Source: Spirosoma telluris
GTDB taxonomy: Bacteria > Bacteroidota > Bacteroidia > Cytophagales > Spirosomataceae
DNA: 64,000 nucleotides
Direction: 5' to 3'
Assembly (NCBI GenBank): GCA_003259005.1
Contig: QLII01000001.1
Coordinates: 2,310,501-2,374,500, forward strand
The notes under the pieces were generated by a model. It ran no database searches and was not told the DNA's origin. It saw only the letters and a list, made by a program, of their open reading frames with translations. This document shows, in pieces, positions 1-64,000 of this stretch (position 1 is its first letter; each line of letters begins with the position of its first letter). The position numbers and the translations under genes were made by a program.

Positions 1-99
1 TAAGGCTACTTTATAGCCATTACTTCGGATATGCATCTGGTTAAGTCGCTCGGCTACTTCCACGGTTCGCCATCTTAGCGAGGGTCCAAATTCAGCCAT
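1..99 (-). CDS. Partial open frame at left edge, unknown
   Basis: An open frame starts at an ATG on the minus strand (99-97) and runs 33 codons without a stop off the left edge. It begins MAEFGPSLRWRTVEVAERLN. I do not recognise a family. The piece is basic and could be the N-terminus of a DNA-binding or transposase-like protein, but that is a guess. Bases 100-331, between it and the helicase gene, are AT-rich and would hold the divergent promoters; I see no other structure there. Confidence 0.25.
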   Translation of the reverse strand, partial: MAEFGPSLRWRTVEVAERLNQMHIRSNGYKVAL

Positions 100-331
100 C
101 AATATTAGGCCTTCTTATTAGGTAAACGTGCTATTTTAGGGAATATTGCCAAAATAGATAATTAGTTAATTAATTGACTATCAAATAGTTATTTCGCAAT
201 AAGTTGCCTTATATTCACAGCCTGAATTAATCCTCTACGCCCTTTTATGCGCCACTAAAAAGCAGGCAATAACCATTTTATAAAAGCGAAATGATTAACC
301 AGTATCTACGGTTCATTTTTAAGCATAGCCA

Positions 332-2422
332 ATGAGTAACATATCAGAACAGGAAGAAAGAGAATTCCTTGCTGAGATCAAGGAAAAACTTATGTTGGCC
401 ATCAGGCGTATCGATGACGCCGTAAAGCAGTTTTCCGGCGAGCTCAGAGAGAAAAAGCAATATATCCATGAACATCAGTCGGGCATGGATGAAGCCGATA
501 TGGTGGCTGCGGGCCAATCCATTAACCGGATGGCGTTTACAGGTGAAGCCGCCGTAGCCAGAAAACAGAAGCTGATTAAGCTTGGGCAATCCCCTTACTT
601 TGGCCGCATTGATTTCATCCCCAAGGGTAGTGAGCGGTCGATGGTGTACATTGGCATCTATTCCTTCGCCAACCCAGGGCAGCGTATGAATTTAATTTAT
701 GATTGGCGGGCACCGATCTCCTCATTGTTCTATGACTTCGAGCTGGGCGAAGCATCCTACCCAACACCTTCGGGAAACATTCATGGAAACATCGCCTTGA
801 AACGTCAATACAAAATCAGAGACGGCCACCTGGAGTTCATGATCGAAAACGATGTAAACATTCACGACGACATTCTTCAAAAAGAGCTTGCCAACTCATC
901 TGACGACAAGATGAAGAACATTGTCGCGACCATTCAACGAGATCAGAATGCGGTTATCCGAAACGAAACGGCTCCGGTAATGGTCATTCAGGGAGTGGCT
1001 GGCTCGGGTAAAACATCGATTGCCTTACATCGAATTGCCTTCTTGTTATACCGCTTCAGAGATAGCATCGCGGCAAAAGACATTCTCATTATTTCACCCA
1101 ACAAAGTATTTGCTGATTACATTTCCAACGTCTTACCCGAGCTTGGAGAGGAACACATTCCGGAACGGGGCATGGACGAGCTGGCCAATGACTTACTGGA
1201 AAAAAAATACAGGTTCCAGACGTTCTTCGAGCAGGTAGCTACATTGCTGGATGGAAAAGATCTGGCTTTCATTGAACGCATACGCTTCAAATCCTCGGTT
1301 GACTTTCTCAGCAAGCTGAATCAATACCTGATTTATATTGAGAATAATTACTTCAGGGTTAGCCAGCTCCAGGTTGGCCAAACCCTAGTCCCTGCTTCGT
1401 TTATTCTTGAGAAGTTCATGGCCTACCACCGGGTTCCTATCTTAAAACGATTCCCGCTGGTCGTCAAAGAGATTCAGTCGTATGTGAGCCTTAAAGGCCA
1501 TAAGCTTAGCGGGCAGCAGAAAGCAAAAATTTGGGAAGCTGTTCCACACATGTTTAGGTTTGGCAATGTACTAGACCTCTACACGGATTTTTACCGCTGG
1601 ATTGGTAAACCTGAGCTTTTCAGGATCGACCACCGCCTGACCCTAGAATACGCCGATGTGTTTGCCTTGATTTACTTCCGGATACGCCTGGAAGGTCTCA
1701 CCACCTATACACATGTAAAGCACTTGCTGGTGGACGAGATGCAGGATTATACGCCGGTTCACTATGCCGTCTTGTCAAAATTGTTCCTGTGCCGAAAGAC
1801 TATTTTGGGCGATGTAAGCCAGACAGTTAATCCATACAGTGCTTCCTCAGCCGAAACGATTGAGGGCGTGTTTCCTCAAGCCTATGTGGTCAGACTGTAT
1901 CGAAGCTACCGATCAACCCTGGAAATTACGGCTTTTGCCCAGCGTATCATACCCAACTCTGCTATTATTCCAATGGAAAGGCATGGTCAGGAACCCATAG
2001 TAGCTCGCTTTATCAACAGCAGCGAAGAGTTAGCAGCCATTAAACAGCTGATCAATACTTTCCCAAAATCACAGAATCAGTCACTTGGCATCATCTGTAA
2101 AACCCAGCGTCAGGCAGCCTATGCCTATGATGCGCTCAAAGGCTCAGGGGTTCACTTACTTACCAGCGACTCAGCGGCCTTTGAAGAAGGCGTTATCATT
2201 ACAACGGCACACCTGGCGAAAGGCCTTGAATTTGATGAGGTTATTGTGCCATTTGCTTCAGCCGATACGTATAGAACAGAAACAGATAAGCAAATGCTCT
2301 ACATAGCCTGCACACGAGCAATGCATCTGCTAAGGGTGACTTATTCAGGGGATCTTACAGAATTTTTGTCAGCAAGAAGGAAAACGTCAGGTGAACAGGG
2401 ATCAGATGAATCATTCTTATGA
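332..2422 (+). CDS. HelD-like superfamily 1 (UvrD/DNA helicase IV-type) helicase
   Basis: A 696-residue cytoplasmic P-loop ATPase of the UvrD/Rep superfamily 1. Walker A (GVAGSGKTS) lies near residues 219-228, the Walker B/DExQ-like segment LLVDEMQDY near 463-471, motif V-like TAHLAKGLEFDEV near 620, and the arginine-finger region YIACTRAMH near 655. The long N-terminus (about 1-180) before the first ATPase motif, including FYDWRAPISSLFYDFE-like residues, is typical of HelD proteins, which remove stalled RNA polymerase from DNA, and is absent from plain UvrD. The role in RNA polymerase recycling is therefore inferred from family architecture. The gene stands alone; the next gene on the same strand is an unrelated AraC regulator. 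Confidence 0.85.
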   Translation: MSNISEQEEREFLAEIKEKLMLAIRRIDDAVKQFSGELREKKQYIHEHQSGMDEADMVAAGQSINRMAFTGEAAVARKQKLIKLGQSPYFGRIDFIPKGSERSMVYIGIYSFANPGQRMNLIYDWRAPISSLFYDFELGEASYPTPSGNIHGNIALKRQYKIRDGHLEFMIENDVNIHDDILQKELANSSDDKMKNIVATIQRDQNAVIRNETAPVMVIQGVAGSGKTSIALHRIAFLLYRFRDSIAAKDILIISPNKVFADYISNVLPELGEEHIPERGMDELANDLLEKKYRFQTFFEQVATLLDGKDLAFIERIRFKSSVDFLSKLNQYLIYIENNYFRVSQLQVGQTLVPASFILEKFMAYHRVPILKRFPLVVKEIQSYVSLKGHKLSGQQKAKIWEAVPHMFRFGNVLDLYTDFYRWIGKPELFRIDHRLTLEYADVFALIYFRIRLEGLTTYTHVKHLLVDEMQDYTPVHYAVLSKLFLCRKTILGDVSQTVNPYSASSAETIEGVFPQAYVVRLYRSYRSTLEITAFAQRIIPNSAIIPMERHGQEPIVARFINSSEELAAIKQLINTFPKSQNQSLGIICKTQRQAAYAYDALKGSGVHLLTSDSAAFEEGVIITTAHLAKGLEFDEVIVPFASADTYRTETDKQMLYIACTRAMHLLRVTYSGDLTEFLSARRKTSGEQGSDESFL

Positions 2423-2653
2423 GAAAAACTAAACAACCCCTTTTGTTGGTTGGTTGTCCTGCAAAATTACGCCCTTGCCATGCGAACCATTTTGTTATCC
2501 AGCTCAAGTCTGTTGACTTTAAACGTCAACGCTAAAATTGGTACCGCATTAGCTTCTCCGGTAATCAGTAAGAAGCATTGTCGCTCTGCCAGGTCGCTGT
2601 AATGATCATCGTGGTTAATCGTCTTCAGTAAACATTCGCTAACGTTTACTCAT

Positions 2654-3499
2654 TTGAAAACTACAATCATCCCGGTTCGACATGGTCAACTACGTGTATT
2701 TGTGCAATCTTTCCTGTTTTTTCAGAAAGAGAATCATACGCCTTTCTCCTATACGACCTTTCCCAATACCAACCTTTGTTTGGCCATCTATAAGCAGAAT
2801 ACGGTTGTTTACACAACCAATGCCCCTGCTAACCACTGTCAGGTCAGCACGGGTATTCAGTCCACCAGTCGGCTCTATGGCTTTCATCGACGCCCCTTCA
2901 CCGTTTCCGTGCAGGGGCCACTTGATCAGGTATGTATGCTATTCCACCCTGGTGCCTTACGGGCATTTACCGACGAATCAATCGCCCAACTGTGGCCCGT
3001 TTGTCCCGTTCTTGATCACCTGTTTCCTGGGCATAGTCAGCAACTTTTAGAAAGCATTTTCAGTACAGACGACCTTTACCAACGAGCCAACAGGCTAGAG
3101 TCTTTTCTGCTGCAACGACTTTTACCAACCCCCATTCATCCGCTTATCAAGACGTCGCTTCGACAGGTAAATACGGGTGACGCCGTACCCTTTGTTCGTC
3201 AACTGGCATCAAGCTACCGTTTAAATGAATCGACGCTTTACCGGCTCTTCATGGACCACGTCGGCCAAAGTCCGAAGGCTTACTCTCAAACCGTGCGGTT
3301 TCGCCAGTCCCTAACCACGCTAACCACAACACCCAAGGAATCATTTAGCCAGGTGGCCTATCAAGGGTTGTACTGTGATCAGGCACACTGGACGAAACAT
3401 ATCAAACGCCTAACCGGGTTTACCCCCAGCCAACTCCAACGTACATCTCAAATTGAGCAGGGGCAACTGATTTGGGTTCCTAAACCTGCGCTCCGCTAA
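2654..3499 (+). CDS. AraC family transcriptional regulator
   Basis: About 281 residues. The C-terminal part (about 170-270) has the two helix-turn-helix segments of the AraC/XylS family (SSYRLNESTLYRLF, then SFSQVAYQGLYCDQAHWTKH and LTGFTPSQL). The N-terminal half is a DUF6597-like sensing region with HPGAL and a Tyr/Phe-rich core. There is no in-frame ATG near the 5' end; the frame opens with a TTG at 2654, so the start is uncertain. It probably controls a nearby gene, but no target site was identified. The S41 peptidase gene follows 130 bases downstream on the same strand. Confidence 0.8.
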   Translation: MKTTIIPVRHGQLRVFVQSFLFFQKENHTPFSYTTFPNTNLCLAIYKQNTVVYTTNAPANHCQVSTGIQSTSRLYGFHRRPFTVSVQGPLDQVCMLFHPGALRAFTDESIAQLWPVCPVLDHLFPGHSQQLLESIFSTDDLYQRANRLESFLLQRLLPTPIHPLIKTSLRQVNTGDAVPFVRQLASSYRLNESTLYRLFMDHVGQSPKAYSQTVRFRQSLTTLTTTPKESFSQVAYQGLYCDQAHWTKHIKRLTGFTPSQLQRTSQIEQGQLIWVPKPALR

Positions 3500-3629
3500 A
3501 GGAAATAATACGGATTGAGCTATTGCAGCCTGCATGATTTGTACAAGACTAGGCCCTAAAGCCTGGTTAGTTTTGTCACTTTATTGTCGCTTAGCAGGCT
3601 ACCTGGCCAACTCAGTTCTTAACGTGTCA

Positions 3630-6045
3630 ATGCATATGATTCGCTTTTCATTAGTTTCACTACGGTTACTCATGTTGATGGGTTGGCTGATCGGTTTACC
3701 TCCTCATCACAAGCTAGTAGCCCAGTCAGTTCCTCTCAGGGTAGCTAACTCGATCCGGTATGATTCAGCCGCCATCAGCCGAATCGCTGATTTTGGCCGG
3801 GTTTGGGGCGTGATTCGCTATTTTCATCCCCTGGCTGGTAAGGGCCAGTTGGATACGGATAGTCTGGTTATTGATTATCTAGAGCCCTGCTAGCCAGTCC
3901 TACACCAGCGAGTTTCAAACGATCGTTGGCTCAAGTATTTACTCGATTAGGTGATCCCCAGTCCGGCATCGTTACGCCCAACAGCCTATCGACCCATACG
4001 ACCTGGTTTAACGAACGTCCACATCTCGTTCATAGGCACTTGCCTACGGGTGAAGAGTACCTGGCACTGTCTCAACAAGCGTGTCAACAGCCAATCCAAG
4101 CCGACTCGTTAATTGAGCAGTTGGCCAGTCAGTCGGCGGTGGTGATTGACTTGCGTAATGAACGAATTGATAATGCCCTGGGGCTAGCCCAATACACGCA
4201 GTTTGTTCAACCACTTATCAGTCAACTCATTGAGCAGCCGCTGGTGCTCCCTACCGCCCGCAGCTTTTATTACCACGGTCTTTTGCGGCAAGATTTTCCC
4301 GATGAGTTAAATCTATTACCGATCGAAAAAGATGGGCGCATGGAGCAGCATTATCAAGTTTACTTTGGTTTGCGCAATATGTCGGAGGGGGTATACCTAC
4401 CCACAAACCCGCTCAAAAAACGAATCAATACGAAGATCTGCTTCCTGATCAATCGCTTTGTTAACGTCAATACATTGAAAGCCGTCATGGCGCTGCATCA
4501 CCGGCAGCGTTGCCGGGTTCTCTTGGAAGGAGACATGCCTGACTATATGTACGGGGAATCCTACCGAATGGCCTTGGCCGATCAGGTGTCGGTTAAGATT
4601 AGAACAAGCGAAGTTTTGTATGAAGATGGTACCCTGGGCAGTGATGTCGATCAACAGCTTAGTGAACAGGCGGATACCTCCTGGCAGGGTCCCTTGCTTG
4701 GGCAAGCGAGTCAACTCCTGCATCAGCCGCTACGGCCTTTGACCCCAAAACCGGTGCAAAACATGGTCTATATTCGCCACCCTCAGTCGGATTATCCAGC
4801 CAACCAAACACCTACTGCTGTGCTACGGTTGCTGGGCTTATTTAATGGGTGGAACACCATCCATTATTTTTCCCCCAATAAACCCTTGCTCGCTCTTCCT
4901 TGGAATAAAGCGCTGCCCCACTTCATTCCCCAGTTTCTGGCGGCCTCCACGGACTCACTCTATTTCATGGCGTTGATGAAGCTAACGGGATCGCTACGGG
5001 ATGGGCATAGCATCCTGATTAGTAAACAAGGAGGGCGGTCCCCCAAGGAATACTTGATGGAAATCTGCCCATTGGCGTCAAAGTGTTTGGTCAAAAAACG
5101 TATATCATTAACGTACTCGCAGATACCACCCAAACTAATGCGCTGGCGCAACTCCAGCCGGGCGATGAACTAGTCCGTATTGATCAACAAACACCGGCAC
5201 AGCTAGCAGCCCAATGGCGGGACTATTTACCGGCCTCGAACCAAGCTGGTTTTGATCGGGAATTTTACATGAGCTGGTTAACCGTAGGCCGCTCAGGCAG
5301 TCGATCCCAAGTGACCATCAAACGGAAAGGTCAATACCAAACGGTATGGCTTACCCGTATTGCCAGGGACCACTACTACAGCTTATGGGGCCAAACCGCG
5401 CCTAGTCCTAAACTGCCTCCCTACATGAGTCGTTTATACGGCAACATTGGTTACTTACGCATTAATCGGCTTTACTGCTCGCAACTGGATAGTATAGCCA
5501 ACTATCTGAAAGATTGTTCCATCATTTTGTTGGATTGCCGAGGCTATCCTCGTGACAGCCAGTTCGGCAGTCATCTGGCCTCCTACATTGCCCATCAACC
5601 GGATACGGTGGCTTACAATCGATTTCCTTTTATTTTCAGTCCCAATTCCAGCCAGCAGTTAACGAGTACGGAGTACCAGATTATTCAGCCCTCGCGAAAT
5701 ATATTTCTAAAACATAAGCGGTATATCCTGCTGGTTGATGAAGGAGTGCAAAGCCAAGGAGAGGGTAACGTAATTGGTTTACAAGGGGTTAGCCAATCGA
5801 TTACCGTTGGTACACCAACGGCAGGGGCCAACGGCATGGCAATTACCCTAAAATTCCCGGGTCAATATTTTAGTTTCTTTTCGGGCTTTGGCGAGTATTA
5901 TCCCGATAACACACCCAATCAACAACGGGGAGTCAAAATTAATCAACTCGTTCCCATCACGTTAGGGGGTTATTTAGGCGCGCGCGATGAGATCTATGAA
6001 CAAGGTTTACGCTTAGCTAAGCAGCTAGTCAACGCACGGAACTGA
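3630..6045 (+). CDS. Tandem S41 (C-terminal processing type) peptidase, two frameshifts
   Basis: A secreted protein of about 800 residues with an N-terminal hydrophobic signal (MIRFSLVSLRLLMLMGW) from the ATG at 3630 or 3636. Three overlapping frames read as one protein if single-base breaks near 3886 and 5053 are repaired. Two S41-like modules follow each other. The first opens with GRVWGVIRYFHPLAGKG, and where the catalytic Ser/Glu segment should be it reads NRFVNVNTLK, so it looks inactive. The second opens with LFNGWNTIHYFSP and LTGSLRDGHS, has a PDZ-like stretch (LQPGDELVRID) and keeps the catalytic-type SQGEGN segment before GTPTAGANG. S41 enzymes cleave C-terminal segments of exported proteins; the substrate here is unknown. 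The breaks may be sequencing errors or real decay. Confidence 0.75.
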
Positions 6046-6307
6046 TGAAATTTGATCTTTGGCTTATATCCTAAACCGATACCGCACCAGCGGCCCGGCA
6101 TTTTTCAATGAACCCTATTTTCACTTCAGATGGATACTGAATACAGATAAAAAAGATTAGCGGAACGCCAACCAGCATAATTCTTTTCGGGCCCGCTCCG
6201 GCGTACCGGCCAGGCAGTCATGTTGCTAAGTCCCCCCCAGTTAACCCAGTTGCGTAACTTCAGATAGTGCGTGTCATCAGTTTTCTTTAACCCTAGTGTC
6301 GGGTGCT

Positions 6308-8458
6308 TTAGGGCTGAATGAGTTTATGATAGACCGACATATAATAGGGTAAGAGAAAAAACGTCCCTTCATGTTCATCGTTTCCATCCCCTTCTGATAA
6401 CCTGAGGGCAAACCCGTCACGGTCCTGTCTGACGTGGCCACGCTCATTGATTGGAAGGGCATAGCCATCAGTACGCCAACCTTTGGTGGGATCTTGTCCA
6501 GGAGTAGGGTCAAAAACAATATCTAATCTATGTGTATTGTCCATGGTATAGCCAATTAAATCCAGCGGGATTTTCTGAAGATTTTCAAGAATAAAGGCTG
6601 GGTTGTTCGATGCTTTGTAGCAGCTCTGGACTACAGATGGAGCATACAGGTGGTTTTCGGGAAAGAGATTTTTACCTTCAAAATACTTCTGATCGGTCAG
6701 ATCGGTGAATTTATTAGCCAATGACTGGTAAATGGCGTCCCAAAAGGCATTTTTTTGCTTACTGACATGTAACCAGGCGGTTTCCAGAGCCTGGCGGTAC
6801 ATGAGTAACAACGCTGGATCCGTTTCATAGTTAATCAACCCGTAGAGACTCATCAGGCAAAGGTTATTGTCCCAGGGAACTACATTTTCCGGGGGGAAAA
6901 ATTCTTTGGGATGAAGGGCGAAAATATGATAATTAGCTTGCTTTCGTAGTTTGTCTGCCTCAAGCTCATACTTATTGTCACCGGTTACATGCCTGGCAAC
7001 ATTAAGAAAGGAGAGCATCATCATGGAATTTAGTCCACGCTGATCATACCCATAAACCGAATTAAAGTATTCCGGTGAAAAGTCACCCCATCGGGTCACT
7101 TTTCCGTCATGATCAACCAGTTTGTATCCGTGGCGAATCAGGTGATCGGTTATGGCACGAACCACATCCTGCACAGCTTTTTTCTCTTCGTCGGTTTTGG
7201 CTACCAGGTCATAATAAATTCCGTAAAAGAAAAAATGCCCAGCCAGCTCATCCGAACTTGTATCGCATTTCCACCTATAGTTTCCGTCCTTGCTTTTGGG
7301 AAATCGGGGGTAAATGTCTTTCCACATCGGATCGGATTGCTGATGCCGTTTATTGTATTCGTGGCCATACTGCTCGTTGACAGGCTCAGGCCAGTCGATG
7401 GGAATAATTACCCTTGCTGGGAAACCAGGTTCGTGTGAAATGTCCACCAGCCATTTGCAGGAGTTGAAAGATCGAGCTGCGAGTGCTTTGGCTTGTGGAT
7501 TGCCCGTTGCTGCATAGCGGAAGGCCTGGGCTGCACCATACATGGCGGTGTACATTCCGTCATTGTCTGAAATAGCGTGTTCTGAACTCTCACTATCAAA
7601 CTGTTTTTTCAGATGACTCTGGGCGATAAAACCCATGCGGTTGTGTCGTTGCTCAACTTGCTGGGTAAAATAATCTGCCTTCTGTTCCAGGGTTATCGGA
7701 GTGGGTTTAATCTGACCTACGCCATGGTCTGTTGCAAACCAGGCTGTTCCGTCTTTGGCGATCGCTATATCGTTAACAGCGTCATCGGGAAGCCAGCGTT
7801 GGCTGAACCGATAGGCAAAAAAATCATTTTCGACCTTAATTGCCCCTTTGGTGGTGCCAAACCAGACTACCCCATTCGGTGCAGCGGCTCCACAGGTGAA
7901 CTGATTATAGGGTAGCCCTTCCTTTCCTGTAAACAGGTGCCAGTGTGTTCCCTCCAGATAGCCCACCCCTTCTTCCGCGCCGAACCACAAGCGATTTCTG
8001 GAATCGACTACTACCACCGAAACATGGCGTAAGGCCCAATTGTATTTTTCGTTTGAGGGCATTAGCCGCTCGATTTTTTTCCCCATCAGACGGTATAGCC
8101 CCTTGGCTGTGCCTACGATCAAACGGTTTTGATACATAACCGAAGAAAGGACTTTTACGCCCTCGATTTGTGTTAATGCAGTTTCTGGATTGGCTGGTAT
8201 ATGGCCTGTTTTTGACCGCCAGGTATGTCCAGACAGCTCGTATATATCGTTATTGCTGAAAGCAAGAGGGGAATTGTTTATCAGCGATATCGCCGTTATT
8301 TTTCCCTTAGGAAGTCCACTTTCAAACGTATAGGACTTAGCAACTTCCTGAACGAATAGTTGCCCGTAAGAAGCGTTGGGCCACACCAGAATAGGTGCTA
8401 AAAGCAGGACAAGGAGTTGGAAAATGGGTTTTACTAGCATGGCTAATTTAGTAATCAT
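6308..8458 (-). CDS. Secreted beta-propeller sensor fused to alpha/alpha-barrel domain
   Basis: 716 residues with a signal peptide (about 1-32, hydrophobic LLVLLLAPILVWPNASYG). Residues about 35-270 contain Reg_prop-type propeller blades (SRNRLWFGAEEGVGYLEG, PNGVVWFGTTKGAIKVE, KDGTAWFATDHGVGQI), as found in hybrid two-component sensor inputs. No transmembrane, histidine kinase or HTH part follows. Instead residues about 280-716 are a helical, Trp/Tyr-rich region (YTAMYGAAQAFRYAATGNP, ELAGHFFFYGIYYDLVA, WDNNLCLMSLYGLINYE) resembling an (alpha/alpha) toroid glycosidase or lyase fold. A periplasmic carbohydrate-binding or cleaving role is inferred; the substrate is unknown. It is monocistronic and diverges from a long intergenic region. 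Confidence 0.65.
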   Translation of the reverse strand: MITKLAMLVKPIFQLLVLLLAPILVWPNASYGQLFVQEVAKSYTFESGLPKGKITAISLINNSPLAFSNNDIYELSGHTWRSKTGHIPANPETALTQIEGVKVLSSVMYQNRLIVGTAKGLYRLMGKKIERLMPSNEKYNWALRHVSVVVVDSRNRLWFGAEEGVGYLEGTHWHLFTGKEGLPYNQFTCGAAAPNGVVWFGTTKGAIKVENDFFAYRFSQRWLPDDAVNDIAIAKDGTAWFATDHGVGQIKPTPITLEQKADYFTQQVEQRHNRMGFIAQSHLKKQFDSESSEHAISDNDGMYTAMYGAAQAFRYAATGNPQAKALAARSFNSCKWLVDISHEPGFPARVIIPIDWPEPVNEQYGHEYNKRHQQSDPMWKDIYPRFPKSKDGNYRWKCDTSSDELAGHFFFYGIYYDLVAKTDEEKKAVQDVVRAITDHLIRHGYKLVDHDGKVTRWGDFSPEYFNSVYGYDQRGLNSMMMLSFLNVARHVTGDNKYELEADKLRKQANYHIFALHPKEFFPPENVVPWDNNLCLMSLYGLINYETDPALLLMYRQALETAWLHVSKQKNAFWDAIYQSLANKFTDLTDQKYFEGKNLFPENHLYAPSVVQSCYKASNNPAFILENLQKIPLDLIGYTMDNTHRLDIVFDPTPGQDPTKGWRTDGYALPINERGHVRQDRDGFALRLSEGDGNDEHEGTFFLLPYYMSVYHKLIQP

Positions 8459-9395
8459 TTGCCAATACTACCTGCTTTGTCTTGGAAAGGGCTATGTACC
8501 CTCCTGACTAAAGGAAATTTATTCAATTATAGTTGTCACTTACAAAGTAAGCTAGGTTTCAAAATAAGAGATTATAGAGATTATCTTTCAGCGATTGACC
8601 AAGGTAAACGGGAATGTTCAACTAAGTGGGGCATTGGGGAGTCTCTAACATCCGTACGAAATAGTCAATCAAAGCGATTCAATTCATTATTAACCAGGGA
8701 ATTACATCTGAATTTTATTCCCTTCCCAGACTATATAATTGTGAAGCTAAATTGGGTTATAGTATTGGTTCCATATCATGCACCTATTCCTAACTGACAA
8801 TTATGCTGATTGATCAGCCTCATTTTACATCTATTGGAACGCCTTAGTTAAGGCCTGGATACATGATGGCTCCCTCGTCTCAAGTAGGAGGATTTTGTGC
8901 GACGATTACTTAGGCTTACTCTGTGCCTACTGGCCGCTTCCTAAACAATTATGACGTGCGGGCTGGCCGCCGAATAAGCCTCTCTACCTTCATCGACTTG
9001 TTCGCACAGACCAGCCAGCCAATAAGCAGCCGAGACCATCACTCTTGCTGTTCGAAACGACGGGTTTGACCTGGTTATGATTCACATCGTAAAACCTCGG
9101 CGCCACAAAAATCTGACCACCAGTGTGATAGGACGAGAAAGTGCCGATTCGCAAGGCGAATCAGCCGCCTTTTCAGCCACTTAGCCGCGACACCCTAGTT
9201 GTCAGGACATAAAAAAAAGGCCTGGCGGTAAGTGCCTGGGCCAGTCGCCCAAACAAGTAAACCAGCCTGTCAGTTTTCTTCCTAACGCCTATCTTCATCG
9301 AATATATTTAGAGTAGGAAAAGTAAGATTTCAGGACTAATTTGTTTTGGTAACGACGCTTTTCTCTAGTAAAAGCGTAACATCCCAATATACAGC
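8459..9395. other. Long intergenic region without a convincing gene
   Basis: 937 bases separate the minus-strand propeller gene from the plus-strand Kelch-like lipoprotein. The only open frame of size (112 codons from 8459) has no recognisable domain and overlaps the promoter side of the divergent gene, so I do not call it. The region contains one copy of the short motif repeat described at 8863-8913. The segment 8930-9250 is GC-richer and stop-rich in all frames, compatible with a decayed gene, but I cannot name one. Confidence 0.5.
8863..8913 (+). repeat. Short motif repeat copy 1 (micro-ORF or hairpin)
   Basis: Contains YGTCTCR-N4-GGAG-SRYTT at 8876-8896. Read from the ATG at 8863 it is a 16-codon frame, MMAPSSQVGGFCATIT. 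The same motif in the same reading phase occurs at 14229, 16049, 20377 and 23791. CGTCTCA (8876-8882) can partly pair with TGCGACG downstream, so a GGAG-loop hairpin is the alternative reading. Confidence 0.4.
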
Positions 9396-10853
9396 ATGAA
9401 ATGTCTTTATCTGCTTATCTTGCTCACGCTGGCAATTAGCTGCCGACCTGCGTCGGAGCTTAATCCTGATCCGAATTCGGATCAAAATTTAGTCGAGATT
9501 GGCGTCAATCAGATTCCCCTTACGTTCTCAGTCGTTTATTTGTCAGCCCGAACTAGCAATTTATCTTCTGTTTCGGCCACGGCCAATCTTTACTTTGACA
9601 ACAGTAAAGTCAGCATTCGGGAGGCCGGTTTTTTTCTATCTCAAACCGACAGCTTACCCCGACTTACGGCCGTAAACTCTCGTCGCATTAAAGCCACAAC
9701 AAACTTGTCGACTTCATCGGCCGAAGCGAAAGCGGTCTTTTCTGGTCTTATTACCGGACAAACGTACTATGTAGACCCTTACGTGGTTTTGTCCGACGGG
9801 CGCGTTCTCTACGGCCGCTTCAATCAAAAGGACAGTGATAAAAAACAAAATCCTTCAGCGATCAGTTTTCAGTTGCCCACCCGGCCTACTCTGCAGCCCA
9901 TTAAGCTAGCTCCCCGGGCCCCGATCCCCACACCTCTGACAGCCGGTAACCAAACTCCGATTCCGAATTATCAGCAGCTGTTCATAATGGATGGCCGTGT
10001 CTACGCCTTTTACCCAACCGGAGCGCTGCAAGTCTATAACGCCGATGCCGACAAATGGGAGGCCAGGGCAGACTTAGGCACCAATGTGTTCCCCAATTCA
10101 CCCATTGTTTTCTCCATTGACAACAAACTATACGTTCACTCCAGCCTTAATTATTGGTACGGAAACCAGCGGCCGGCCCCCTCGATGTGGGAATACGACC
10201 CTTTGGCCGATCAATGGACCGATTTAGGTAAATCCCTGGGGGAGAATCTGTTCAACAGCTTTTATCAGTTGTCGGCCAATGGCAAGGCTTATTTTTATCA
10301 AAATTACCCCTACGGTATCCTGGAGTTTGATGCCGCCAAGCGGCAAACCACGCGCGTTGCCCGAACCAGCCTGTTAGCAAATATCGGCTCGCGTCCATAC
10401 GCAATGGGCTCCAATAAGGCGTTCTACAACGCCGTCCAAATTCCCGGCATTTCGGTGATTGACCCTACCGACGACCGCACGAAAATTGTTCAATATCAAC
10501 CCGCTTCAGATCAAATCGTAGAGGTTACCTCGCTCAATACGCAGCTGGCCAAGTTGGGTTACGCCAATTCCAGATTGGTGCTTCTTCAGGGAACGGACGT
10601 ATTGACAGGCTTCGGCTCGCAAATCAGCTTTTTGCTAAGCGCAGGCAGCGAAAACGTTTATAGCACGCTATTTGAAGACGGTCTGGTCCGTTACTCGACG
10701 GTGGAGCAGCGAATTACCGCTGCCTACGATTTGTCGAGCCTAGCCCCCAATTATGAAGCGTATTTGCTGAATCCCGCCTTGATTAACAATCGTTTATTTA
10801 TTTTCCGACCCGTAGACAGTGTGGCTACATTCTGGGAAGTACTGCTGATGTAG
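9396..10853 (+). CDS. Kelch-like beta-propeller lipoprotein
   Basis: 485 residues starting with a lipoprotein signal (LLILLTLAISC, acylated Cys near residue 16), so it is probably anchored in the outer membrane or periplasm. Residues about 30-165 form a beta-sandwich-like region with FSGLITGQTYYVDPYVVLSD, resembling the fibronectin-like domains that precede Kelch propellers in Bacteroidota lipoproteins. From about 185 on there are repeats with Kelch-like features (GRVYAFYPTGALQVYNADAD-KWE, NKLYVHSS, MWEYDPLADQWTDLG). The propeller probably binds a ligand or protein; no enzyme signature is seen. It has no close operon partner. Confidence 0.7.
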   Translation: MKCLYLLILLTLAISCRPASELNPDPNSDQNLVEIGVNQIPLTFSVVYLSARTSNLSSVSATANLYFDNSKVSIREAGFFLSQTDSLPRLTAVNSRRIKATTNLSTSSAEAKAVFSGLITGQTYYVDPYVVLSDGRVLYGRFNQKDSDKKQNPSAISFQLPTRPTLQPIKLAPRAPIPTPLTAGNQTPIPNYQQLFIMDGRVYAFYPTGALQVYNADADKWEARADLGTNVFPNSPIVFSIDNKLYVHSSLNYWYGNQRPAPSMWEYDPLADQWTDLGKSLGENLFNSFYQLSANGKAYFYQNYPYGILEFDAAKRQTTRVARTSLLANIGSRPYAMGSNKAFYNAVQIPGISVIDPTDDRTKIVQYQPASDQIVEVTSLNTQLAKLGYANSRLVLLQGTDVLTGFGSQISFLLSAGSENVYSTLFEDGLVRYSTVEQRITAAYDLSSLAPNYEAYLLNPALINNRLFIFRPVDSVATFWEVLLM

Positions 10854-11118
10854 CGAACAAGTATTGAACGGCGTTTAGTCGGGCTATTTTGGGGGAGTTC
10901 TCCAGCAAACTCAATTCCATTCACTCAACGATAGCCGGTGGTGCCAGACGCTCTGATTGTCCTGACACTCGAGCACCCCTAAATGATGTGTTCACCGGCT
11001 TACAAAATTGTACCATGGAGTAGAAATAAAGTAAGTCTAATTTATAGTACTGGTGTACACCGCTTAGATAGGTGTGGACCCCTATTGCAAACTGACCATT
11101 TTAGCACTTAAATTAAGT

Positions 11119-11526
11119 ATGAAATCAAAACTGATCGTAACGTTTGTTCTACTAACCACTTGTTTGGCTGCGTTTAGCCAAGAAAAGCATCAGGCTTCTG
11201 TTGCTGAAAAAGGTTTACTAAAAGTAGTTGTCATGTACCCGTATGCCGAAGGTAAAACCTTTAACATGGAGTACTATGAAACCAAGCACATGCCTATGGT
11301 AGCCGGGTTTTTAGGGGCCAATCTGGTTAAATACACCATTGAAAAAGGGCTTGCCAGTGGTATGCCTAACCAACCACTGCCTTTTATGGCTATTGGCACC
11401 TTTTATATAAAAAGCTTAAGCGAGTATCAAGCGGCTATTGGGCCTCACCGAGATGCGATACGGGCCGATTTTGCCAATTATACCAACATCAGTCCTGTCA
11501 TTTTGGTCAGTGAAGTGGTCAAGTAA
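11119..11526 (+). CDS. Exported EthD family protein
   Basis: 135 residues from the ATG at 11119. I prefer this over the upstream in-frame start at 11074 because it gives a clean signal peptide (LIVTFVLLTTCLAAFSQ). The mature part (about 35-135) is a dimeric alpha/beta-barrel EthD domain: LLKVVVMYPYAEGKTFNMEY, then YETKHMPMVAGFL and FMAIGTFYIKSLSEYQAA. EthD-type proteins accompany oxidative degradation of ethers and similar compounds, but many are of unknown role, and none of the usual partners is adjacent here. An exported version is somewhat unusual. Confidence 0.8.
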   Translation: MKSKLIVTFVLLTTCLAAFSQEKHQASVAEKGLLKVVVMYPYAEGKTFNMEYYETKHMPMVAGFLGANLVKYTIEKGLASGMPNQPLPFMAIGTFYIKSLSEYQAAIGPHRDAIRADFANYTNISPVILVSEVVK

Positions 11527-11574
11527 AAAAGGGGTATCTCAAATAGGTACAGCCCGGACGGTGATTCGTTTGGT

Positions 11575-11624
11575 CAGTACGCCGGAGTAGTCAGGACTTA
11601 CTATTGGTCCCGCCCGGCGTACTG
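11575..11624. terminator. Stem-loop after the EthD gene
   Basis: CAGTACGCCGG (11575-11585) and CCGGCGTACTG (11614-11624) are perfect 11-bp complements with a 28-base loop, followed by TTTGTT. It lies about 50 bases after the EthD stop codon. The loop is long for an intrinsic terminator, so this is a moderate call. Confidence 0.45.
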
Positions 11625-11795
11625 TTTGTTAAGAGAATTCTATTCTTCTACCTCTAATTACATACTGCCAATTATATAATGTTCGCTCCTTCATGTAAAG
11701 TAGGGGCCTTTTGCAAAAATTTTCGTTCTATGATAGCTCTCTAATAGTTTACTATCTGCCCAGTGGTACGACACAATTAGTAGTCTACGAGTCAC

Positions 11796-12277
11796 TTATT
11801 TATAATAGCCCCATACTCCTTGAATGACGCGATCTAATAAGGAGCTTTTAGTAACCTCCACAGCTACTCGTAGCTCATCAAGGAGCTGACGGTTGGCAAC
11901 TTTTTCTGACAACAGCAGATTGCGAGGAATGTAGTGGACATGATTCTTATCTGACAAATTTGTATAGCAAAAGGCAATGGGTAAGACATAAAGACCGGCA
12001 TAAGAGGCTGATAAAGCAGGAACTCGTTTTAGGGCTTTTAAGGCCGTTTCAAGGAAACCATAGCCTACATTTACTGGACTGAGCGGGCGTATTTCCTTAA
12101 TATGCCCCAAGGTATCAATCTCAAAACCCAGGTAAATCCGACTATAAATTCCCTCATTCCAAGCTATTGACCATAATAGGGAGCAATACCACCTAATCGG
12201 TCGAAAGGAGTGGAGACAGGTTCAAGGGTGCATTTAAGATGCTCCAGAAGTTTAGTTTCCCCGGATAGCGAAGTAAA
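11796..12277 (-). pseudogene. TonB C-terminal domain remnant
   Basis: The minus-strand frame ending at 11796 reads, through its upstream extension, EGIYSRIYLGFEIDTLGHIK, then ETALKALKRVPALS and GLYVLPIAF. This matches the order of the TonB C-terminal energy-transducer domain (VYVRFVVD-xxG-I, EALRVVKxMP, LPIxF). Upstream in another frame, SGETKLLEHLKCTLEPV fits the start of such a domain, with one break near 12160 joining them. No start codon or N-terminal membrane helix is found further upstream because stops intervene. It is a decayed or truncated gene, with no functional claim. Confidence 0.5.
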
Positions 12278-12515
12278 TAATAGGTGAGATTATGGCTGGC
12301 CGATCTGTCCAAAGGTTCATCGCATCACTATCATACATTACATAGTAACCTGAAGGCTTGTAGCCTCACTAATCGAGTATATATTTCCATTGGCCTTTTC
12401 ACATTGCCAAAGCAACGTTCTGGCTCTAAGTCGCTCTTTGCTATACCCTTAACCAAGTTGTCATTAACTCTAATCGGCTTGGCTAAATCTATAGCGCACT
12501 AGTCCGATTTATTTC

Positions 12516-14215
12516 ATGAACACCTTTACCCGTTCCGCTTATTTACTGCTGTGGTTAATCAGCTTGGTTTTTGGTCCTTTAGCACCCTCTACTCAAGCCC
12601 AGTCGAAAAACCCTATCCTTGACAGCATGGGGCCAATATGGGCCGACAAAATTGGAAAGCAGCAATTCAATGGGCTTTGAAAGCGGCTGAAGCCGACCCG
12701 AACGAAAAATACTGGCGCTATCTCAATGCCGCTGATTTTGCCAGCCGCGATAAGGACGCCGAGTTAGCCATTCACTATGTTTCTCTGGTCGTGGATTCCA
12801 ACATCTCAACCAACGCTTACTTTGGCAAAAGTTTTGATTGGCTGCGCGACGATCCACGTTGGAAGACACTCATGGAGAAAGTGGATCAAGCTCGCCAGCG
12901 GGAACGCCAACAGCGCATTCAGGCGAGTTTACCCTTCCGATCGTATCAGAAAGAGTTGCTAGCCCAAACCGATCAACAACTGGCTTCATTGACCAAAACA
13001 ACATCCGCCCCTAGGCTCTACCAACAGCTTAAAACAACTCGCCCCAAGCATTCTTATTCGCGAACCGGCCAATATCAATACGCCTGGCTGCGCCTAGCGG
13101 ATTCACTCGAGTTCCCTTATTTGGTTCAACTCCCTACTCATTTTGACGCTACCAAAACGTATCCCTTGGTCGTTGTGCTTCACGGAGCAGTGAGCCGCCA
13201 AACGGCTTTGCCCGATGTAGCCGATAGTACGACGGCTTTCTTTGGTCGTTTATTCATGGAACAAGCAGCCCAATCGGGCTTGATTGCAGTCTTTCCCTAT
13301 AGTACCCGTCAGTATAACTGGATGATGCCAGATGATGGCTTTGGGATAGTGCCTGAACTGGTACGGGAAGTCAAACATTTGTATTCAATTGATGACCGTC
13401 GCGTCTATGTAACGGGCCATTCCAATGGCGCTACCGGTGCTTTCTCGTATCTGGTGAAACAGCCGAGTTTGTTTGCCGGATTCTCAGGCCTTAATAACAG
13501 GCCCCAGGTACGCACCGGTGGCACCTTCCTGAAAAACGCCAGGAATCGTTCGTTTTACAATGTAGCTACCGACTACGACTATTACTTCCCCTTGGAAGGG
13601 CATCGTGCCTTAACCAAGCTGACCAAAACGATGGGCATTGATTGGCAAAATCAAGAGGTAGTAGGTCATCGGGCTCATGGCTATTTAATTGCAGCCAAAG
13701 ACAGTACCACCAAACAGGTGTACTATCAGCTTTTCGCGCATATGCTGACTAAACAGAGGAACCCGTTCCAGGCAAGTCTGTATTGGGCATGTGATGATGT
13801 AAAGAATGGGCGATGCGACTGGCTTGAAATTAACCAGTTGGATACCATCCATGCAAAGTCGAATGGGCAGCTTCCGATTAATATGTCCGTTCAGGGTTGG
13901 CGGAGTGTTACTGATCCGTCGGCCTTATCGGATAGCACCTCCCAGGCTTTTGTCTTTCCCCGACAATCGGGAGCGGTGCAAGGCCGGTATGCTAAGAATC
14001 AATTTGAGTTGACGACTTCTCAGGTTGGGTCATTGACAATTTATCTGTCGCCCGAGATGATTAACTTGGGTCAACCACTCAAAGTGATCATCAATGGCAA
14101 GCAGGTATACAATGCTCCTATTCAGTATGACCGGGCTTTTTTAGTAGAGCAATACGCCAAGGAGATGGATCACCAAGCACTATGGATCAACCGCTTAACC
14201 TTCCGTGTTAACTAA
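12516..14215 (+). CDS. Secreted esterase of the PHB depolymerase/feruloyl esterase-like alpha/beta-hydrolase family
   Basis: About 566 residues. The start is the ATG at 12516, which gives a signal peptide (YLLLWLISLVFGPLAPSTQA). This frame breaks in the GGGG run at 12629-12632, and one added G joins it to the main frame (ANMGRQNWKAAIQWALKAAE). Residues about 40-115 look TPR-like (ALKAAEADPNEKYWRYLNAA). The hydrolase domain follows: VVVLHGA, the nucleophile elbow GHSNGATG (Ser), and a later His in GHRAHGYL. The C-terminal part (about 440-566) is a beta domain. Substrate unknown; probably an ester or peptide. A perfect stem-loop terminator follows. The frame break is probably a sequencing undercall. 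Confidence 0.75.
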
Positions 14216-14227
14216 AAGAGCGCTACG

Positions 14228-14275
14228 TTGTCTCACGTGGGAGGGCTTTATAAAGCCCTCGTTAAGTTGGATTGA
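14228..14275 (+). repeat. Short motif repeat copy 2
   Basis: TGTCTCA-CGTG-GGAG-GGCTT lies just after the esterase stop codon and in its frame. It reads LSHVGGLYKALVKLD up to a TGA at 14273. There is no ATG, so as a peptide it would need a TTG start or readthrough of the esterase stop. The motif overlaps the hairpin at 14241-14260. Confidence 0.35.
14241..14260. terminator. Perfect 20-base palindrome
   Basis: Positions 14241-14260 are perfectly self-complementary (GAGGGCTTTA / TAAAGCCCTC). It lies 26 bases after the esterase stop, so it may be part of the transcription end, although there is no U-run after it. It overlaps copy 2 of the short motif repeat. Confidence 0.4.
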
Positions 14276-14405
14276 GGAGGCTTTTTCTAATGATAGCACA
14301 ACCTGGAAAGCCGAGTCAGCCCAGAACTTTATATGCATAAAGTAGTAAAAATAGCTAATGCAGGAAGAATAGGTATCACGGGATGGGTAGCCGCCAGTAC
14401 GATAT

Positions 14406-14447
14406 ATAAAAGCCTTTGCCAATCTTTATGGTGGCAAAGGCTTTTAT
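14406..14447. terminator. Bidirectional intrinsic terminator
   Basis: A perfect 15-bp stem (14406-14420 with 14433-14447; core AGCCTTTGCC/GGCAAAGGCT) with a 12-base loop and A/T-rich outer ends gives U-runs on both strands. It sits between the convergent esterase (+) and DinB (-) genes. Confidence 0.8.
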
Positions 14448-14481
14448 AAAACAGTTTACTCCTTGAGAGCTTACCCGCAAA

Positions 14482-15000
14482 CTATACCTGGGGGCGATCC
14501 CAGAAAGCTGGAGGTTCTACGCCCAGGGTACGTAGATACACATAAGCCTGACCTCGGTGATGAATTTCATTATCGATGAGGTAGAAAAGAAACCAGTAGA
14601 TAGGCCCTTCATACAGACCAAAAGCCTTGTCGACTTCCTGGAAGCGAGCGGGTGGAATTTTCGGCCAATGGGCATTAATCATTTCGGTCACCCGATCCCA
14701 CTGAGCCAGTACCTGCTGCTTCGTTGTTGCTCTGGGAGGTGCTTCCGAACCCTCGCCAAAGGAAGGCCACTCACCCGAAATAACGCCCTGCATGCTCTGG
14801 TCGGCCATTTGCAGTACTTCATCAATCAGCGCCGAGCAGGGTCGCATGCCGCCCAGCGTATACGAAAAGAAGTGCTCATCGGGATAGGCTTCGATCAACC
14901 GGCGGGTGAGTCCCCGGTGTCCCTGCCAATGGGCAAGAAGTTGCTCGGGTGAGAGGACGATCTGATTCATCGTTTGGGTAAGCTGCGCTGTGTTTTCCAT
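14482..15000 (-). CDS. DinB family protein
   Basis: 172 residues, the usual length for the DinB/YfiT-like putative metal-dependent fold (four-helix bundle). Family features are LLAHWQGHRGLTRRLIEAYP near the N-terminus, the central LIDEVLQMADQSMQGV, and the C-terminal DNEIHHRGQAYVYLR, in which the His pair would bind metal. DinB-like proteins include thiol transferases and many stress-linked proteins of unknown activity. The gene is monocistronic, ends at the bidirectional terminator, and diverges from a truncated alpha/beta hydrolase. Confidence 0.85.
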   Translation of the reverse strand: MENTAQLTQTMNQIVLSPEQLLAHWQGHRGLTRRLIEAYPDEHFFSYTLGGMRPCSALIDEVLQMADQSMQGVISGEWPSFGEGSEAPPRATTKQQVLAQWDRVTEMINAHWPKIPPARFQEVDKAFGLYEGPIYWFLFYLIDNEIHHRGQAYVYLRTLGVEPPAFWDRPQV

Positions 15001-15097
15001 GACCTGCTATAGTTTGACGTTGTCGATTGATTGACACCACAAAGAAAAGCCAGGGGAGTGACAGCCGTATGTCAGTAGTGAACCCAGTCGACGGTAA

Positions 15098-15991
15098 ATA
15101 TTCAACCTCAGCCACACTAGTTATGAGGCTAGCTGGTCAAAGCGATTCCAGGCCACAAACGCAGCCTTAGAAGATCAGTTTGTTGTCGTTTACTGGGATC
15201 AGCGGGGATCGGGAAAGTCATATTCGACCCATATTCCGCTAACCAGTATGACACTGGATCAGTTTATCAGCGATACCCATGAATTGACTTCCTGGCTTAA
15301 AAAGCGCTTCAATCAAGATAAGCTATTTCTTGTTGGCCATTCTTGGGGCGGTTTTCTGGGCCTACACGTAATCAACCAATACCCTATTGATTATGCTGCA
15401 TTAGTTGCGGTTTCACCTATAACCGACGGCCCACTCAGTGAACAAGTATCGTATGAGTTCGCCCTTAAGCAGGCTCAGCAACGACAAGACACTGCTGGCC
15501 TAACCATGTTAAAGCGGATGGGACTGCCGGTTAATGGGATCTATAAAGGCGGATTTGACGCTATCGTGCAGGAACGAAACTTAGTCCAGAAATATGGGGG
15601 ATCTTATCACCAGGACCTTGGGGGGACATTTCATAAAATACCCTGGCGATCAAGGGAATACAATTTGTTTGATTACCTGAAAGCCAAAAGGATCGCCCGA
15701 TTAAATTGGCCGATAGATGAAGCCATCTGGCCCACGATTGATTTAAAACACCAAATTCCAGTGGTCAACGTGCCGGTTTATTTTTGTTTAGGCCGTTATG
15801 ATAATCATGTCCCTGCCAGCGTAGTAGCTGACTATTGCGCATCCTTGCAAGCGCCAGTTAAAGAAGTCATTTGGTTTGAGGAGTCAGCTCATCACCTTTG
15901 TTTTGAGGAACCTCAAAAGTTTCATGCCATACTCAAAGAGAAGGTATTAGGAACTAAAACAAATGTCTTACGAATTTCCGGTAAAAAGTAA
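15098..15991 (+). pseudogene. 5'-truncated alpha/beta hydrolase (proline iminopeptidase-like)
   Basis: The open frame begins after a stop at 15095 and reads SYEASWSKRFQATNAALEDQ, then FVVVYWDQRGSGKSYS, GHSWGGFLG (nucleophile Ser), the acid region LGRYDNHVPASV and the terminal His in EESAHHLCFEEPQKF. The conserved first strand and HGGPG oxyanion motif that should precede SYEASW are missing. They would fall where the divergent DinB promoter now lies, so the 5' end was lost by deletion. If translated from the internal ATG at 15248 (247 residues), it would lack the oxyanion loop and probably be inactive. Confidence 0.7.
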
Positions 15992-16035
15992 GCTATCGCC
16001 TATCTTGCTCAACGCCCGAATTAAGTGGCACATCC

Positions 16036-16083
16036 ATGAACGCTTATTTGTCTCGTTTGGGAGGATTTTATGAAACGCGGTAG
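16036..16083 (+). repeat. Short motif repeat copy 3
   Basis: TGTCTCG-TTTG-GGAG-GATTT at 16049-16068. From the ATG at 16036 it reads MNAYLSRLGGFYETR and stops. It lies 44 bases after the truncated hydrolase gene, on the same strand. Confidence 0.4.
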
Positions 16084-16172
16084 CCGTAAATCTTTGCGAA
16101 AATACGCTAACAGCTACAAACAAAAAACGGCAGTAGCCCACGCCACGGCCGTTCCCCTTAAAGCTGTTCCAC

Positions 16173-17032
16173 TTACAATAACTCACCCATCCCGAACACC
16201 GTCAAGCCTTTGGCAAAATTTTCGGCTACGGCTTGGTTGGCGGCTTCAATGTATGGGCCGGTGATGGGGTCAACCACGGTGCGTAAGGGCCGGGTGCCTT
16301 TCGGCGTGCCGATCAGGTTTACAATCGCATCGGCAACATCCTGCGGGTTAGGCTTTTTAGCCTGCATTTCTCCGCCCAAGGCGGCTACCATTTTGTTGGG
16401 TAGATCGGCAATGGCCCCATACCCCGCAAAGACCCCCTGATCAGATGCGGGGTTGTTCTTTTGCTGCATTTCGGTCGGGAAAGCGCCCGGTTCCACAAGG
16501 GCCACGTCAATGCCTAAACGCTTTACCTCGTAATGTAGGCCCTCGCTGATTCCTTCCAGCGCAAATTTGGAGGCTGCGTACATGGTAGCAAACGGGAACG
16601 ATACCCGCCCAAAGCCGCTAGTCACGTTAATGATCAGTCCTTCGGCCTGGTTGCGCATGGCGGGGAGCACCTGCTTGATGAGTCGCCAGGGGCATACACG
16701 TTAATATCAAACGTGGTTTGTACATCGGCGGTGGTAAAGCTCTCGGCCACGCCGGTCATACTGTAACCGGCGTTGTTGACCAGCACTTCAATAGCGCCTT
16801 CTTTGGCTAAAATGGTGTTAACGGCCTGCTTTACGCTCTGCTCATCGGTCAGGGTAACGTCCAAAACAGTCACGTTCGCTACGGCCGCCAGGGCCTGGGC
16901 TTTATCGGCATTACGGCCCTGGGTATCGCGCATCGTAGCGTAGACCCGATGCCCTAAGGCAGCCACGCTGTGGGCGGTAAGCCAGCCAAACCCACTATTT
17001 GTTCCGGTTATCAATACGATCTTTTTGCTCAT
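16173..17032 (-). CDS. Short-chain dehydrogenase/reductase
   Basis: About 286 residues from the ATG at 17032. It is a cytoplasmic NAD(P)-dependent SDR with a Rossmann start (VLITGTNSGFG, the TGxxxGxG motif), NNAGYS, the active-site set N, S (INVTSGFG), and YAASK with catalytic Tyr and Lys. The frame breaks at the CCCC run (16689-16692 on the plus strand). One extra base restores VYAPWRLIKQVLPAMRN, so the break is probably a sequence error. It follows a Crp/Fnr-type regulator gene by 77 bases, and a palindrome identical in type to one upstream of that regulator lies between them (17086-17101), suggesting direct control. Confidence 0.85.
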
Positions 17033-17085
17033 TATTTTTACGTCTAAATCAATAAGCAAAGGTTGAAAACAGCCATAAGAAACCC

Positions 17086-17101
17086 TTTATCATTTGGTAA
17101 A
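17086..17101. promoter_or_regulatory. Palindromic operator candidate, copy A
   Basis: TTTATCATTTGGTAAA in the gap between the Crp/Fnr-type regulator and the SDR gene, 54 bases before the SDR start. It matches 15 of 16 positions of the site at 17713-17728. Confidence 0.55.
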
Positions 17102-17109
17102 AAGCGCCG

Positions 17110-17682
17110 TTAACGGATAGTACGGCGTATACGGCTCAGCGATTGTTGGGTGATACCCAGATACGAGGCTACGTACGAAAGTGGGATGCGGTTGAGAAGG
17201 CTGGGGAACGCTTCAATGAACGAAAGATAACGCGTGGTGGCGTCTTCTGAAACCAGCGGACTGCGCCGTTCCATGGCCAGGGTAAGGCATTTTTTTACCA
17301 TGTTGGCTTTCATCATTTCCCAGCCCACAATGGTGTTGGATAGCTGGTCCCAGTTCTTTTTATTGAAAACCAGCACCTTGCAGTCGGTCACGGCCTGTAC
17401 ATATTCGGAGGCCACCATCTGAGATTCAAACTTTTGATTATCGACGACAAAATTGCCTTCGTCCACAAAATAATTGGTGATTTCTTGGCCCCTGTTGTTA
17501 TAATAGCAAAAGCGGAACACGCCTTCCAAGACGAAGGCCACATAGCGGGGCACCTTTCCGGCTTCCGAGAGGTAATCGTCTTTTTTTAATTCGAGCCGTT
17601 CAACCTTGCTCAACAAAAACTCGATCTGCTGTTTGTTGAGGTTACCAAATTGGAGGATCAGATTTATAAGTGCTTCCATCAC
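17110..17682 (-). CDS. Crp/Fnr family transcriptional regulator
   Basis: 190 residues. Residues about 10-120 form a cyclic-nucleotide-binding-type beta-roll (DDYLSEAGKVPRYVAFVLEG, FRFCYYNNRGQEITNYF). The usual cAMP phosphate-binding RxS motif is not evident, so the ligand is unknown. Residues about 165-190 form the winged helix-turn-helix (IPLSYVASYLGITQQSLSRI). This short Bacteroidota type often regulates a single adjacent oxidoreductase. The SDR gene follows on the same strand, and matching 16-base palindromes lie upstream of both genes, consistent with autoregulation plus control of the SDR. Confidence 0.88.
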   Translation of the reverse strand: MMEALINLILQFGNLNKQQIEFLLSKVERLELKKDDYLSEAGKVPRYVAFVLEGVFRFCYYNNRGQEITNYFVDEGNFVVDNQKFESQMVASEYVQAVTDCKVLVFNKKNWDQLSNTIVGWEMMKANMVKKCLTLAMERRSPLVSEDATTRYLSFIEAFPSLLNRIPLSYVASYLGITQQSLSRIRRTIR

Positions 17683-17712
17683 TTAAAGGTAGTACACACT
17701 GGAGGGCATGCA

Positions 17713-17728
17713 TTTATCATATGGTAAA
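17713..17728. promoter_or_regulatory. Palindromic operator candidate, copy B
   Basis: TTTATCATATGGTAAA is a nearly perfect dyad (one G-T type mismatch per half), 31 bases upstream of the Crp/Fnr-type gene start. The length and dyad form fit a Crp-family dimer site. Confidence 0.55.
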
Positions 17729-17797
17729 AAATGTGGGGAGACGGACACAAGCCATTTATTTCGGTGTAATTGACCACCGCCGGCAGTCCTAATACCT

Positions 17798-20035
17798 CTA
17801 GTCTATAGTCTTAAAATCAATCAGGTAAGGCTTGAGTCGATCGCCATTCTCATTGCGAAAACTTGAACCGATCATTAACTGGCAACGCTGATTCGGCTTC
17901 ACCTCAAGTTCAAAGGAGAATGATTTAGCATCCTCCGAAAAGCCTAGTAACCGTTTCACCCTCGCCATGCTTTCTATACCCAAAGGGCCTTTGCCAAAAC
18001 TATAATAGCGGGTATCCATCTTTTGGGAGAAGCGAAGGGTAACCACCGATGTGCTCGTGCTAACTGATTGAGCCCCGTTTTCGAAGGGAGCCATGCCAAT
18101 CACTCTGGGTCGGTAGTCCTCAAAATTCCAGACCGATGGCTGGGCATCTTCAGTAATAGCCCTTCGAGCAAATCCACCTCAATAAAACTGTCGTTGAAAA
18201 CAGTTTGGGTGGCCTTCGCATAATCGGAGGACTTTGCTTTATACGGGTTACGCACGAATGTCTGGGGGTTACGCGCGAATAAGGGGAAGGCCGTACTTTG
18301 GACCTGGATCATGATCCGATGCCCTTTTTTAAAGGTATGGAGCACATCCTGCAACGGAAAATGGACGGCTGTTTTCTGACCAGCGCGGAGTGGCTCAGGC
18401 TTTTCAAAGCTGTTGCGAAACCGGGCGGGCATCATTTCCGAACGAACCATCTGCCAGTAATTACTCAAGGTGACGTTTTTATCGGGCATGTAGGCATGAT
18501 TGGGTTCGTCCAGGGGATATACATCAATCAGTTTGACAAAGAAATCAGCATCTGTACCGGTACTAGCTACGTTAAGATACGCTTTAATTTCCCCTCCCAG
18601 GGTCACATCTTGAGACAATGCACCAGTTTGAAACACCAGAACGTCGGGCCGACGGCCTGCAAAGCGCTGGTCTTCGCTCATGTAATTGTAAGGCGTAAAG
18701 TTCATCGTCGATGTCAAATCCTCGGTGTGGGGCACTGGTTTCATGGGATCGCTGGGGTAAGAGACTGACTCAACCTTTTTAGGGGTTGCCGATCTAATGT
18801 GCCCGCTGCATTTAGGTAAAGCTTTTGCTTATGAATACCAGAAGCGGGCCATTTATCAAACTGATTCCATTTTTTCAGGCCCGTATCAAACATATACGCT
18901 TCCGGTAAACCCGTGCTATTGCCTATGCCCTTCAAAAAATGACGAAAGAATTTGGCTTCAATCTCATTCATATAGAAGCTCGCCAGGCTATCGCCGAAAT
19001 AGAGGTTACTGTGCAGGGTATGGCCGGTCTCATAGGCCCATCCACCGTGACCAAACGGTCCCATGACTAGCGTGTTGTAGGTGCCGGGGCTCTTCTTCTC
19101 AATGGTCTTGTAAAGATTCAGTGGCCCCGACAGGTCTTCGGCATCAAACCAGCCCCCAACGGTCATAACGGCTGTTTTTAGGTTGGGCTGATAGTGCTGG
19201 AGTACAGCTCTTTTTCGCCAGTAGTCGTCATAATTGGGATGATTCACCGTTTCCTGCCAAAAGACGTTATCTTTGTAGTAGGTGTCAGCAAACGTCAGCG
19301 GGCCTTGATCCAGGTAAATTTGGTAGCCATCCCGGACCACTTTAGCCGTATTAACCGACGGGCTATCGTACCAGGCAAAGGTGGTCGTGTCTTTCTTTGG
19401 AACGCCAAACCAGGGAAATAATAAAAAATAACTCTGCAAAAAGGCCCCATTATGATGAAAGTCATCAAAAAAGAAGTCTGAAACGGGTGCCTGCGGGCTG
19501 GATGCTTTCAGGGCGGGATGGTTACTCAGCAGACCGGCTGCTGCGTAAAACCCGGGTAAGACATCCCCCACTGACCCACATTGCCATTATTGTTCGGTAC
19601 GTGCTTGACCAACCAGTCAATGGTGTCAAAGGTATCGGAGCTTTCGTCCACGTCTGTCTTACTTTTGTGAACCGTTACGGGTGTCATGTTGGTAAACTGC
19701 CCTTCACTTTTGTAGCGGCCCCGCACGTCCTGATAAACCATGATATAGCCCTCCTGCATCATCGTCATCGATGGGCCTAAGCCGTTGGGATAACTATCGG
19801 TACCGTAAGGGGCAATGCCATAGCAGGTTCGTTGCAACAGGATTGGATAGGGGTGGGTCGCGGTGGCTAGTTTAGGGGTATAGATAGCCGTAAATAGTTT
19901 GACCCCATCGCGCATGGTAATGTACGTCTCGATTTTGGTATAGTGATCCTGGACTTTATACGCCATTTGCGCGTTTAGACAATGTGGTCCCAAGAGGAGG
20001 CTGAAGACAAGAAGCTTGACAAAAAATTGACTCAT
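17798..20035 (-). CDS. CocE/NonD (X-Pro dipeptidyl-peptidase) hydrolase with C-terminal Ig-like domain
   Basis: About 745 residues with a signal peptide (LLVFSLLLGPHCLNAQ). The N-terminal alpha/beta-hydrolase domain has MRDGVKLFTAIYTPK, YIMVYQDVRGRYKSEG and the nucleophile segment GQWGMSYPGFYAA. The C-terminal jelly-roll includes AYLNVASTGTDADFFVKLID and GHRIMIQVQSTAFPLFARNP, as in CocE-type esterases and X-Pro peptidases. The last about 95 residues (VVTLRFSQKMDTRYYSFGKG, then NQRCQLMIGSSF) resemble a bacterial Ig-like (Big_5) domain. The gene is split into four frames by breaks near 19547-19550 (A-run), about 18780 (A/G-run) and about 18165; repaired, it reads continuously. Probably a periplasmic peptidase or esterase. 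Confidence 0.8.
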
Positions 20036-20629
20036 AGGTAGTTGGTTTGGCTGTTCCTGATTAGCAACTAGTTTGCGCGTCGATAAATCTCCTTACGCTC
20101 GCTAACTAACAGCAGTCAGTTACTAGCCTAAAGGGTGTAGCGATTTCGAGTGGGAACTCCCACTTTGACGAAAGGTTACAGCCTAAACGGATCAATATGT
20201 CCACCAGGGTTTAGGTGGATTAACTGGACAGCACAGTTGCGCTAACCGCGCGCCCTTGCCCAATAGGCGGCCTAGCCGCAGGTCGCTTAAGTAAGCGAGA
20301 ACCTAAAATCGTCTAGACCCTTATAGAACGTCCCATAAAACGCCCATTTCCTGAAGCAGATGAATGAACATTCTATCGTCTCAGAATGGAGCGTTTTTGT
20401 AAGACCGTTGTATAAGCAACATATTCATTCAATATGTCCACCTGCCTGGAGCAAAAATCCACAGCAGTCTGTAAAATCGGACGGCACAGGCCGCCCTGCG
20501 CCGTAGCAGCAACTTTTACGTTTTGTTAATATTCTTTTACTATCCCTCCAACACATCTCAGCACAAAGACTGGTAGGTTTGCAGCCTACCGCATTGGTTG
20601 AAATTCGTTGGTATCAAGAAGGAAAAAGG
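20036..20629. other. Intergenic region between divergent genes
   Basis: 594 bases between the CocE hydrolase (-) and the propeller-YceI lipoprotein (+). The word CAATATGTCCACC occurs twice, near 20192 and 20432, about 240 bases apart in the same orientation, each followed or preceded by GGACGGCACAG-like text, suggesting an old tandem duplication. One copy of the short motif repeat lies at 20364-20402. I see no gene. Confidence 0.5.
20364..20402 (+). repeat. Short motif repeat copy 4
   Basis: CGTCTCA-GAAT-GGAG-CGTTT at 20377-20396. From the ATG at 20364 it reads MNILSSQNGAFL and stops. It lies 228 bases upstream of the propeller-YceI gene. Confidence 0.4.
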
Positions 20630-22276
20630 ATGAACTACTCCCGCGTATATGCTTTGTTCTTACTGTCTGTTTTTCTCACTTCCTGCAGGCAAAACCAAAC
20701 AAACGTACCAAAAGACAATATCAAGTCCGAAATTAAAGACATTGGGCCCAACATAATGGTTCGTAATATAAAGAAAGGCAGAAATGGCACCATTTTGATT
20801 GCTGGCCCGAACAACTCATCATTTGGTGATGTTTTTCGATACGACCCTTCCAAGGCCGGGGAAAAATCGTTTACTAATCTTTCAAGTAAAATAGGTTCGC
20901 ACATATTCTGGGATGTCCTGGAAGATCGACGAGGAAACCTTTGGTTCACTACTACTGATTCAGGCGTTTATAATTACAATGGGAAAACCATTCAACATTT
21001 CACTACCACGGAGGGACTTGCCAATAATCGAGTTACGTCTGTTTATGAAGATAAAGCTGGCAGTATTTGGTTCGGCACTGAAGGTGGACTAAGTCGTTAC
21101 GACGGGAAAATGTTTCGAAATTTTACCTCTCCGAACACCCCGCTTTTTTATAAAGAAGGGCATTGGAATAATGATATTCATACAATCCTTGAAGATAAAA
21201 CCGGGAAACTGTGGATTGGTACAAGGGGCGACGCCTTTGTTTATGACGGAAAAAAATTTACCACGCTAATCCATAAAGGAGAACCCTTTCTCGACGTTTG
21301 GGCTATAATGGAAGATAGAAAAGGGACTATTTGGCTCAGCGGTTACAATGGCTTTAAAGTAGGCCGGACTGGTGGCCTCTATCGCTATGACGGCAGTACC
21401 TTTACGAAGGTATCGGAGAGAGGTGCTTATGCGATAATCCAGGATAAAAAAGGAAACATCTGGACTACTGGTCCAGTAAATCCTGCTAATTGGACTGTCC
21501 AGGCACTTTCCCGTTATGATGCAGGGTCCTTATATAGTAATGAGCCCTTGGTAACCGAAATTAGGTCAGGGAAGTCTTTTCTGGGACTTTCGGAAGCTAA
21601 CGATGGCAGTATTTGGTTTGGCGATGCGACCGGGGTGTATCGGTATGATGGAAAGACCATCACGGACTTTTATAATAAAGAAGGTCAGAAAAAATATATC
21701 ATCGATACGAAGCAAAGTGTTGTCGTATGGCAAGGTTCTATGTTGCTTGGTGGATGGGAAGGTACTAAGTTTCTTGGCGATGGTTCCAACACAGGGGACG
21801 TCGATCTAGTAAAAGGAGAATTGTTGATCGAAAACCGTCATCTAATGGGTGGTGCAGTTGAAGTCGATATGAATACAATTGAACAAAAATTTGATGATCA
21901 ACGTCAACACAATAAATTACCGCCATTTTTTGACGTCAAAAAATTCCCTGTTTCAACCTTCGTAATTACGAAGGTTGAAACAGGGAATGATGGAAATACA
22001 AAAGTTCCAAATGATGGAAGTATAAAAGTTACAACTGAAGGAAATATAAAAGTTACAGGGAATCTGACCATGGAAGGTATCACAAAGGCAGTTACTTTTC
22101 CAGCCAAAATGCATTTTAAGGACGGAATGGACGGAACTGTCGAGGTGAATGGCACGCTGATCCTTGATCGAACAGATTGGGGTATCGATTATGGATCAGA
22201 AAAGCACTTTTATCAGTCTGGTGATGCAATTTTGGACGACGTTAAATTCTTTATGAAAATCGTAGCAAAAAAATAA
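20630..22276 (+). CDS. Lipoprotein: Reg_prop beta-propeller fused to YceI domain
   Basis: 548 residues from the ATG at 20630, chosen because it starts a lipoprotein signal (LFLLSVFLTSC, Cys near 20). Residues about 40-360 are repeated propeller blades of the two-component regulator type (RRGNLWFTTTDSGVYNYNGK, KAGSIWFGTEGGLSRYDGK, KTGKLWIGTRGDAFVYDGK). Residues about 365-548 are a YceI-like lipocalin-fold domain: YIIDTKQSVVVWQGS, NKLPPFFDVKKFPVSTFVIT, NLTMEGITKAVTFPAKM, DRTDWGIDYGS. YceI domains bind isoprenoids or other amphiphiles. This fusion suggests a periplasmic sensor or carrier; function unknown. A perfect 46-base palindrome and short tandem repeats lie inside the YceI part. Confidence 0.8.
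   Translation: MNYSRVYALFLLSVFLTSCRQNQTNVPKDNIKSEIKDIGPNIMVRNIKKGRNGTILIAGPNNSSFGDVFRYDPSKAGEKSFTNLSSKIGSHIFWDVLEDRRGNLWFTTTDSGVYNYNGKTIQHFTTTEGLANNRVTSVYEDKAGSIWFGTEGGLSRYDGKMFRNFTSPNTPLFYKEGHWNNDIHTILEDKTGKLWIGTRGDAFVYDGKKFTTLIHKGEPFLDVWAIMEDRKGTIWLSGYNGFKVGRTGGLYRYDGSTFTKVSERGAYAIIQDKKGNIWTTGPVNPANWTVQALSRYDAGSLYSNEPLVTEIRSGKSFLGLSEANDGSIWFGDATGVYRYDGKTITDFYNKEGQKKYIIDTKQSVVVWQGSMLLGGWEGTKFLGDGSNTGDVDLVKGELLIENRHLMGGAVEVDMNTIEQKFDDQRQHNKLPPFFDVKKFPVSTFVITKVETGNDGNTKVPNDGSIKVTTEGNIKVTGNLTMEGITKAVTFPAKMHFKDGMDGTVEVNGTLILDRTDWGIDYGSEKHFYQSGDAILDDVKFFMKIVAKK
21943..21988. repeat. Perfect 46-base palindrome inside a coding region
   Basis: The 23 bases before the centre (21965/21966) are exactly complementary to the 23 after it, with no loop; the centre is CGTAATTACG. 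It encodes KFPVSTFVITKVETGN of the YceI domain. Just after it (about 21985-22060) three imperfect copies of a 24-base unit encode GNTKVPND, GSIKVTTE, GNIKVTG. Confidence 0.9.
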
Positions 22277-22429
22277 ATAGTTATAGCTGTTTCTCAAAAC
22301 GCCCGTTCGTCCAAGACTGCGTAAGACCTTACAAGAGGCCGTATCTTTTTAGATACCAGAATCTCAAAGTGCCAGTATCTATGGATCGTTTTTACATGTA
22401 TAGTTGAGTTTGTAGAACACTCAGCAAGG

Positions 22430-22800
22430 TTATTTACTGGGCGGATCATTACTCAAATCGTTGTCTGGCAAAGTGGGCATCCCGGGAAAGGTTTCCAAGC
22501 CCGTATGCCTGAGCCTGGTGTTATCCCCTTCACCAACTGTTCGAAAGCCACTTCAGAACGACCCCTATAATCCTTATACGCCCAGATATGTGCTAATTTT
22601 TGGCCTTCCACCACCTGGGTAACTGTCCATTCCTTTTGATAGGCCGAACCATCATCGCTAAAGCCTAACGCAAAGCCAACAATCGGTTTGCATGGCTGCA
22701 CTTAGGCTAAATACCATTCTTTCAGGGCTACCCTTGCGGTTAGTGATCGCCAAAGACGGTCGTAGGCCCATCGAAAACACGGTCAATAACAAGTAAAGTC
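22430..22800 (-). pseudogene. AHSA1/SRPBCC domain protein, broken
   Basis: Read on the minus strand in shifting frames it gives VIDRVFDG, DRLWRSLTARVALKEWYLA, then FALGFSDDGSAYQKEWTVTQ, KLAHIWAYKDYRGRSEVAFE and GEGDNTRLRHTGLETFP, ending PPSK at 22430. The order matches an AHSA1-type START/SRPBCC protein (about 150 residues). At least three breaks and one in-frame stop separate the pieces, too many for a single miscall, so I call it a pseudogene, although some breaks could be errors. Confidence 0.6.
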
Positions 22801-22824
22801 CTCAGCCTAGTGCTTTACCCAAAT

Positions 22825-23047
22825 AGATTCTATTGTTTCTCGGGGCGGCATCGGCCCGCAACGGCGGACCGTGTCCGACGCCCGCGCGGTTGATTCTTTT
22901 AGGTCTACTATATTGAAAATCAATAGCAAAAGATTCTTGGGGCCGCCCGCTCGGTAGTTTCTTTAGATTCTATTGATGCTGATAGCCAGTATTTTACTTG
23001 TCAAAAGAAACTACCGAGCGGGCGGCCCTGAGAATCCACTAGAATCT
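22825..23047. mobile_element. MITE-like element with AGATTCT ends and nested inverted repeats
   Basis: It begins AGATTCTATTGTTTCTCGGG and its other end, read inward on the opposite strand, begins AGATTCTAGTGGATTCTCAGG, giving imperfect terminal inverted repeats. Inside, a perfect 25-bp inverted repeat (22940-22964 and 23004-23028, core GCCGCCCGCTCGGTAG) brackets a 39-base loop that again contains AGATTCTATTG. The GC-rich arms contrast with the AT-rich flanks. No coding capacity. A related AGATTCT-bounded element lies at 42043-42122. Confidence 0.55.
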
Positions 23048-23150
23048 AGTTTGCCAAAGCACGAGGATAAAGTAAGCCATATTGGTATACAGAGTGATTA
23101 GAAATGATCATTTTTTTACTTTTATGAAGAGTAACTACAGTCAATCCATA

Positions 23151-23744
23151 ATGGCAAAACTCATCGCAATCATGTCCATGTCCCTGGACGGCTACGTCGC
23201 CGATAAGAAGGATGGTGTAGCCGAGGTGTTTGATTGGTACTTCTCAGGCGAGGTGGAATTCGAGGCTGGTGGCGCTGATGCCATGACCTTTCACCTATCT
23301 CCTCCCAGTGCCCAGCATTACAAACGTCTTGTCCATGAATTGGGCGCGGTATTAACCGGTAGACGTACCTTCGAGGTTGCCCAGGGATGGGGTGGGAATC
23401 ATGGGTGGGGACCCGCCTTCGTCCTGACCCACGCTATTCCTGATGGCTGGCCAAAGCCGAACTCGACGGTACACTTCGTGACGGATGGTCTGGAATCGGC
23501 CGTCAAACAAGCGAAAGCTGCGGCCGCTGGCAAGGCCGTTGGGGTTCATGGTGCGGATACCATCCAACAATGCCTGAACGCGGGTTTACTCGATGAACTA
23601 CAGATTGATGTGGCAGCCGTTCTTCTGGGGTCTGGCATTCGGCTTTTCGACCAGCTGGCCAACACTCCGTATAGGCTTGGCACCCCAACTGTCATCTCGG
23701 GGATTGGCGTCACTCATCTGCGGTATCCTGTTTTGGGTAATTAA
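23151..23744 (+). CDS. Dihydrofolate reductase family protein (RibD C-terminal type)
   Basis: 197 residues from the ATG at 23151 (MAKLIAIMSMSLDGYVADKK). An in-frame ATG at 23124 would add nine residues. The fold is that of the RibD C-terminal/DHFR-like reductases: the SLDGYVA motif at the N-terminus, LTGRRTFEVAQGWGG near 65-80, VHGADTIQQCLNAGLLDELQ near 140-160, and a C-terminal LGSGIRLFDQL. The family uses NADPH; the substrates of these stand-alone proteins are mostly unknown. It lies just after the AGATTCT element and has no operon partner. Confidence 0.88.
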   Translation: MAKLIAIMSMSLDGYVADKKDGVAEVFDWYFSGEVEFEAGGADAMTFHLSPPSAQHYKRLVHELGAVLTGRRTFEVAQGWGGNHGWGPAFVLTHAIPDGWPKPNSTVHFVTDGLESAVKQAKAAAAGKAVGVHGADTIQQCLNAGLLDELQIDVAAVLLGSGIRLFDQLANTPYRLGTPTVISGIGVTHLRYPVLGN

Positions 23745-23777
23745 GCGAGCTAATCACCTTGTTTTTGACCTTCATAC

Positions 23778-23840
23778 ATGAAACTTACTTCGTCTCACAC
23801 AGGAGCGTTTGGTGAGAGTTTTAAGAAGCTATTCAACTAG
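23778..23840 (+). repeat. Short motif repeat copy 5
   Basis: CGTCTCA-CACA-GGAG-CGTTT at 23791-23810. From the ATG at 23778 it reads MKLTSSHTGAFGESF followed by KKLFN and a stop, the longest of the five frames (20 codons). TCTCAC and GTGAGA (23793-23798 and 23811-23816) can pair perfectly, with GGAG in the loop. Confidence 0.45.
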
Positions 23841-23875
23841 GAAACGGAGTTAAGCCAAATTCTGGAAGCATTCTA

Positions 23876-24154
23876 TTACTTCTTCTCCAGCAATTGGTGG
23901 ACTAGCTTCTCCAACTGGTCAATTTTATACTGCTGCTCATCAAGCTGGGCCTGCTGCTGTTGATTGATTTTCTCCTGGCCAACTGAATACAACGTTAATT
24001 CTTCCACTTTCGCCAGTAATAGGGCATTCATTCTGACTAAATCAACTCCTTCTTTGGCGATTTGCTCGGCTGAGGGAACACCGGGTAAATGATGAATGGC
24101 TGTCCCATCATGAACCCCTTCGTCGGCCTGAGCATTATAGCACATTGTCATCAC
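23876..24154 (-). CDS. Coiled-coil C-terminal fragment, function unknown
   Basis: 92 residues. The last two thirds are a predicted coiled coil (VDLVRMNALLLAKVEELTLY, QQQQAQLDEQQYKIDQLEKL, VHQLLEKK). In Bacteroidota this kind of tail usually closes much larger secreted proteins with an intramolecular-chaperone-like or trimerising end. No signal peptide or partner domain is seen upstream, so it is probably a remnant 3' end, possibly translated. Bases 24155-24424 on the other side contain no gene I can support. Confidence 0.45.
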   Translation of the reverse strand: MMTMCYNAQADEGVHDGTAIHHLPGVPSAEQIAKEGVDLVRMNALLLAKVEELTLYSVGQEKINQQQQAQLDEQQYKIDQLEKLVHQLLEKK

Positions 24155-24424
24155 TGGTGGTGATGGCTCTACCGGATAGAGAGGTGTTTGGTAAACTCTT
24201 TACTCATTTTTTCTTTTTTGTACTTCATGTGTAAAGGACCCTACACGGGTAGATTGTTAATGCTACAAGGTTTCACTGCCTGCTATTTCTGTGCGGTGTT
24301 AGAAGACAGATAGACTTGACTATACTTAATCCCCTGATTAATCTAGCTATAAAAAGTACCAGAAAGTGCTGACTCAACGTAGACCATACAAACCCTAATT
24401 TTCCTGAACTAATCCCCTCAACTC

Positions 24425-26523
24425 CTATCCTTTCATAAATCGTACTAAGCCAACTTCTACTAACAAAAAGGCTAGTGCCGCTAGTAGAAAGTATTTCCAA
24501 AGGCTTTTACCCAGGTTTTCCTGTTCCAGGACCTGTACAAAATCGCCATCCTGAATGCTGTCGAACACTTCGACATTTGGCTGACTGGCGAAAGCACGGC
24601 GTAATTCATCGGCCGAATAAAAATCCATTGCCGACTCCTGATTTCCGTGGTTAAACGCCAACAATCGTTCTGTTTTACCTTCACTGTTCTGTAGGGCGTA
24701 ATAGCCCGCTTCTACTTCCTGACCGGCCGCCAGTTCATTACTTTTAGGCATTTCAAGGAGAAGTTGATTGCCCACTACGCGCTGAATGGGAATAATCTCC
24801 AGTTTGTCGCGCTTCAGCTTATACACTGATCGTTCGGATGGATTATTAACGGGGATGGTCAACAAATTATCATCGAACGAGTAGGCCGTCCGCTGTGCCC
24901 GAACACTTAGCGCAGCCATCTTATACATGACCGGAACGAACAAGGCATGTTCGGCCAGATTACCATACGCAGACGACAGCGGACTAGCGAGTATATAAAC
25001 AGTACCCATTGATGACCCGCCACCCACTCTTGACTGCGTTAGCAATGGGCTACCATCGCGCAACGTTAATAGGCGATCTCCCGCACTCCATCGCCAGACC
25101 GGGGCCACCGTTGGCATATTCAGTGGTTCTGACTGATAACTCTGCTGGAACACATCACGGAAGAAAGGGGTACGGCGGTCAGGATCGGCTACCGGTACAG
25201 AAGATGGGGTTGTACCCGACGAGGTACTAATTTGAATAGTACCAATACCTAAAGCTCGCAAAAATGGCTCATACGAAGTCCCGTTTGGCACAGCAGGCGG
25301 AATAATCGTTAAACTACCACCCTGCCTTACAAAGCGTTCCAGTTCAGTGCGTAACGTACCGTTAATGTCGGTAACACCTTCCAGAATCACCAAATCAGTT
25401 TCTTTTAGCTGCCCAACGTCGAAATTCTGTGCATTGAAACTCCTGCGCACAAACAGGCTATCATTCGAATAAACCGCATCCACATAGCCCGTTGGCCGTC
25501 CTGCCGGGGCTGCCTGCTGTTCGTACAAATGTAGCACCCGAACAGCAGGCGAGGCTTCGATCACGAAAAAATACTGGTTATCGAATGTGATCGGGTAATC
25601 TTCAAAAACAATCCGGCCCCTATGGTAGCCTTTTGAAGTTACATTGAAATTAAGTGAAACCGTTGCCGAACCACCCGGCGGCAACACGGCCGAAGCCGTA
25701 GAGGTTTGGGCATCATCTAAGTACAGGCGTATTGGAAGATTTTTGACATTTTCCCGTCCCGCGTTATTGAGCTTCACATTAATGCTGTTATTCTGCATTT
25801 CCCGGATAAGGGGGTACTCAGCCAAACCGAATCGACATACACGTTCTTCGTTGACTGGGCATCCAGGGGGACAATAAACAGCCGATCCGTCGTGTCGATC
25901 TTCAGCCGGGACAAATCACCTGCGGTGCTTTTCTGAAAATCTGAAAACCAGAACAGCTGATTGCGTCCACCTGGATTGAGTGAACTCAACAAATTACGTT
26001 GCCGCCGATAAACTGCTTCGAGCGAGCGGGGCGTATGGGCAAAGCGAATAGAGGTAACCCGGTCACGCACCGATTCGGCAGTTCCGGCCTGCTGCTCTGC
26101 CGCCGAAAAATCGTTGGTAAGTAACTGGAGCGAGGACGCATTACGAAACAACGTGAGTAGTTCATCCAATTTACCGGTGGCAATGTCTAAATAGCGTTTC
26201 GTGTTACGCTCATTCTGCATACTGAATGAGTTATCGACATACAAACTGGTAACGCCCTGCCGCGACAGGCCTAATTTATTTTTGCTGGGAATAAAGGGTT
26301 GTGCAAAAGCCAGCACCAGGCACGCCAGAAACAAACAACGGCATGCCAGAATGAGCCAGTGTTTCAGCCGCCGAAACGATTTGGTTTCGGTTTGAACGCT
26401 CCGGAGCAGCGCCACATTCGTGAAAAATACCCGCCGTGTCCGCCGGAAATTAAACAGGTGAATGGCAATCGGAACCGAAACGGCCATCAGGCCAACTAAG
26501 AAGGAAGGATAAAGAAAATTCAT
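24425..26523 (-). CDS. BatA-like membrane protein with vWA-type domain
   Basis: About 699 residues. The N-terminal aerotolerance (BatA) domain starts MNFLYPSFLVGLMAVSVPIA and has two membrane helices. It is followed by a vWA-like segment with a MIDAS-type DNSFSMQ near residue 100. The middle and C-terminal part is periplasmic (FVIEASPAVRVLHLYEQQ, LVILEGVTDINGTLRTELER), with a last helix at the C-terminus (FLLAALAFLLVEVGLVRFM). The frame breaks at GGGGG 25810-25814; one more base gives VWLSTPLIREMQNN. BatA-like proteins form membrane complexes often linked to MoxR ATPases, but none is adjacent here. Confidence 0.82.
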
Positions 26524-26686
26524 TCAGGCAAAATCATGAAGAGTCAGGGATTGTCAGATAATTGTCAGATAATTGTCAACACTTGCAGGCGCTTTCACCT
26601 GACTCTACTTGACTAATCTGGACTATTTCCTGACCACACTATAAGTAACGACCTGCTATAGGTCTTTCGTTTCTTTAGTCCCTAAG

Positions 26687-27391
26687 TTAGTCAGGGATTG
26701 TGATTTCGTAAAATGCTGTTTTGGTTTGCAATACATCGGTATAGGTAATTGATCCTTGCTCGTCTCCTATTGTTATAAACTTGTCGATGGGCGTATGTCC
26801 AACAACTTGATAAAAACCAGCCAGATAGTCCACTTTCGTTTCCGAACGATCGGCCCAGATTGGCCCACTGAAGGGATCGTGCCCTCCTCGTCTGGAGCTG
26901 ACGTCGAATAGCAGATTCTGCCCCTGAATCGACTCATTATGAACTTCATTCAATAATCTGGCCAGATTATAGGTAGGCGTACTTGGAAGTGCTTCATTTC
27001 CCGTATTCTTCAGGAATCGATTTAGCCACTTATTCGTAACTCCAGCATGTGTGAACAAGTACAACCCATGCTGGTATGCCATCTGAAACTGACTTTTATG
27101 TTTGATAAACAAGTCCGTCAAATCAGATTGCGCCCACGCCCGAAACCCAGAACAGCGGTAGTTCGGAAAGTGCAGGTATTGCGCATCGTGGTTTCCAATA
27201 AGTAATACAAACTTCTCTGGCTGCTTGATTTTCAGTTGAATGATCTCATTCAGATTTGTATAAATTGTCTCGTCGTCAACAATGTAACTGTCTGTATAAT
27301 CACCGAGAAAAATGACTCGGTCGTATAGAGTAAGGTTAGCTTCCTTCCAGACGGTTCGTCCGTGCAGGTCGCTGATGGTAAGGAATTTCAT
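26687..27391 (-). CDS. Calcineurin-like metallophosphatase
   Basis: 234 residues. Metal-binding motifs of the metallophosphatase superfamily are clear: DLHGR (D-x-H) near residue 8, GDYTDS (GDxxD) near 31, GNHDAQ (GNHD) near 66, a later His in THAGV near 114, and GHTPID near 198. The compact diesterase/phosphatase core has no added domains. The ATG overlaps the stop of the upstream polytopic membrane protein by four bases (ATGA), so the two are translated together and may act together. Substrate unknown; small nucleotides or phosphoproteins are possible. Confidence 0.88.
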   Translation of the reverse strand: MKFLTISDLHGRTVWKEANLTLYDRVIFLGDYTDSYIVDDETIYTNLNEIIQLKIKQPEKFVLLIGNHDAQYLHFPNYRCSGFRAWAQSDLTDLFIKHKSQFQMAYQHGLYLFTHAGVTNKWLNRFLKNTGNEALPSTPTYNLARLLNEVHNESIQGQNLLFDVSSRRGGHDPFSGPIWADRSETKVDYLAGFYQVVGHTPIDKFITIGDEQGSITYTDVLQTKTAFYEITIPD

Positions 27392-28431
27392 GAACGATCT
27401 TTTCTCCGCCAGATAAAACCATCCAGCACATAATGGGTCATTTGTGGAAGTGCAAGTAAGGGAACCAACATCGATAATAAATACGGCTCCTTCACAACTG
27501 GCAGTACCTGGAACCAGCTAAAAATCGAAGCGTGTTCGCGCCAGACGAGCCCATCCCACAAACCCTCTTCAAGATAAGCCAGAATACTGATCAAACTAAG
27601 AAAAATAATCCAATTATAGCTTTTTAACGCCAATTTGTGTCGTTGTGTCTGTCCTAAATTTACTCTCGGTTGGTCGCTGATCCAAATCAGGGCCATATAC
27701 GGAATACCGTGCGATAGTACATTAAGCATGGTAAAGGCCAGATCACCATTAAACTCTACAATTCCAAAATACCAAGAAACTACCGTACCAATTACTAACA
27801 GATTCCGAGGCCAGTTTATCCAGCGAAGACGATTATATAGCCAACTTTCTTTACCTACATATAGGACCATCAGGAGCCAGTAGCTATAGGTAGCTATCGT
27901 TTTTAGCCAGTCCAGTTCAGGCTGCACAAAATCGCCTTCAACGAACCAGTTAAAATGCCGACCGGGTGTCAGGTGCCACCAGAGAATAGGGTACACAGTG
28001 GCCGCATAAATCACTACCGTATCGATCCAGGATGACCAGACAGGCACGCTTTCGGTACGGCTGTAGATACGCATAAAGCCGTACTGTTGACGAATAAAGT
28101 GAAAGACAGCCAGATACGCCAGACATCGCCAGAACCATAACCCATTGACACTGTGTAACAAGACTCCAGTCAAATAGCAAGTCAACGGAATCGCGAGGAA
28201 CAACAGTCGCTGTTTCTGGAAACGGGCCCGGTTAAAATAGGTGCGAAATAATGTACTATATACATGAGCAACATCGACCAGAAGAATCAGCACAACCCAG
28301 CCAACAAGGGGCATATCGGCCGTTGTTTTGAACCGCTCCGGCAGCAAGGCTACGATCAGTAAGGCCACGAAGGGCGGGGCCAGTACATACAGGCTATCGA
28401 ACCGGGCATTTTTTATCCAGGGCTGTTTCAT
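27388..28431 (-). CDS. Polytopic inner-membrane protein, unknown
   Basis: 347 residues with roughly eight hydrophobic helices (for example YVLAPPFVALLIVALLP, MPLVGWVVLILLVDVAHVYS, LLFLAIPLTCYLTGVLL, WLLMVLYVG, YNWIIFLSLISILAYL, LLSMLVPLLALPQMTHYVLD). The His residues in VAHVYS, FHFIRQQYGF, LSHGIPY and MTHYVLDGFIWR lie at or near the membrane and could bind a metal or cofactor. I do not recognise a named family. It is 69 bases downstream of the flavoenzyme gene and overlaps the metallophosphatase gene by four bases, placing it at the tail of the SpeD-DUF4178-DUF350-SpeE operon. Confidence 0.7.
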   Translation of the reverse strand: MKQPWIKNARFDSLYVLAPPFVALLIVALLPERFKTTADMPLVGWVVLILLVDVAHVYSTLFRTYFNRARFQKQRLLFLAIPLTCYLTGVLLHSVNGLWFWRCLAYLAVFHFIRQQYGFMRIYSRTESVPVWSSWIDTVVIYAATVYPILWWHLTPGRHFNWFVEGDFVQPELDWLKTIATYSYWLLMVLYVGKESWLYNRLRWINWPRNLLVIGTVVSWYFGIVEFNGDLAFTMLNVLSHGIPYMALIWISDQPRVNLGQTQRHKLALKSYNWIIFLSLISILAYLEEGLWDGLVWREHASIFSWFQVLPVVKEPYLLSMLVPLLALPQMTHYVLDGFIWRRKDRS

Positions 28432-28446
28432 AGGGCTGGTTTATTG

Positions 28447-28516
28447 AATGGATAATGTAGAATGAATAATTGATCCACCTAATAATCAACGGCTAGCCCA
28501 TTATCCATTATTCATT
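28447..28516. repeat. AATGAATAATG-type intergenic inverted repeat, copy 1
   Basis: GGATAATG-TAGAATGAATAAT (from 28447) and its inverse CATTATCCATTATTCATTA (to 28516) flank 30 bases. The right arm supplies the last codons and stop of the flavoenzyme gene (MNNG-stop). Related copies are at 37479-37546 and 41215-41276. Confidence 0.6.
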
Positions 28517-30173
28517 ACCTTCACCGCTTCCTGAGCTGCCCGAATTCCCTGATAAAAGGCTTCTTCAAAAATAGAAATACCACTTAAATCAGAGTGGGCA
28601 AAAAACACACGATTCGCCAGCGTCTGAGCGGCACGCTGCCGCTCCGCCCCCCAGATAAAACCGGGTGCAGGGGCAATCATACCATGCCCCCAAATCCAGA
28701 TATCAGCCTGTGAAACGTAGGGTGTAATGCCCGGATGTGCCACTTCCAGTTCTTCCATAATATGCGAAAGCCATTGCTCATAAGGCGTAGTGTAGGCAGC
28801 CCGGCGGGCCACATCGGGTTCCAGATCCGTCAAGGGTTTATAATACGTAATCACTTTTTGGAGACCACTTTGAAGATCCTGATGGTTAGCTGTAATGTAG
28901 CCAACCGAAGCCGTATCATACAGCACATTATCCCAACATAATGGCAACCCCCTTCCCTGCGGTAGCCCCGAAATAGTCAGGTTCGCCACCATCCAGGGTG
29001 CATAATGAAAACCCGTCAAGGCAGCTCGTTCCGGATCTACAGTTCGCAACAGGTGCTTGTTGATAAACTGCGGAGTTGCCATAATCACCTTCCGGGCCTT
29101 AATCTCTATGGTACAGTTAGCAATCACGTCGCAGGTCTTCACGATCACACCATCCGTATCATTGAGTTGCAGATCGTAGCCCAATAAATGCTGACGAATC
29201 GGCGAGTTAGCCTGCTTTCGGAGTTGATCAACCAGAAAACCATTGCCCTGTGGCCAGGTTAGCACCGATGCGGCACCAGCATTTGCGGCCTGTCCCTTCC
29301 GCGATGCGAAATAATGAATACCTGCCCAGGCCGAGGTCGTTTCAAGCGTAGCTCCATAGTCATCGCGACAACAATAGGTCAGGTACCAGCGTAAATAAGG
29401 AGATGTAAATCCTTCCTTATCCAGGTAACTCGCAAATGAACTCGTATCCAGTTGCCGGAACTGAGCATCCGTGGAGGAGCGGTCGAGTGGAATGGCAAAC
29501 ACATCGAGTCCATCGCTGCCTTTCGCCAGTTTATACCGTTCGACCAGTTGAAAGAAGCGGCTGATCTGCTGTTTATCACTGTCGGGAACTCCCGTTTCGG
29601 GCACCAATCCTTCCTGCCAATACCCGTTGATAAACAGCCGTTCTTCGGGATCGTGGCAAAGAAAATAGTCGTTGTAAATGGGTCGTTTGTTTGCGTCGTC
29701 CCCTGTAATAACATCGCTTTCACGCAAAAACTGGAGCAGCTCCTCACTCCGCAGATCAGGAACGGGCAGGTAATGAGCGCCAAAGGGATAGGCCGAAACG
29801 GCATTTTGACCACACGCTGCATTCCCACCTGTATGCGCATCCATTTCCACCAGCAGCACGTCCTGAACACCCAGTCGCTGTAGCCATCGCCGAGCTGACA
29901 AACCGGACACACCACCGCCAATAATCAGCACATCGGTCGTTAATCGCTCGGCAATGGTAAGGTATGCAAGTCAGCCATTACGCGCAGTTTGTGCCCAGTC
30001 TGATGATTGGCACCCACGATCCCTCCCTTGATGTGGCTAATGGAGCGGGACGATGTACAGGAGGACAACGTATTGACGCCAGTCATTAAGGCAACTACGC
30101 CTACGCTGGCCTGTGCCAAAAATTCGCGTCGGCTGGTACTTGAGCCAGCGTCGTGGTCAGCGTTATTGTCCAT
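28501..30173 (-). CDS. Tat-exported FAD-dependent oxidoreductase (flavin amine oxidase-like)
   Basis: About 557 residues from the ATG at 30173. The N-terminus has a twin-arginine signal (TSRREFLAQASVGVVALMTG), so it is folded with FAD before export. After a single-base break near 29956 the frame continues TTDVLIIGGGVSGLSARRWL, the dinucleotide-binding motif (GxGxxG), then VEMDAHTGGNAACG. The C-terminal segment FFAHSDLSGISIFEEAFYQG is the second FAD contact typical of flavin amine oxidases and desaturases. Its start overlaps the SpeE-like gene, so it belongs to that operon. Substrate unknown; a polyamine or a polyamine conjugate is a tempting inference, not shown. Confidence 0.78.
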
Positions 30174-31710
30174 AGGGAGCCCACTCTTCTTCAAACGACT
30201 GAACCAGAACCTGATTATTCAATTTATTTACCTCCACGGGTACTTCTGACATGTCGGGTGGAAAATAAAGCATGTCGTAGATGGTGGGCGTATTGACATA
30301 GCGAAGCCCTTTGGGTAATGGACCACCCACCCGCCAATGATGGTTTCGTAACGCCAGCACATACCCCCATTCGCCAAAGGACGGCACGTAGGTATGATAG
30401 GGAATCGTCTGAAAACCAACCGCTGCCAGTGTATTTCGAATACACCAGAACGATTTCCTGGCCACATAGGGCGAGGTCGATTGCACCACAACCAACCCAT
30501 CGGGAGCCAGCCGTTTTTCCAGTTCGGCATAAAAGGTGGTGCTGTATAATTTACCAATCGAATAATTGGAGGGATCGGGAAAGTCGACAATGACGACATC
30601 ATACTGAGTGGTGTCCTGCCGTATCCAGGTAAAGGCATCGTTGTTAATAACCTGTACCTTCGGCGACAATAATGATCGCTGATTTAACTTGAGCAAGGTT
30701 TCATTTTGCTGAAACAGGCTTGTCATGCCAGGGTCCAAGTCGACGAGTCGGATATGATGTACACTTGAGTATTTGAGTAGCTCCCGTACGGCCATCCCGT
30801 CTCCCCCACCCAACACCAGTATTCGTTGCGCATTGGGGCGTGCCTGCATAGCTGGATGTACGAGGGCTTCGTGATAGCGGTATTCATCGGCTGAACTGAA
30901 CTGCAGATTACCATTCAGATAGAGCCTCAACTCGCGGTTATTGCGGGTCAGTACAATGCGTTGATAGGGTGTACTTTTGCTGTAAATAACGGTATCCTGA
31001 AACGTTACGCCCTCGGCATAACTCATGATCTGTTCGGCATACACAAATCCGGCCGTCAAAATGGCCACAGATGCTGCCAGAACGAGCGTAAATCCGGGCC
31101 GGAATGAGCGGGTTTCCGCAAAACGATACAACAGAAATCCAGCGACACCGATGTTCAACAATCCAAAAAACAAAGACGTCCGAATCAGGCCGAGTTGTGG
31201 GATCAAAATAAGCGGAAAGATCAGCGAAGCCAGCAGAGCGCCAATGTAATCGAAGGTAAAAACGCGGGAAACTAGCTCTTTGAACGACAGTTGATTCTCC
31301 AGAATGCGCATTAGCAGTGGGATTTCCAACCCAACCAGAATCCCGGTCAGCCCCACCAATGTATACAGCACCAGCCGAAACGATGCGACGTAGTCAAACA
31401 GGACAAATAGTAACGGGGCACTGCATCCACCAACAATACCGACCAGTAATTCGATACGAATAAACCACTTCAGCAGGTTGCCATCAAGGTACCTGGAAAG
31501 CCACGACCCAATACCCATCGAGAAGAGGTAAACCCCAATGATGGTCGAAAACTGCATGACCGAATCGCCCAGCAAATAGCTGGCGAGCGTACCCGCTACG
31601 AGTTCGTAAATAAGTCCACAGGTCGAAATAACAAATACCGATACCAGCAAGAGCCAGTGCAGAGAGGTTAATCCCGGCCTTACCGCTACCCGTTTTTCTT
31701 CGCTAACCAT
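30163..31710 (-). CDS. Membrane-embedded spermidine synthase-like aminopropyltransferase
   Basis: 515 residues from the ATG at 31710 (an in-frame ATG at 31743 lies deeper in the upstream gene). Residues about 15-215 form some seven membrane helices (SLHWLLLVSVFVISTCGLIY, FSTIIGVYLFSMGIGSWLSR and others). The cytoplasmic C-terminal half is a SpeE-type Rossmann methyltransferase-like fold: LVLGGGDGMAVRELLKYS binds the decarboxylated SAM, IRLVDLDPGM, and VDFPDPSNYSIGKLYS holds the catalytic-type Asp. The fused membrane half is typical of a widespread uncharacterised SpeE subfamily. It sits between DUF350 and the Tat flavoenzyme, overlapping both. Confidence 0.88.
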   Translation of the reverse strand: MVSEEKRVAVRPGLTSLHWLLLVSVFVISTCGLIYELVAGTLASYLLGDSVMQFSTIIGVYLFSMGIGSWLSRYLDGNLLKWFIRIELLVGIVGGCSAPLLFVLFDYVASFRLVLYTLVGLTGILVGLEIPLLMRILENQLSFKELVSRVFTFDYIGALLASLIFPLILIPQLGLIRTSLFFGLLNIGVAGFLLYRFAETRSFRPGFTLVLAASVAILTAGFVYAEQIMSYAEGVTFQDTVIYSKSTPYQRIVLTRNNRELRLYLNGNLQFSSADEYRYHEALVHPAMQARPNAQRILVLGGGDGMAVRELLKYSSVHHIRLVDLDPGMTSLFQQNETLLKLNQRSLLSPKVQVINNDAFTWIRQDTTQYDVVIVDFPDPSNYSIGKLYSTTFYAELEKRLAPDGLVVVQSTSPYVARKSFWCIRNTLAAVGFQTIPYHTYVPSFGEWGYVLALRNHHWRVGGPLPKGLRYVNTPTIYDMLYFPPDMSEVPVEVNKLNNQVLVQSFEEEWAPYGQ

Positions 31711-31909
31711 GTATGGCCGAACTGATAATGATGGATACGGCAATCATGAAGGCAGCTGCCAGAATGGCCAACGCTACATTCTGCTCATCGAGAATCTTTT
31801 TCCAGAGATTTTCAGGCGTAATTTTTTCGATTATCACAAAACTGATGACCAGAATAATGATCCCTATGAATGAGTAAACGATGGAGGCTATAATGTATTT
31901 GTATTCCAT
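31703..31909 (-). CDS. DUF350 small membrane protein
   Basis: 68 residues, a single DUF350 unit with two membrane helices (IVYSFIGIIILVISFVIIE and VALAILAAAFMIAVSIIISS) joined by a short charged loop (KITPENLWKKILDEQN). DUF350 proteins (YjfL type) recur beside SpeE-like and DUF4178 genes; their molecular role is unknown. It starts 12 bases after the small glycine-rich membrane protein and its stop overlaps the SpeE start. Confidence 0.85.
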   Translation of the reverse strand: MEYKYIIASIVYSFIGIIILVISFVIIEKITPENLWKKILDEQNVALAILAAAFMIAVSIIISSAIHG

Positions 31910-31921
31910 GTTGAATGTAGG

Positions 31922-32119
31922 TTATTTGTGATAAAAGCGGGAATAGCCACGGCTACCACCGGAATGACTTGCACCACCGGAATAGCCATTTCGGCCTTCG
32001 GTAGTTTCGTTATCGTCGCCCAGCAAACGTGTTCCGGTAAAACCAGCCCATGCAAATCCGGCTACTACAACAAGCGCAACAACGACATAGTATTTGATTT
32101 TAGCGAGTTCTTTACTCAT
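31922..32119 (-). CDS. Small single-span protein with Gly/Ser/His tail
   Basis: 65 residues. One membrane helix (YYVVVALVVVAGFAWAGFTG) is followed by a short polar tail (GRNGYSGGASHSGGSRGYSR) with two His. No family recognised. It lies 5 bases after the DUF4178 stop and 12 bases before DUF350, so it is clearly translated within the operon and may be a subunit of the membrane complex. Confidence 0.7.
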   Translation of the reverse strand: MSKELAKIKYYVVVALVVVAGFAWAGFTGTRLLGDDNETTEGRNGYSGGASHSGGSRGYSRFYHK

Positions 32120-32124
32120 ACCAA

Positions 32125-33434
32125 TTAGTCATCTGATTCTGCATAGAAAACTTTCGAATAATCGCTGTTCGACCATCGCTGGCTCTCACGCCACAGTTTC
32201 CGGATATACTGAAAAACCGGATAAATGACTAATAACAAGAGCAGCAAAGCCATATTTGAACCCAGAAACGGATTTTTTCTGACAATGATCCGGAATGTAA
32301 TAGACTGTCCAGGTTCTCTGGCGGGGTAGATATTTAGGTGATAACGCCCCGCTGGTATCCTTGAAAGTACAGCGTCATCGTCATTCGTACCTTCAGACCA
32401 GCTTTCGCCACTTTCTACTCCGTGATAGTATTCTAGTGTTTTACTAAATTCGTAGACCCTACCTGACTGCTCGTTTATGAGGGTAACGGGCAACTCAAGC
32501 CATTGATTGTCAAGCGTAGCCGATAGATTGAACGCCAGAGCTGATTGAGTACTTATGTCAAATGAAGGCGTAATAATTGGCTTGACCGTACCGGTAGAAT
32601 CGGATTCAGCCTGATAAGACTCGCTAAGAAGTTGTTTGGATGGTTTTACGATACTGATAATAACCTGAAGCACAAGCATTGCCACCACCAGCATAGCCGT
32701 GAACGCCAGCAAGACGCCCCCCGATCAGCAGGATCGGCAGGTTCAATTGCGCCAACACCTATTGGGTGAGGTAAACTATTTTCGTTCATGCCAAAGGCAT
32801 TAGCCACATCCTTGCGGGATATATGCCGGGCCTTGTACCAGTCAGACTGGTTCTCATTCTGCTCACTAACCAGCATATAGGGTGGCTGAATATATTCTGA
32901 AATGGTTAGGCTTGCATCCTCCAGAATGTTCCAGTCGAACTCCCCTATGGCATTGACAATCTCTGCTCTATACCGATTGTAAAGCCAATATTGCCCTTTG
33001 TCAGTATTAATAGTATACGTTTTACCGCCCGCATGGTAGTGCGAATACGTCTTCGCTGTCGGTTCAATAACCATCCAATGCCCATTGTACTCCGATAGCT
33101 GTATTGTACTGCCATCCTTCTGCAATAGCATGTATTCAGACCACTTGTAGGAAGCCCCTGCTTCTTTTTTATGCATGAACCCTACAACCCGAACAAACTG
33201 ATTATTCAGGTATCCTTCAGTTCCCATAGGCAGAATAACCGCAGCAACACCCTCAGAGAACGTGGTCAGTATTTCAGGGGGTTCTTCGTTTTCGTATTTA
33301 AAAAATGTATGGCAGGTTGGGCACCCGTAGTAGGAACTACCTGATACGTCATAATACGTAATTGAGTTTTGGCATGAAGGGCAATTGAGGATGTCCGACG
33401 AGGCAAACTGGCCGGAAGTAGCCATGTTGGTCAT
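32125..33434 (-). CDS. DUF4178 protein with zinc ribbon and membrane helices
   Basis: About 435 residues. The N-terminus has a rubredoxin-like zinc ribbon (CPSCQNSITYYDVSGSSYYG, then CPTC). It is followed by a DUF4178 core (YLNNQFVRVVGFMHKKEAGA, WSEYMLLQKDGSTIQLSEYN, NGHWMVIEP, ISEYIQPPYM) and two membrane helices (VVAMLVLQVIISIVKP and NMALLLLLLVIYPVFQYIRK) around a beta-rich region. The frame breaks in the CCCCCC run at 32717-32722, so this is probably an undercall. The ATG overlaps the SpeD stop (ATGA). DUF4178 proteins of unknown function co-occur with DUF350, SpeD and SpeE. Confidence 0.8.
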
Positions 33435-33784
33435 CGGGCAAGTTCCTGTTTAGAAAGTTCGGTAGCATCAAAATGAGCCAGCACATCCCTATAAAATTGG
33501 CGAGCTTTAGCCGTATTATCCTGCATATAGTTGGACAGGAACACATCGAAGGTAGCAATTCCCAGCTCCGGCCAGGTATGAATTGACACATGCGATTCGG
33601 TCAGGCAGACCACCGCCGTGAATCCCCCATTCGGAAAAACGTGATAGACCTCCCCAACCTTAGTCAGCGCTAATGAGTCGATTAACTGGTCGAATATGGC
33701 CTGACACCCCAGCGCCTGCGTAAGGCAATCAGGCGACGAGGCAAACGTTGCCAGCAAATGCAGGCCCGGTCGGTAAGCGGTCAT
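33431..33784 (-). CDS. speD: SpeD-like pyruvoyl decarboxylase (S-adenosylmethionine decarboxylase family)
   Basis: 117 residues, the length of the bacterial class I SpeD. The self-cleavage motif is intact: TESHVSIHTWPE near 62-73, where cleavage before Ser makes the pyruvoyl cofactor and the following His assists. The second conserved site, a Cys in the DLFTCG-type segment, reads DVFLSN here, so the proton-donor Cys seems replaced by Ser. SpeD makes decarboxylated SAM for SpeE, and some homologues have turned to ornithine or arginine decarboxylation, so the substrate is uncertain. It heads the operon that contains DUF4178, DUF350 and a membrane SpeE. Confidence 0.85.
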   Translation of the reverse strand: MTAYRPGLHLLATFASSPDCLTQALGCQAIFDQLIDSLALTKVGEVYHVFPNGGFTAVVCLTESHVSIHTWPELGIATFDVFLSNYMQDNTAKARQFYRDVLAHFDATELSKQELAR

Positions 33785-33892
33785 GAGTTTAGGCTACAGA
33801 AACGATCGTGAAATATAAGCCACAAAGTTATTCGTAGCGAACAAACTCATTCGAAAAATGGAATATCGGTTATCAGGCTGGATAACAGGTAC

Positions 33893-33923
33893 AAAAAAGC
33901 CCCAACTGGTTTGCAGTTGGGGC
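33893..33923 (-). terminator. Intrinsic terminator of the infB operon
   Basis: GCCCCAACTG (33899-33908) and CAGTTGGGGC (33914-33923) form a perfect 10-bp stem with a 5-base loop. On the minus strand it is followed by six U. It begins 29 bases after the infB stop and ends before speD. Confidence 0.92.
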
Positions 33924-33951
33924 CGATATCTGACTGCACAGGCAGTCAGAA

Positions 33952-36900
33952 TTATAGCGTCCGTTTTACTTCTTTCAATTCGAAGCTTTCAATCACGTCA
34001 CCCACTTCGATGTCGTTGAAGTTCTTGATGCTCAGACCACATTCGTAGCCGAACTTCACATCACTAACATCCTCTTTGAAGCGTTTCAGCGCGCTGATTT
34101 CGCCTGTGTGTATAACAATGAAGTCGCGGATGATTCGGATCTTGTTGTTCCGTTTGATGTTACCTTCCGTTACGTAGCAACCTGCCACCGTACCGATTTT
34201 GCTAATCTTGAATACCTCACGGACTTCAATATTACCAACGATAACCTCTTCAACTGTCGGAGCCAGTAAGCCTTCCATGGCATCTCTCACCTCATTGATC
34301 GCATCGTAGATAATTGAGTAGAGACGGATTTCAATCTGCTCTTGTTCAGCTAACCGACGCGCACTCGAAGAAGGTCGTACCTGGAAGCCAACAATTACGG
34401 CATCCGAAGCCGAAGCCAGCAGAACATCCGATTCAGAAATCTGGCCAACTGCTTTGTGGATGATGTTCACCTGAACCTCTTCTGTAGACAGCTGCAGCAA
34501 TGAATCAGACAGAGCTTCTACCGAACCGTCCACGTCACCTTTTACAATCACGTTCAGTTCTTTGAAGGTACCAATTGCTTTCCGGCGACCGATTTCTTCG
34601 AGCGTAATGTGCTTGCGGGTACGTAACGTCTGCTCACGCAGGAGTTGCTCACGTTTGTTCGCAATTTCACGAGCCTCACGGTCCGTTTCCATTACATTGA
34701 ACTTATCACCCGCTTGGGGTGCACCAGGTAGACCCAGAATCTGAACCGGTGTTGCAGGTCCAGCTTCTTTAATGCGTTCACCCCGGTCGTTGGTCATAGC
34801 CCGAATACGGCCATAATGCGCTCCAACGAGCATAATGTCGCCCTGACGAAGGGTACCGTTTTCGACCAATACAGTGGATACGTAACCCCGACCTTTGTCG
34901 AGCGAGGCTTCGATAACCGTACCCAATGCACGTCGACTTGGATTGGCTTTCAGTTCCAGCAGTTCTGCTTCAAGCAGCACTTTTTCGAGCAGGTCATCGA
35001 CACCTAGACCAGATTTCGACGAAATTTCCTGCGCCTGATATTTACCACCCCATTCTTCAACGAGCATGTTCATCGAGGCCAGTTCAGCACGAATTTTCTC
35101 AGAATCTGCACCTGGTTTATCGATTTTCGAGAAAGCAAAGACGATAGGTACACCGGCAACCTGAGCGTGGTTAATCGCTTCACGTGTTTGCGGCATGATA
35201 CTATCATCAGCAGCAATTACGATAATAACGACGTCGGTTACTTTAGCACCCCGAGCACGCATGGCCGTAAAGGCTTCGTGACCTGGTGTATCCAAGAACG
35301 TGATCATACGATCGTCGCTGTTTTTTACACTATAGGCACCAATGTGCTGGGTTATCCCCCCTGCCTCGCCAGCTGCAACTTTCGCACGGCGGATATAATC
35401 AAGTAAGGATGTTTTACCGTGGTCAACGTGACCCATGATCGTAACGATTGGCGCACGAGGCTGTAGATCATCTGGTTCATCAGCTTCCACGTCGATACTG
35501 GCTTCGGTTTCATCTTCAGCCGATATAAACTGCACGTCGTAACCAAATTCATCGGCGATAACGGTAATCGCTTCAGCATCCAAACGCTGGTTGATCGACA
35601 CGAACATCCCGAGGTTTAAACAAACCGAGATAACTTCGTTGATCGACACATCCATCAGTGATGCCAGATCGTTTGCGGAAACGAACTCGGTCACTTTCAG
35701 GGTTTTTGCTTCCAGTTCCTCCTGCTCATTCAGTAAACGACGATCATCTTCGCGCTGGCTCCGGCGATCACGTCGGCGGTCAGCACCCCGGTTGGGCGTA
35801 TTACCCTGCATCCGGGCATTGGTTTGCTGAATCGCCTTCCGAACATCAGCCTGCGTTGGTGCTTCACGGCGTCCACCACCACCTCGGTTGGCATTGTTAC
35901 CAGTACCACCACTGCGGTTTTGGCCCTGTCCGCTTCCTCCCCGATTGGCGTTGTTACCTCCGCCAGAACGGTTGTTATTCGTATTATTGTTGTTATTACC
36001 AGTACCGGCCTGACCTCCACCACCGCGATTGGCAGTATTAGCCCCTTGATTCTGACCAGTACCACTACCAGCGCGATTAGCTGGTGCCTGAGCACGATCT
36101 CCTTCGCGTGGTGCACCTTGTCCCTGCTGGCGGTTTCCCTCACGAGGAGGAGTATTGCCACCTGCGGCCTGGTTACGATCGCCTTGCGGACGATCACCAG
36201 GAGTGCGGTTTGCCGGACTACGGTCGCCGTCGCGTGGGCCACGGTCATTACGGTTATTACCGCCCTGACCCTGTTGACCACCGCCACCCTGATTCGGCTG
36301 TCCTGTGCTCCCAAGAGCACCCTCGCGGCCACCACGAATCCGTTTGCGCTTTTTCTTATCTGCGTTGCTGTTGCCTCCCCCTGGCGAGGGTTATTAACAG
36401 GCAATTCAATTTTACCAAGAATTTTCAGTCCACCCAGTTGATGACTACCAGCGGCCCGAATCGTTTCAGTTGGAGCCTCAGCCTCAGTAGGAGGAGTTAC
36501 AACAGGCGGTTTCGCTTGCGGAGTCTCTGTCTTTGGCTTAACATAAGCCGTTGGCTTCGGTGTTTCAACACGAGCAACTGGCTTTTGTACTTCAGGCGTA
36601 ACTACAGGTTTTGGGGCCTCTACTTTTACTACCGGAACCTCTACAGGCTTCGGTTGCGTAGCTACCACGGGGGGCACCTCCTTAGGAGGAGTCGGTATCT
36701 CGACCGGAGTCGGCGTCACCTGAACAGGTGCCACTTGAACCGGAGTTGGTTTTATCTCAACAACGGGTTCAGACACAACAGGTTTGGGAGCCTCTACTTC
36801 TGGCTTGACAACGGGTGGCTGAACAGCCACTGGTTTGGGCACTTCGGCTACTGCTGGTGGGGGGTGCACTAACTGTCGGCACAGGGATATCCACCGGCTT

Positions 36901-37395
36901 CGGTATCTCGACCGGTTTTACTTCCTGTGGTGGCGCTACTTTCGCTTGTGGTGCAGGCGGTGCGGGCACGGCTGGTTTTGCATTCAAATCAATTTTACCC
37001 ACAACTTTCAATCCTGGCAAACCGGTCTGAGCAGTTTGTAGAATTGGCTTCGACTCAACTGGAGCCACTTTGGGTAATTCAGCCGGAGCTGATTCTGGTT
37101 TGTTTTCGACAATTGGACGTCTCGCGTCATCACGACGGTACAAAACGACATCCTCCTCCTTAGAACGCGGTGGCTCGGCGACCGCAACCGGCGGTTCGGC
37201 CCGGCGAGCTCCGTTCAGGAGTTCCGTTGATTTATACTCCTTCGCTAACACCTCCAACTGTTCCATGTTGATTTTGGTGTTAGGATTAATTTCGACCTTA
37301 AACCCCTTGGCAGACAGACTACTCGCAACAGAGGATAATCCTTTGTTGAGAATTTTTGCCACTTGGCTCAGGCGCATTGACTTTTCTTCTGCCAT
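33952..37395 (-). CDS. infB: Translation initiation factor IF-2
   Basis: About 1147 residues from the ATG at 37395 ([20 protein letters not shown]). IF-2 places fMet-tRNA on the ribosome. The N-terminus (IF2_[21 protein letters not shown]) leads into a very long Pro/Val/Lys-rich and then Gly/Asn/Arg-rich linker. The GTPase part has [20 protein letters not shown] (G1), [20 protein letters not shown] (G3) and [10 protein letters not shown] (NKxD as SKID), then the C-terminal domains. Two single-base breaks, at GGGGGG 36859-36864 and CCCCC 36377-36381, split it into three frames. Because the gene is essential, these are best explained as sequence errors. It is third gene of the rimP-nusA-infB operon. 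Confidence 0.95.
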
Positions 37396-37478
37396 ACTTC
37401 GGTCTATATTCCGCAAATTTAATGGTTGTTGGTATCTTATGAACACCACTTACCACAATAAAAATCCCGCACTTTGAT

Positions 37479-37546
37479 AATGTATAATGAATAATGTAAA
37501 ATGAACAATGTTTCGCCACTTCATTCTGCATTATTCATTATACATT
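37479..37546. repeat. AATGAATAATG-type intergenic inverted repeat, copy 2
   Basis: A perfect 18-bp inverted repeat (37479-37496 and 37529-37546, AATGTATAATGAATAATG) in the nusA-infB spacer. Related to 28447-28516 and 41215-41276. Confidence 0.75.
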
Positions 37547-37550
37547 TTCT

Positions 37551-38795
37551 TTACTCAAACTCCTGTTTCAAAATATTCACAATTTCTTCGACCGTATCTT
37601 CTTCCAAATCGGTTCGTCGAACGAGTTCCTCTTTGCTTAAAGCCAGCACGCTTTTGGCCGTATCGAGACCTACTTTGCGTAACTCGTTGATCATCCACTC
37701 GTCGATTTCGTCGGAGAACTCCATCAGGTCAACGTCTTCGTCATCCTCCTGACCTTCGTTGTCCCGGAATACATCAATCTCCATGTCAACCAGTCGACCG
37801 GCGAGTTTAATATTCTGGCCGCCCTTTCCAATTGCCAGTGAAACCTGATCGGGTTTCAGGAATACCGATACCCGCTTCGTCTCCTTGTCGATCTGCATGG
37901 TGCTAATTTTTGCCGGACTAAGTGCCCGACTAATAAGCAGTTCGAGGTTTTCCGTGTAATTGATTACGTCGATATTTTCGTTGCCCAGTTCACGGACAAT
38001 GCCGTGAATCCGGGAACCTTTCATACCTACGCAGGCACCCACCGGATCAATGCGATCGTCGTAGGATTCAACAGCCACCTTGGCACGTTCGCCCGGTTCC
38101 CGCACAATCTTCCGAATTGAAATCAGGCCGTCATAAATTTCAGGCACTTCAATTTCGAACAGGCGCTCTAAAAATACCGGCGACGTTCGCGACAGTACAA
38201 TTTTAGGGGTTCCGTTTATCATCTCTACCCGGCTGATAACTGCTTTTACAGCTTCGCCTTTCCGGTAGCGATCTTTCGGAATTTGCTCTGTTCGTGGCAG
38301 ACTTAACTCGTTACTTTCTGAATCAATCAGGATTATTTCATGCTTCAGTAACTGATAAACTTCAGCGCCAACCAGATCACCGACCTGATCTTTATACTTC
38401 TGATAAAGGAGTTCTTTCTCCATGTCCTTTATCTTCTGAATAAGCGTCTGACGAGCTGTCTGAACAACTCGGCGACCGAAATCTTCCAGTTTTACTTCCT
38501 CGGCAACTTGTTCACCTACCTCAAAGTCGTCCTGAATTTTGCGGGCTTCGGCAAGGGGAATTTTGTCATAATCCCAAATATCTTCGGAGTTATCATCCAC
38601 GATTTCGCGCGTACGCCACATTTCCAGATCACCACTTTCGGCATTGATAATGACGTCGAAATTCTCGTCGGTACCATACTTTTTACGAATCATTGTCCGG
38701 AAGACTTCTTCCAGAATGGCGATCATGGTAGGCCGGTCAATATTTTTCGACCGGGCGAAATCAGCAAACGATTCGATTAATAGTCCACTGGTCAT
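37551..38795 (-). CDS. nusA: Transcription termination/antitermination factor NusA
   Basis: 414 residues. N-terminal RNA polymerase-binding domain (MTSGLLIESFADFARSKNID, then EVFRTMIRKKYG), an S1-like region (about 135-200), and two KH domains: DPVGACVGMKGSRIHGIVRE near 250 and SLAIGKGGQNIKLAGRL near 320. The C-terminal acidic stretch (GQEDDEDVDLMEF) ends in a short helical domain (VGLDTAKSVLALSKEELVRR). NusA modulates pausing, termination and antitermination. It is 91 bases after rimP and 155 bases before infB; both spacers contain repeats. Confidence 0.97.
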   Translation of the reverse strand: MTSGLLIESFADFARSKNIDRPTMIAILEEVFRTMIRKKYGTDENFDVIINAESGDLEMWRTREIVDDNSEDIWDYDKIPLAEARKIQDDFEVGEQVAEEVKLEDFGRRVVQTARQTLIQKIKDMEKELLYQKYKDQVGDLVGAEVYQLLKHEIILIDSESNELSLPRTEQIPKDRYRKGEAVKAVISRVEMINGTPKIVLSRTSPVFLERLFEIEVPEIYDGLISIRKIVREPGERAKVAVESYDDRIDPVGACVGMKGSRIHGIVRELGNENIDVINYTENLELLISRALSPAKISTMQIDKETKRVSVFLKPDQVSLAIGKGGQNIKLAGRLVDMEIDVFRDNEGQEDDEDVDLMEFSDEIDEWMINELRKVGLDTAKSVLALSKEELVRRTDLEEDTVEEIVNILKQEFE

Positions 38796-38812
38796 TTTAG
38801 TGTTTAGTCAAT

Positions 38813-38880
38813 AGTCATTAGTTAACAGTCAATAGTCAACAGCTAGTTTAATCTCACTGATGACTATCGACTAGTCACTC
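38813..38880. repeat. AGTCATTAGTCAACAGTC-type intergenic repeat, copy 1
   Basis: The rimP-nusA spacer is built from variants of AGTCAATAGTCATTAGT on one side and the inverse GACTATCGACTAGTCACT on the other. The same words make up the larger inverted repeat at 44254-44368. Confidence 0.6.
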
Positions 38881-38886
38881 ACAACT

Positions 38887-39399
38887 TTATTTAAATGATA
38901 CTTCTACATTCGCTTTTTTTAGCTCTCCGAAAGCAATCGGCGTAGGGCCAACAGGTACTGCCTCGGTAGTTAAATCAGCTTCCTTTTTCTTTTTACTCTT
39001 CGACTTCTTTTCGGCTTCAATATCCAGTACAATATGATCGTCCGTAACAGATACGAGCTTGCCCTTTCGGCTGGCTCCATCCGTGAGGATCACCATCAAT
39101 TGCCGCCCCACATTACGGACGAACTGACGGGGAAACGTCAGCGGATAATCGACACCCGGTGATGAAACTTCGAGAATAAACGGAGCTTCACCAAAAAAAT
39201 TCAGTTCATCCATTTGTGCGCCCAGCTTACGGCTGATATCGGCACATTCATCGATGGTAATTCCAGCGTCGCTATCCAGTAGAATAGTCACTTTAATGCG
39301 ACCACCCTGACGACCAACCATCTGTATATCAACGATATACAGGTAGCCATTGTTCAGATACGGCTGGAGTAATTCGGTTATTTTCGCTTTGTCCTCCAT
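38887..39399 (-). CDS. rimP: Ribosome maturation factor RimP
   Basis: 170 residues. The N-terminal alpha/beta domain has RIKVTILLDSDAGITIDECA and DISRKLGAQMDE, then FILEVSSPGVDYPLTFPRQF, the RimP signature. The C-terminal Sm-like domain has an unusual basic stretch (EKKSKSKKKKEADL near 140-153) before its last strand. RimP is needed for maturation of the 30S subunit. It is the first gene of rimP-nusA-infB, with a terminator-like hairpin and a Bacteroidota promoter box just upstream. Confidence 0.95.
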   Translation of the reverse strand: MEDKAKITELLQPYLNNGYLYIVDIQMVGRQGGRIKVTILLDSDAGITIDECADISRKLGAQMDELNFFGEAPFILEVSSPGVDYPLTFPRQFVRNVGRQLMVILTDGASRKGKLVSVTDDHIVLDIEAEKKSKSKKKKEADLTTEAVPVGPTPIAFGELKKANVEVSFK

Positions 39400-39413
39400 A
39401 GGGTAAGGCTAAC

Positions 39414-39440
39414 AAAAAAGGGAGTGCGACTCCCTTTTTT
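39414..39440 (-). terminator. Terminator-like hairpin in the rimP leader
   Basis: A perfect hairpin: AAAAAAGGGAGT (39414-39425), loop GCG, ACTCCCTTTTTT (39429-39440). It has an oligo-U tail on both strands. It lies 15 bases before the rimP ATG and 28 bases after the promoter box, so it falls inside the leader transcript and may act as an attenuator. Confidence 0.75.
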
Positions 39441-39467
39441 GATCAATGCCATATGGTTTTTGTGCCA

Positions 39468-39475
39468 CAAAGATA
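39468..39475 (-). promoter_or_regulatory. Bacteroidota -7 box of the rimP-nusA-infB promoter
   Basis: On the minus strand the sequence TATCTTTG matches the Bacteroidota sigma-A -7 consensus TAnnTTTG exactly. It lies about 70 bases upstream of the rimP start. A TTGC about 25 bases further upstream is a weak -33 match. Confidence 0.6.
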
Positions 39476-39588
39476 ATACGTTTCTACGTGCATAGCAAGT
39501 CCCGGATTTTGAGGAACAGTGTGCATTCCCGCCATTATGCCTTATTTTTGGCTTCTACAAGGTTTCTGTCTTGCTCAAAGACGACAGT

Positions 39589-40707
39589 ATGACGCTAAGA
39601 ATGCGAGTGGGGCAGCTCATTGCCTTTTTTTTCCGGTCGTTGTTGTGGTCGCTCAACCTCTTACTGGCTTTATATACCTGCCTGTCCTATTGGTTGCTCT
39701 ATAGCTTACAAACTGAGCACTGGTTGGCCGGTATGCTGATGATTTCAATACCGGTAGTCTGGTTTCTGAACCTGGTTACCGTCGGTTTGTGGCTTACAAC
39801 GCGCCCCTGGCGGAGTTGGCTCTCCGGGATTGTTCTACTAATTGGCATTATCTTATTCGGCTCCCGAACGTTCGTTTGGCACCAACCAAATGAACTAACT
39901 ACTCCGGGTACTCGGCTGAAGTTATTTAGCTATAATGTGCAGGCTTTTGGGGAACAGGAATACTGGGAGCGACGTCAAAGTTCACCCCGCGTCCGGCGAA
40001 TACTCAATTACGTATTACGTTACGATGCGCCTATAAAGTGTTTTCAGGAATTTTACAACTCTACGGGGGTGTCTGATTACGATATGGTCGGGCGCTTCGA
40101 AAAGGCGGGCTATCACTATTCAGCGTTTCTACGTCCTGAAGCAGCACACGTAGCCAGTGGAGATATTGGTATTGCCATATTTTCGATCTACCCTATTCTT
40201 GATTCAGGACGCGAGCTATTTGACACCCACAATGGTATTGTCTGGGCTAATGTCAAAATAGGCAATGATACGATACGTATTATCAATGTGCACCTGCACT
40301 CAATGGGTATTCGGGTAGGAAAAGTCCTAAAACAAAAAAAAATAAAGGGTGTCCAGCATGAAACCCGTGGGGTGTTGAGTGCTCTACGTACCGGGTTTAT
40401 CAACCGAAATGAGGAAGTCCGTAAAGTGGAAGAGTATATTCAGAATAGCCATTATCCAGTTATCGTAACGGGCGATCATAACGATACCCCCTATAGTGTC
40501 GTTTATGAGCGGCTTCGGCGGCTTTTACCCAATTCGTTTGAGGAGGCTGGTCGTGGTTTTGGCTTCAGCTATAATCGACTACCGGGCTTTATCCGTATTG
40601 ATCATCAGTTTCATGACCCAAAGTTGCCCGTTTTAAACTTCGAGACGATCAACTATGTCAAGTACTCCGATCACTACCCGATTGTGGGGACGTATTTGGT
40701 GAAATAG
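39589..40707 (+). CDS. Membrane-anchored endonuclease/exonuclease/phosphatase family protein
   Basis: 372 residues from the ATG at 39589 (a TTG at 39571 is in frame). Three N-terminal membrane helices (LLWSLNLLLALYTCLSYWLL, MLMISIPVVWFLNLVTVGLW, LSGIVLLIGIILFGSRTF) are followed by an EEP catalytic domain outside the membrane: LFSYNVQAFGE, CFQEFYN (metal-binding Glu), INVHLHS (His), VTGDHNDTP (Asp/Asn) and a final SDHYPIVGTY (Asp-His). All catalytic positions are present. The family includes nucleases and lipid or sugar phosphodiesterases; the substrate cannot be told here. It diverges from rimP and converges on moaE. Confidence 0.85.
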   Translation: MTLRMRVGQLIAFFFRSLLWSLNLLLALYTCLSYWLLYSLQTEHWLAGMLMISIPVVWFLNLVTVGLWLTTRPWRSWLSGIVLLIGIILFGSRTFVWHQPNELTTPGTRLKLFSYNVQAFGEQEYWERRQSSPRVRRILNYVLRYDAPIKCFQEFYNSTGVSDYDMVGRFEKAGYHYSAFLRPEAAHVASGDIGIAIFSIYPILDSGRELFDTHNGIVWANVKIGNDTIRIINVHLHSMGIRVGKVLKQKKIKGVQHETRGVLSALRTGFINRNEEVRKVEEYIQNSHYPVIVTGDHNDTPYSVVYERLRRLLPNSFEEAGRGFGFSYNRLPGFIRIDHQFHDPKLPVLNFETINYVKYSDHYPIVGTYLVK

Positions 40708-40725
40708 TTGAGTTAGTCAAAGTTA

Positions 40726-40788
40726 GTGTAGTGGGTTGAATGAGTTAAAGTAAATTGCCACCCCTTCGACTCACTTAACCTACTACAC
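40726..40788. terminator. Hairpin between convergent genes
   Basis: GTGTAGTGGGTTGAATGAGT (40726-40745) and its near-complement (40769-40788, three mismatches) form a 20-base stem between the EEP gene (+) and moaE (-). There is no clear U-run. Confidence 0.45.
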
Positions 40789-40798
40789 CAATTCCCAT

Positions 40799-41209
40799 CT
40801 ACGGGTGCGCATTCACCCACGCTTCGCCATCCGTAAATACTTCTTTTTTCCAGATGGGTACGGTCTGTTTGATCGTGTCTATAATATAGCGGCAGGCATC
40901 AAAGGCATCGGCACGGTGGGCGGTGGCTACACCAATGAAGACAGCCATTTCACCAATTATTAGGGTGCCTTTACGATGGATAATGGCATAGCGAAGGATA
41001 GGCCACCGCAATCCAGCGTCATCCGCAATTTTTTGCATTTCAGTAATCGCCATACGGTCATAGGCTTCATACTCAAGCCGGTCAACTGGACGTTCCTGGG
41101 TATTATCACGAACAACACCCAGAAATAAATCAATAGCTCCTGCCTGGTCTGATTGTAAGTAGGCCAAGGCCGCAGGAACGTCGATGGGATCAGTAGTAAG
41201 CGTAATCAT
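40799..41209 (-). CDS. moaE: Molybdopterin synthase catalytic subunit MoaE
   Basis: 136 residues from the ATG at 41209, matching the family length; a longer in-frame start at 41266 would run through the intergenic repeat. Conserved parts are GAIDLFLGVVRDNTQ, LEYEAYDRMA, HRKGTLIIGEMAVFIGVATA and the catalytic C-terminal PIWKKEVFTDGEAWV with the active-site Lys. MoaE transfers sulfur from MoaD thiocarboxylate to precursor Z to give molybdopterin. MoaD is encoded just upstream; no other molybdenum cofactor gene lies in the window. Confidence 0.95.
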   Translation of the reverse strand: MITLTTDPIDVPAALAYLQSDQAGAIDLFLGVVRDNTQERPVDRLEYEAYDRMAITEMQKIADDAGLRWPILRYAIIHRKGTLIIGEMAVFIGVATAHRADAFDACRYIIDTIKQTVPIWKKEVFTDGEAWVNAHP

Positions 41210-41214
41210 AAGCA

Positions 41215-41276
41215 GAATGAAAAATGTATAATGAATAATTGGGGCCGCCTGTGCGTGACTACACATTATCCATTAA
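41215..41276. repeat. AATGAATAATG-type intergenic repeat, copy 3
   Basis: AATGTATAATGAATAATTGG and the inverse ACATTATCCATTAATTTA bracket a GC-rich centre in the moaD-moaE spacer. It is the third copy of the family found at 28447 and 37479. Confidence 0.55.
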
Positions 41277-41277
41277 T

Positions 41278-41526
41278 TTACCCTCCACTAACAGGTGGTA
41301 TCAGAGCAATTTCATCATTCTGATTCAGCAATTGATCAGATTCAGCATATTCACCATTAACGGCCACCAACAACGATCGGATACCAGCCAGGGCGGGAAA
41401 TTGCTGATGCAACTGACTTAGCATATCACCAACCTTTGCATGCTCAGGTAAAGAAATCGAAATAGCCGACTGGCCGGTCAGATCACGCGTGATCCCAAAT
41501 AAAAGTACAGAAACAGGTAAATCCAT
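41278..41526 (-). CDS. moaD: Molybdopterin synthase sulfur carrier MoaD
   Basis: 82 residues with a ubiquitin-like fold. It starts VSVLLFGITRDLTGQSAIS and ends NQNDEIALIPPVSGG. The C-terminal Gly-Gly is adenylated and thiocarboxylated before giving sulfur to MoaE. It precedes moaE by about 68 bases on the same strand. Confidence 0.95.
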   Translation of the reverse strand: MDLPVSVLLFGITRDLTGQSAISISLPEHAKVGDMLSQLHQQFPALAGIRSLLVAVNGEYAESDQLLNQNDEIALIPPVSGG

Positions 41527-41602
41527 AAATAAACGACAATGCAGGAACAGGACCTATCTCGGGAACGTAACAAAGGCTGGTTGAAGTTCGCTTCCTGCCA
41601 AT

Positions 41603-41642
41603 AAAAAGGGTGTCACTATTCAGTAGAAGTGGCACCCTTTTT
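41603..41642. terminator. Bidirectional intrinsic terminator
   Basis: AAAAAGGGTGTCAC (41603-41616) pairs with GTGGCACCCTTTTT (41629-41642) with one G-U pair and a 12-base loop. It sits downstream of the helical repeat protein gene (-), before moaD. Confidence 0.85.
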
Positions 41643-41660
41643 ATGAAATAGCGATGACGT

Positions 41661-41942
41661 CTATTTTGAATTATTCAACTTCCGCTCAGCTTTCTTCATT
41701 TTGCGGTTGGTCTTATCAAGGGCCTTATCTGTACCCTCTTTCACGTCTTCCTTTGTATTTTTAGCCGCCGTTGACACTTTATCGCCCGCTTTATCAGCTT
41801 CGCGACCTATTTTTCTACCAGCAGCTTTTGTCGTTTCTTTAGCCTGATGTGCTGTTTCCTTTGCCTTTTCTTTTGTATCCTGTGCCGATACGAGTGCCGT
41901 TGAGAAGGCCAGCGCAACGGCCAGCATAATGATCTTTTTCAT
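41661..41942 (-). CDS. Small exported Lys/Ala-rich helical protein
   Basis: 93 residues. A signal peptide (IIMLAVALAFSTALVSAQ) is followed by about 75 residues of Lys/Glu/Ala/Thr-rich amphipathic helix with an 11-residue-like LEA/YtxH-type pattern (TKEKAKETAHQAKETTKAAG, TAAKNTKEDVKEGTDKALDK). Such proteins are usually stress-linked periplasmic or surface proteins; no precise function. The first bases upstream of the ATG form a GTTGTTGAG/CTCAACAAC hairpin (41944-41974) in the leader. A strong terminator follows the gene. Confidence 0.75.
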   Translation of the reverse strand: MKKIIMLAVALAFSTALVSAQDTKEKAKETAHQAKETTKAAGRKIGREADKAGDKVSTAAKNTKEDVKEGTDKALDKTNRKMKKAERKLNNSK

Positions 41943-42042
41943 GGTTGTTGAGTTGTTTGTACGCCCTCAACAACATCCCAAAAGAATCGATTGTTTAAAT
42001 TTCGGCTTGGGTGTACGTAATCACGCAGAAGTAAGTCAGATC

Positions 42043-42122
42043 AGATTCTATTGGTTCTAAGATTCTATTATACTGGAAAACAGCAACTTGATGCGATAGA
42101 GCCCAAAGAATCCTGAGAATCT
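42043..42122. repeat. AGATTCT-bounded element, second copy
   Basis: It starts AGATTCTATTGGTTCTAAGA and ends with CCTGAGAATCT, so its ends are inverted AGATTCT words as in the element at 22825-23047, which also carries CCTGAGAATC near its right end. It lies between the small helical protein and the protease gene. Non-coding. Confidence 0.45.
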
Positions 42123-42157
42123 AAAAGTTACAACCAGTTAACAATAACCACTTTACC

Positions 42158-43174
42158 TTACTCCTTGTGCTTGAAAACTTTCACCTGATATACGTAATCC
42201 TGCATCCGCTTAATTTGCTTTTTACGGGGCAGATTGGCTAAGGTATTTTTCCGGTTCAGGCGCAGGGGCTGACCTTTCAGGGAATCGACGGGGATATTGC
42301 TCAGGGCTTCGAGCAGGTAATTGGTTTTTACGGCAAAGCTCACTCCTTCCGACGTGGTTTGCTTACCGCTGATAATTCCGATCACATTCCCTTTTTCGTC
42401 TAAAAGCGGGCCACCTGAGTTACCGGGGTTCACGCCAATAGCCACCTGGTAAGCCGTTGAGTCACCCCGGTAACCAGTGCCAGAGCTTAGATAGCCTTCT
42501 CCATAGACAATCTCTTCGCGGGGATATCCAAGGGTATAAACGCGCTCACCAAGGTCAGACGGACGTGCGTCGAAACTATAGGGAACCGGTGGAAGTGTAC
42601 GAAATGCGCTATCGTCGCAGAGTTGTAGAAAAGCCAGGTCATGCGTCTGATCGGTGTAAACGACCCGGGCTTTATAAACTTCTCCTTTGGTACTTTGGAC
42701 GTATACCGAGTCAGCATCACGAACAATGTGGTTATTCGTTACAAAATACCCATCACCAGTCAATAAAAAGCCCGAGCCAGATACCTGTGCCGGATTGATG
42801 CTCAGACCACGCCCACGCCCATTAAAATCGTTCAGCATCTTACGTTGCGACGACTTAACTGCCTGAATTTCTTTGCTTAACTGGCTATATTGTTGTTCCT
42901 GCTGATGACTTTGCTGGTACGAACGGTAGAGAAAAATGGAGCCGAAGGTAGTAATAATAGCTGCCGATGCTGCCACCGCCAACGTAGTACGATAGGCCTG
43001 CCATAGCGCCCGAATTTTACCCGACTGCTCCGTTTCAGACTGATAGGCATCAGCTTCCCGGCGCATCGCATTCATATCGACGCCTGCCTGAATTTTCGCC
43101 AGCCGCTGCTTGAACCGAATTCGTTCACCGTAGGCATGCAGCGCGTTATCAATGTCTTTTTCCTCGTCCATCAC
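42158..43174 (-). CDS. Membrane-anchored trypsin-like (DegP/DegS-type) serine protease
   Basis: 338 residues. Residues about 1-60 are cytoplasmic and charged (KDIDNALHAYGERIRFKQRL), then comes one membrane helix (TTLAVAASAAIITTFGSIFL). A short coiled segment is followed by the protease domain with a complete triad: His in YFVTNNHIV, Asp in QTHDLAFLQL, Ser in GVNPGNSGGPLLDE. There is no PDZ domain; the C-terminal about 50 residues are basic. It lies 66 bases after an ECF-type sigma factor gene on the same strand. The N-terminal cytoplasmic part is in the right place to act as an anti-sigma-like tether, which is an inference. Confidence 0.85.
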   Translation of the reverse strand: MMDEEKDIDNALHAYGERIRFKQRLAKIQAGVDMNAMRREADAYQSETEQSGKIRALWQAYRTTLAVAASAAIITTFGSIFLYRSYQQSHQQEQQYSQLSKEIQAVKSSQRKMLNDFNGRGRGLSINPAQVSGSGFLLTGDGYFVTNNHIVRDADSVYVQSTKGEVYKARVVYTDQTHDLAFLQLCDDSAFRTLPPVPYSFDARPSDLGERVYTLGYPREEIVYGEGYLSSGTGYRGDSTAYQVAIGVNPGNSGGPLLDEKGNVIGIISGKQTTSEGVSFAVKTNYLLEALSNIPVDSLKGQPLRLNRKNTLANLPRKKQIKRMQDYVYQVKVFKHKE

Positions 43175-43240
43175 TCAAGATAGTTATAAGGTTATTGAGT
43201 TAGTAGGCCATCCAGTTGTCATGAATAACTCAGCAACTTC

Positions 43241-43828
43241 TCACTGTTTATACTCCGAAAAGAAGAGCCGCTTTAGCCGCATCAGACACTTATACTTCTG
43301 CGTTTTAGCATTATCGGCATTGGTATAGCCAAACTTTTCGGTAATGTCCTGCATACTCAGATGCTGGATATAAAAATCGTCTAATAAGGTCCGGCAGGGT
43401 TCGCCAAGTCGGTCGAGTGAATCAGCCATCAGGTCAAACTGACGATCCCGTTCTTCATGATCAATCAGATCATCGTTCAGATGGTCAAGCGCTATCTCAT
43501 CCGAAACAGGCGTTTCCACATCACGCACCGCAAACCGGCTCCGTTGCGCTAACTGTTTGAGCCACAAACGCCTGCCAATGGAATACAAGTATGTTTTCAA
43601 TTGACAATGCAACTCAAGCGAACCACTCCGCACTTTCTCATACAGCACAATCAACGCTTCCTGATAAATGTCCTTGGCATCGTCTTCATTACCGCTATTC
43701 GTGGTCACAAAGTGAAGTACCATTGGAAAGTACCGTCGGTATAACTGCGTCAGTGCACTGTCGGAGCCCTCGGCCAAACCCATCAACAATTCCTCATCCG
43801 TCAATATGGTCTGCCTACTTTCCTTCAT
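43241..43828 (-). CDS. RNA polymerase ECF-type sigma factor
   Basis: 195 residues. Region 2 is clear (ALTQLYRRYFPMVLHFVTTN, DDAKDIYQEALIVLYEKV), then region 4 (LGEPCRTLLDDFYIQHLSMQ, DITEKFGYTNADNAKTQKYK). It resembles the sigma-70 family proteins of Bacteroidota that sit upstream of membrane proteins. The downstream protease with a cytoplasmic tail is its likely functional partner, in place of a classical anti-sigma factor. Confidence 0.9.
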   Translation of the reverse strand: MKESRQTILTDEELLMGLAEGSDSALTQLYRRYFPMVLHFVTTNSGNEDDAKDIYQEALIVLYEKVRSGSLELHCQLKTYLYSIGRRLWLKQLAQRSRFAVRDVETPVSDEIALDHLNDDLIDHEERDRQFDLMADSLDRLGEPCRTLLDDFYIQHLSMQDITEKFGYTNADNAKTQKYKCLMRLKRLFFSEYKQ

Positions 43829-43969
43829 CGGATTGACTCATTACTTAATACAAAAACGGTTAAGACGTAACCCAAAAAAAAGTTAAAAAATGTTGGGTTA
43901 CCTTTTTCCCTATAGCGTATTAACGTTGACATTAATTAGTAATCACTTAAACAAAAACATTTCAAAACT

Positions 43970-44161
43970 ATGAAAGCAATCACGAAATCCGCCTTCTTTT
44001 TCATGGCTATGATCGCCCTGGCTACGTCTTGCAGCTCGAAGAAGACCGAAACCACCGAAACGACGACCACCACCACGACGGATTCTTCTTCGACGATGGC
44101 TACGGATTCGACGATGGCTACGGATTCTGCTTCGACGATGTCTGCTGATAGCGCGAAGTAA
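43970..44161 (+). CDS. Small Thr/Ser-rich lipoprotein
   Basis: 63 residues. A lipoprotein signal (FFFMAMIALATSC, Cys near 20) is followed by a low-complexity Thr/Ser/Ala/Asp tail (TETTETTTTTTTDSSSTMAT, DSTMATDSAS). The near-exact nine-residue repeats come from a tandem repeat at the DNA level (ACGATGGCTACGGATTC repeated). Probably a surface-exposed spacer-like lipoprotein; function unknown. It is followed by a terminator. Confidence 0.75.
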   Translation: MKAITKSAFFFMAMIALATSCSSKKTETTETTTTTTTDSSSTMATDSTMATDSASTMSADSAK

Positions 44162-44220
44162 TTTTTGCTAAGGCACAACTGCCGGTAAATTTTGCCGACA
44201 ACGCTATAAACGATATAAGA

Positions 44221-44252
44221 ACCTCCTGATACGTCAGGGGGTTTTTGTTTTT
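44221..44252 (+). terminator. Intrinsic terminator of the small lipoprotein gene
   Basis: CCTCCTGA (44222-44229), loop TACG, TCAGGGGG (44234-44241) with one G-U pair, followed by a U-rich run (GTTTTTGTTTTTTT). It lies 60 bases after the stop. Confidence 0.85.
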
Positions 44253-44253
44253 T

Positions 44254-44368
44254 TAGTCAACAGTCATTAGTCAACAGTCATTAGTCATTAGTGGCTGACG
44301 CATACACATTGCTTTCGCGTCAGCCACTAATGACTGTTGACTGACGACTATTGACTATTAACTGACGA
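44254..44368. repeat. AGTCATTAGTCAACAGTC-type inverted repeat, copy 2
   Basis: Direct copies of TAGTCAACAGTCATTAGTCA lead into an 18-bp perfect stem (44284-44301 with 44317-44334, GTCATTAGTGGCTGACGC), and the inverse words follow on the right. It fills the gap between the small lipoprotein terminator and the gpsA stop. Related to 38813-38880. Confidence 0.7.
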
Positions 44369-44370
44369 CT

Positions 44371-45375
44371 TCATTGTAACACTTGTTTTAACCCGTTCAT
44401 CTCGCCCGTTGGTGCCGCCCGCTCATACAGTATGTTGTAAACTGCATTCGTGATGGGCATATCGACGCCGAATTTTCGGTTAATTTCGTAGATGCTTTTA
44501 ACGGCATAATAGCCCTCGGCAATCATATTCATTTCAGCTTGTGCGGATTGAATCGTATATCCCCGGCCAATTAACGTACCAAATGTGCGATTCCGACTGA
44601 AGGGCGAATAAGCCGTTACGAGCAAATCACCCAGGTAAGCGGAGCCGCTCAGGTCGCGATGTTTGGGATAGATGGCATCGACAAACCGCTTGATTTCCTG
44701 CATGGCATTGGAAACCAGCACCGCCTGAAAATTATCGCCATATCCCAATCCCCGCGTGATTCCACAGGCCAGCGCAATAATATTTTTCATTACGGCACTA
44801 TACTCGATCCCATAAATATCATCGACAGGCGTCGTTTGTACGAAGCGGCAACGTAACAGATCGGCCACGCGTTCGGCACAGTCGGGATCTTGTGAGGCAA
44901 TGGTCAGATACGACTGTTTTTCCAGGGCTACTTCCTCGGCATGGCAGGGACCGGCAATGACCGACATTCGCTTCGTTGGTACGCCATACTGCTCGCTAAC
45001 CCAGTCGGTTACGAGTTGGTTTGCCCCTGGAATCATGCCTTTAATGGCCGACACCACATATTTTTCCTTGAAATGCTCCGGTTTCAGCCCGGTAAGTGCA
45101 TCACCAATAAAAGCCGCCGGAACGGCCAGAATTATATAGTCGCTATCACGAACGGCCTCTCGAATTTTCGTGCACACTTTTACCTTGCGGGTGTTAATCT
45201 GCACGTCGCTCAGGTAGCTTGGGTTATGGCCAAATTTCTTGAGATGTTCCGCATCGGTTGTTTTACGGAGCCACCATTTAACACTGACATTATTTTCGGA
45301 GAGGATTTTAACGAGCGCGGTGGCCCAACTCCCTCCTCCCACCATCGTTAGCCGAACAGGTTGAGTTACTTTCAT
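44371..45375 (-). CDS. gpsA: NAD(P)-dependent glycerol-3-phosphate dehydrogenase
   Basis: 334 residues. N-terminal Rossmann fold (LTMVGGGSWATALVKILSEN), then ILAVPAAFIGDAL and VSAIKGMIPGANQLVTDW. The C-terminal helical domain has the catalytic Lys region (YSAVMKNIIALACGITRGLG) and SAYLGDLLVTAYSPFSRNRTFG. It makes sn-glycerol 3-phosphate from dihydroxyacetone phosphate for phospholipid synthesis. Compared with most bacterial GpsA the NAD motif reads GGGSWAT rather than GAGSWGT. Single gene, convergent with the small lipoprotein. Confidence 0.95.
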   Translation of the reverse strand: MKVTQPVRLTMVGGGSWATALVKILSENNVSVKWWLRKTTDAEHLKKFGHNPSYLSDVQINTRKVKVCTKIREAVRDSDYIILAVPAAFIGDALTGLKPEHFKEKYVVSAIKGMIPGANQLVTDWVSEQYGVPTKRMSVIAGPCHAEEVALEKQSYLTIASQDPDCAERVADLLRCRFVQTTPVDDIYGIEYSAVMKNIIALACGITRGLGYGDNFQAVLVSNAMQEIKRFVDAIYPKHRDLSGSAYLGDLLVTAYSPFSRNRTFGTLIGRGYTIQSAQAEMNMIAEGYYAVKSIYEINRKFGVDMPITNAVYNILYERAAPTGEMNGLKQVLQ

Positions 45376-45610
45376 GAGGCAAAGTAAGGAAGAAAGACGG
45401 AGACTAGATACAGCCTGCTTGCCCAGTCGATTCGGTTGCGGCTGTCCCTAAAATGGATAGCTCAACGAATCCTATTCAATGGCCCTTACTTACCGAAAGC
45501 TAAGTCGTCTGACCCATAGACAATTACTTCAGCATACAGGACTCTATTTTTTGCATATTTGCCTGTCTACTATCACCGATAGTCCTCTAAACCAGCCACC
45601 TACACTTGCT

Positions 45611-48076
45611 ATGGAACTGTTTTTACTAGTCGTCCTGGTTATTCTCGCTATTGTTGGAAACAACCGATTCAGTGCGATTAAAGAAGCGTTAACTCTTCAG
45701 AATACGGTTATCAGTCAACTACGTGCTGAATTACTGGCCTTCCAGAAAGAGTTGCTTAATCAGTCTATCTCACCTCCCGCAGCCGAACAACCCGCCGAAC
45801 CTATTGTGGAGCCTGCTCCAGTTGTCGTTGTTGTACCGCCCACTCCGCCGATACGGGAACCAGTGCCGATTATGGAGGTCTCAGCTGTTCCGGCCCCAGA
45901 AATCGAACCAGAAATCGTTCCTGTTCAACCCATGATTCCGCAACCTGTTCTTCGAACGGAGCCGAAACCTTCCTTCTTCCAGCGTTTTCTGGCCGAAAAC
46001 CCGGATCTGGAGAAGTTTATCGGTGAAAATCTCATCAATAAAATCGGTATTGCCATTCTGGTGGCGGGTATTGGTTACTTCGTGAAATTTGCCATCGACC
46101 AGAACTGGATTAACGAAATCGGTCGGGTGTTGATTGGCGTTCTGGCGGGTGGATTATTAGTGGGCGTAGCGCATCGAATCCGTAACACCTTCAGTGCGTT
46201 TAGTTCGGTGTTAGTGGCAGGAGGTCTGTCCGTTCTGTACTTCACGATTGCCATTGCGTTTTCTGACTACAAGATTTTTAGCCAAACAGCCGCCTTTGTG
46301 CTGATGGTAGTCATTACGGGCTTCGCGGTTCTGTTGTCGATCGCCTATAATCGATCAGCGCTGGCCGTGATGTCATTGATTGGTGGTTTTGCCACGCCCT
46401 TTATGGTTAGTTCGGGCGAGGGCAATTATGTGGTGCTGCTCACCTACATCCTAATTTTAGACTGTGGTATGCTGGTATTGGCGTATTTCAAGAAGTGGAC
46501 AATCGTTCATTTTGTGGCTTACGGCTTCACCGTATTACTCTACAGCTTATTTCTCAGTGCTAAAATTCAGGATCAGCCGAATGCGCCCTACGGGGGGGCA
46601 TTGATTTTTGCTACGCTTTTCTACATGGTCTTTATGACGATGAACCTGATTTATAACCTGAAACAACGAGCGAAATTTTCGGCAGTTGAGATTAGCCTGC
46701 TTTTAAGCAACACGGCTTTTTACTACGCTGCAGGCATGTATCTCCTCGCCAATGTGAATCATGGAGCGTATCAGGGTTTGTTTACAGCCGGATTGGCCGT
46801 CGTAAATTTTGGTATCGCGGCCCTACTCTACCGACGCGAAGCCGTTGACCGTACCTTGATTTATCTACTGATTGGCCTGGTTGTTACCTTCGCCAGTCTG
46901 ACCATTCCGGTGCAGTTAGATGGGAATTTCATTACGATGTTCTGGGCGCTCGAAGCCGTATTGTTGCTATGGCTGGCACAACGATCAGGTCTGGCTTTAC
47001 TCTCAACAGGAGCTGTACTTGTTATGGGACTGATGCTAATTAGTCTGACCATGGACTGGACAGCACTTTACCTGGATGAATCTACTCCCCTACTCCGCAT
47101 TCTATTTAACAAAGCATTCATTACCAGCCTTATAGCTATTGTTAGTCTGGTTGCCACGGGCCGATTAGTACGGACTCAGTCATCACCCTTTCAGTTCTGG
47201 CTTGGTCAGTTGAGTGTGCCCGCCTATCAACGTACGATTGGCTATCTAACGATTCTGATTTCGTATTTTGCCGGAGCTTGTGAGCTTGATTATCAGGCCA
47301 CACACGCGTTTGGCTTTGGGGCAAATCGCAGCATTTTACTAGGCACCTATAATCTGTCTTTTGTTCTCGGGCTGTTGCTCATTGCCCGACGAGAGGCTTT
47401 AAGAAGCAGCTTGTTACAGGCTGCTACGCTTAGCATTCTTATCCTGCTTTTATACGTGACGTTTTTCGATCCGGCGGTACATGACTTGTTAGGCGCTTAT
47501 TTTCAGGGAGATGCCACAAGTCTTATCGGCTTTCCGGTTCATTACCTGAGTTTAGTGTGCGTGCTTAGCCTGTTATTTCTACTCCATACACTTCGACCTC
47601 AATTAGCCCCACTTCCCACATCCATTGACCGGCTTTGGCCCTGGTTCCTGGGCTTCATGCTGGTCTATACGGCCAGTTCAGAATTATATTCGCATGTCGT
47701 GTACCTAACTTTTTCGGGGCTTGATTTGCCAACATCAGCGACTCAAAAACTTGATGCAGCCACCCACTATTACGTACTGCTCGAACAAATCAACAAAGTA
47801 GGGCTACCTATTTTGTGGGGTATTTGTGCCTTTGCCTTTATGTATGTGGGGCTGAACCGCCGAAACCGCCAATTTCGGATTATCTCACTCAGTTTATTTG
47901 CGCTGACACTTCTCAAACTGTTTTTCTATGACCTGAAAGGCATTTCGGAGGGAGGACGGATTGCGGCTTTTATTTCATTGGGTGCGCTATTGCTTATTAT
48001 CTCGTTTATGTATCAGCGCATAAAACGGCTGATTCTTGATACCGACGCACCCCAACCTGATCAAGAAGACGTATGA
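45611..48076 (+). CDS. DUF2339 polytopic membrane protein
   Basis: 821 residues from the ATG at 45611 (MELFLLVVLVILAIVGNNRF), preferred over the upstream in-frame start at 45479. An N-terminal helix and coiled-coil segment are followed by a Pro/Val/Glu-rich linker (about 55-125). The signature FIGENLINKIGIAILVAGIG comes next, then some 20 membrane helices to the end. DUF2339 proteins are large bacterial membrane proteins of unknown function. The stop overlaps the DUF3999 start by four bases (ATGA), and the two are commonly paired, which suggests one membrane complex. Confidence 0.9.
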   Translation: MELFLLVVLVILAIVGNNRFSAIKEALTLQNTVISQLRAELLAFQKELLNQSISPPAAEQPAEPIVEPAPVVVVVPPTPPIREPVPIMEVSAVPAPEIEPEIVPVQPMIPQPVLRTEPKPSFFQRFLAENPDLEKFIGENLINKIGIAILVAGIGYFVKFAIDQNWINEIGRVLIGVLAGGLLVGVAHRIRNTFSAFSSVLVAGGLSVLYFTIAIAFSDYKIFSQTAAFVLMVVITGFAVLLSIAYNRSALAVMSLIGGFATPFMVSSGEGNYVVLLTYILILDCGMLVLAYFKKWTIVHFVAYGFTVLLYSLFLSAKIQDQPNAPYGGALIFATLFYMVFMTMNLIYNLKQRAKFSAVEISLLLSNTAFYYAAGMYLLANVNHGAYQGLFTAGLAVVNFGIAALLYRREAVDRTLIYLLIGLVVTFASLTIPVQLDGNFITMFWALEAVLLLWLAQRSGLALLSTGAVLVMGLMLISLTMDWTALYLDESTPLLRILFNKAFITSLIAIVSLVATGRLVRTQSSPFQFWLGQLSVPAYQRTIGYLTILISYFAGACELDYQATHAFGFGANRSILLGTYNLSFVLGLLLIARREALRSSLLQAATLSILILLLYVTFFDPAVHDLLGAYFQGDATSLIGFPVHYLSLVCVLSLLFLLHTLRPQLAPLPTSIDRLWPWFLGFMLVYTASSELYSHVVYLTFSGLDLPTSATQKLDAATHYYVLLEQINKVGLPILWGICAFAFMYVGLNRRNRQFRIISLSLFALTLLKLFFYDLKGISEGGRIAAFISLGALLLIISFMYQRIKRLILDTDAPQPDQEDV

Positions 48077-49341
48077 AATTCAGTCAATTAATCCCAGCTT
48101 ATAAGCTTACCCGTTACACACTACTACTCTGCTTATTGAGTAACGCAACGGCTACAGTCAGGGCGCAATCGTTCCGACTCCAGACAACGGTTAATGGTAT
48201 TCCGCAGTCAGGCTTCTATCGAATTCAATTGCCCCCCGATGTTGTGGGGCGTTTAAATACAAGCCTGACCGATATCCGGCTCTATGATGGGCAGCAACAG
48301 CAGGTGCCTTATGTGCTCATCCGGCAGCAACCGGCACAGACAGCTCCTTTTGTTGATTATGAGCTAGTTAGTAAACAATCACAACCGAATGTTTCAACGA
48401 CGCTGGTCATCCACAATCAGACGAAACGGCCTATTAATTCATTGGACCTGCTCATCAAGAATACGAATGTGAGCAAAAAGGCCAGGCTCAGCGGTAGTTC
48501 GGATGCCCAAAACTGGTATGCTCTTGATGATGCCATCTGGCTGGGGCCGACTCAGCATTCGGCAACCACAACAGAGGTTAAACAGATTGACTTTCCATTG
48601 AGCGATTATGCCTACTATCGGCTGGTTATCAACGATTCACTAAGCACACCCCTGAATATTTTGCGCGTTGGCTATTACTCCCAGCGAGCGGATGCAGGTG
48701 CGTATTCAGCAATTCCCAATCTTACGTTTTCACAACGCGATAGCAGCGACCAACATACGTATGTCCACGTTGTTCGTGCAGACGATGCCCGATTTGACAA
48801 AATTACCCTTTCCATTAAGGCCTCTGGCCCATTCCGTCGCCGGGCCGAAATTGGGCAGTTTCATAGCCAGAAACGGAAGCGAGGGTATATCGACCGGTGG
48901 TTTGAGGTTATTCGCTCTATTGAATTGAGTTCTACTGACAGCAACGTAGTACATCTGCCCGGCCTGAAAGCGAAGGATTTGTATGTGGTTATCGCTAATG
49001 ACGACAATCCACCACTTAAAGTCCAGGCAGTTCAGGCCTATCAGCTAACTACCTATTTGCTCGCCAATCTAGTAGCTGGCCAATCGTACCAGCTTCATTT
49101 TTCGGCTGACAATGGCACGGCTCCCATCTATGATTTGACACCATTCAAAACGGTCGTTCCCGGCAATCAGCCAATTGTTGGCGTTGGTTCGTTACATCCT
49201 ATGGGTACCCCTGGAGAACAGACGGCTTCGTTTTTCACCGACAGTCGCGTTATCTGGCCTGCGCTAGGACTAGTGTTGCTGGTATTGGGTTTATTGTCGT
49301 ATCGGATGTTGCGGGATATAGGGCATAATCAACCAAATTGA
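48073..49341 (+). CDS. DUF3999 exported protein
   Basis: 422 residues. A signal peptide (about 1-33, RYTLLLCLLSNATATVRAQ) is followed by a beta-rich DUF3999 region: FYRIQLPPDVVGRLNTSLTD, IRLYDGQQQQVPYVLI and VYAIQAYQL-like strands. A C-terminal membrane helix (VIWPALGLVLLVLGLLSYRML) anchors it, with a short basic tail. It is translationally coupled to the DUF2339 gene. Function unknown; the periplasmic beta domains plus the DUF2339 transmembrane bundle suggest an envelope complex acting on a polymer. Confidence 0.88.
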   Translation: MKFSQLIPAYKLTRYTLLLCLLSNATATVRAQSFRLQTTVNGIPQSGFYRIQLPPDVVGRLNTSLTDIRLYDGQQQQVPYVLIRQQPAQTAPFVDYELVSKQSQPNVSTTLVIHNQTKRPINSLDLLIKNTNVSKKARLSGSSDAQNWYALDDAIWLGPTQHSATTTEVKQIDFPLSDYAYYRLVINDSLSTPLNILRVGYYSQRADAGAYSAIPNLTFSQRDSSDQHTYVHVVRADDARFDKITLSIKASGPFRRRAEIGQFHSQKRKRGYIDRWFEVIRSIELSSTDSNVVHLPGLKAKDLYVVIANDDNPPLKVQAVQAYQLTTYLLANLVAGQSYQLHFSADNGTAPIYDLTPFKTVVPGNQPIVGVGSLHPMGTPGEQTASFFTDSRVIWPALGLVLLVLGLLSYRMLRDIGHNQPN

Positions 49342-49383
49342 ACGCAAATTAGACCTGTCACAATTCACCCCGCTTCCTATCAT

Positions 49384-49427
49384 TTCCTGACTAAACAGAT
49401 CTCCGGCACCTAAGAGCCGCGTTCACC
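49384..49427 (-). pseudogene. Fragment homologous to the 3' end of the glycosidase gene at 52965
   Basis: Read on the minus strand this gives VGERGS-stop-VPEICLVRK-stop, matching EGERGSQVTEIWLVRK-stop at the end of the gene at 52965-55389. About 39 of 44 bases agree with 52969-53012. It is a decayed partial copy 3.5 kb away and marks one boundary of the small-gene island. Confidence 0.65.
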
Positions 49428-50099
49428 TACGCCACACGATCATGCAAAGGAGAAAAATCGCTTTTTGTTGTAACATGTGATTGCTCCTGCTACATTAGAT
49501 GTATGATAGAACGTATCAACACAAGGGCCTGCGACCTTTAGCTAAAGATAACAACCCATCGAAGCTAACAGCCCATTTAGTTGAACGGATACGGGAAATT
49601 CTATATCTAGGAGAATGCTATCTATGGTCGTGAACCAGAAATCAGGTATCAGTCCCGAAATGGATGTAAAGCCATCAGAGGCTTTTGTTACGTTTGTATG
49701 CAGGGCTTTCTTATAAAAATTTACAGCCTCGTAGAGGTAGGATCTTTGTAGTAAATAGGCTGCTCTTTGTCTTTTTGAACTCCGTAGGAGTGACATCAGT
49801 AGTCAAAGATGTCACTCCTACGGAGTTCAAAAAGACAAAGAGCAGCCTATTTACTACAAAGATTTCATGCCTACGGCATTTTTATAAGAAAGCCCTGCGT
49901 TTGTATGTTAACTAAAAGGTAGTTTTACAAATGTATGATGTTGGTCATACGTTTGTAAAATTTGCTCCTTTCGTGATTTACTTTCCAAAGTACGAAACGG
50001 CACCTCAGTTATATTTTGTCGATTGTAGGCTCTTAGGTAAACATATTGCCATTTATACAACAGGAAATCGTCTATTTTTCGAAAAGAAACACATGATTA
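49428..50099. other. Intergenic region with MITE-like insertion
   Basis: Apart from the element at 49701-49897 this region holds one 44-codon frame (49499-49633, MYDRTYQHKGLRPLAKDNN...) with no recognised domain, which I do not call as a gene. After the element, 49908-50099 is AT-rich and probably holds the promoter of the next gene. Confidence 0.4.
49701..49897. mobile_element. MITE-like element with 10-bp target duplication
   Basis: 197 bases. The ends are 20-bp terminal inverted repeats (CAGGGCTTTCTTATAAAAAT at 49701-49720, its complement at 49878-49897). Inside is a perfect 56-bp inverted repeat (49742-49797 and 49808-49863) with a 10-base loop, containing small dyads such as CTCCGTAGGAG and CTCGTAGAGG. 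The flanks are identical 10-base direct repeats CGTTTGTATG (49691-49700 and 49898-49907), as expected for a target-site duplication. There is no coding capacity, so it would need a transposase in trans. Confidence 0.85.
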
Positions 50100-50543
50100 A
50101 TGGCCTCTAAAATTAAGATTATATTAACGCGAATCGGATATTTTCCAGCTACGTTTTTTTTGTTCTCATTGATAGGGTTAGTTTACGCTTTTACTTGGAC
50201 AAATTACGAATATACTGTCTATCAGATGCCTAATTGTTCCAACACTTTCTTTACTAAAATCGAATACACCAGAGTGTTTTATCGTGGGGTTGCTTTCACT
50301 TATGGAATTCGCAAACAAGGTGGGCTACCTGAATCAGAGTGTTTTGTGAGTGGTAAAATGACAGGAATGGATGCGATCTTGGAATTATGGGTAAGGTGCG
50401 AGAGCAAGAAAGTTGTACTATATTGTAATGATCTACGTAGCGTAGGGGTCAAAAACTCTAAAATTTTTGTAAAGGAAACAGACGCGGAACAAATAAATAC
50501 TCTATCCAAAAGTCCTCAAACTCTGCATCTTCTAATAGAATGA
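50100..50543 (+). CDS. Single-span membrane protein, unknown
   Basis: 147 residues. One N-terminal membrane helix (ATFFLFSLIGLVYAFTWT) is followed by an extracytoplasmic part of about 110 residues with four Cys (MPNCSNTF, ESECFV, WVRCESK, LYCNDL) that could form disulfides. No domain recognised. It stands at the left of an island of small unknown genes, the rest of which are on the minus strand. Confidence 0.6.
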   Translation: MASKIKIILTRIGYFPATFFLFSLIGLVYAFTWTNYEYTVYQMPNCSNTFFTKIEYTRVFYRGVAFTYGIRKQGGLPESECFVSGKMTGMDAILELWVRCESKKVVLYCNDLRSVGVKNSKIFVKETDAEQINTLSKSPQTLHLLIE

Positions 50544-50726
50544 GGGCATTTTATTTTCCCTAAAAAAATTAAACTTACCCAAGCTATTCATATAGTCTAG
50601 TAAACACTTCAAATTAGTTTATTCCCTTTACATAAAAATAGTTATACAACTGTGCCTGGAATAGCACTAACTTACTGTGGGACAATTTGTTGTACTTATC
50701 CAATTCTGTTCAAACAGACATTTAAC

Positions 50727-51248
50727 TTAATTAAAGGAATGAACTTCTGATAGGTCACGTTGGTAAAAAGCTTTGCGTAGCTTGCTAGCCTGTATGACTT
50801 GCCCCGAATGCTTGTATTTCAATTCATACAATACTTCATACACCTGTTGAGTGGGACTGGCATTTTCATATTTTGCTTTAAAATAAGTCTCTTCTTTTGA
50901 AACACTTGTGTCTTGCTGCATTCGGCTTGATAAAGTGTCCAGTGAATCGGCTTGATGAGTGCCAGCAAGGCTATCCCGCTTTTGTTGATCAACCACTGAT
51001 GCGATTAGCACCCGACTCATGTCGGTCTTAAACTTTCTATGGATGTCATAGAACATCTTCCACCAGTCTTTAATGGGAATCAATCGGTATTGGAAAGAAG
51101 TAAAATGAGCCTCTGTTATCAGCCGTCCGTCTTTCTTAGCCTTATCGGTTTCTATTTTTAAAACCTTCACTTTTAGTCTCGCTTCAACGGATTGGGCGTT
51201 CGCGTATGAGCTACTCAACAAGACAAGTAGGAGTGCAAATAGTTTCAT
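50727..51248 (-). CDS. Exported protein, unknown
   Basis: 173 residues. A signal peptide (LFALLLVLLSSSYANAQ) is followed by a mostly alpha/beta polar region (ITEAHFTSFQYRLIPIKDWW, KMFYDIHRKFKTDM) and a Ser/Asp/Gln-rich stretch (HQADSLDTLSSRMQQDTSVS). The C-terminus is YEVLYELKYKHSGQVIQASK. No family recognised. First exported protein of the small-gene island. Confidence 0.6.
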   Translation of the reverse strand: MKLFALLLVLLSSSYANAQSVEARLKVKVLKIETDKAKKDGRLITEAHFTSFQYRLIPIKDWWKMFYDIHRKFKTDMSRVLIASVVDQQKRDSLAGTHQADSLDTLSSRMQQDTSVSKEETYFKAKYENASPTQQVYEVLYELKYKHSGQVIQASKLRKAFYQRDLSEVHSFN

Positions 51249-51382
51249 AGAAGTTAGAGCTATAAAAAGGGTAGGCTAGTAAAAAAAGAAATAGTATTCC
51301 GCTCTCAACTCTTATAGGAAGTGATGTAATGATTTTCACTGATCAGGAGTCTGTTATATAAGTGCATGTAAGCCTGTCTAGC

Positions 51383-51688
51383 TCAAGGAACTCCTAGAAT
51401 TCGTTCTATTTCAGTTGATATTCCATTTTGCAGAACAGTATACTCATGTATTACCGACTTCTCGGCATATTCCGGCAGCCGTTGACCTTGCCACTCCATA
51501 AAGAGGGGTATAAACCATAAAAGCCTGACGTATTTTTTGGGTATGTGGTCAATCTCGGCAAAATCTACTTTACTTAGAATAGCTAAGACCTCCTGACCTA
51601 AATCAAATTTTAGCTCTCGAACACGTAGTGATCCGAAAAATCCTAATTCATTCCAATGCTGGTCAAGCCTACTAAAAAGGTCTTCCAT
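51383..51688 (-). CDS. Small cytoplasmic protein, unknown
   Basis: 101 residues, no signal or membrane segment. Helical and charged, Trp-rich (MEDLFSRLDQHWNELGFFG, YVRLLWFIPLFMEWQGQ). No family recognised. A GTTGTATAATCT-type element lies just upstream (51695-51714), shared with the two neighbouring genes. Confidence 0.5.
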   Translation of the reverse strand: MEDLFSRLDQHWNELGFFGSLRVRELKFDLGQEVLAILSKVDFAEIDHIPKKYVRLLWFIPLFMEWQGQRLPEYAEKSVIHEYTVLQNGISTEIERILGVP

Positions 51689-51722
51689 TCCAGTTGTATA
51701 ATCTTACATATGTGAAGTAAGT

Positions 51723-51914
51723 CTAAAAAAGCCATCCGCTCAGTCCAACGCCTATCAAAAGAAGTAAGATCCACATAATCCCACTTACCACGAACACTTT
51801 CCCCATACATATTTTACGTATACGAGCTGAATCGCGGAAATTCAGATAAGCACCAAGCAAAATAAGTGCAGGGCCACCAATTAAAATACCTGTAATTATT
51901 AGCCAACCATCCAC
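51723..51914 (-). CDS. Small two-helix membrane protein, unknown
   Basis: 63 residues with two membrane helices (WLIITGILIGGPALILLGAY and VVSGIMWILLLLIGVGLSGW) joined by a basic loop (NFRDSARIRKICMGK). No family recognised. It lies 34 bases upstream of the 101-residue protein gene on the same strand and has the shared GTTGTATAATCTACA element before it. Confidence 0.55.
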   Translation of the reverse strand: MDGWLIITGILIGGPALILLGAYLNFRDSARIRKICMGKVFVVSGIMWILLLLIGVGLSGWLF

Positions 51915-52080
51915 CTCAAAACTGTTGTATAATCTACAATATGTTTAAAAGCCCAAAAATGACTAGATATAACGATTAGTGGCGAGCTGAATGGCTGCAA
52001 AATGGGTAAACTCCCAAAAAGGCATTTATTTTGCCTCTCTTGTCCTACTATAAACGAACGTTTGTGGTGGTATATCACCC

Positions 52081-52392
52081 TTAATTCTTTTTAATATATG
52101 TAATCTGAATTGGCCCTCCCGGAGCCGGTAACTCTAACTCAGGATGAGTACCTAGGCACCTCTTTTTTACATTGCCCGAGATGATGTAATTCCATGTTCT
52201 TTCATCTTTACTTATTTCCCAAGCAGTATCCACATCACAAGCATTTACGCGTATGGAACCCGCCATGGTATCTGGAACAACAAAAGTACCGTCGCCAATG
52301 TATCTGGCTTGTAAGTTTTCAATGGTACTCACACCCACAGTCCGCATCAACTGTACCCTTTTTGCATGAAGATGCACAAAGAAAAAGTACAA
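52081..52392 (-). CDS. Small protein, unknown
   Basis: 103 residues; the start is uncertain (the ATG at 52392 or at 52347). The C-terminal part has GTFVVPDTMAGSIRVNACDV and a Pro-rich end (HPELELPAPGGPIQITYIK). There is no clear signal peptide with the shorter start; the longer start begins with a weak hydrophobic stretch. No family recognised. It may be a fragment. Confidence 0.4.
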   Translation of the reverse strand: MYFFFVHLHAKRVQLMRTVGVSTIENLQARYIGDGTFVVPDTMAGSIRVNACDVDTAWEISKDERTWNYIISGNVKKRCLGTHPELELPAPGGPIQITYIKKN

Positions 52393-52448
52393 TAAAGTAA
52401 AATGGAACCCTGATAAAGAAACGCATATAATGCAAAAGTAAAATCAAA

Positions 52449-52808
52449 TTACAGGGAGACAGATTCAAGGCTTAAATAATAGAACTTATAACCCGCAGGC
52501 CCATTTATTGGCTTATCATACATATAGTAACTTCCGGTAAAGCGCACCTTCAGCTGTTCTTTTTGAAATTCCGTCGGCAGGTTACAGGTATAGCCCATAT
52601 CAGCCGAGTCGAAGCTGGTGGCGACTTGGATACCGTAGCTCTTCTTGGTTGAATCGTAGTACACTGTACCAGTTAATTTATTGGCTTGCTTAACAAAAGT
52701 CCCCGCATTAGGACAGGGAACAGAGAGAACGACCTTCTCCTGTTCGCAAGCTGAAACATAAATCGTTATTGCTACGAAAAGAGAACAAATAAGTATCAGC
52801 CGTTTCAT
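52449..52808 (-). CDS. Small lipoprotein, unknown
   Basis: 119 residues with a lipoprotein signal (LILICSLFVAITIYVSAC, Cys near 21). The mature part is beta-rich (ANKLTGTVYYDSTKKSYGIQ, FTGSYYMYDKPINGPAGYKF) with two further Cys (SVPCPNAG, YTCNLP) that may pair. No family recognised. Confidence 0.6.
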   Translation of the reverse strand: MKRLILICSLFVAITIYVSACEQEKVVLSVPCPNAGTFVKQANKLTGTVYYDSTKKSYGIQVATSFDSADMGYTCNLPTEFQKEQLKVRFTGSYYMYDKPINGPAGYKFYYLSLESVSL

Positions 52809-52964
52809 AGATAAACTCGTTTTTTCTATGATGCTTTATTTCTCAAAAGGGTTTGAAGCACTGTTGTATTACCTACAAAAGGCATTTATTTTGCCCATCT
52901 TATCCTACTACAAACGGTCGAATATAATAGGACAGAACACCTATTTTTAGCTACTACTTCCCTC

Positions 52965-55389
52965 TCACTTCCTGACCAACCAGATCTCCGTCACCTGAGA
53001 GCCGCGTTCACCCTCTCCGCACTCCCAAATGAAGGTTACAGCCCCATCGGCTAGAGCCGCTTTGGGTACGTCGAATTCATAGATGGGTTGCTCACCAGTT
53101 TGGAGGAAGTCGTGAACAACCGAGCCATCGTCGGTTGTGAGTTTCATGCGCGACTGGAAGCGTCCGGTATAGGCAATCCGGATTCGATAGGTGGCCTTGG
53201 GATCAAGTTCGTTATACGCAATTTTTAACGGTTGGTCATAGAGTGTTTTGGCCTGTTTCATCCATGCCCGTGGCGTCACCTGGCCTTTAAATCCCGTTGC
53301 TTTGATCTCGTCTACCCATTCGACGCCTACTAGCCCCACGCCAAATCCGATTCTGGGCGATTGCAAGCTGCCCGGATCTTTTTCCCAACTTACTCCCGGA
53401 ACAACCCGGTGCCAGCTTTCGGGCGCCCCAAAGTGATCGTAGAACCCACCCGGTCCGGGATCAGTCCGGTGTAGCAATTCCCGGATTTTCAGCTGTCGCT
53501 CCTGCTCATTACCTAATTTTTCAATTTGCGAAAGCTGGGATAATAGCCAGGGCGAGTCGTTAAGCGGGATGTCGATGTTGTCGATAAAATTGCCCTCCCC
53601 CCCATCGCTCCGTGTTTGTCGATAGTGAGTTGCGCCCCGATGCTTTTGTAGAGCGAGTCGGCTAAGGCAAAACATTTCTGGCGGTAAGCGGCCAGAATCG
53701 GTTCTTTCCAGGCTTTTTCGAGGATGGCATTCGCCTGCCGGATGGCCGCTAACGAGCCGACCGACTCGCTGGTTTCCAACGCAAAACGCGCCTGCTGCTC
53801 CAAGTTGGTTTCATAAAGTAGCCGACTGCGGGTGAAGGCATCATAATACGCCCGAATTTGGGCCATCTGAAAGCGTGGATTTTGCAATACAGTCTGCGGG
53901 GCCAATTTTTCCAATGCCTGCCACTGCATCAGGGTACGTTCAACGGCATCGTTGGTCAGCAGATTGCCCCGCCAGTTTTGTTCGAGTGCCACTAGCCCCT
54001 GCGCAACGGTTTCGGCATAATCTGAACCAATAAACAATCGGGCGTAATCGCGCAGGGTTTCAATAACCGGCGTTTCAGGATTCCAGTCCTGATCGCTCCA
54101 GACAAACTTATTCACATCATCGTTGGTGCCTTCCGAATAACTGATGCTTCCGGCACCATATTCATCGAGCGCGTTATGAATGGCCTTCTCATCATGCGGG
54201 CGCGGGTTGATGCATTCCCGACCCAGTGTCATGGCCCAGGCTAAATCCCAATGCGGCACCGGATATTGAGACGCATAGTTGTGGGTAATATCGGGATAAT
54301 GCCGAATTGGAATGGATGGTTTAACCACCTTCCGAATCTCCTGCACTGTCATCTTAACCCAAGGACCAAAAACCACCCCTCCAAACCACGGGTACTCCTT
54401 ATTCACGTGTTTATAGAACGCATCGAACCATTGCTGCGTGGGGCGGAAGACCTGCGGAGATACCCAGATTTTAGCCTTGGGATGATACTTATGAAGCACC
54501 TGTGCTTCTTTTTCGAGCCAGGCAAACAGCACGTCGGGTTCCAGTTCGCCAGGGTCACCGCCGGGCACGAATACCGCATCCAGTTTCTGAACGGCCGCAA
54601 ATACTTCATTTCGCTCGGCTAACTCTTTCTGAATCGAATCAGGATGCGTGTAATTCAGGCCCATATTCGGGTACCACATCCAGACATCCAGCCCGTATTC
54701 AGCACAAATTCGCGACTGTTCGCCAATCATCTTGATGGCGGGCAACTTCATGTGCCGACTGGTGAAATCATCGTCGGTACGGGGTGGCATAATTTCAATG
54801 CTGTTGGCCCCAAACAACGCCAAGTCACGAATGTACTGGTCGTACTGGGCCACCGAAAACGCATCGTAGGCATTGGTTTTAGGACGATACCCAAGCTGAT
54901 GCCCGCGAATGGGATAGCGGGGGCTTGTGGCAATAGACAGATCTCCAGCCACATTCAGTTTGCCCGGCTTCATATCCAGCTTGCGCAACAACCGCCCAAC
55001 ACCATAAAGCAATCCCGCGCATCGTGTCCAACAATCAGCACTGCGTTGGATTTTTCAATGGATACCAGCTTGAAACCCTCATTTTTACTCTCAGGCATTG
55101 CCTGAATAAGCGTTCGAAAACTTATGGGCAACTGTGCTATATTCTGCTCCAGTACAAGACCAATAAACGACTGTTCATCGGCGGGGAATTTTCCGACAAC
55201 AGGAAGTTGAATACCACTTCGTTTTTTCACTTCCTGCTGAAGTATCTCAACCGTTCGGCGAAGGGCTTTTTTATCCGTAACGACAGTGGCTATACGCGCT
55301 CTTGAGAGGTCGATTGGGACAGCGTAGGCGCTCGACAGGATTGAGAGCAGAAATAGAGCTAAGCAGGTTGATATTGTAAGTAGCTTCAT
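52965..55389 (-). CDS. Secreted glycoside hydrolase-like protein (GH67/GH20-type N-terminal domain), two frameshifts
   Basis: About 808 residues from the ATG at 55389 with a signal peptide (LALFLLSILSSAYA). An N-terminal alpha/beta domain (about 20-135, LRRTVEILQQEVKKRSGIQL, VLIVGHDARG) resembles the domain before the barrel in GH67 and GH20 enzymes. The barrel starts GLLYGVGRLLRKL, RGHQLGYRPKTNAYD and ALFGANSIEIMPPRTDDDF, with FVPGGDPGELEPD a likely active-site loop. A C-terminal beta domain ends GSQVTEIWLVRK. Breaks lie at CCC 55014-55016 and CCCCCCC 53597-53603. Substrate unknown; the neighbours suggest an amino-sugar or uronic glycan. Confidence 0.72.
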
Positions 55390-55441
55390 AAAGTGGTTAC
55401 AGATTTTCGATTGGTTGAGCCAATCGAAAACAGGAGACGTT

Positions 55442-55594
55442 TTATTAGCCCACGGCTTGAGCCGTGGGTTTAGAAAAAAATATTGACTTAACAAGGAACC
55501 GTTTTAACGGTTTAGTGGCCCAAAACCGTTAAAACGGTTCCGCATGAAATCTATCTTACTATCAATCCCCACAGCTAAAGCCGTGGGCTAATAA
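55442..55594. repeat. Nested inverted repeats between genes
   Basis: An outer perfect 17-bp pair (55442-55458 and 55578-55594, TTATTAGCCCACGGCTT) encloses an inner perfect 19-bp pair (55495-55513 and 55523-55541, GGAACCGTTTTAACGGTTT) that is itself made of half-palindromes. A further CACGGCTTGAGCCGTG hairpin lies at 55451-55466. Non-coding, between two minus-strand genes; probably a REP or MITE-like element, and it could also end transcription. Confidence 0.75.
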
Positions 55595-55616
55595 ACTATC
55601 TCCTATTAAATACCAT

Positions 55617-56733
55617 TTACAGCTTGATAAAAATCTTCTGCTTATACAGTACGTAGGCCGGGATGAAATTGATGCCGATGAAAAACAGGGCATACAACAG
55701 GCTGGCAAGCTCAGGTTGAATCCCGATGGCGATCAACCCATGTACTGTATATTCATTTAGTGGCTGATCGTCAATACGAAACCGATAGAAAAAGAGCGCA
55801 AAAATGTCGGCCAACACATATACCGAGATGGCATTCGCACCGAAAATGATCCCCGGCTTTGTGCCACCCTTGTGCCCAAGCACATCGACCAGAAAATACA
55901 CTGCCCCCAGTAGCATTGCGGCAAAACCAGACGTAACGAGCACAAATGAGCTGGTCCAGAGATTTTCATTGACCGGGAAGCTCAGTCCCCAGAAATACCC
56001 GGCAGCAGCCGTAAACAGTCCGGCGGTCATCAGATACGACACTTTTTCAGTTGGACTGGCGCTGCTGAGCATCCAGCGTCCAGCCAGCATACCCGTAATG
56101 CCGGTCACGATAGACGGGAACGTACTCAGAATACCTTCGGGGTCCCAGGTGCCCTGCCACATACGGCCGGGCAGGTATTTTCGGTCGAGCCAGGCCGCCA
56201 GATTCTGCCCTCGTTCAAGTACAACCTGCCCAACATCGGGCGTTGGAATCTGGGTCATGGCAAGCCAGTAAGCCACTAATGTGAGGGCTCCAATCCAGGC
56301 TTGCTGTTTCCAGCTTGTGGTTAAAAATAATGTTGAGCAAATCAGAAAGACGATAGCAATTCGATGGAGGGTCCCTGTCCATCGGACATTCGAAAAATCA
56401 AAATCGGGCATTAGATTCAGGAACATGCCCACCAAAAATTTTCAGCGACCGAATTATAATTTTCCGATAAAGTGGTCCCCTAGGGCTACCTTCGTCTAAT
56501 TTACGGCTATAAGCCAGTGCGATAGACACACCCACGATAAACAGAAACGTTGGCGCAATTAAGTCAGTGAAGGACAACCCATTCCATTTCGTATGCCTTA
56601 ATGTAAAATAGACAAATTCCTCGCTTCCTGGAAAATTGGCAACAATCATGGCTGCGATGGTAAAGCCACGCATCGCATCTAACGAAATGAGTCGGTTCGG
56701 TATCAGCAGAGACCCATTGTCACCTTTTTTCAT
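55617..56733 (-). CDS. DUF5009/HGSNAT-like membrane N-acetyltransferase
   Basis: About 372 residues. The start has the family signature NRLISLDAMRGFTIAAMIVA, then TDLIAPTFLFIVGVSIALAY with the conserved membrane segments. About ten helices follow (LHRIAIVFLICSTLFLTTSW, LVTSGFAAMLLGAVYFLVDV, ISVYVLADIFALFFYR). The family is related to heparan-alpha-glucosaminide N-acetyltransferase, which acetylates terminal glucosamine across a membrane. A break in the AAAAA run (56434-56438) is repaired by removing one base. It sits in the amino-sugar locus and diverges from the GH20 gene with a 155-base shared promoter region. Confidence 0.8.
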
Positions 56734-56888
56734 CTAATAGGTGTTTTTAGTTTTTCTATTCGTATTACACGATTACTAAATGACTATAAATGACCATTTA
56801 ACAACCATTTAATGAAAAAGCCTGGCTTAAGCAGTGGTATCTTTAGTACTGATTTGAGTACTATAAAGGCTATCTAACCTTAGAATTT

Positions 56889-59471
56889 ATGCGAACTACT
56901 TTTTTTGCTTCCCTCCTAACGCTCATCGTTATTGGGTTTAACGGCTGTAAATCAGGCGAAGCACCCACCACAGAAGAAGCAAAACAGATCGCCGTTTCCT
57001 GGGAGTTAGTCAGCAATTTTACCGAACTGGAAACGGGTTTCGAAGCCCGGTTTACGCTCACCAATCGGGGCGATTTTCCGCTGACGGATACAAACTGGGC
57101 CTTGTTTTTCAATATGTCGCCCCGGCCTATTGTACCTACACAAGTCCTACAGCCCGCTACGGTCCATCACATCAATGGCGACTGGTATAAACTCACCCCC
57201 AATGTAGGCTTTTCGCTCAAACCGGGTGCCACAGTCGAGATTCGGTATGAAGGAACGGAAGCGGTTACGAAGGTGACGGATGCTCCCCTGGGGCTTTACT
57301 TTGTCTTTTATGACAAGAGTGGTCAGGAGAAAAACATCGTGCAGGTAGCGAATTACAGCATTAAGCCCTTTACCCGGCGCAACCAGCAACTGCGGGGCAA
57401 AATCGATCTGGAACCCCTACCAACAGCCGAGCATACCTATCAGACCAATCTGACAGCCTCGCTCCTTCCAGCCGACCAACTTCAGAAAATCATCCCCGCG
57501 CCCGTGAGCATAACTACTGGCGGGGGCACGCTATCGCTTACGAATTCGTTTCCAATTCATTACGGCAAGGGCTGGAGAACGAAGGCCAATTATTAGCTCA
57601 GAAACTAAAAACGCTGACAGGAGCCGATTTCCAACTGGCACAGTCAGCTACTACGGGTAAAGGCATTTCGCTTCAGGTTGCTCCCCTTTCGGTCAAGGGC
57701 ATTACGAGCGAAGCGTATCGGTTAACGATTGATGCCAACGGTATTTCCATCATCGGTAGCGATGCCGCGGGTGTCTTCTATGGGGTTCAGAGCCTGCTCG
57801 CATTAATGCCAACGCAGGCTTACTTAAAACCTTCAGCAACGATTCCATTGACTTTCGCCCAGGTTGAAGACGCGCCCCGGTTTCATTTTCGGGGTTTGCA
57901 TTTCGATGTCAGCCGGAATTTCCAGACGAAAGAAACCATCCTTCGCCTGCTCGATTTGCTGGCGTTTTACAAAGTCAATCAGTTTTTGTTTTACACGACG
58001 GAAGATGAAGGATGGCGGCTCGAAATCGACGGTTTGCCTGAACTGACTCAGGTAGGTGCGCAACGGGAACATACGTCGGGGAAAGAAACGCCAGTGCTGC
58101 ATCCGGCCTATGGATCTGGCCCTAAAGCCTATGACGAAGGGAAATACGGCAGTGGCTATTATACCAAAGCTGATTTTGTCGAAATCCTGAAATACGCAAA
58201 AGCACGCCATATTAAGGTCATTCCAGAGGTGAATTTGCCGGGTCATGCCCGAGCCGCCATCAAAGCGATGGAAGCCCGCTATGAACGACTGATGAAAGAA
58301 GGCAAAGAAAAAGAAGCCAACGAGTACCGGCTCATTGACCCCGTTGACAAATCTGTCTATCTATCGGCGCAGGGTTATACCGACAATGTTGTGAGTGTTG
58401 GGAAAGAGTCAACCTATCACTTCTACGAAAAAGTGGTCGATGAGATCACGAAGATGTACAAGGAAGCGGGTCTGCCAATGGATGTGATGCACGCCGGAGG
58501 GATGAAGTGCCCGAAGGTGCCTGGACAAAATCGCCCATCGCGGCTAAAGTGCTCAAAGAAAATCCAGCTATTAAAGACCCAAAAAACTTACAAGCCTATT
58601 TCTTTGGCAAGCTTCGGGAACGGCTGGCTAAGCGGAATCTGGAAGTACATGCCTGGGAAGAGGCCGTTCTCGTAAAAGCCGCTGACGGAAAACTAGTTAT
58701 TAACCCGAATTTGTGGGAAAAGGGGTCGTTCCTTATGTCTGGAACAACCTGTTTGACCTTGACCTGGGTAATCGACTGGCAAATGCCGGTTATCCGGTGG
58801 TTCTTTGCAACGTGTCAAACTTTTACTTCGATATGGCTTACAACAACGATCCACAGGAGCCAGGTCTGTATTGGGCGGGCTATGTCGATACGCGAAATAA
58901 CTGGGCGTTTGCCCCGTTCGATATGTTCAAGACTACGTATAAAACGTCGATGGGTAAGCCCCTCAACTTCGCCGGTCTGGAGCACATGAAACCCGAAGCG
59001 CGTAAAAACGTACGGGGTGTTGAGGCTCAGCTCTGGAGCGAAACCGTCAAAGGCCGTGAGATGGCCGAATACGACATCCTGCCCAAACTGCTGGGCTTTT
59101 CCGAAAGCGCCTGGGCACCTGAGCGCCCCTGGGAAACCATCGAAAACAAGCAGGCACGCGAAAAGTCGATGGCCGTGGGTTGGAACGTATTTGCCAATAC
59201 ACTCGCCCAGAAAGACTTACCCCGGCTCGCAACCATCAATGGCGGCTACAACTACCGCTTACCGAAACCCGGTGCCATCATGGAACAAGGAATGCTCAAA
59301 GCCAATGTGGAATTGCCTGGTCTTGCCATTCGCTACACGACGGATGGCTCTGAGCCAAATGTCCAATCACCTTTGTACAAAAATCCGGTGAAGGTAAAGG
59401 GAACCGTGAAATTAAAAAGCTTCGATGCGTCGGGCCGGTCAAGCCGGTCGGCAGTTGTTGTTGCGCCTTAA
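56889..59471 (+). CDS. GH20 beta-N-acetylhexosaminidase (chitobiase type), lipoprotein
   Basis: About 860 residues. Lipoprotein signal (LLTLIVIGFNGC, Cys near 20), an N-terminal carbohydrate-binding CHB_HEX domain (about 30-180), a GH20b domain (about 200-300), then the GH20 barrel: FHFRGLHFDVSRNFQTKE, EVNLPGHARAAIKAME, and HAGGDEVPEGAW with the catalytic Asp-Glu pair. The C-terminal domain ends RSSRSAVVVAP. Three single-base breaks, near 57565, at GGG 58499-58501 (within the catalytic motif) and GGGG 58722-58725, split it; each is repaired by one base, mostly an added G. It releases terminal GlcNAc or GalNAc from glycans, feeding the ROK kinase downstream. Confidence 0.88.
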
Positions 59472-59509
59472 CCCTACCAAATCCAATTAAAGATAAACCT
59501 GCTTTTCAA

Positions 59510-60337
59510 ATGACTATTGGGGTCGACTTAGGAGGAACCAACGTACGGGCCGGGCTTGTACGGAACGGATCAATTGTCCACCAAATGAGTGGTCTGTTGC
59601 ATCAAAAAGAATCATTATCCTCAACTTTATCACAACTTATTGAGCTTATCCGTCCCTTAGCAGAATCGTCGGTAAGCAGTATTGGGATTGGCGTTCCTTC
59701 GGTGGTCGATGTAGGAAGAGGGATTGTCTACAACGTTGCCAACATCCCCTCCTGGAAAGAGGTTGCCCTACGTGACATTCTGGAAGAAGAATTCGCGGTA
59801 CCTGTTTTTGTGAACAATGATGTCAACTGCTTTACCCTCGGCGAACATCAGTTTGGTCTGGCCAAGTCCTACCACTCCGTCGTTGGCATGTCTATTGGAA
59901 CGGGACTTGGTTCGGGCATTATTATTGACAATCAGCTATTTGTGGGTAGCAATTGTGGAGCAGGCGAAATAGGCTTACTTCCTTATCGGGATAAAAATTT
60001 CGAGTACTATGCCTCGGCGGAGTTTTTCGAAGCGATCCACGGCACCACAGCTCTGGAAGCCAGCCGGGCGGCCCACATGGGCGAGCCAAATGCGCTGCAA
60101 CTCTGGACCGAGTTTGGCCGTCATTTTGGCTGGGCCATTAAAGCCGTCCTCTACGCCTATGACCCCGAAGTCATTGTACTGGGTGGCTCAATTTCAAAAG
60201 CATATCCGTTTTTCAAAGCAGGGATGCTGGAGAGTATGCAGGATTTCGCCTATCCAGTAACCCTCAAACGGCTCAAGATTTTTCAGTCGCAGCGGGAAGG
60301 CATTGCGTTGCTAGGCGCTGCTGCGCTGGTTAGCTAG
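59510..60337 (+). CDS. ROK family sugar kinase
   Basis: 275 residues. ATP-binding GVDLGGTNVRAGLV at the N-terminus, VPVFVNNDVNCFTLGEHQFG with the catalytic-region Asp, and SIGTGLGSGIIIDNQLFVG. The zinc-binding CxCGxxGC motif of many ROK kinases is absent (SNCGAGEIGLLPYRD). C-terminal YAYDPEVIVLGGSISKAYP. It lies 39 bases after the GH20 gene and probably phosphorylates the released hexosamine or hexose (GlcNAc or glucose kinase type); which one cannot be told. Confidence 0.88.
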   Translation: MTIGVDLGGTNVRAGLVRNGSIVHQMSGLLHQKESLSSTLSQLIELIRPLAESSVSSIGIGVPSVVDVGRGIVYNVANIPSWKEVALRDILEEEFAVPVFVNNDVNCFTLGEHQFGLAKSYHSVVGMSIGTGLGSGIIIDNQLFVGSNCGAGEIGLLPYRDKNFEYYASAEFFEAIHGTTALEASRAAHMGEPNALQLWTEFGRHFGWAIKAVLYAYDPEVIVLGGSISKAYPFFKAGMLESMQDFAYPVTLKRLKIFQSQREGIALLGAAALVS

Positions 60338-60387
60338 CAGGAAGGTGTGTAGGGTGCTCAACGAGATTCTCTCTGAATGGCTTAGGT

Positions 60388-62049
60388 ATGAAAAAAGCGT
60401 TCTTTTCGACTGGCTTTATTGTCCTCACGGTTTGGGCGTCGGCTCAGTCTCTCCGCCCAACAGTAGCTACCCGTAAACCGGCCAGTCTACCCCAACCGAA
60501 ATTAGTCGTCGGTATCGTAGTCGATCAGATGCGCTACGATTACCTATATCGGTTTTATAATAAATACGGTGAAGGCGGTTTTAAGCGCTTACTCAATGAA
60601 GGGTTTAATTGCCGAAACAATCATTATCAGTACGCACACACGGTAACAGCCGCTGGTCATGCGGCCGTTTATACGGGTTCGATACCCGCCATTAATGGTA
60701 TCATTGGGAATGACTGGTATGATTCATTCGCTAAAAAGCCAGTATATTGTGTGGAAGATAATACCGTACAAACGGTAGGGAGCACAAACGCAGGCGCAGG
60801 CCGCATGTCACCCCGAAATTTATTAACCAGTACCGTTACCGATCAGCTCCGTATTGCGACTCAATTCCGGGCAAAAACCATTGGCGTGGCCATCAAGGAT
60901 CGAGGTTCTATTTTACCAGCAGGCCATGCCGCATCAGGCGCTTACTGGTATGATGCAAAAACGGGAAATTGGATAACCAGTACATTTTATCGACCGGAAC
61001 TGCCCACCTGGTTAACCGACTTCAATGCCAAAAAACTGCCCGCCGAATACGTAAAACGAAACTGGACTACCCTATTACCCATTGCCGAATACACCGAAAG
61101 TACGCCAGACGATCAACCCTATGAAAGCAAGTTACCAGGTGCGGCAAAACCCGTATTCCCCTATGAACTAGTCAGTCAGGCGGGTAATGCTTTTGGCGCT
61201 GTTATGTCTACTCCCTGGGGCAATACCATGACGAAAGACGTAGCCATTGCAGCCATAAAAGGCGAGAATATGGGTAAAGGTGCCGTAACTGACTTTCTGG
61301 CAATTAGCTTCTCTACGCCCGACCGTATTGGTCATGCGTTTGGCCCCAACTCGGTGGAGGAGGAAGATATTTATTTGCGACTTGATCTGGAATTTGCGGA
61401 TCTTTTTTCCTTTCTGGACAACTGGACTGGTAAAGGCAACTATAGCGTATTTTTAACTGCCGATCATGGCGTCATGGATGTTCCTGCGTTTTGGCAACAG
61501 CATCATCTGCCCGCTGGCCTGATCGACGCCAACGCGGTGTCGAATACCATAAAAAAGTCATTGGCCGATACCTTCGGAAGTGGTGATTACCTACTGGCGA
61601 GCGAAAACTACCAGCTCTATCTCAATCATGCGCTGTTAAAAGAAAAAAAGATTACGGTCGATGCAGCTTATGACGTAATCCGGGAAGCCTTACTACCAAT
61701 GGCGGGCATTGCGGATGTCATTAATTTACGCAGTCTACATACAACCAATCTGAATACGCACTTGCTGGATCTTTATCGAAATATGCTCCATGCCAAGCGT
61801 AGTGGCGACATCCAGTTGATTACTGAACCCGGCTGGATTGCCAACGGCGGCACAGGCACCGATCATGGTTCGCCTTATCACTACGATACGCACGTGCCTT
61901 TTGTTTTGTACGGTTGGGGCGTAACAAAGGGGGAAACGCTCCGCTACACGACGGTTGCTGATATTGCGCCTACCATTGCGGCTTTGCTGCATATTTTACC
62001 CCCGAGTGGTACCGTTGGCAATGCCGTACAAGAAGCTCTTAAAAACTAA
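60388..62049 (+). CDS. PafA-like alkaline phosphatase family protein
   Basis: 553 residues with a signal peptide (FFSTGFIVLTVWASAQS). The fold is that of the alkaline phosphatase superfamily: metal-binding Asp in GIVVDQMRYDYLYRFYNKYG, nucleophile Thr in YAHTVTAAGHAAVYTGS, then FSTPDRIGHAFGPNS (Asp/His), VFLTADHGVMD (Asp-His) and GTDHGSPYHYDTHVPF (His). The Thr nucleophile and spacing match PafA-type monoesterases of Bacteroidota. It removes phosphate from sugar phosphates or nucleotides in the periplasm. It overlaps functionally with the flanking sugar genes and is 2 bases before the MFS gene. Confidence 0.88.
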   Translation: MKKAFFSTGFIVLTVWASAQSLRPTVATRKPASLPQPKLVVGIVVDQMRYDYLYRFYNKYGEGGFKRLLNEGFNCRNNHYQYAHTVTAAGHAAVYTGSIPAINGIIGNDWYDSFAKKPVYCVEDNTVQTVGSTNAGAGRMSPRNLLTSTVTDQLRIATQFRAKTIGVAIKDRGSILPAGHAASGAYWYDAKTGNWITSTFYRPELPTWLTDFNAKKLPAEYVKRNWTTLLPIAEYTESTPDDQPYESKLPGAAKPVFPYELVSQAGNAFGAVMSTPWGNTMTKDVAIAAIKGENMGKGAVTDFLAISFSTPDRIGHAFGPNSVEEEDIYLRLDLEFADLFSFLDNWTGKGNYSVFLTADHGVMDVPAFWQQHHLPAGLIDANAVSNTIKKSLADTFGSGDYLLASENYQLYLNHALLKEKKITVDAAYDVIREALLPMAGIADVINLRSLHTTNLNTHLLDLYRNMLHAKRSGDIQLITEPGWIANGGTGTDHGSPYHYDTHVPFVLYGWGVTKGETLRYTTVADIAPTIAALLHILPPSGTVGNAVQEALKN

Positions 62050-62051
62050 TC

Positions 62052-63299
62052 ATGAACCGTAACACGCTGATTGTCGTCCTGATTCTGTTAATATTCTTTG
62101 TCATTTCGTTCCTGACGAATATTCTGGGACCCATCATTCCCGATCTGGTCGACAGCTTTCAGTTGAGTATTGGTCTGGCGGGCTTTCTGCCGTTTGCCTT
62201 TTTTGTTGCCTATAGCGTGTCGATGCCATCGGGCTTGCTGATCGAAAAGTACCGGGAGAAACCGGTATTGCTTGGCGCTTTTTTCCTGGCTTTTCTGGGG
62301 GCTCTGCTGTTCGCGCTTATTCCCCGCTTTTCGGTGGCATTAGTGTCTTTATTTTCCATTGGCGTCGGGATGGCGATGTTACAGGTAGTCATTAATCCAC
62401 TGTTGCGGGTGGCGGGTGGCGAAGCCCATTTTGCCTTCAATTCGGTGCTTGCCCAACTTTTTTCTGGAGCCGCTTCGTTTATCAGTCCCTTTTTATACAG
62501 CTATTTCGTCCTCAATCTTCACACAACAAACACCAGCTTGCCCATTACGATCCTGAATCGACTCGTTCCGGTTCATCTCGAATGGGTGTCACTCTACTGG
62601 GTGTTTGCGCTCACCACACTCCTGATGATTGTCGTGGTTGGTCTGATAAAATTCCCGACTGTGGAACTGAAGGAAGATGAGAAAATGGAAGTTGGTGGCA
62701 CACTAGTCGAACTTCTCCGCAATAAAACAGTGCTCCTGTTCTTTGCGGGAATCTTTGCGTATGTAGGTACTGAGCAGGGAATTGCGAACTGGATTTCCAA
62801 ATTTCTTCAACTCTATCATGGCGTTGATCCGGCCACTACGGGCGCAGAGGTCGTCGCTTATTTCTGGGGATTAATGACGGTGGGTTGTATACTGGGTCTG
62901 ATTCTATTGAAACTAGCGGATAGTCGGAAAGTGCTCATGATTTTTACGCTAGGTGCGGTTCTAGCTTTGCTGGTGGGTTTATTCGGCCCGAAAGAATGGG
63001 CCATTTATGCTTTACCCACAACGGGCTTTTTTGCTTCCGTCATGTGGTCGATCATTTTCTCGCTTGCGCTCAATTCCGTCCCGCAGCATCATGGTACCTT
63101 TTCAGGTATTTTGTGTACGGGCATTGTTGGTGGTGCTCTAGTGCCCCTCATTATTGGCGGTCTGGCCGAATTGGTGGGCCTTCGCTGGGCTATGCTGGTA
63201 TTGTTGCTAACTTTAGGCTATATTTTCAGCATCGGCATTTGGGCCAAACCCTTGGTTACGAATGCCACGATTAAAAGCGTGAAAGACTTGTTTTCGTAG
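62052..63299 (+). CDS. Sugar MFS transporter (FucP/NagP type)
   Basis: 415 residues with twelve membrane helices (LIVVLILLIFFVISFLTNIL, GLAGFLPFAFFVAYSVSMPS, LLEKY-type loop). The family features include GVGMAMLQVVINPLLRVAGG and NSVLAQLFSGAASFISPFLY. The central cytoplasmic loop is charged (FPTVELKEDEKMEVGG). The FucP-like branch brings sugars in with protons; in GlcNAc loci of Bacteroidota and other bacteria the NagP type carries GlcNAc. It is immediately downstream of the phosphatase (2-base gap), so it belongs to this operon. Confidence 0.88.
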   Translation: MNRNTLIVVLILLIFFVISFLTNILGPIIPDLVDSFQLSIGLAGFLPFAFFVAYSVSMPSGLLIEKYREKPVLLGAFFLAFLGALLFALIPRFSVALVSLFSIGVGMAMLQVVINPLLRVAGGEAHFAFNSVLAQLFSGAASFISPFLYSYFVLNLHTTNTSLPITILNRLVPVHLEWVSLYWVFALTTLLMIVVVGLIKFPTVELKEDEKMEVGGTLVELLRNKTVLLFFAGIFAYVGTEQGIANWISKFLQLYHGVDPATTGAEVVAYFWGLMTVGCILGLILLKLADSRKVLMIFTLGAVLALLVGLFGPKEWAIYALPTTGFFASVMWSIIFSLALNSVPQHHGTFSGILCTGIVGGALVPLIIGGLAELVGLRWAMLVLLLTLGYIFSIGIWAKPLVTNATIKSVKDLFS

Positions 63300-63330
63300 C
63301 GTGGACATCTTGTCCGCGTACTTTACACCT

Positions 63331-64000
63331 ATGCACAAGATCATCCTGCTCATCGACTTCGCCGAGGATTACAGCAAGAGTCTGTTGAAAGGCATTACCA
63401 AATATTCCAGGGAACATGGCCCCTGGGTTTTTTGTCGTATGCCTCTCTTTCATCGGGAAACCATGGGCATCGACGGCATCCTGAACTGGGCCATCGAATG
63501 GGAGGCTGATGGGATTATTGGGCAGCTTTATAATGAAGAGAGTATTGCAAAAATCATACAGGCAGGCATCCCACTGATTGCGCAGGATTTTAAAGAACGA
63601 TTTACCGAAATTCCGAATATAACGGGAGCCCATCATGAAACAGGGGCCATAGCCGCCGATTATTTCCTAAAGAAAGGCTTTAAAAACTTTGCCTTTTATG
63701 GCTTCACCGACATTGTCTGGTCAAGGAACGTGCGGAGGGGTTCGACGAAAGTGTTTCCCGTTCAGGTTACAGAGTTCATTATTTTGAGAACCAGAACGCC
63801 CGCGAAAGTGAAATTGAACTCTGGTATTACAAACCTAGCTCTCTGAGTCAGTGGTTATTGTCCTTACCCAAACCCATTGCCATCCTGTCCTGCGATGACC
63901 GACTTGGGCAGCACATCACCGAAGCCTGTCGACACTCAGGTATTCGCATTCCCGAGGAAGTGGCTGTGTTAGGCGTCGATAATGACGAGATGATCTGCGA
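63331..64000 (+). CDS. XylR/LacI-type sugar-binding transcriptional regulator, cut by right edge
   Basis: The frame from the ATG at 63331 (MHKIILLIDFAEDYSKSLLK) is a periplasmic-binding-like sensor: GITKYSREHGPW, DGIIGQLYNEESIAKIIQAG, AADYFLKKGFKNFAFYGF. After one missing base near 63725 it continues WSRERAEGFDESVS and then IAILSCDDRLGQHITEACRH and PEEVAVLGVDNDEMIC, to the window edge. In the XylR type an AraC-like DNA-binding domain follows the sensor, so it probably lies beyond the edge. It probably regulates the glycan locus on its left. Confidence 0.8.

Follow-up and report, generated by a model that had tools for sequence, protein, structure and literature searches.

A compact group of eight minus-strand genes in Spirosoma telluris combines homologs of SpeD and SpeE with DUF4178 and DUF350 proteins, a flavoenzyme, and a metallophosphatase. 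Does this group constitute a spermidine pathway, or is it a machine of the cell envelope with another acceptor? Analysis of the window, a 64,000-nucleotide stretch of DNA, leads us to a tentative answer, held at somewhat short of an even chance: the operon may encode an envelope machine that aminopropylates the terminal lysine of a small membrane-anchored protein, rather than a spermidine pathway.

Organization and conservation of the operon

The order, strand, and spacing of the eight genes stand as originally predicted (Table 1). The SpeD gene and the start of the DUF4178 gene overlap by four bases; the gene of the small protein is flanked by gaps of 5 (32120-32124) and 12 (31910-31921) bases; the DUF350, SpeE, and flavoenzyme genes overlap; and the last two genes share positions 27388-27391. 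The observation of a compact operon is nevertheless confirmed only in part, as the DUF4178 and flavoenzyme genes are each split into two frames (breaks near 32718-32721 and 29952-29970, respectively), a feature that had been overlooked. In Spirosoma endophyticum (locus L073), each is encoded by one uninterrupted frame (429 and 553 aa, respectively), and thus the breaks look like assembly indels. Decay of the system in this strain would also put these two genes out of frame, but it is very improbable: the two flanking genes, BatA-like and IF-2-like, show the same kind of break, and the genes for SpeE, SpeD, the small protein, DUF350, and the polytopic protein (TM8) are single frames. The names IF-2, BatA, PspA, and DUF2170 for genes beyond the operon were assigned by eye.

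Table 1. Features of the operon and its upstream flank (window positions)
Feature	Position	Strand	Basis and remarks
SpeD-like protein, class 1b AdoMet decarboxylase homolog, 117 aa	33431..33784	(-)	ORF and AdoMet_dc match; pyruvoyl Ser and His retained, Ser where the catalytic Cys is expected
DUF4178 protein	32125..33434	(-)	ORFs 32646-33434 and 32125-32712, frame broken
Small tail protein, 65 aa	31922..32119	(-)	Candidate acceptor
DUF350 membrane protein, 68 aa	31703..31909	(-)	DUF350 match
Membrane SpeE	30163..31743	(-)	N-terminal membrane part and aminopropyltransferase domain with all catalytic motifs; frame counted from a TTG, with an ATG 33 bases further down as the possible actual start
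FAD amine-oxidase-like protein	28501..30194	(-)	Tat signal, lipobox-like; ORFs 29940-30194 and 28501-29931
Polytopic protein (TM8), 347 aa	27388..28431	(-)	No Pfam or significant PDB match
Calcineurin-like metallophosphatase	26687..27391	(-)	Lineage-specific add-on, outside the conserved operon
Intrinsic-terminator-like hairpin	33898..33924	(-)	Separates the operon from the IF-2-like gene upstream; consensus scan only

Pfam E-values are 1.5e-20 for AdoMet_dc, 2.9e-9 for DUF4178, 2.3e-13 for DUF350, 3.3e-38 for Spermine_synth, 3.7e-7 for Amino_oxidase, and 1.5e-7 for Metallophos, while the polytopic and small proteins have no Pfam family match at E 0.1. A single -7-like box was found upstream of SpeD, and promoter-like sites are not enriched (16 vs. 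14.1 in shuffles).

Gene content in relatives shows the operon to be real and conserved. Of 120 loci, 97 contain the set of SpeD, DUF4178, the small protein, DUF350, membrane SpeE, the Tat flavoenzyme, and the polytopic protein (type A), with only a few departures from this order. These comprise 17 of 40 in-order stretches and all 80 named loci, the latter being the 80 best-matching among 509 relatives of the window SpeE and, therefore, type A by selection; five contigs were reached twice (L035/L092, L041/L121, L042/L137, L045/L142, and L046/L149). Thus, in type A relatives the genes are not scattered. Among the 194 genomes of the order, the small protein (E <= 5e-5) and the flavoenzyme (E <= 1e-130) have strong matches in an identical set of 19, which indicates that parts of the operon travel together; each of the 19 also encodes a close type A SpeE, which in one genome (G087) is split into two pieces. 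In some more distant genomes, a homolog of the polytopic protein lies away from SpeE; 15 such loci were retrieved, and in 5 of them it is adjacent to a flavoenzyme homolog.

Three genes had been regarded as lineage-specific extras. The metallophosphatase alone looks so: it occurs in 4 of the 120 loci (two from Fibrisoma, one each from Spirosoma terrae and Spirosoma sp. 48-14) and was rejected as a core member. The small protein (97 of 97 type A loci) and the polytopic protein (82 of 97) belong to the core.

Enzymes of the operon and the supply of spermidine

By sequence, the active site of the membrane SpeE is intact. The motifs DEYRYHE, GGGDG, D.D, DA, and DFPDP show no variation across the 96 type A sequences compared (of 97, a single one of less than 441 aa was left out of the motif and charge counts); the DxxDP aspartates are among the retained spermidine-synthase catalytic motifs. 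The model matches solved aminopropyltransferases. Soluble spermidine and thermospermine synthases (1uir, 1inl, and 6bq2 folds) share the catalytic domain fold and motifs, whereas SpeE of this operon differs in its N-terminal membrane part, its operon partners, and its score of 136 bits against the soluble-SpeE equivalog TIGR00417 (cut-off 249.55). Aminopropylation of putrescine by this protein is a putative activity.

The protein fuses a multi-TM N-terminal part to an aminopropyltransferase, and the count of seven helices is a reading of the model. The AlphaFold model (pTM 0.66) contains six helical segments, one of which, 54 residues long (154-207), is read as two TM helices, giving seven in all. 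With loop limits set by this assumption, and sidedness taken from helix ranges, hydrophobicity, and charge, the Lys/Arg bias places the N-terminus inside and the enzyme domain outside in every sequence, whether of type A (96 of 96) or not (23 of 23), for a total of 119 of 119. The aminopropyltransferase domain is thus predicted to be outside. If segment 154-207 is a single helix, the domain would lie inside, which counts against periplasmic placement. A periplasmic transferase would also need transport of its donor, a postulated step that weighs against the proposed machine.

All 95 type A copies of SpeD retain the pyruvoyl-forming Ser and the His of the ESHxxxH region, and all 95 have Ser in place of the catalytic Cys (C83 in T. 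maritima), a position assigned by motif spacing relative to Cys-bearing homologs. This Cys is described as required for processing and catalysis (PMC10407285). The protein passes the Pfam AdoMet_dc threshold (73.9 vs. 25 bits) and misses the AdoMetDC equivalog TIGR03330 (61.7 vs. 75.65 bits). A SpeD match is present in all 19 type A genomes and absent from 14 of the 68 genomes with a membrane SpeE over the cut-off, five of these 14 being listed as 100% complete. The Ser replacement and the equivalog score would fit a SpeD that acts on another substrate or as a regulatory subunit, with SpeE using another donor, as it must in the 14 genomes; SpeD homologs with other activities are indeed described (PMC10407285). 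We consider this improbable, as SpeD of this clade still has the pyruvoyl Ser and the His, and SpeD of the related operons of Novosphingobium, Ensifer, Alteromonas, and Gemmatirosa retains the Cys, which makes a normal AdoMetDC partner plausible as the ancestral state. The Ser-for-Cys change and the SpeD-less genomes count against aminopropylation of the tail.

The only SpeE and SpeD detected in the genome are those of this operon. The genome search also revealed nspC, a gene of another spermidine route, so that spermidine probably can be made without SpeD and SpeE. No deoxyhypusine/homospermidine-synthase-like match (PF01916) was found in this genome, and a 527-aa arginine-decarboxylase-like frame matched in two stretches, under the SpeA cut-off. 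In view of nspC and the conserved membrane partners, we reject ordinary spermidine synthesis as the sole role. Membrane-side synthesis of a free polyamine, spermidine or an analog, tuned by the flavoenzyme, agrees with the complete set of SpeE motifs and with the NCBIfam name polyamine aminopropyltransferase (678 bits, cut-off 472). It is quite unlikely, given nspC and given that the fixed small protein, DUF4178, and DUF350 would be unneeded for polyamine synthesis; moreover, MFS-spermidine-synthase fusions reportedly showed no polyamine-forming activity in the 2019 work of Li et al. The same work is cited for aminopropylation of other substrates (in PMC11237479).

The DUF4178 protein consists of an N-terminal Cys4 zinc-ribbon-like part, the DUF4178 domain, and, as recognized by eye, a TM segment, an outer domain, and another TM segment. 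The larger piece of the flavoenzyme passes the PF01593 gathering score (30.2 vs. 19.8 bits), and the solved chains most similar to it belong to amine oxidases and SpdH, aligned mostly over the FAD-binding part; the protein is amine-oxidase-like, with putative amine oxidation activity. The polytopic protein has eleven invariant residues (D53, H56, H111, Q115, H153, D230, H241, E288, E289, H333, and D337) in 52 sequences. Searches for its fold or family yielded weak scattered hits in Pfam, no PDB sequence match at E <= 1, and no Foldseek match at E <= 0.001.

The fixed end of the small protein

The small protein has one hydrophobic helix and a Gly/Ser/His-rich tail that ends in Phe-Tyr-His-Lys. 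Its fixed His-Lys end is a new observation, missed in the original prediction. All 97 type A loci have it. Homology identified the protein in 67 loci, and its position and hydrophobicity in 29 more, with no pick in one locus; the proteins so identified end in -HK in 94 of the 97, and in the remaining three an -HK ORF at the expected place was found when searching for Lys-ending frames. Among the 94 small-protein sequences counted, 88 are distinct. In an alignment of 43 sequences (A5), the only invariant columns are the final two residues, His-Lys; ahead of them, the tail varies freely in length and sequence.

The codons for Lys (AAA 74, AAG 23) and His (CAT 52, CAC 45) and the stop codons (TAA 72, TAG 16, TGA 9) vary in the type A genes, and selection therefore acts on the protein. 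Given the use of both Lys codons, both His codons, and three stops, together with varied gaps, we reject the idea that the -HK end arises from a signal for the translation of DUF350. In plasmid loci, a Lys-ending tail protein is present in all six fetched from 61 matched records: ...SHK in Novosphingobium and Burkholderia, ...HGK in Gemmatirosa, ...SGK in Ensifer and Alteromonas, and ...RVK in Tritonibacter. In type B/C loci, a tail protein was recognized in 12 of 23. As selection of the type B/C and plasmid tails relied in part on visual inspection or on a filter for Lys or Lys/Arg, their endings are not independent evidence.

We infer that the small protein is a candidate aminopropyl acceptor. 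Several observations count against this. The tail protein was unrecognized in 11 of the 23 type B/C loci; the N-in charge bias of the small protein is weak (52 for, 26 equal, and 16 against, n=94); and a fixed C-terminus is not unique to this protein, as type A SpeD ends in Arg (95 of 95) and DUF350 in HG (67 of 90). Fixed ends in several proteins would fit mutual docking, in which case the small protein could be a regulatory or docking subunit with -HK as a binding motif, and SpeE, membrane-embedded and with an intact active site, would aminopropylate a lipid or glycan amine. Cationization of lipids has a precedent in MprF, which decorates them. Such a target seems rather unlikely, however: a variable tail with only its end kept is easier to reconcile with an end that is exposed and modified than with one buried in an interface, and annotation of the nearest E. 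coli parallels points to ligation of spermidine to peptides.

Related systems and the proposed mechanism

Li et al. (2019, Biochem J 476:2579) reportedly described AdoMetDC partnered with MFS-spermidine-synthase fusions that were thought to be polyamine-independent, with no acceptor named. As in those pairs, SpeD of this operon adjoins a membrane aminopropyltransferase; unlike there, a candidate acceptor with a fixed C-terminus can be named here.

Another parallel is provided by YjfIJKLM-YjfC and YgiB-YgiC of E. coli, reportedly characterized as peptide-spermidine ligases by Pederick et al. (2023, Biochemistry 62:899). YgiB and YjfM end in -GG and adjoin YgiC and YjfC, which are annotated as peptide-spermidine ligases; YjfM from a Salmonella plasmid likewise ends in -GG, and a plasmid search for DUF1190 yielded matches in E. 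coli and Salmonella only. YgiB and YjfM may be the targets of YgiC and YjfC. In both situations, a membrane or lipoprotein-like protein with a Gly/Ser-rich tail lies beside a polyamine-handling enzyme, and the yjf set includes DUF350. The E. coli systems combine an ATP-grasp ligase with a -GG end, whereas the operon studied here and related plasmids combine an aminopropyltransferase with an -HK or -GK end; no ATP-grasp ligase was matched among the ORFs of this operon. The YgiC and YjfC ligases are cytosolic, and the geometry may thus differ from that of an envelope machine. In PMC12568646, the E. coli ligases are called peptidylpolyamine synthetases.

Also among the closest known systems are the PspA-CesT/Tir-associated operons, which encode a 7TM-spermidine synthase, DUF350 and DUF4178 proteins, and a lipoprotein (Ravi et al., 2024; PMC11237479). 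The sections of that paper on these operons also describe variants with AdoMet decarboxylase and polyamine oxidase and variants without the dyad; they propose envelope roles for membrane-SpeE clusters, with acceptor and function not established there. Membrane SpeE, DUF350, DUF4178, and a tail protein are common to those operons and ours, and SpeD and the oxidase are shared with some variants. Compared with the operons described in those sections, ours has no match to PspA or CesT/Tir among its ten ORFs, a short TM tail protein with -HK instead of a lipoprotein, an additional core polytopic protein, and SpeD with Ser for Cys.

In the proposed machine, SpeD would produce decarboxylated AdoMet. 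The MFS-like helices of SpeE would be membrane-embedded, where they may carry the donor to the other side, and would keep the aminopropyltransferase domain at the outer (periplasmic) surface. The C-terminal Lys side chain of the small protein would serve as acceptor. Because this side chain and putrescine share a terminal aminobutyl group, the reaction would yield an N-epsilon-aminopropyl-lysine tail, akin to deoxyhypusine. DUF4178, with its zinc ribbon inside and its second domain outside, and DUF350 would form a platform. The flavoenzyme, exported through its Tat signal, would act next on the tail, as probably would the His/Asp/Glu-rich polytopic protein. The purpose may be a polycationic tail for envelope stability or stress signaling. 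A more elaborate scheme appears doubtful: here SpeE would itself export decarboxylated AdoMet through its MFS-like helices and build an aminopropyl (polyamine) chain on the tail Lys, the flavoenzyme and the new membrane-enzyme family would then process it, and the Gly-Gly systems of E. coli YgiB and YjfM would be a parallel solution yielding a polyamine-tailed envelope protein.

The original interpretation is thus partly supported: a dedicated envelope machine around a membrane aminopropyltransferase, with a Tat-signal flavoenzyme, agrees with the data, and the idea of lineage-specific small and polytopic subunits does not. A candidate acceptor with a fixed C-terminal Lys reduces the question to one mass-spectrometry experiment. 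If true, the proposed activity would be a further type of protein modification, extracytoplasmic, polyamine-like, and chemically related to hypusine, and would link aminopropyltransferase systems with the peptide-spermidine ligase systems of E. coli.

Conservation of the operon among relatives

The eight-gene operon of the window has the spacing that the original prediction gave it, and each of the genes named there is backed by domain searches. Two of the eight are split, and two neighboring genes are also frame-broken. Spirosoma endophyticum is the closest named relative by SpeE (89% identity, among the best 80 of 509 relatives). Because its DUF4178 protein and flavoenzyme are single frames of 429 aa and 553 aa, respectively (locus L073), we read the breaks as assembly indels and not as biology. 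The window assembly seems to be rich in indels; the genome of 9.09 Mb is in 4 contigs, with completeness listed as 94.65%.

Positions of the operon, its frame breaks, and features observed at other loci
Feature	Sequence	Position	Strand	Remark
Eight-gene operon	window	26687-33784	minus	
Break in DUF4178 gene	window	near 32718-32721	minus	gene split
Break in flavoenzyme gene	window	near 29952-29970	minus	gene split
BatA-like gene	window	24425-26523		named by eye; frame-broken relative to S. endophyticum
IF-2-like gene	window	33952-37449		named by eye; frame-broken relative to S. endophyticum
Arginine-decarboxylase-like frame	genome of the window (G000), C1	5374057-5375382		527 aa; two matched stretches, below SpeA cut-off
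Polytopic homologue	genome G177, C1 (locus L179)	636064-637122		strong match; no membrane SpeE match listed for that genome
DUF4178, tail protein ending Ser-His-Lys, SpeD	Burkholderia cenocepacia record (locus L157)	~3549-4800	minus	divergent from SpeE and flavoenzyme

Of the 120 loci compared, 40 are stretches surrounding membrane-SpeE matches within the order; the other 80 are named loci, the highest-ranking among 509 SpeE relatives. Loci of the closely related operon (type A), defined by a match to the flavoenzyme or DUF4178, make up 97 of the 120, namely all 80 named loci and 17 of the 40 stretches. DUF4178 was found in all 97, the flavoenzyme in 96, SpeD in 95, DUF350 in 90 (by BLAST), and the polytopic protein in 82. 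Some of the missing genes fall at contig ends and others do not, as in Larkinella. Recurrence of the gene order and of the two terminal genes in relatives had been proposed as a check. Few loci depart from the common order (genes are duplicated or displaced in L111 and L120), and the polytopic protein is mostly retained; the metallophosphatase is confined to 4 of the 120 loci, every one from Spirosoma or Fibrisoma. In Solitalea (L120) the trio of DUF4178, small protein, and DUF350 is present twice, and the DUF4178 protein of Chitinophaga (L125) is longer, at 635 aa, and apparently contains another unit at its N-terminus.

Across the order, 194 genomes were compared, and those with a strong small-protein match (E <= 5e-5) are precisely those with a strong flavoenzyme match (E <= 1e-130), 19 in all. 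Every one of them has a type A SpeE, which scores at least 649 bits in 18 and is in two pieces in G087. Other types of membrane SpeE are more widespread, the cut-off being exceeded in 68 of the 194 genomes when all types are counted; weak flavoenzyme-like matches are general (166/194).

The small protein and other tail proteins

The small protein, with one hydrophobic helix and a Gly/Ser/His-rich tail, was chosen without regard to its ending: homology identified it in 67 loci, position together with hydrophobicity identified it in 29, and one locus was left unpicked. By these picks it ends in His-Lys (-HK) in 94 of the 97 type A loci; the remaining three, where the pick is wrong or missing, have an -HK reading frame where one would be expected. 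Tyr or Phe occupies position -3 in 75 of the 94, the Gly/Ser/His-rich stretch preceding the end is variable, and the last two columns are the sole invariant ones in an alignment of 43 representatives. The ending is encoded with both Lys and both His codons, and all three stops occur. As a control, the ends of DUF4178, SpeE (His in 48/97), the flavoenzyme, and the polytopic protein vary. The small protein is not alone in having a fixed C-terminus, since Arg is the last residue of SpeD in 95 of 95 type A loci, with varied codons and stops, and DUF350 ends in HG in 67 of 90. What is unusual in the small protein is that the end stays constant while the tail before it varies freely.

Lys-ending tail proteins (e.g., ...RYGK and ...RGGK, with lipoprotein-like ones ending in ...GGK) are also present in 12 of the 23 other membrane-SpeE loci of the order (types B and C); no tail protein was recognized in the remaining 11. 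Each of six plasmid loci, fetched out of 61 matching plasmid records, also has one; these six derive from Gemmatimonadota and Alpha-, Beta-, and Gammaproteobacteria. Some of these proteins were recognized by eye or through a Lys filter, so they count as support and not proof. YgiB and YjfM of E. coli, which adjoin YgiC and YjfC, have Gly-Gly as their last residues, and so does YjfM on a Salmonella plasmid. YgiC and YjfC are annotated as peptide-spermidine ligases and termed peptidylpolyamine synthetases in PMC12568646.

Enzymes of the operon and their metabolic setting

SpeE keeps the donor and acceptor motifs. For the polyamine aminopropyltransferase family (NCBIfam PRK03612), where the cut-off is 472 bits, it reaches 678, and solved aminopropyltransferases are among the structural matches of its model (mean pLDDT 84, pTM 0.66). 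Six helical segments make up the membrane part of the model. The segment at 154-207 has a length of 54 residues and is read as two transmembrane helices, which would bring the total to seven; between these and the enzyme domain is a short helix (236-247). Under the seven-helix reading, the Lys and Arg distribution of every sequence compared (96 type A and 23 others) predicts that the N-terminus is inside and that the enzyme domain is outside. The flavoenzyme of the window carries a Tat signal that exceeds the NCBIfam cut-off. Among solved structures, amine oxidases and the spermidine dehydrogenase SpdH are the closest to it; among 53 sequences, one Arg of the twin-Arg pair is invariant and a Cys occupies a lipobox-like place in at least 90%.

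SpeD retains the pyruvoyl Ser and His. Its catalytic Cys is replaced by Ser in 95 of 95 type A copies, whereas Cys occupies this position in SpeD from Novosphingobium, Ensifer, Alteromonas, and Gemmatirosa; the equivalent Cys is described as required for SpeD processing and catalysis in the part of PMC10407285 consulted. One SpeD and one SpeE were detected in the genome, both in the operon, and carboxynorspermidine decarboxylase (nspC), which is over its cut-off, points to another putative spermidine route. An arginine-decarboxylase-like frame of 527 aa stays below the SpeA cut-off. Of the 68 genomes whose membrane SpeE exceeds the cut-off, 54 have a SpeD match; so do 10 of the remaining 126, and three of these ten (G087, G157, and G161) hold membrane SpeE in pieces. 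As 14 of the 68 have no SpeD, its role as a universal donor source is disfavored.

The polytopic protein is confidently modeled (pLDDT 89.4), and no relatives were found in Pfam, in a PDB sequence search, or by Foldseek. It has invariant His, Asp, and Glu residues, mostly inside predicted helices; we suspect a membrane metalloenzyme. Strong matches occur in 17 of the 19 genomes with strong small-protein and flavoenzyme matches, and in G177. A homologue at E < 1e-78 was detected in 14 further genomes, each of which has a membrane SpeE that is more distant but still exceeds the cut-off; matches in another 21 genomes are weaker. In 5 of the 15 loci fetched from these fourteen genomes and G177, the homologue adjoins a flavoenzyme homologue (G034, G077, G090, G118, and G143), in two cases alongside a BLAST-detected DUF350 protein; no flavoenzyme neighbor was found in the other ten. 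Even with these two genes apart from SpeE, the arrangement links some parts to a single process.

A candidate acceptor of aminopropylation

Ravi et al. 2024 (PMC11237479), who cite Li et al. 2019, already described operons of membrane SpeE (7TM-SpeE), DUF350, and DUF4178, reported variants that include AdoMet decarboxylase and polyamine oxidase, and raised the possibility that other substrates are aminopropylated. The neighborhood type is already known; the operon of the window is a well-defined Bacteroidota variant, to which the unclassified core polytopic protein belongs. A fixed -HK end and Ser for Cys in SpeD were not found described in the portions of the literature consulted, and no paper matching a C-terminal lysine or periplasmic aminopropyl acceptor was found among the open-access papers searched.

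In the proposed mechanism, the terminal lysine of the small protein would be aminopropylated at the outer face of the cytoplasmic membrane, and the flavoenzyme, perhaps together with the polytopic protein, would act afterwards. We hold tentatively, at somewhat under even confidence, that this lysine is the acceptor; the full extracytoplasmic version appears rather unlikely. The acceptor hypothesis is specific and testable.
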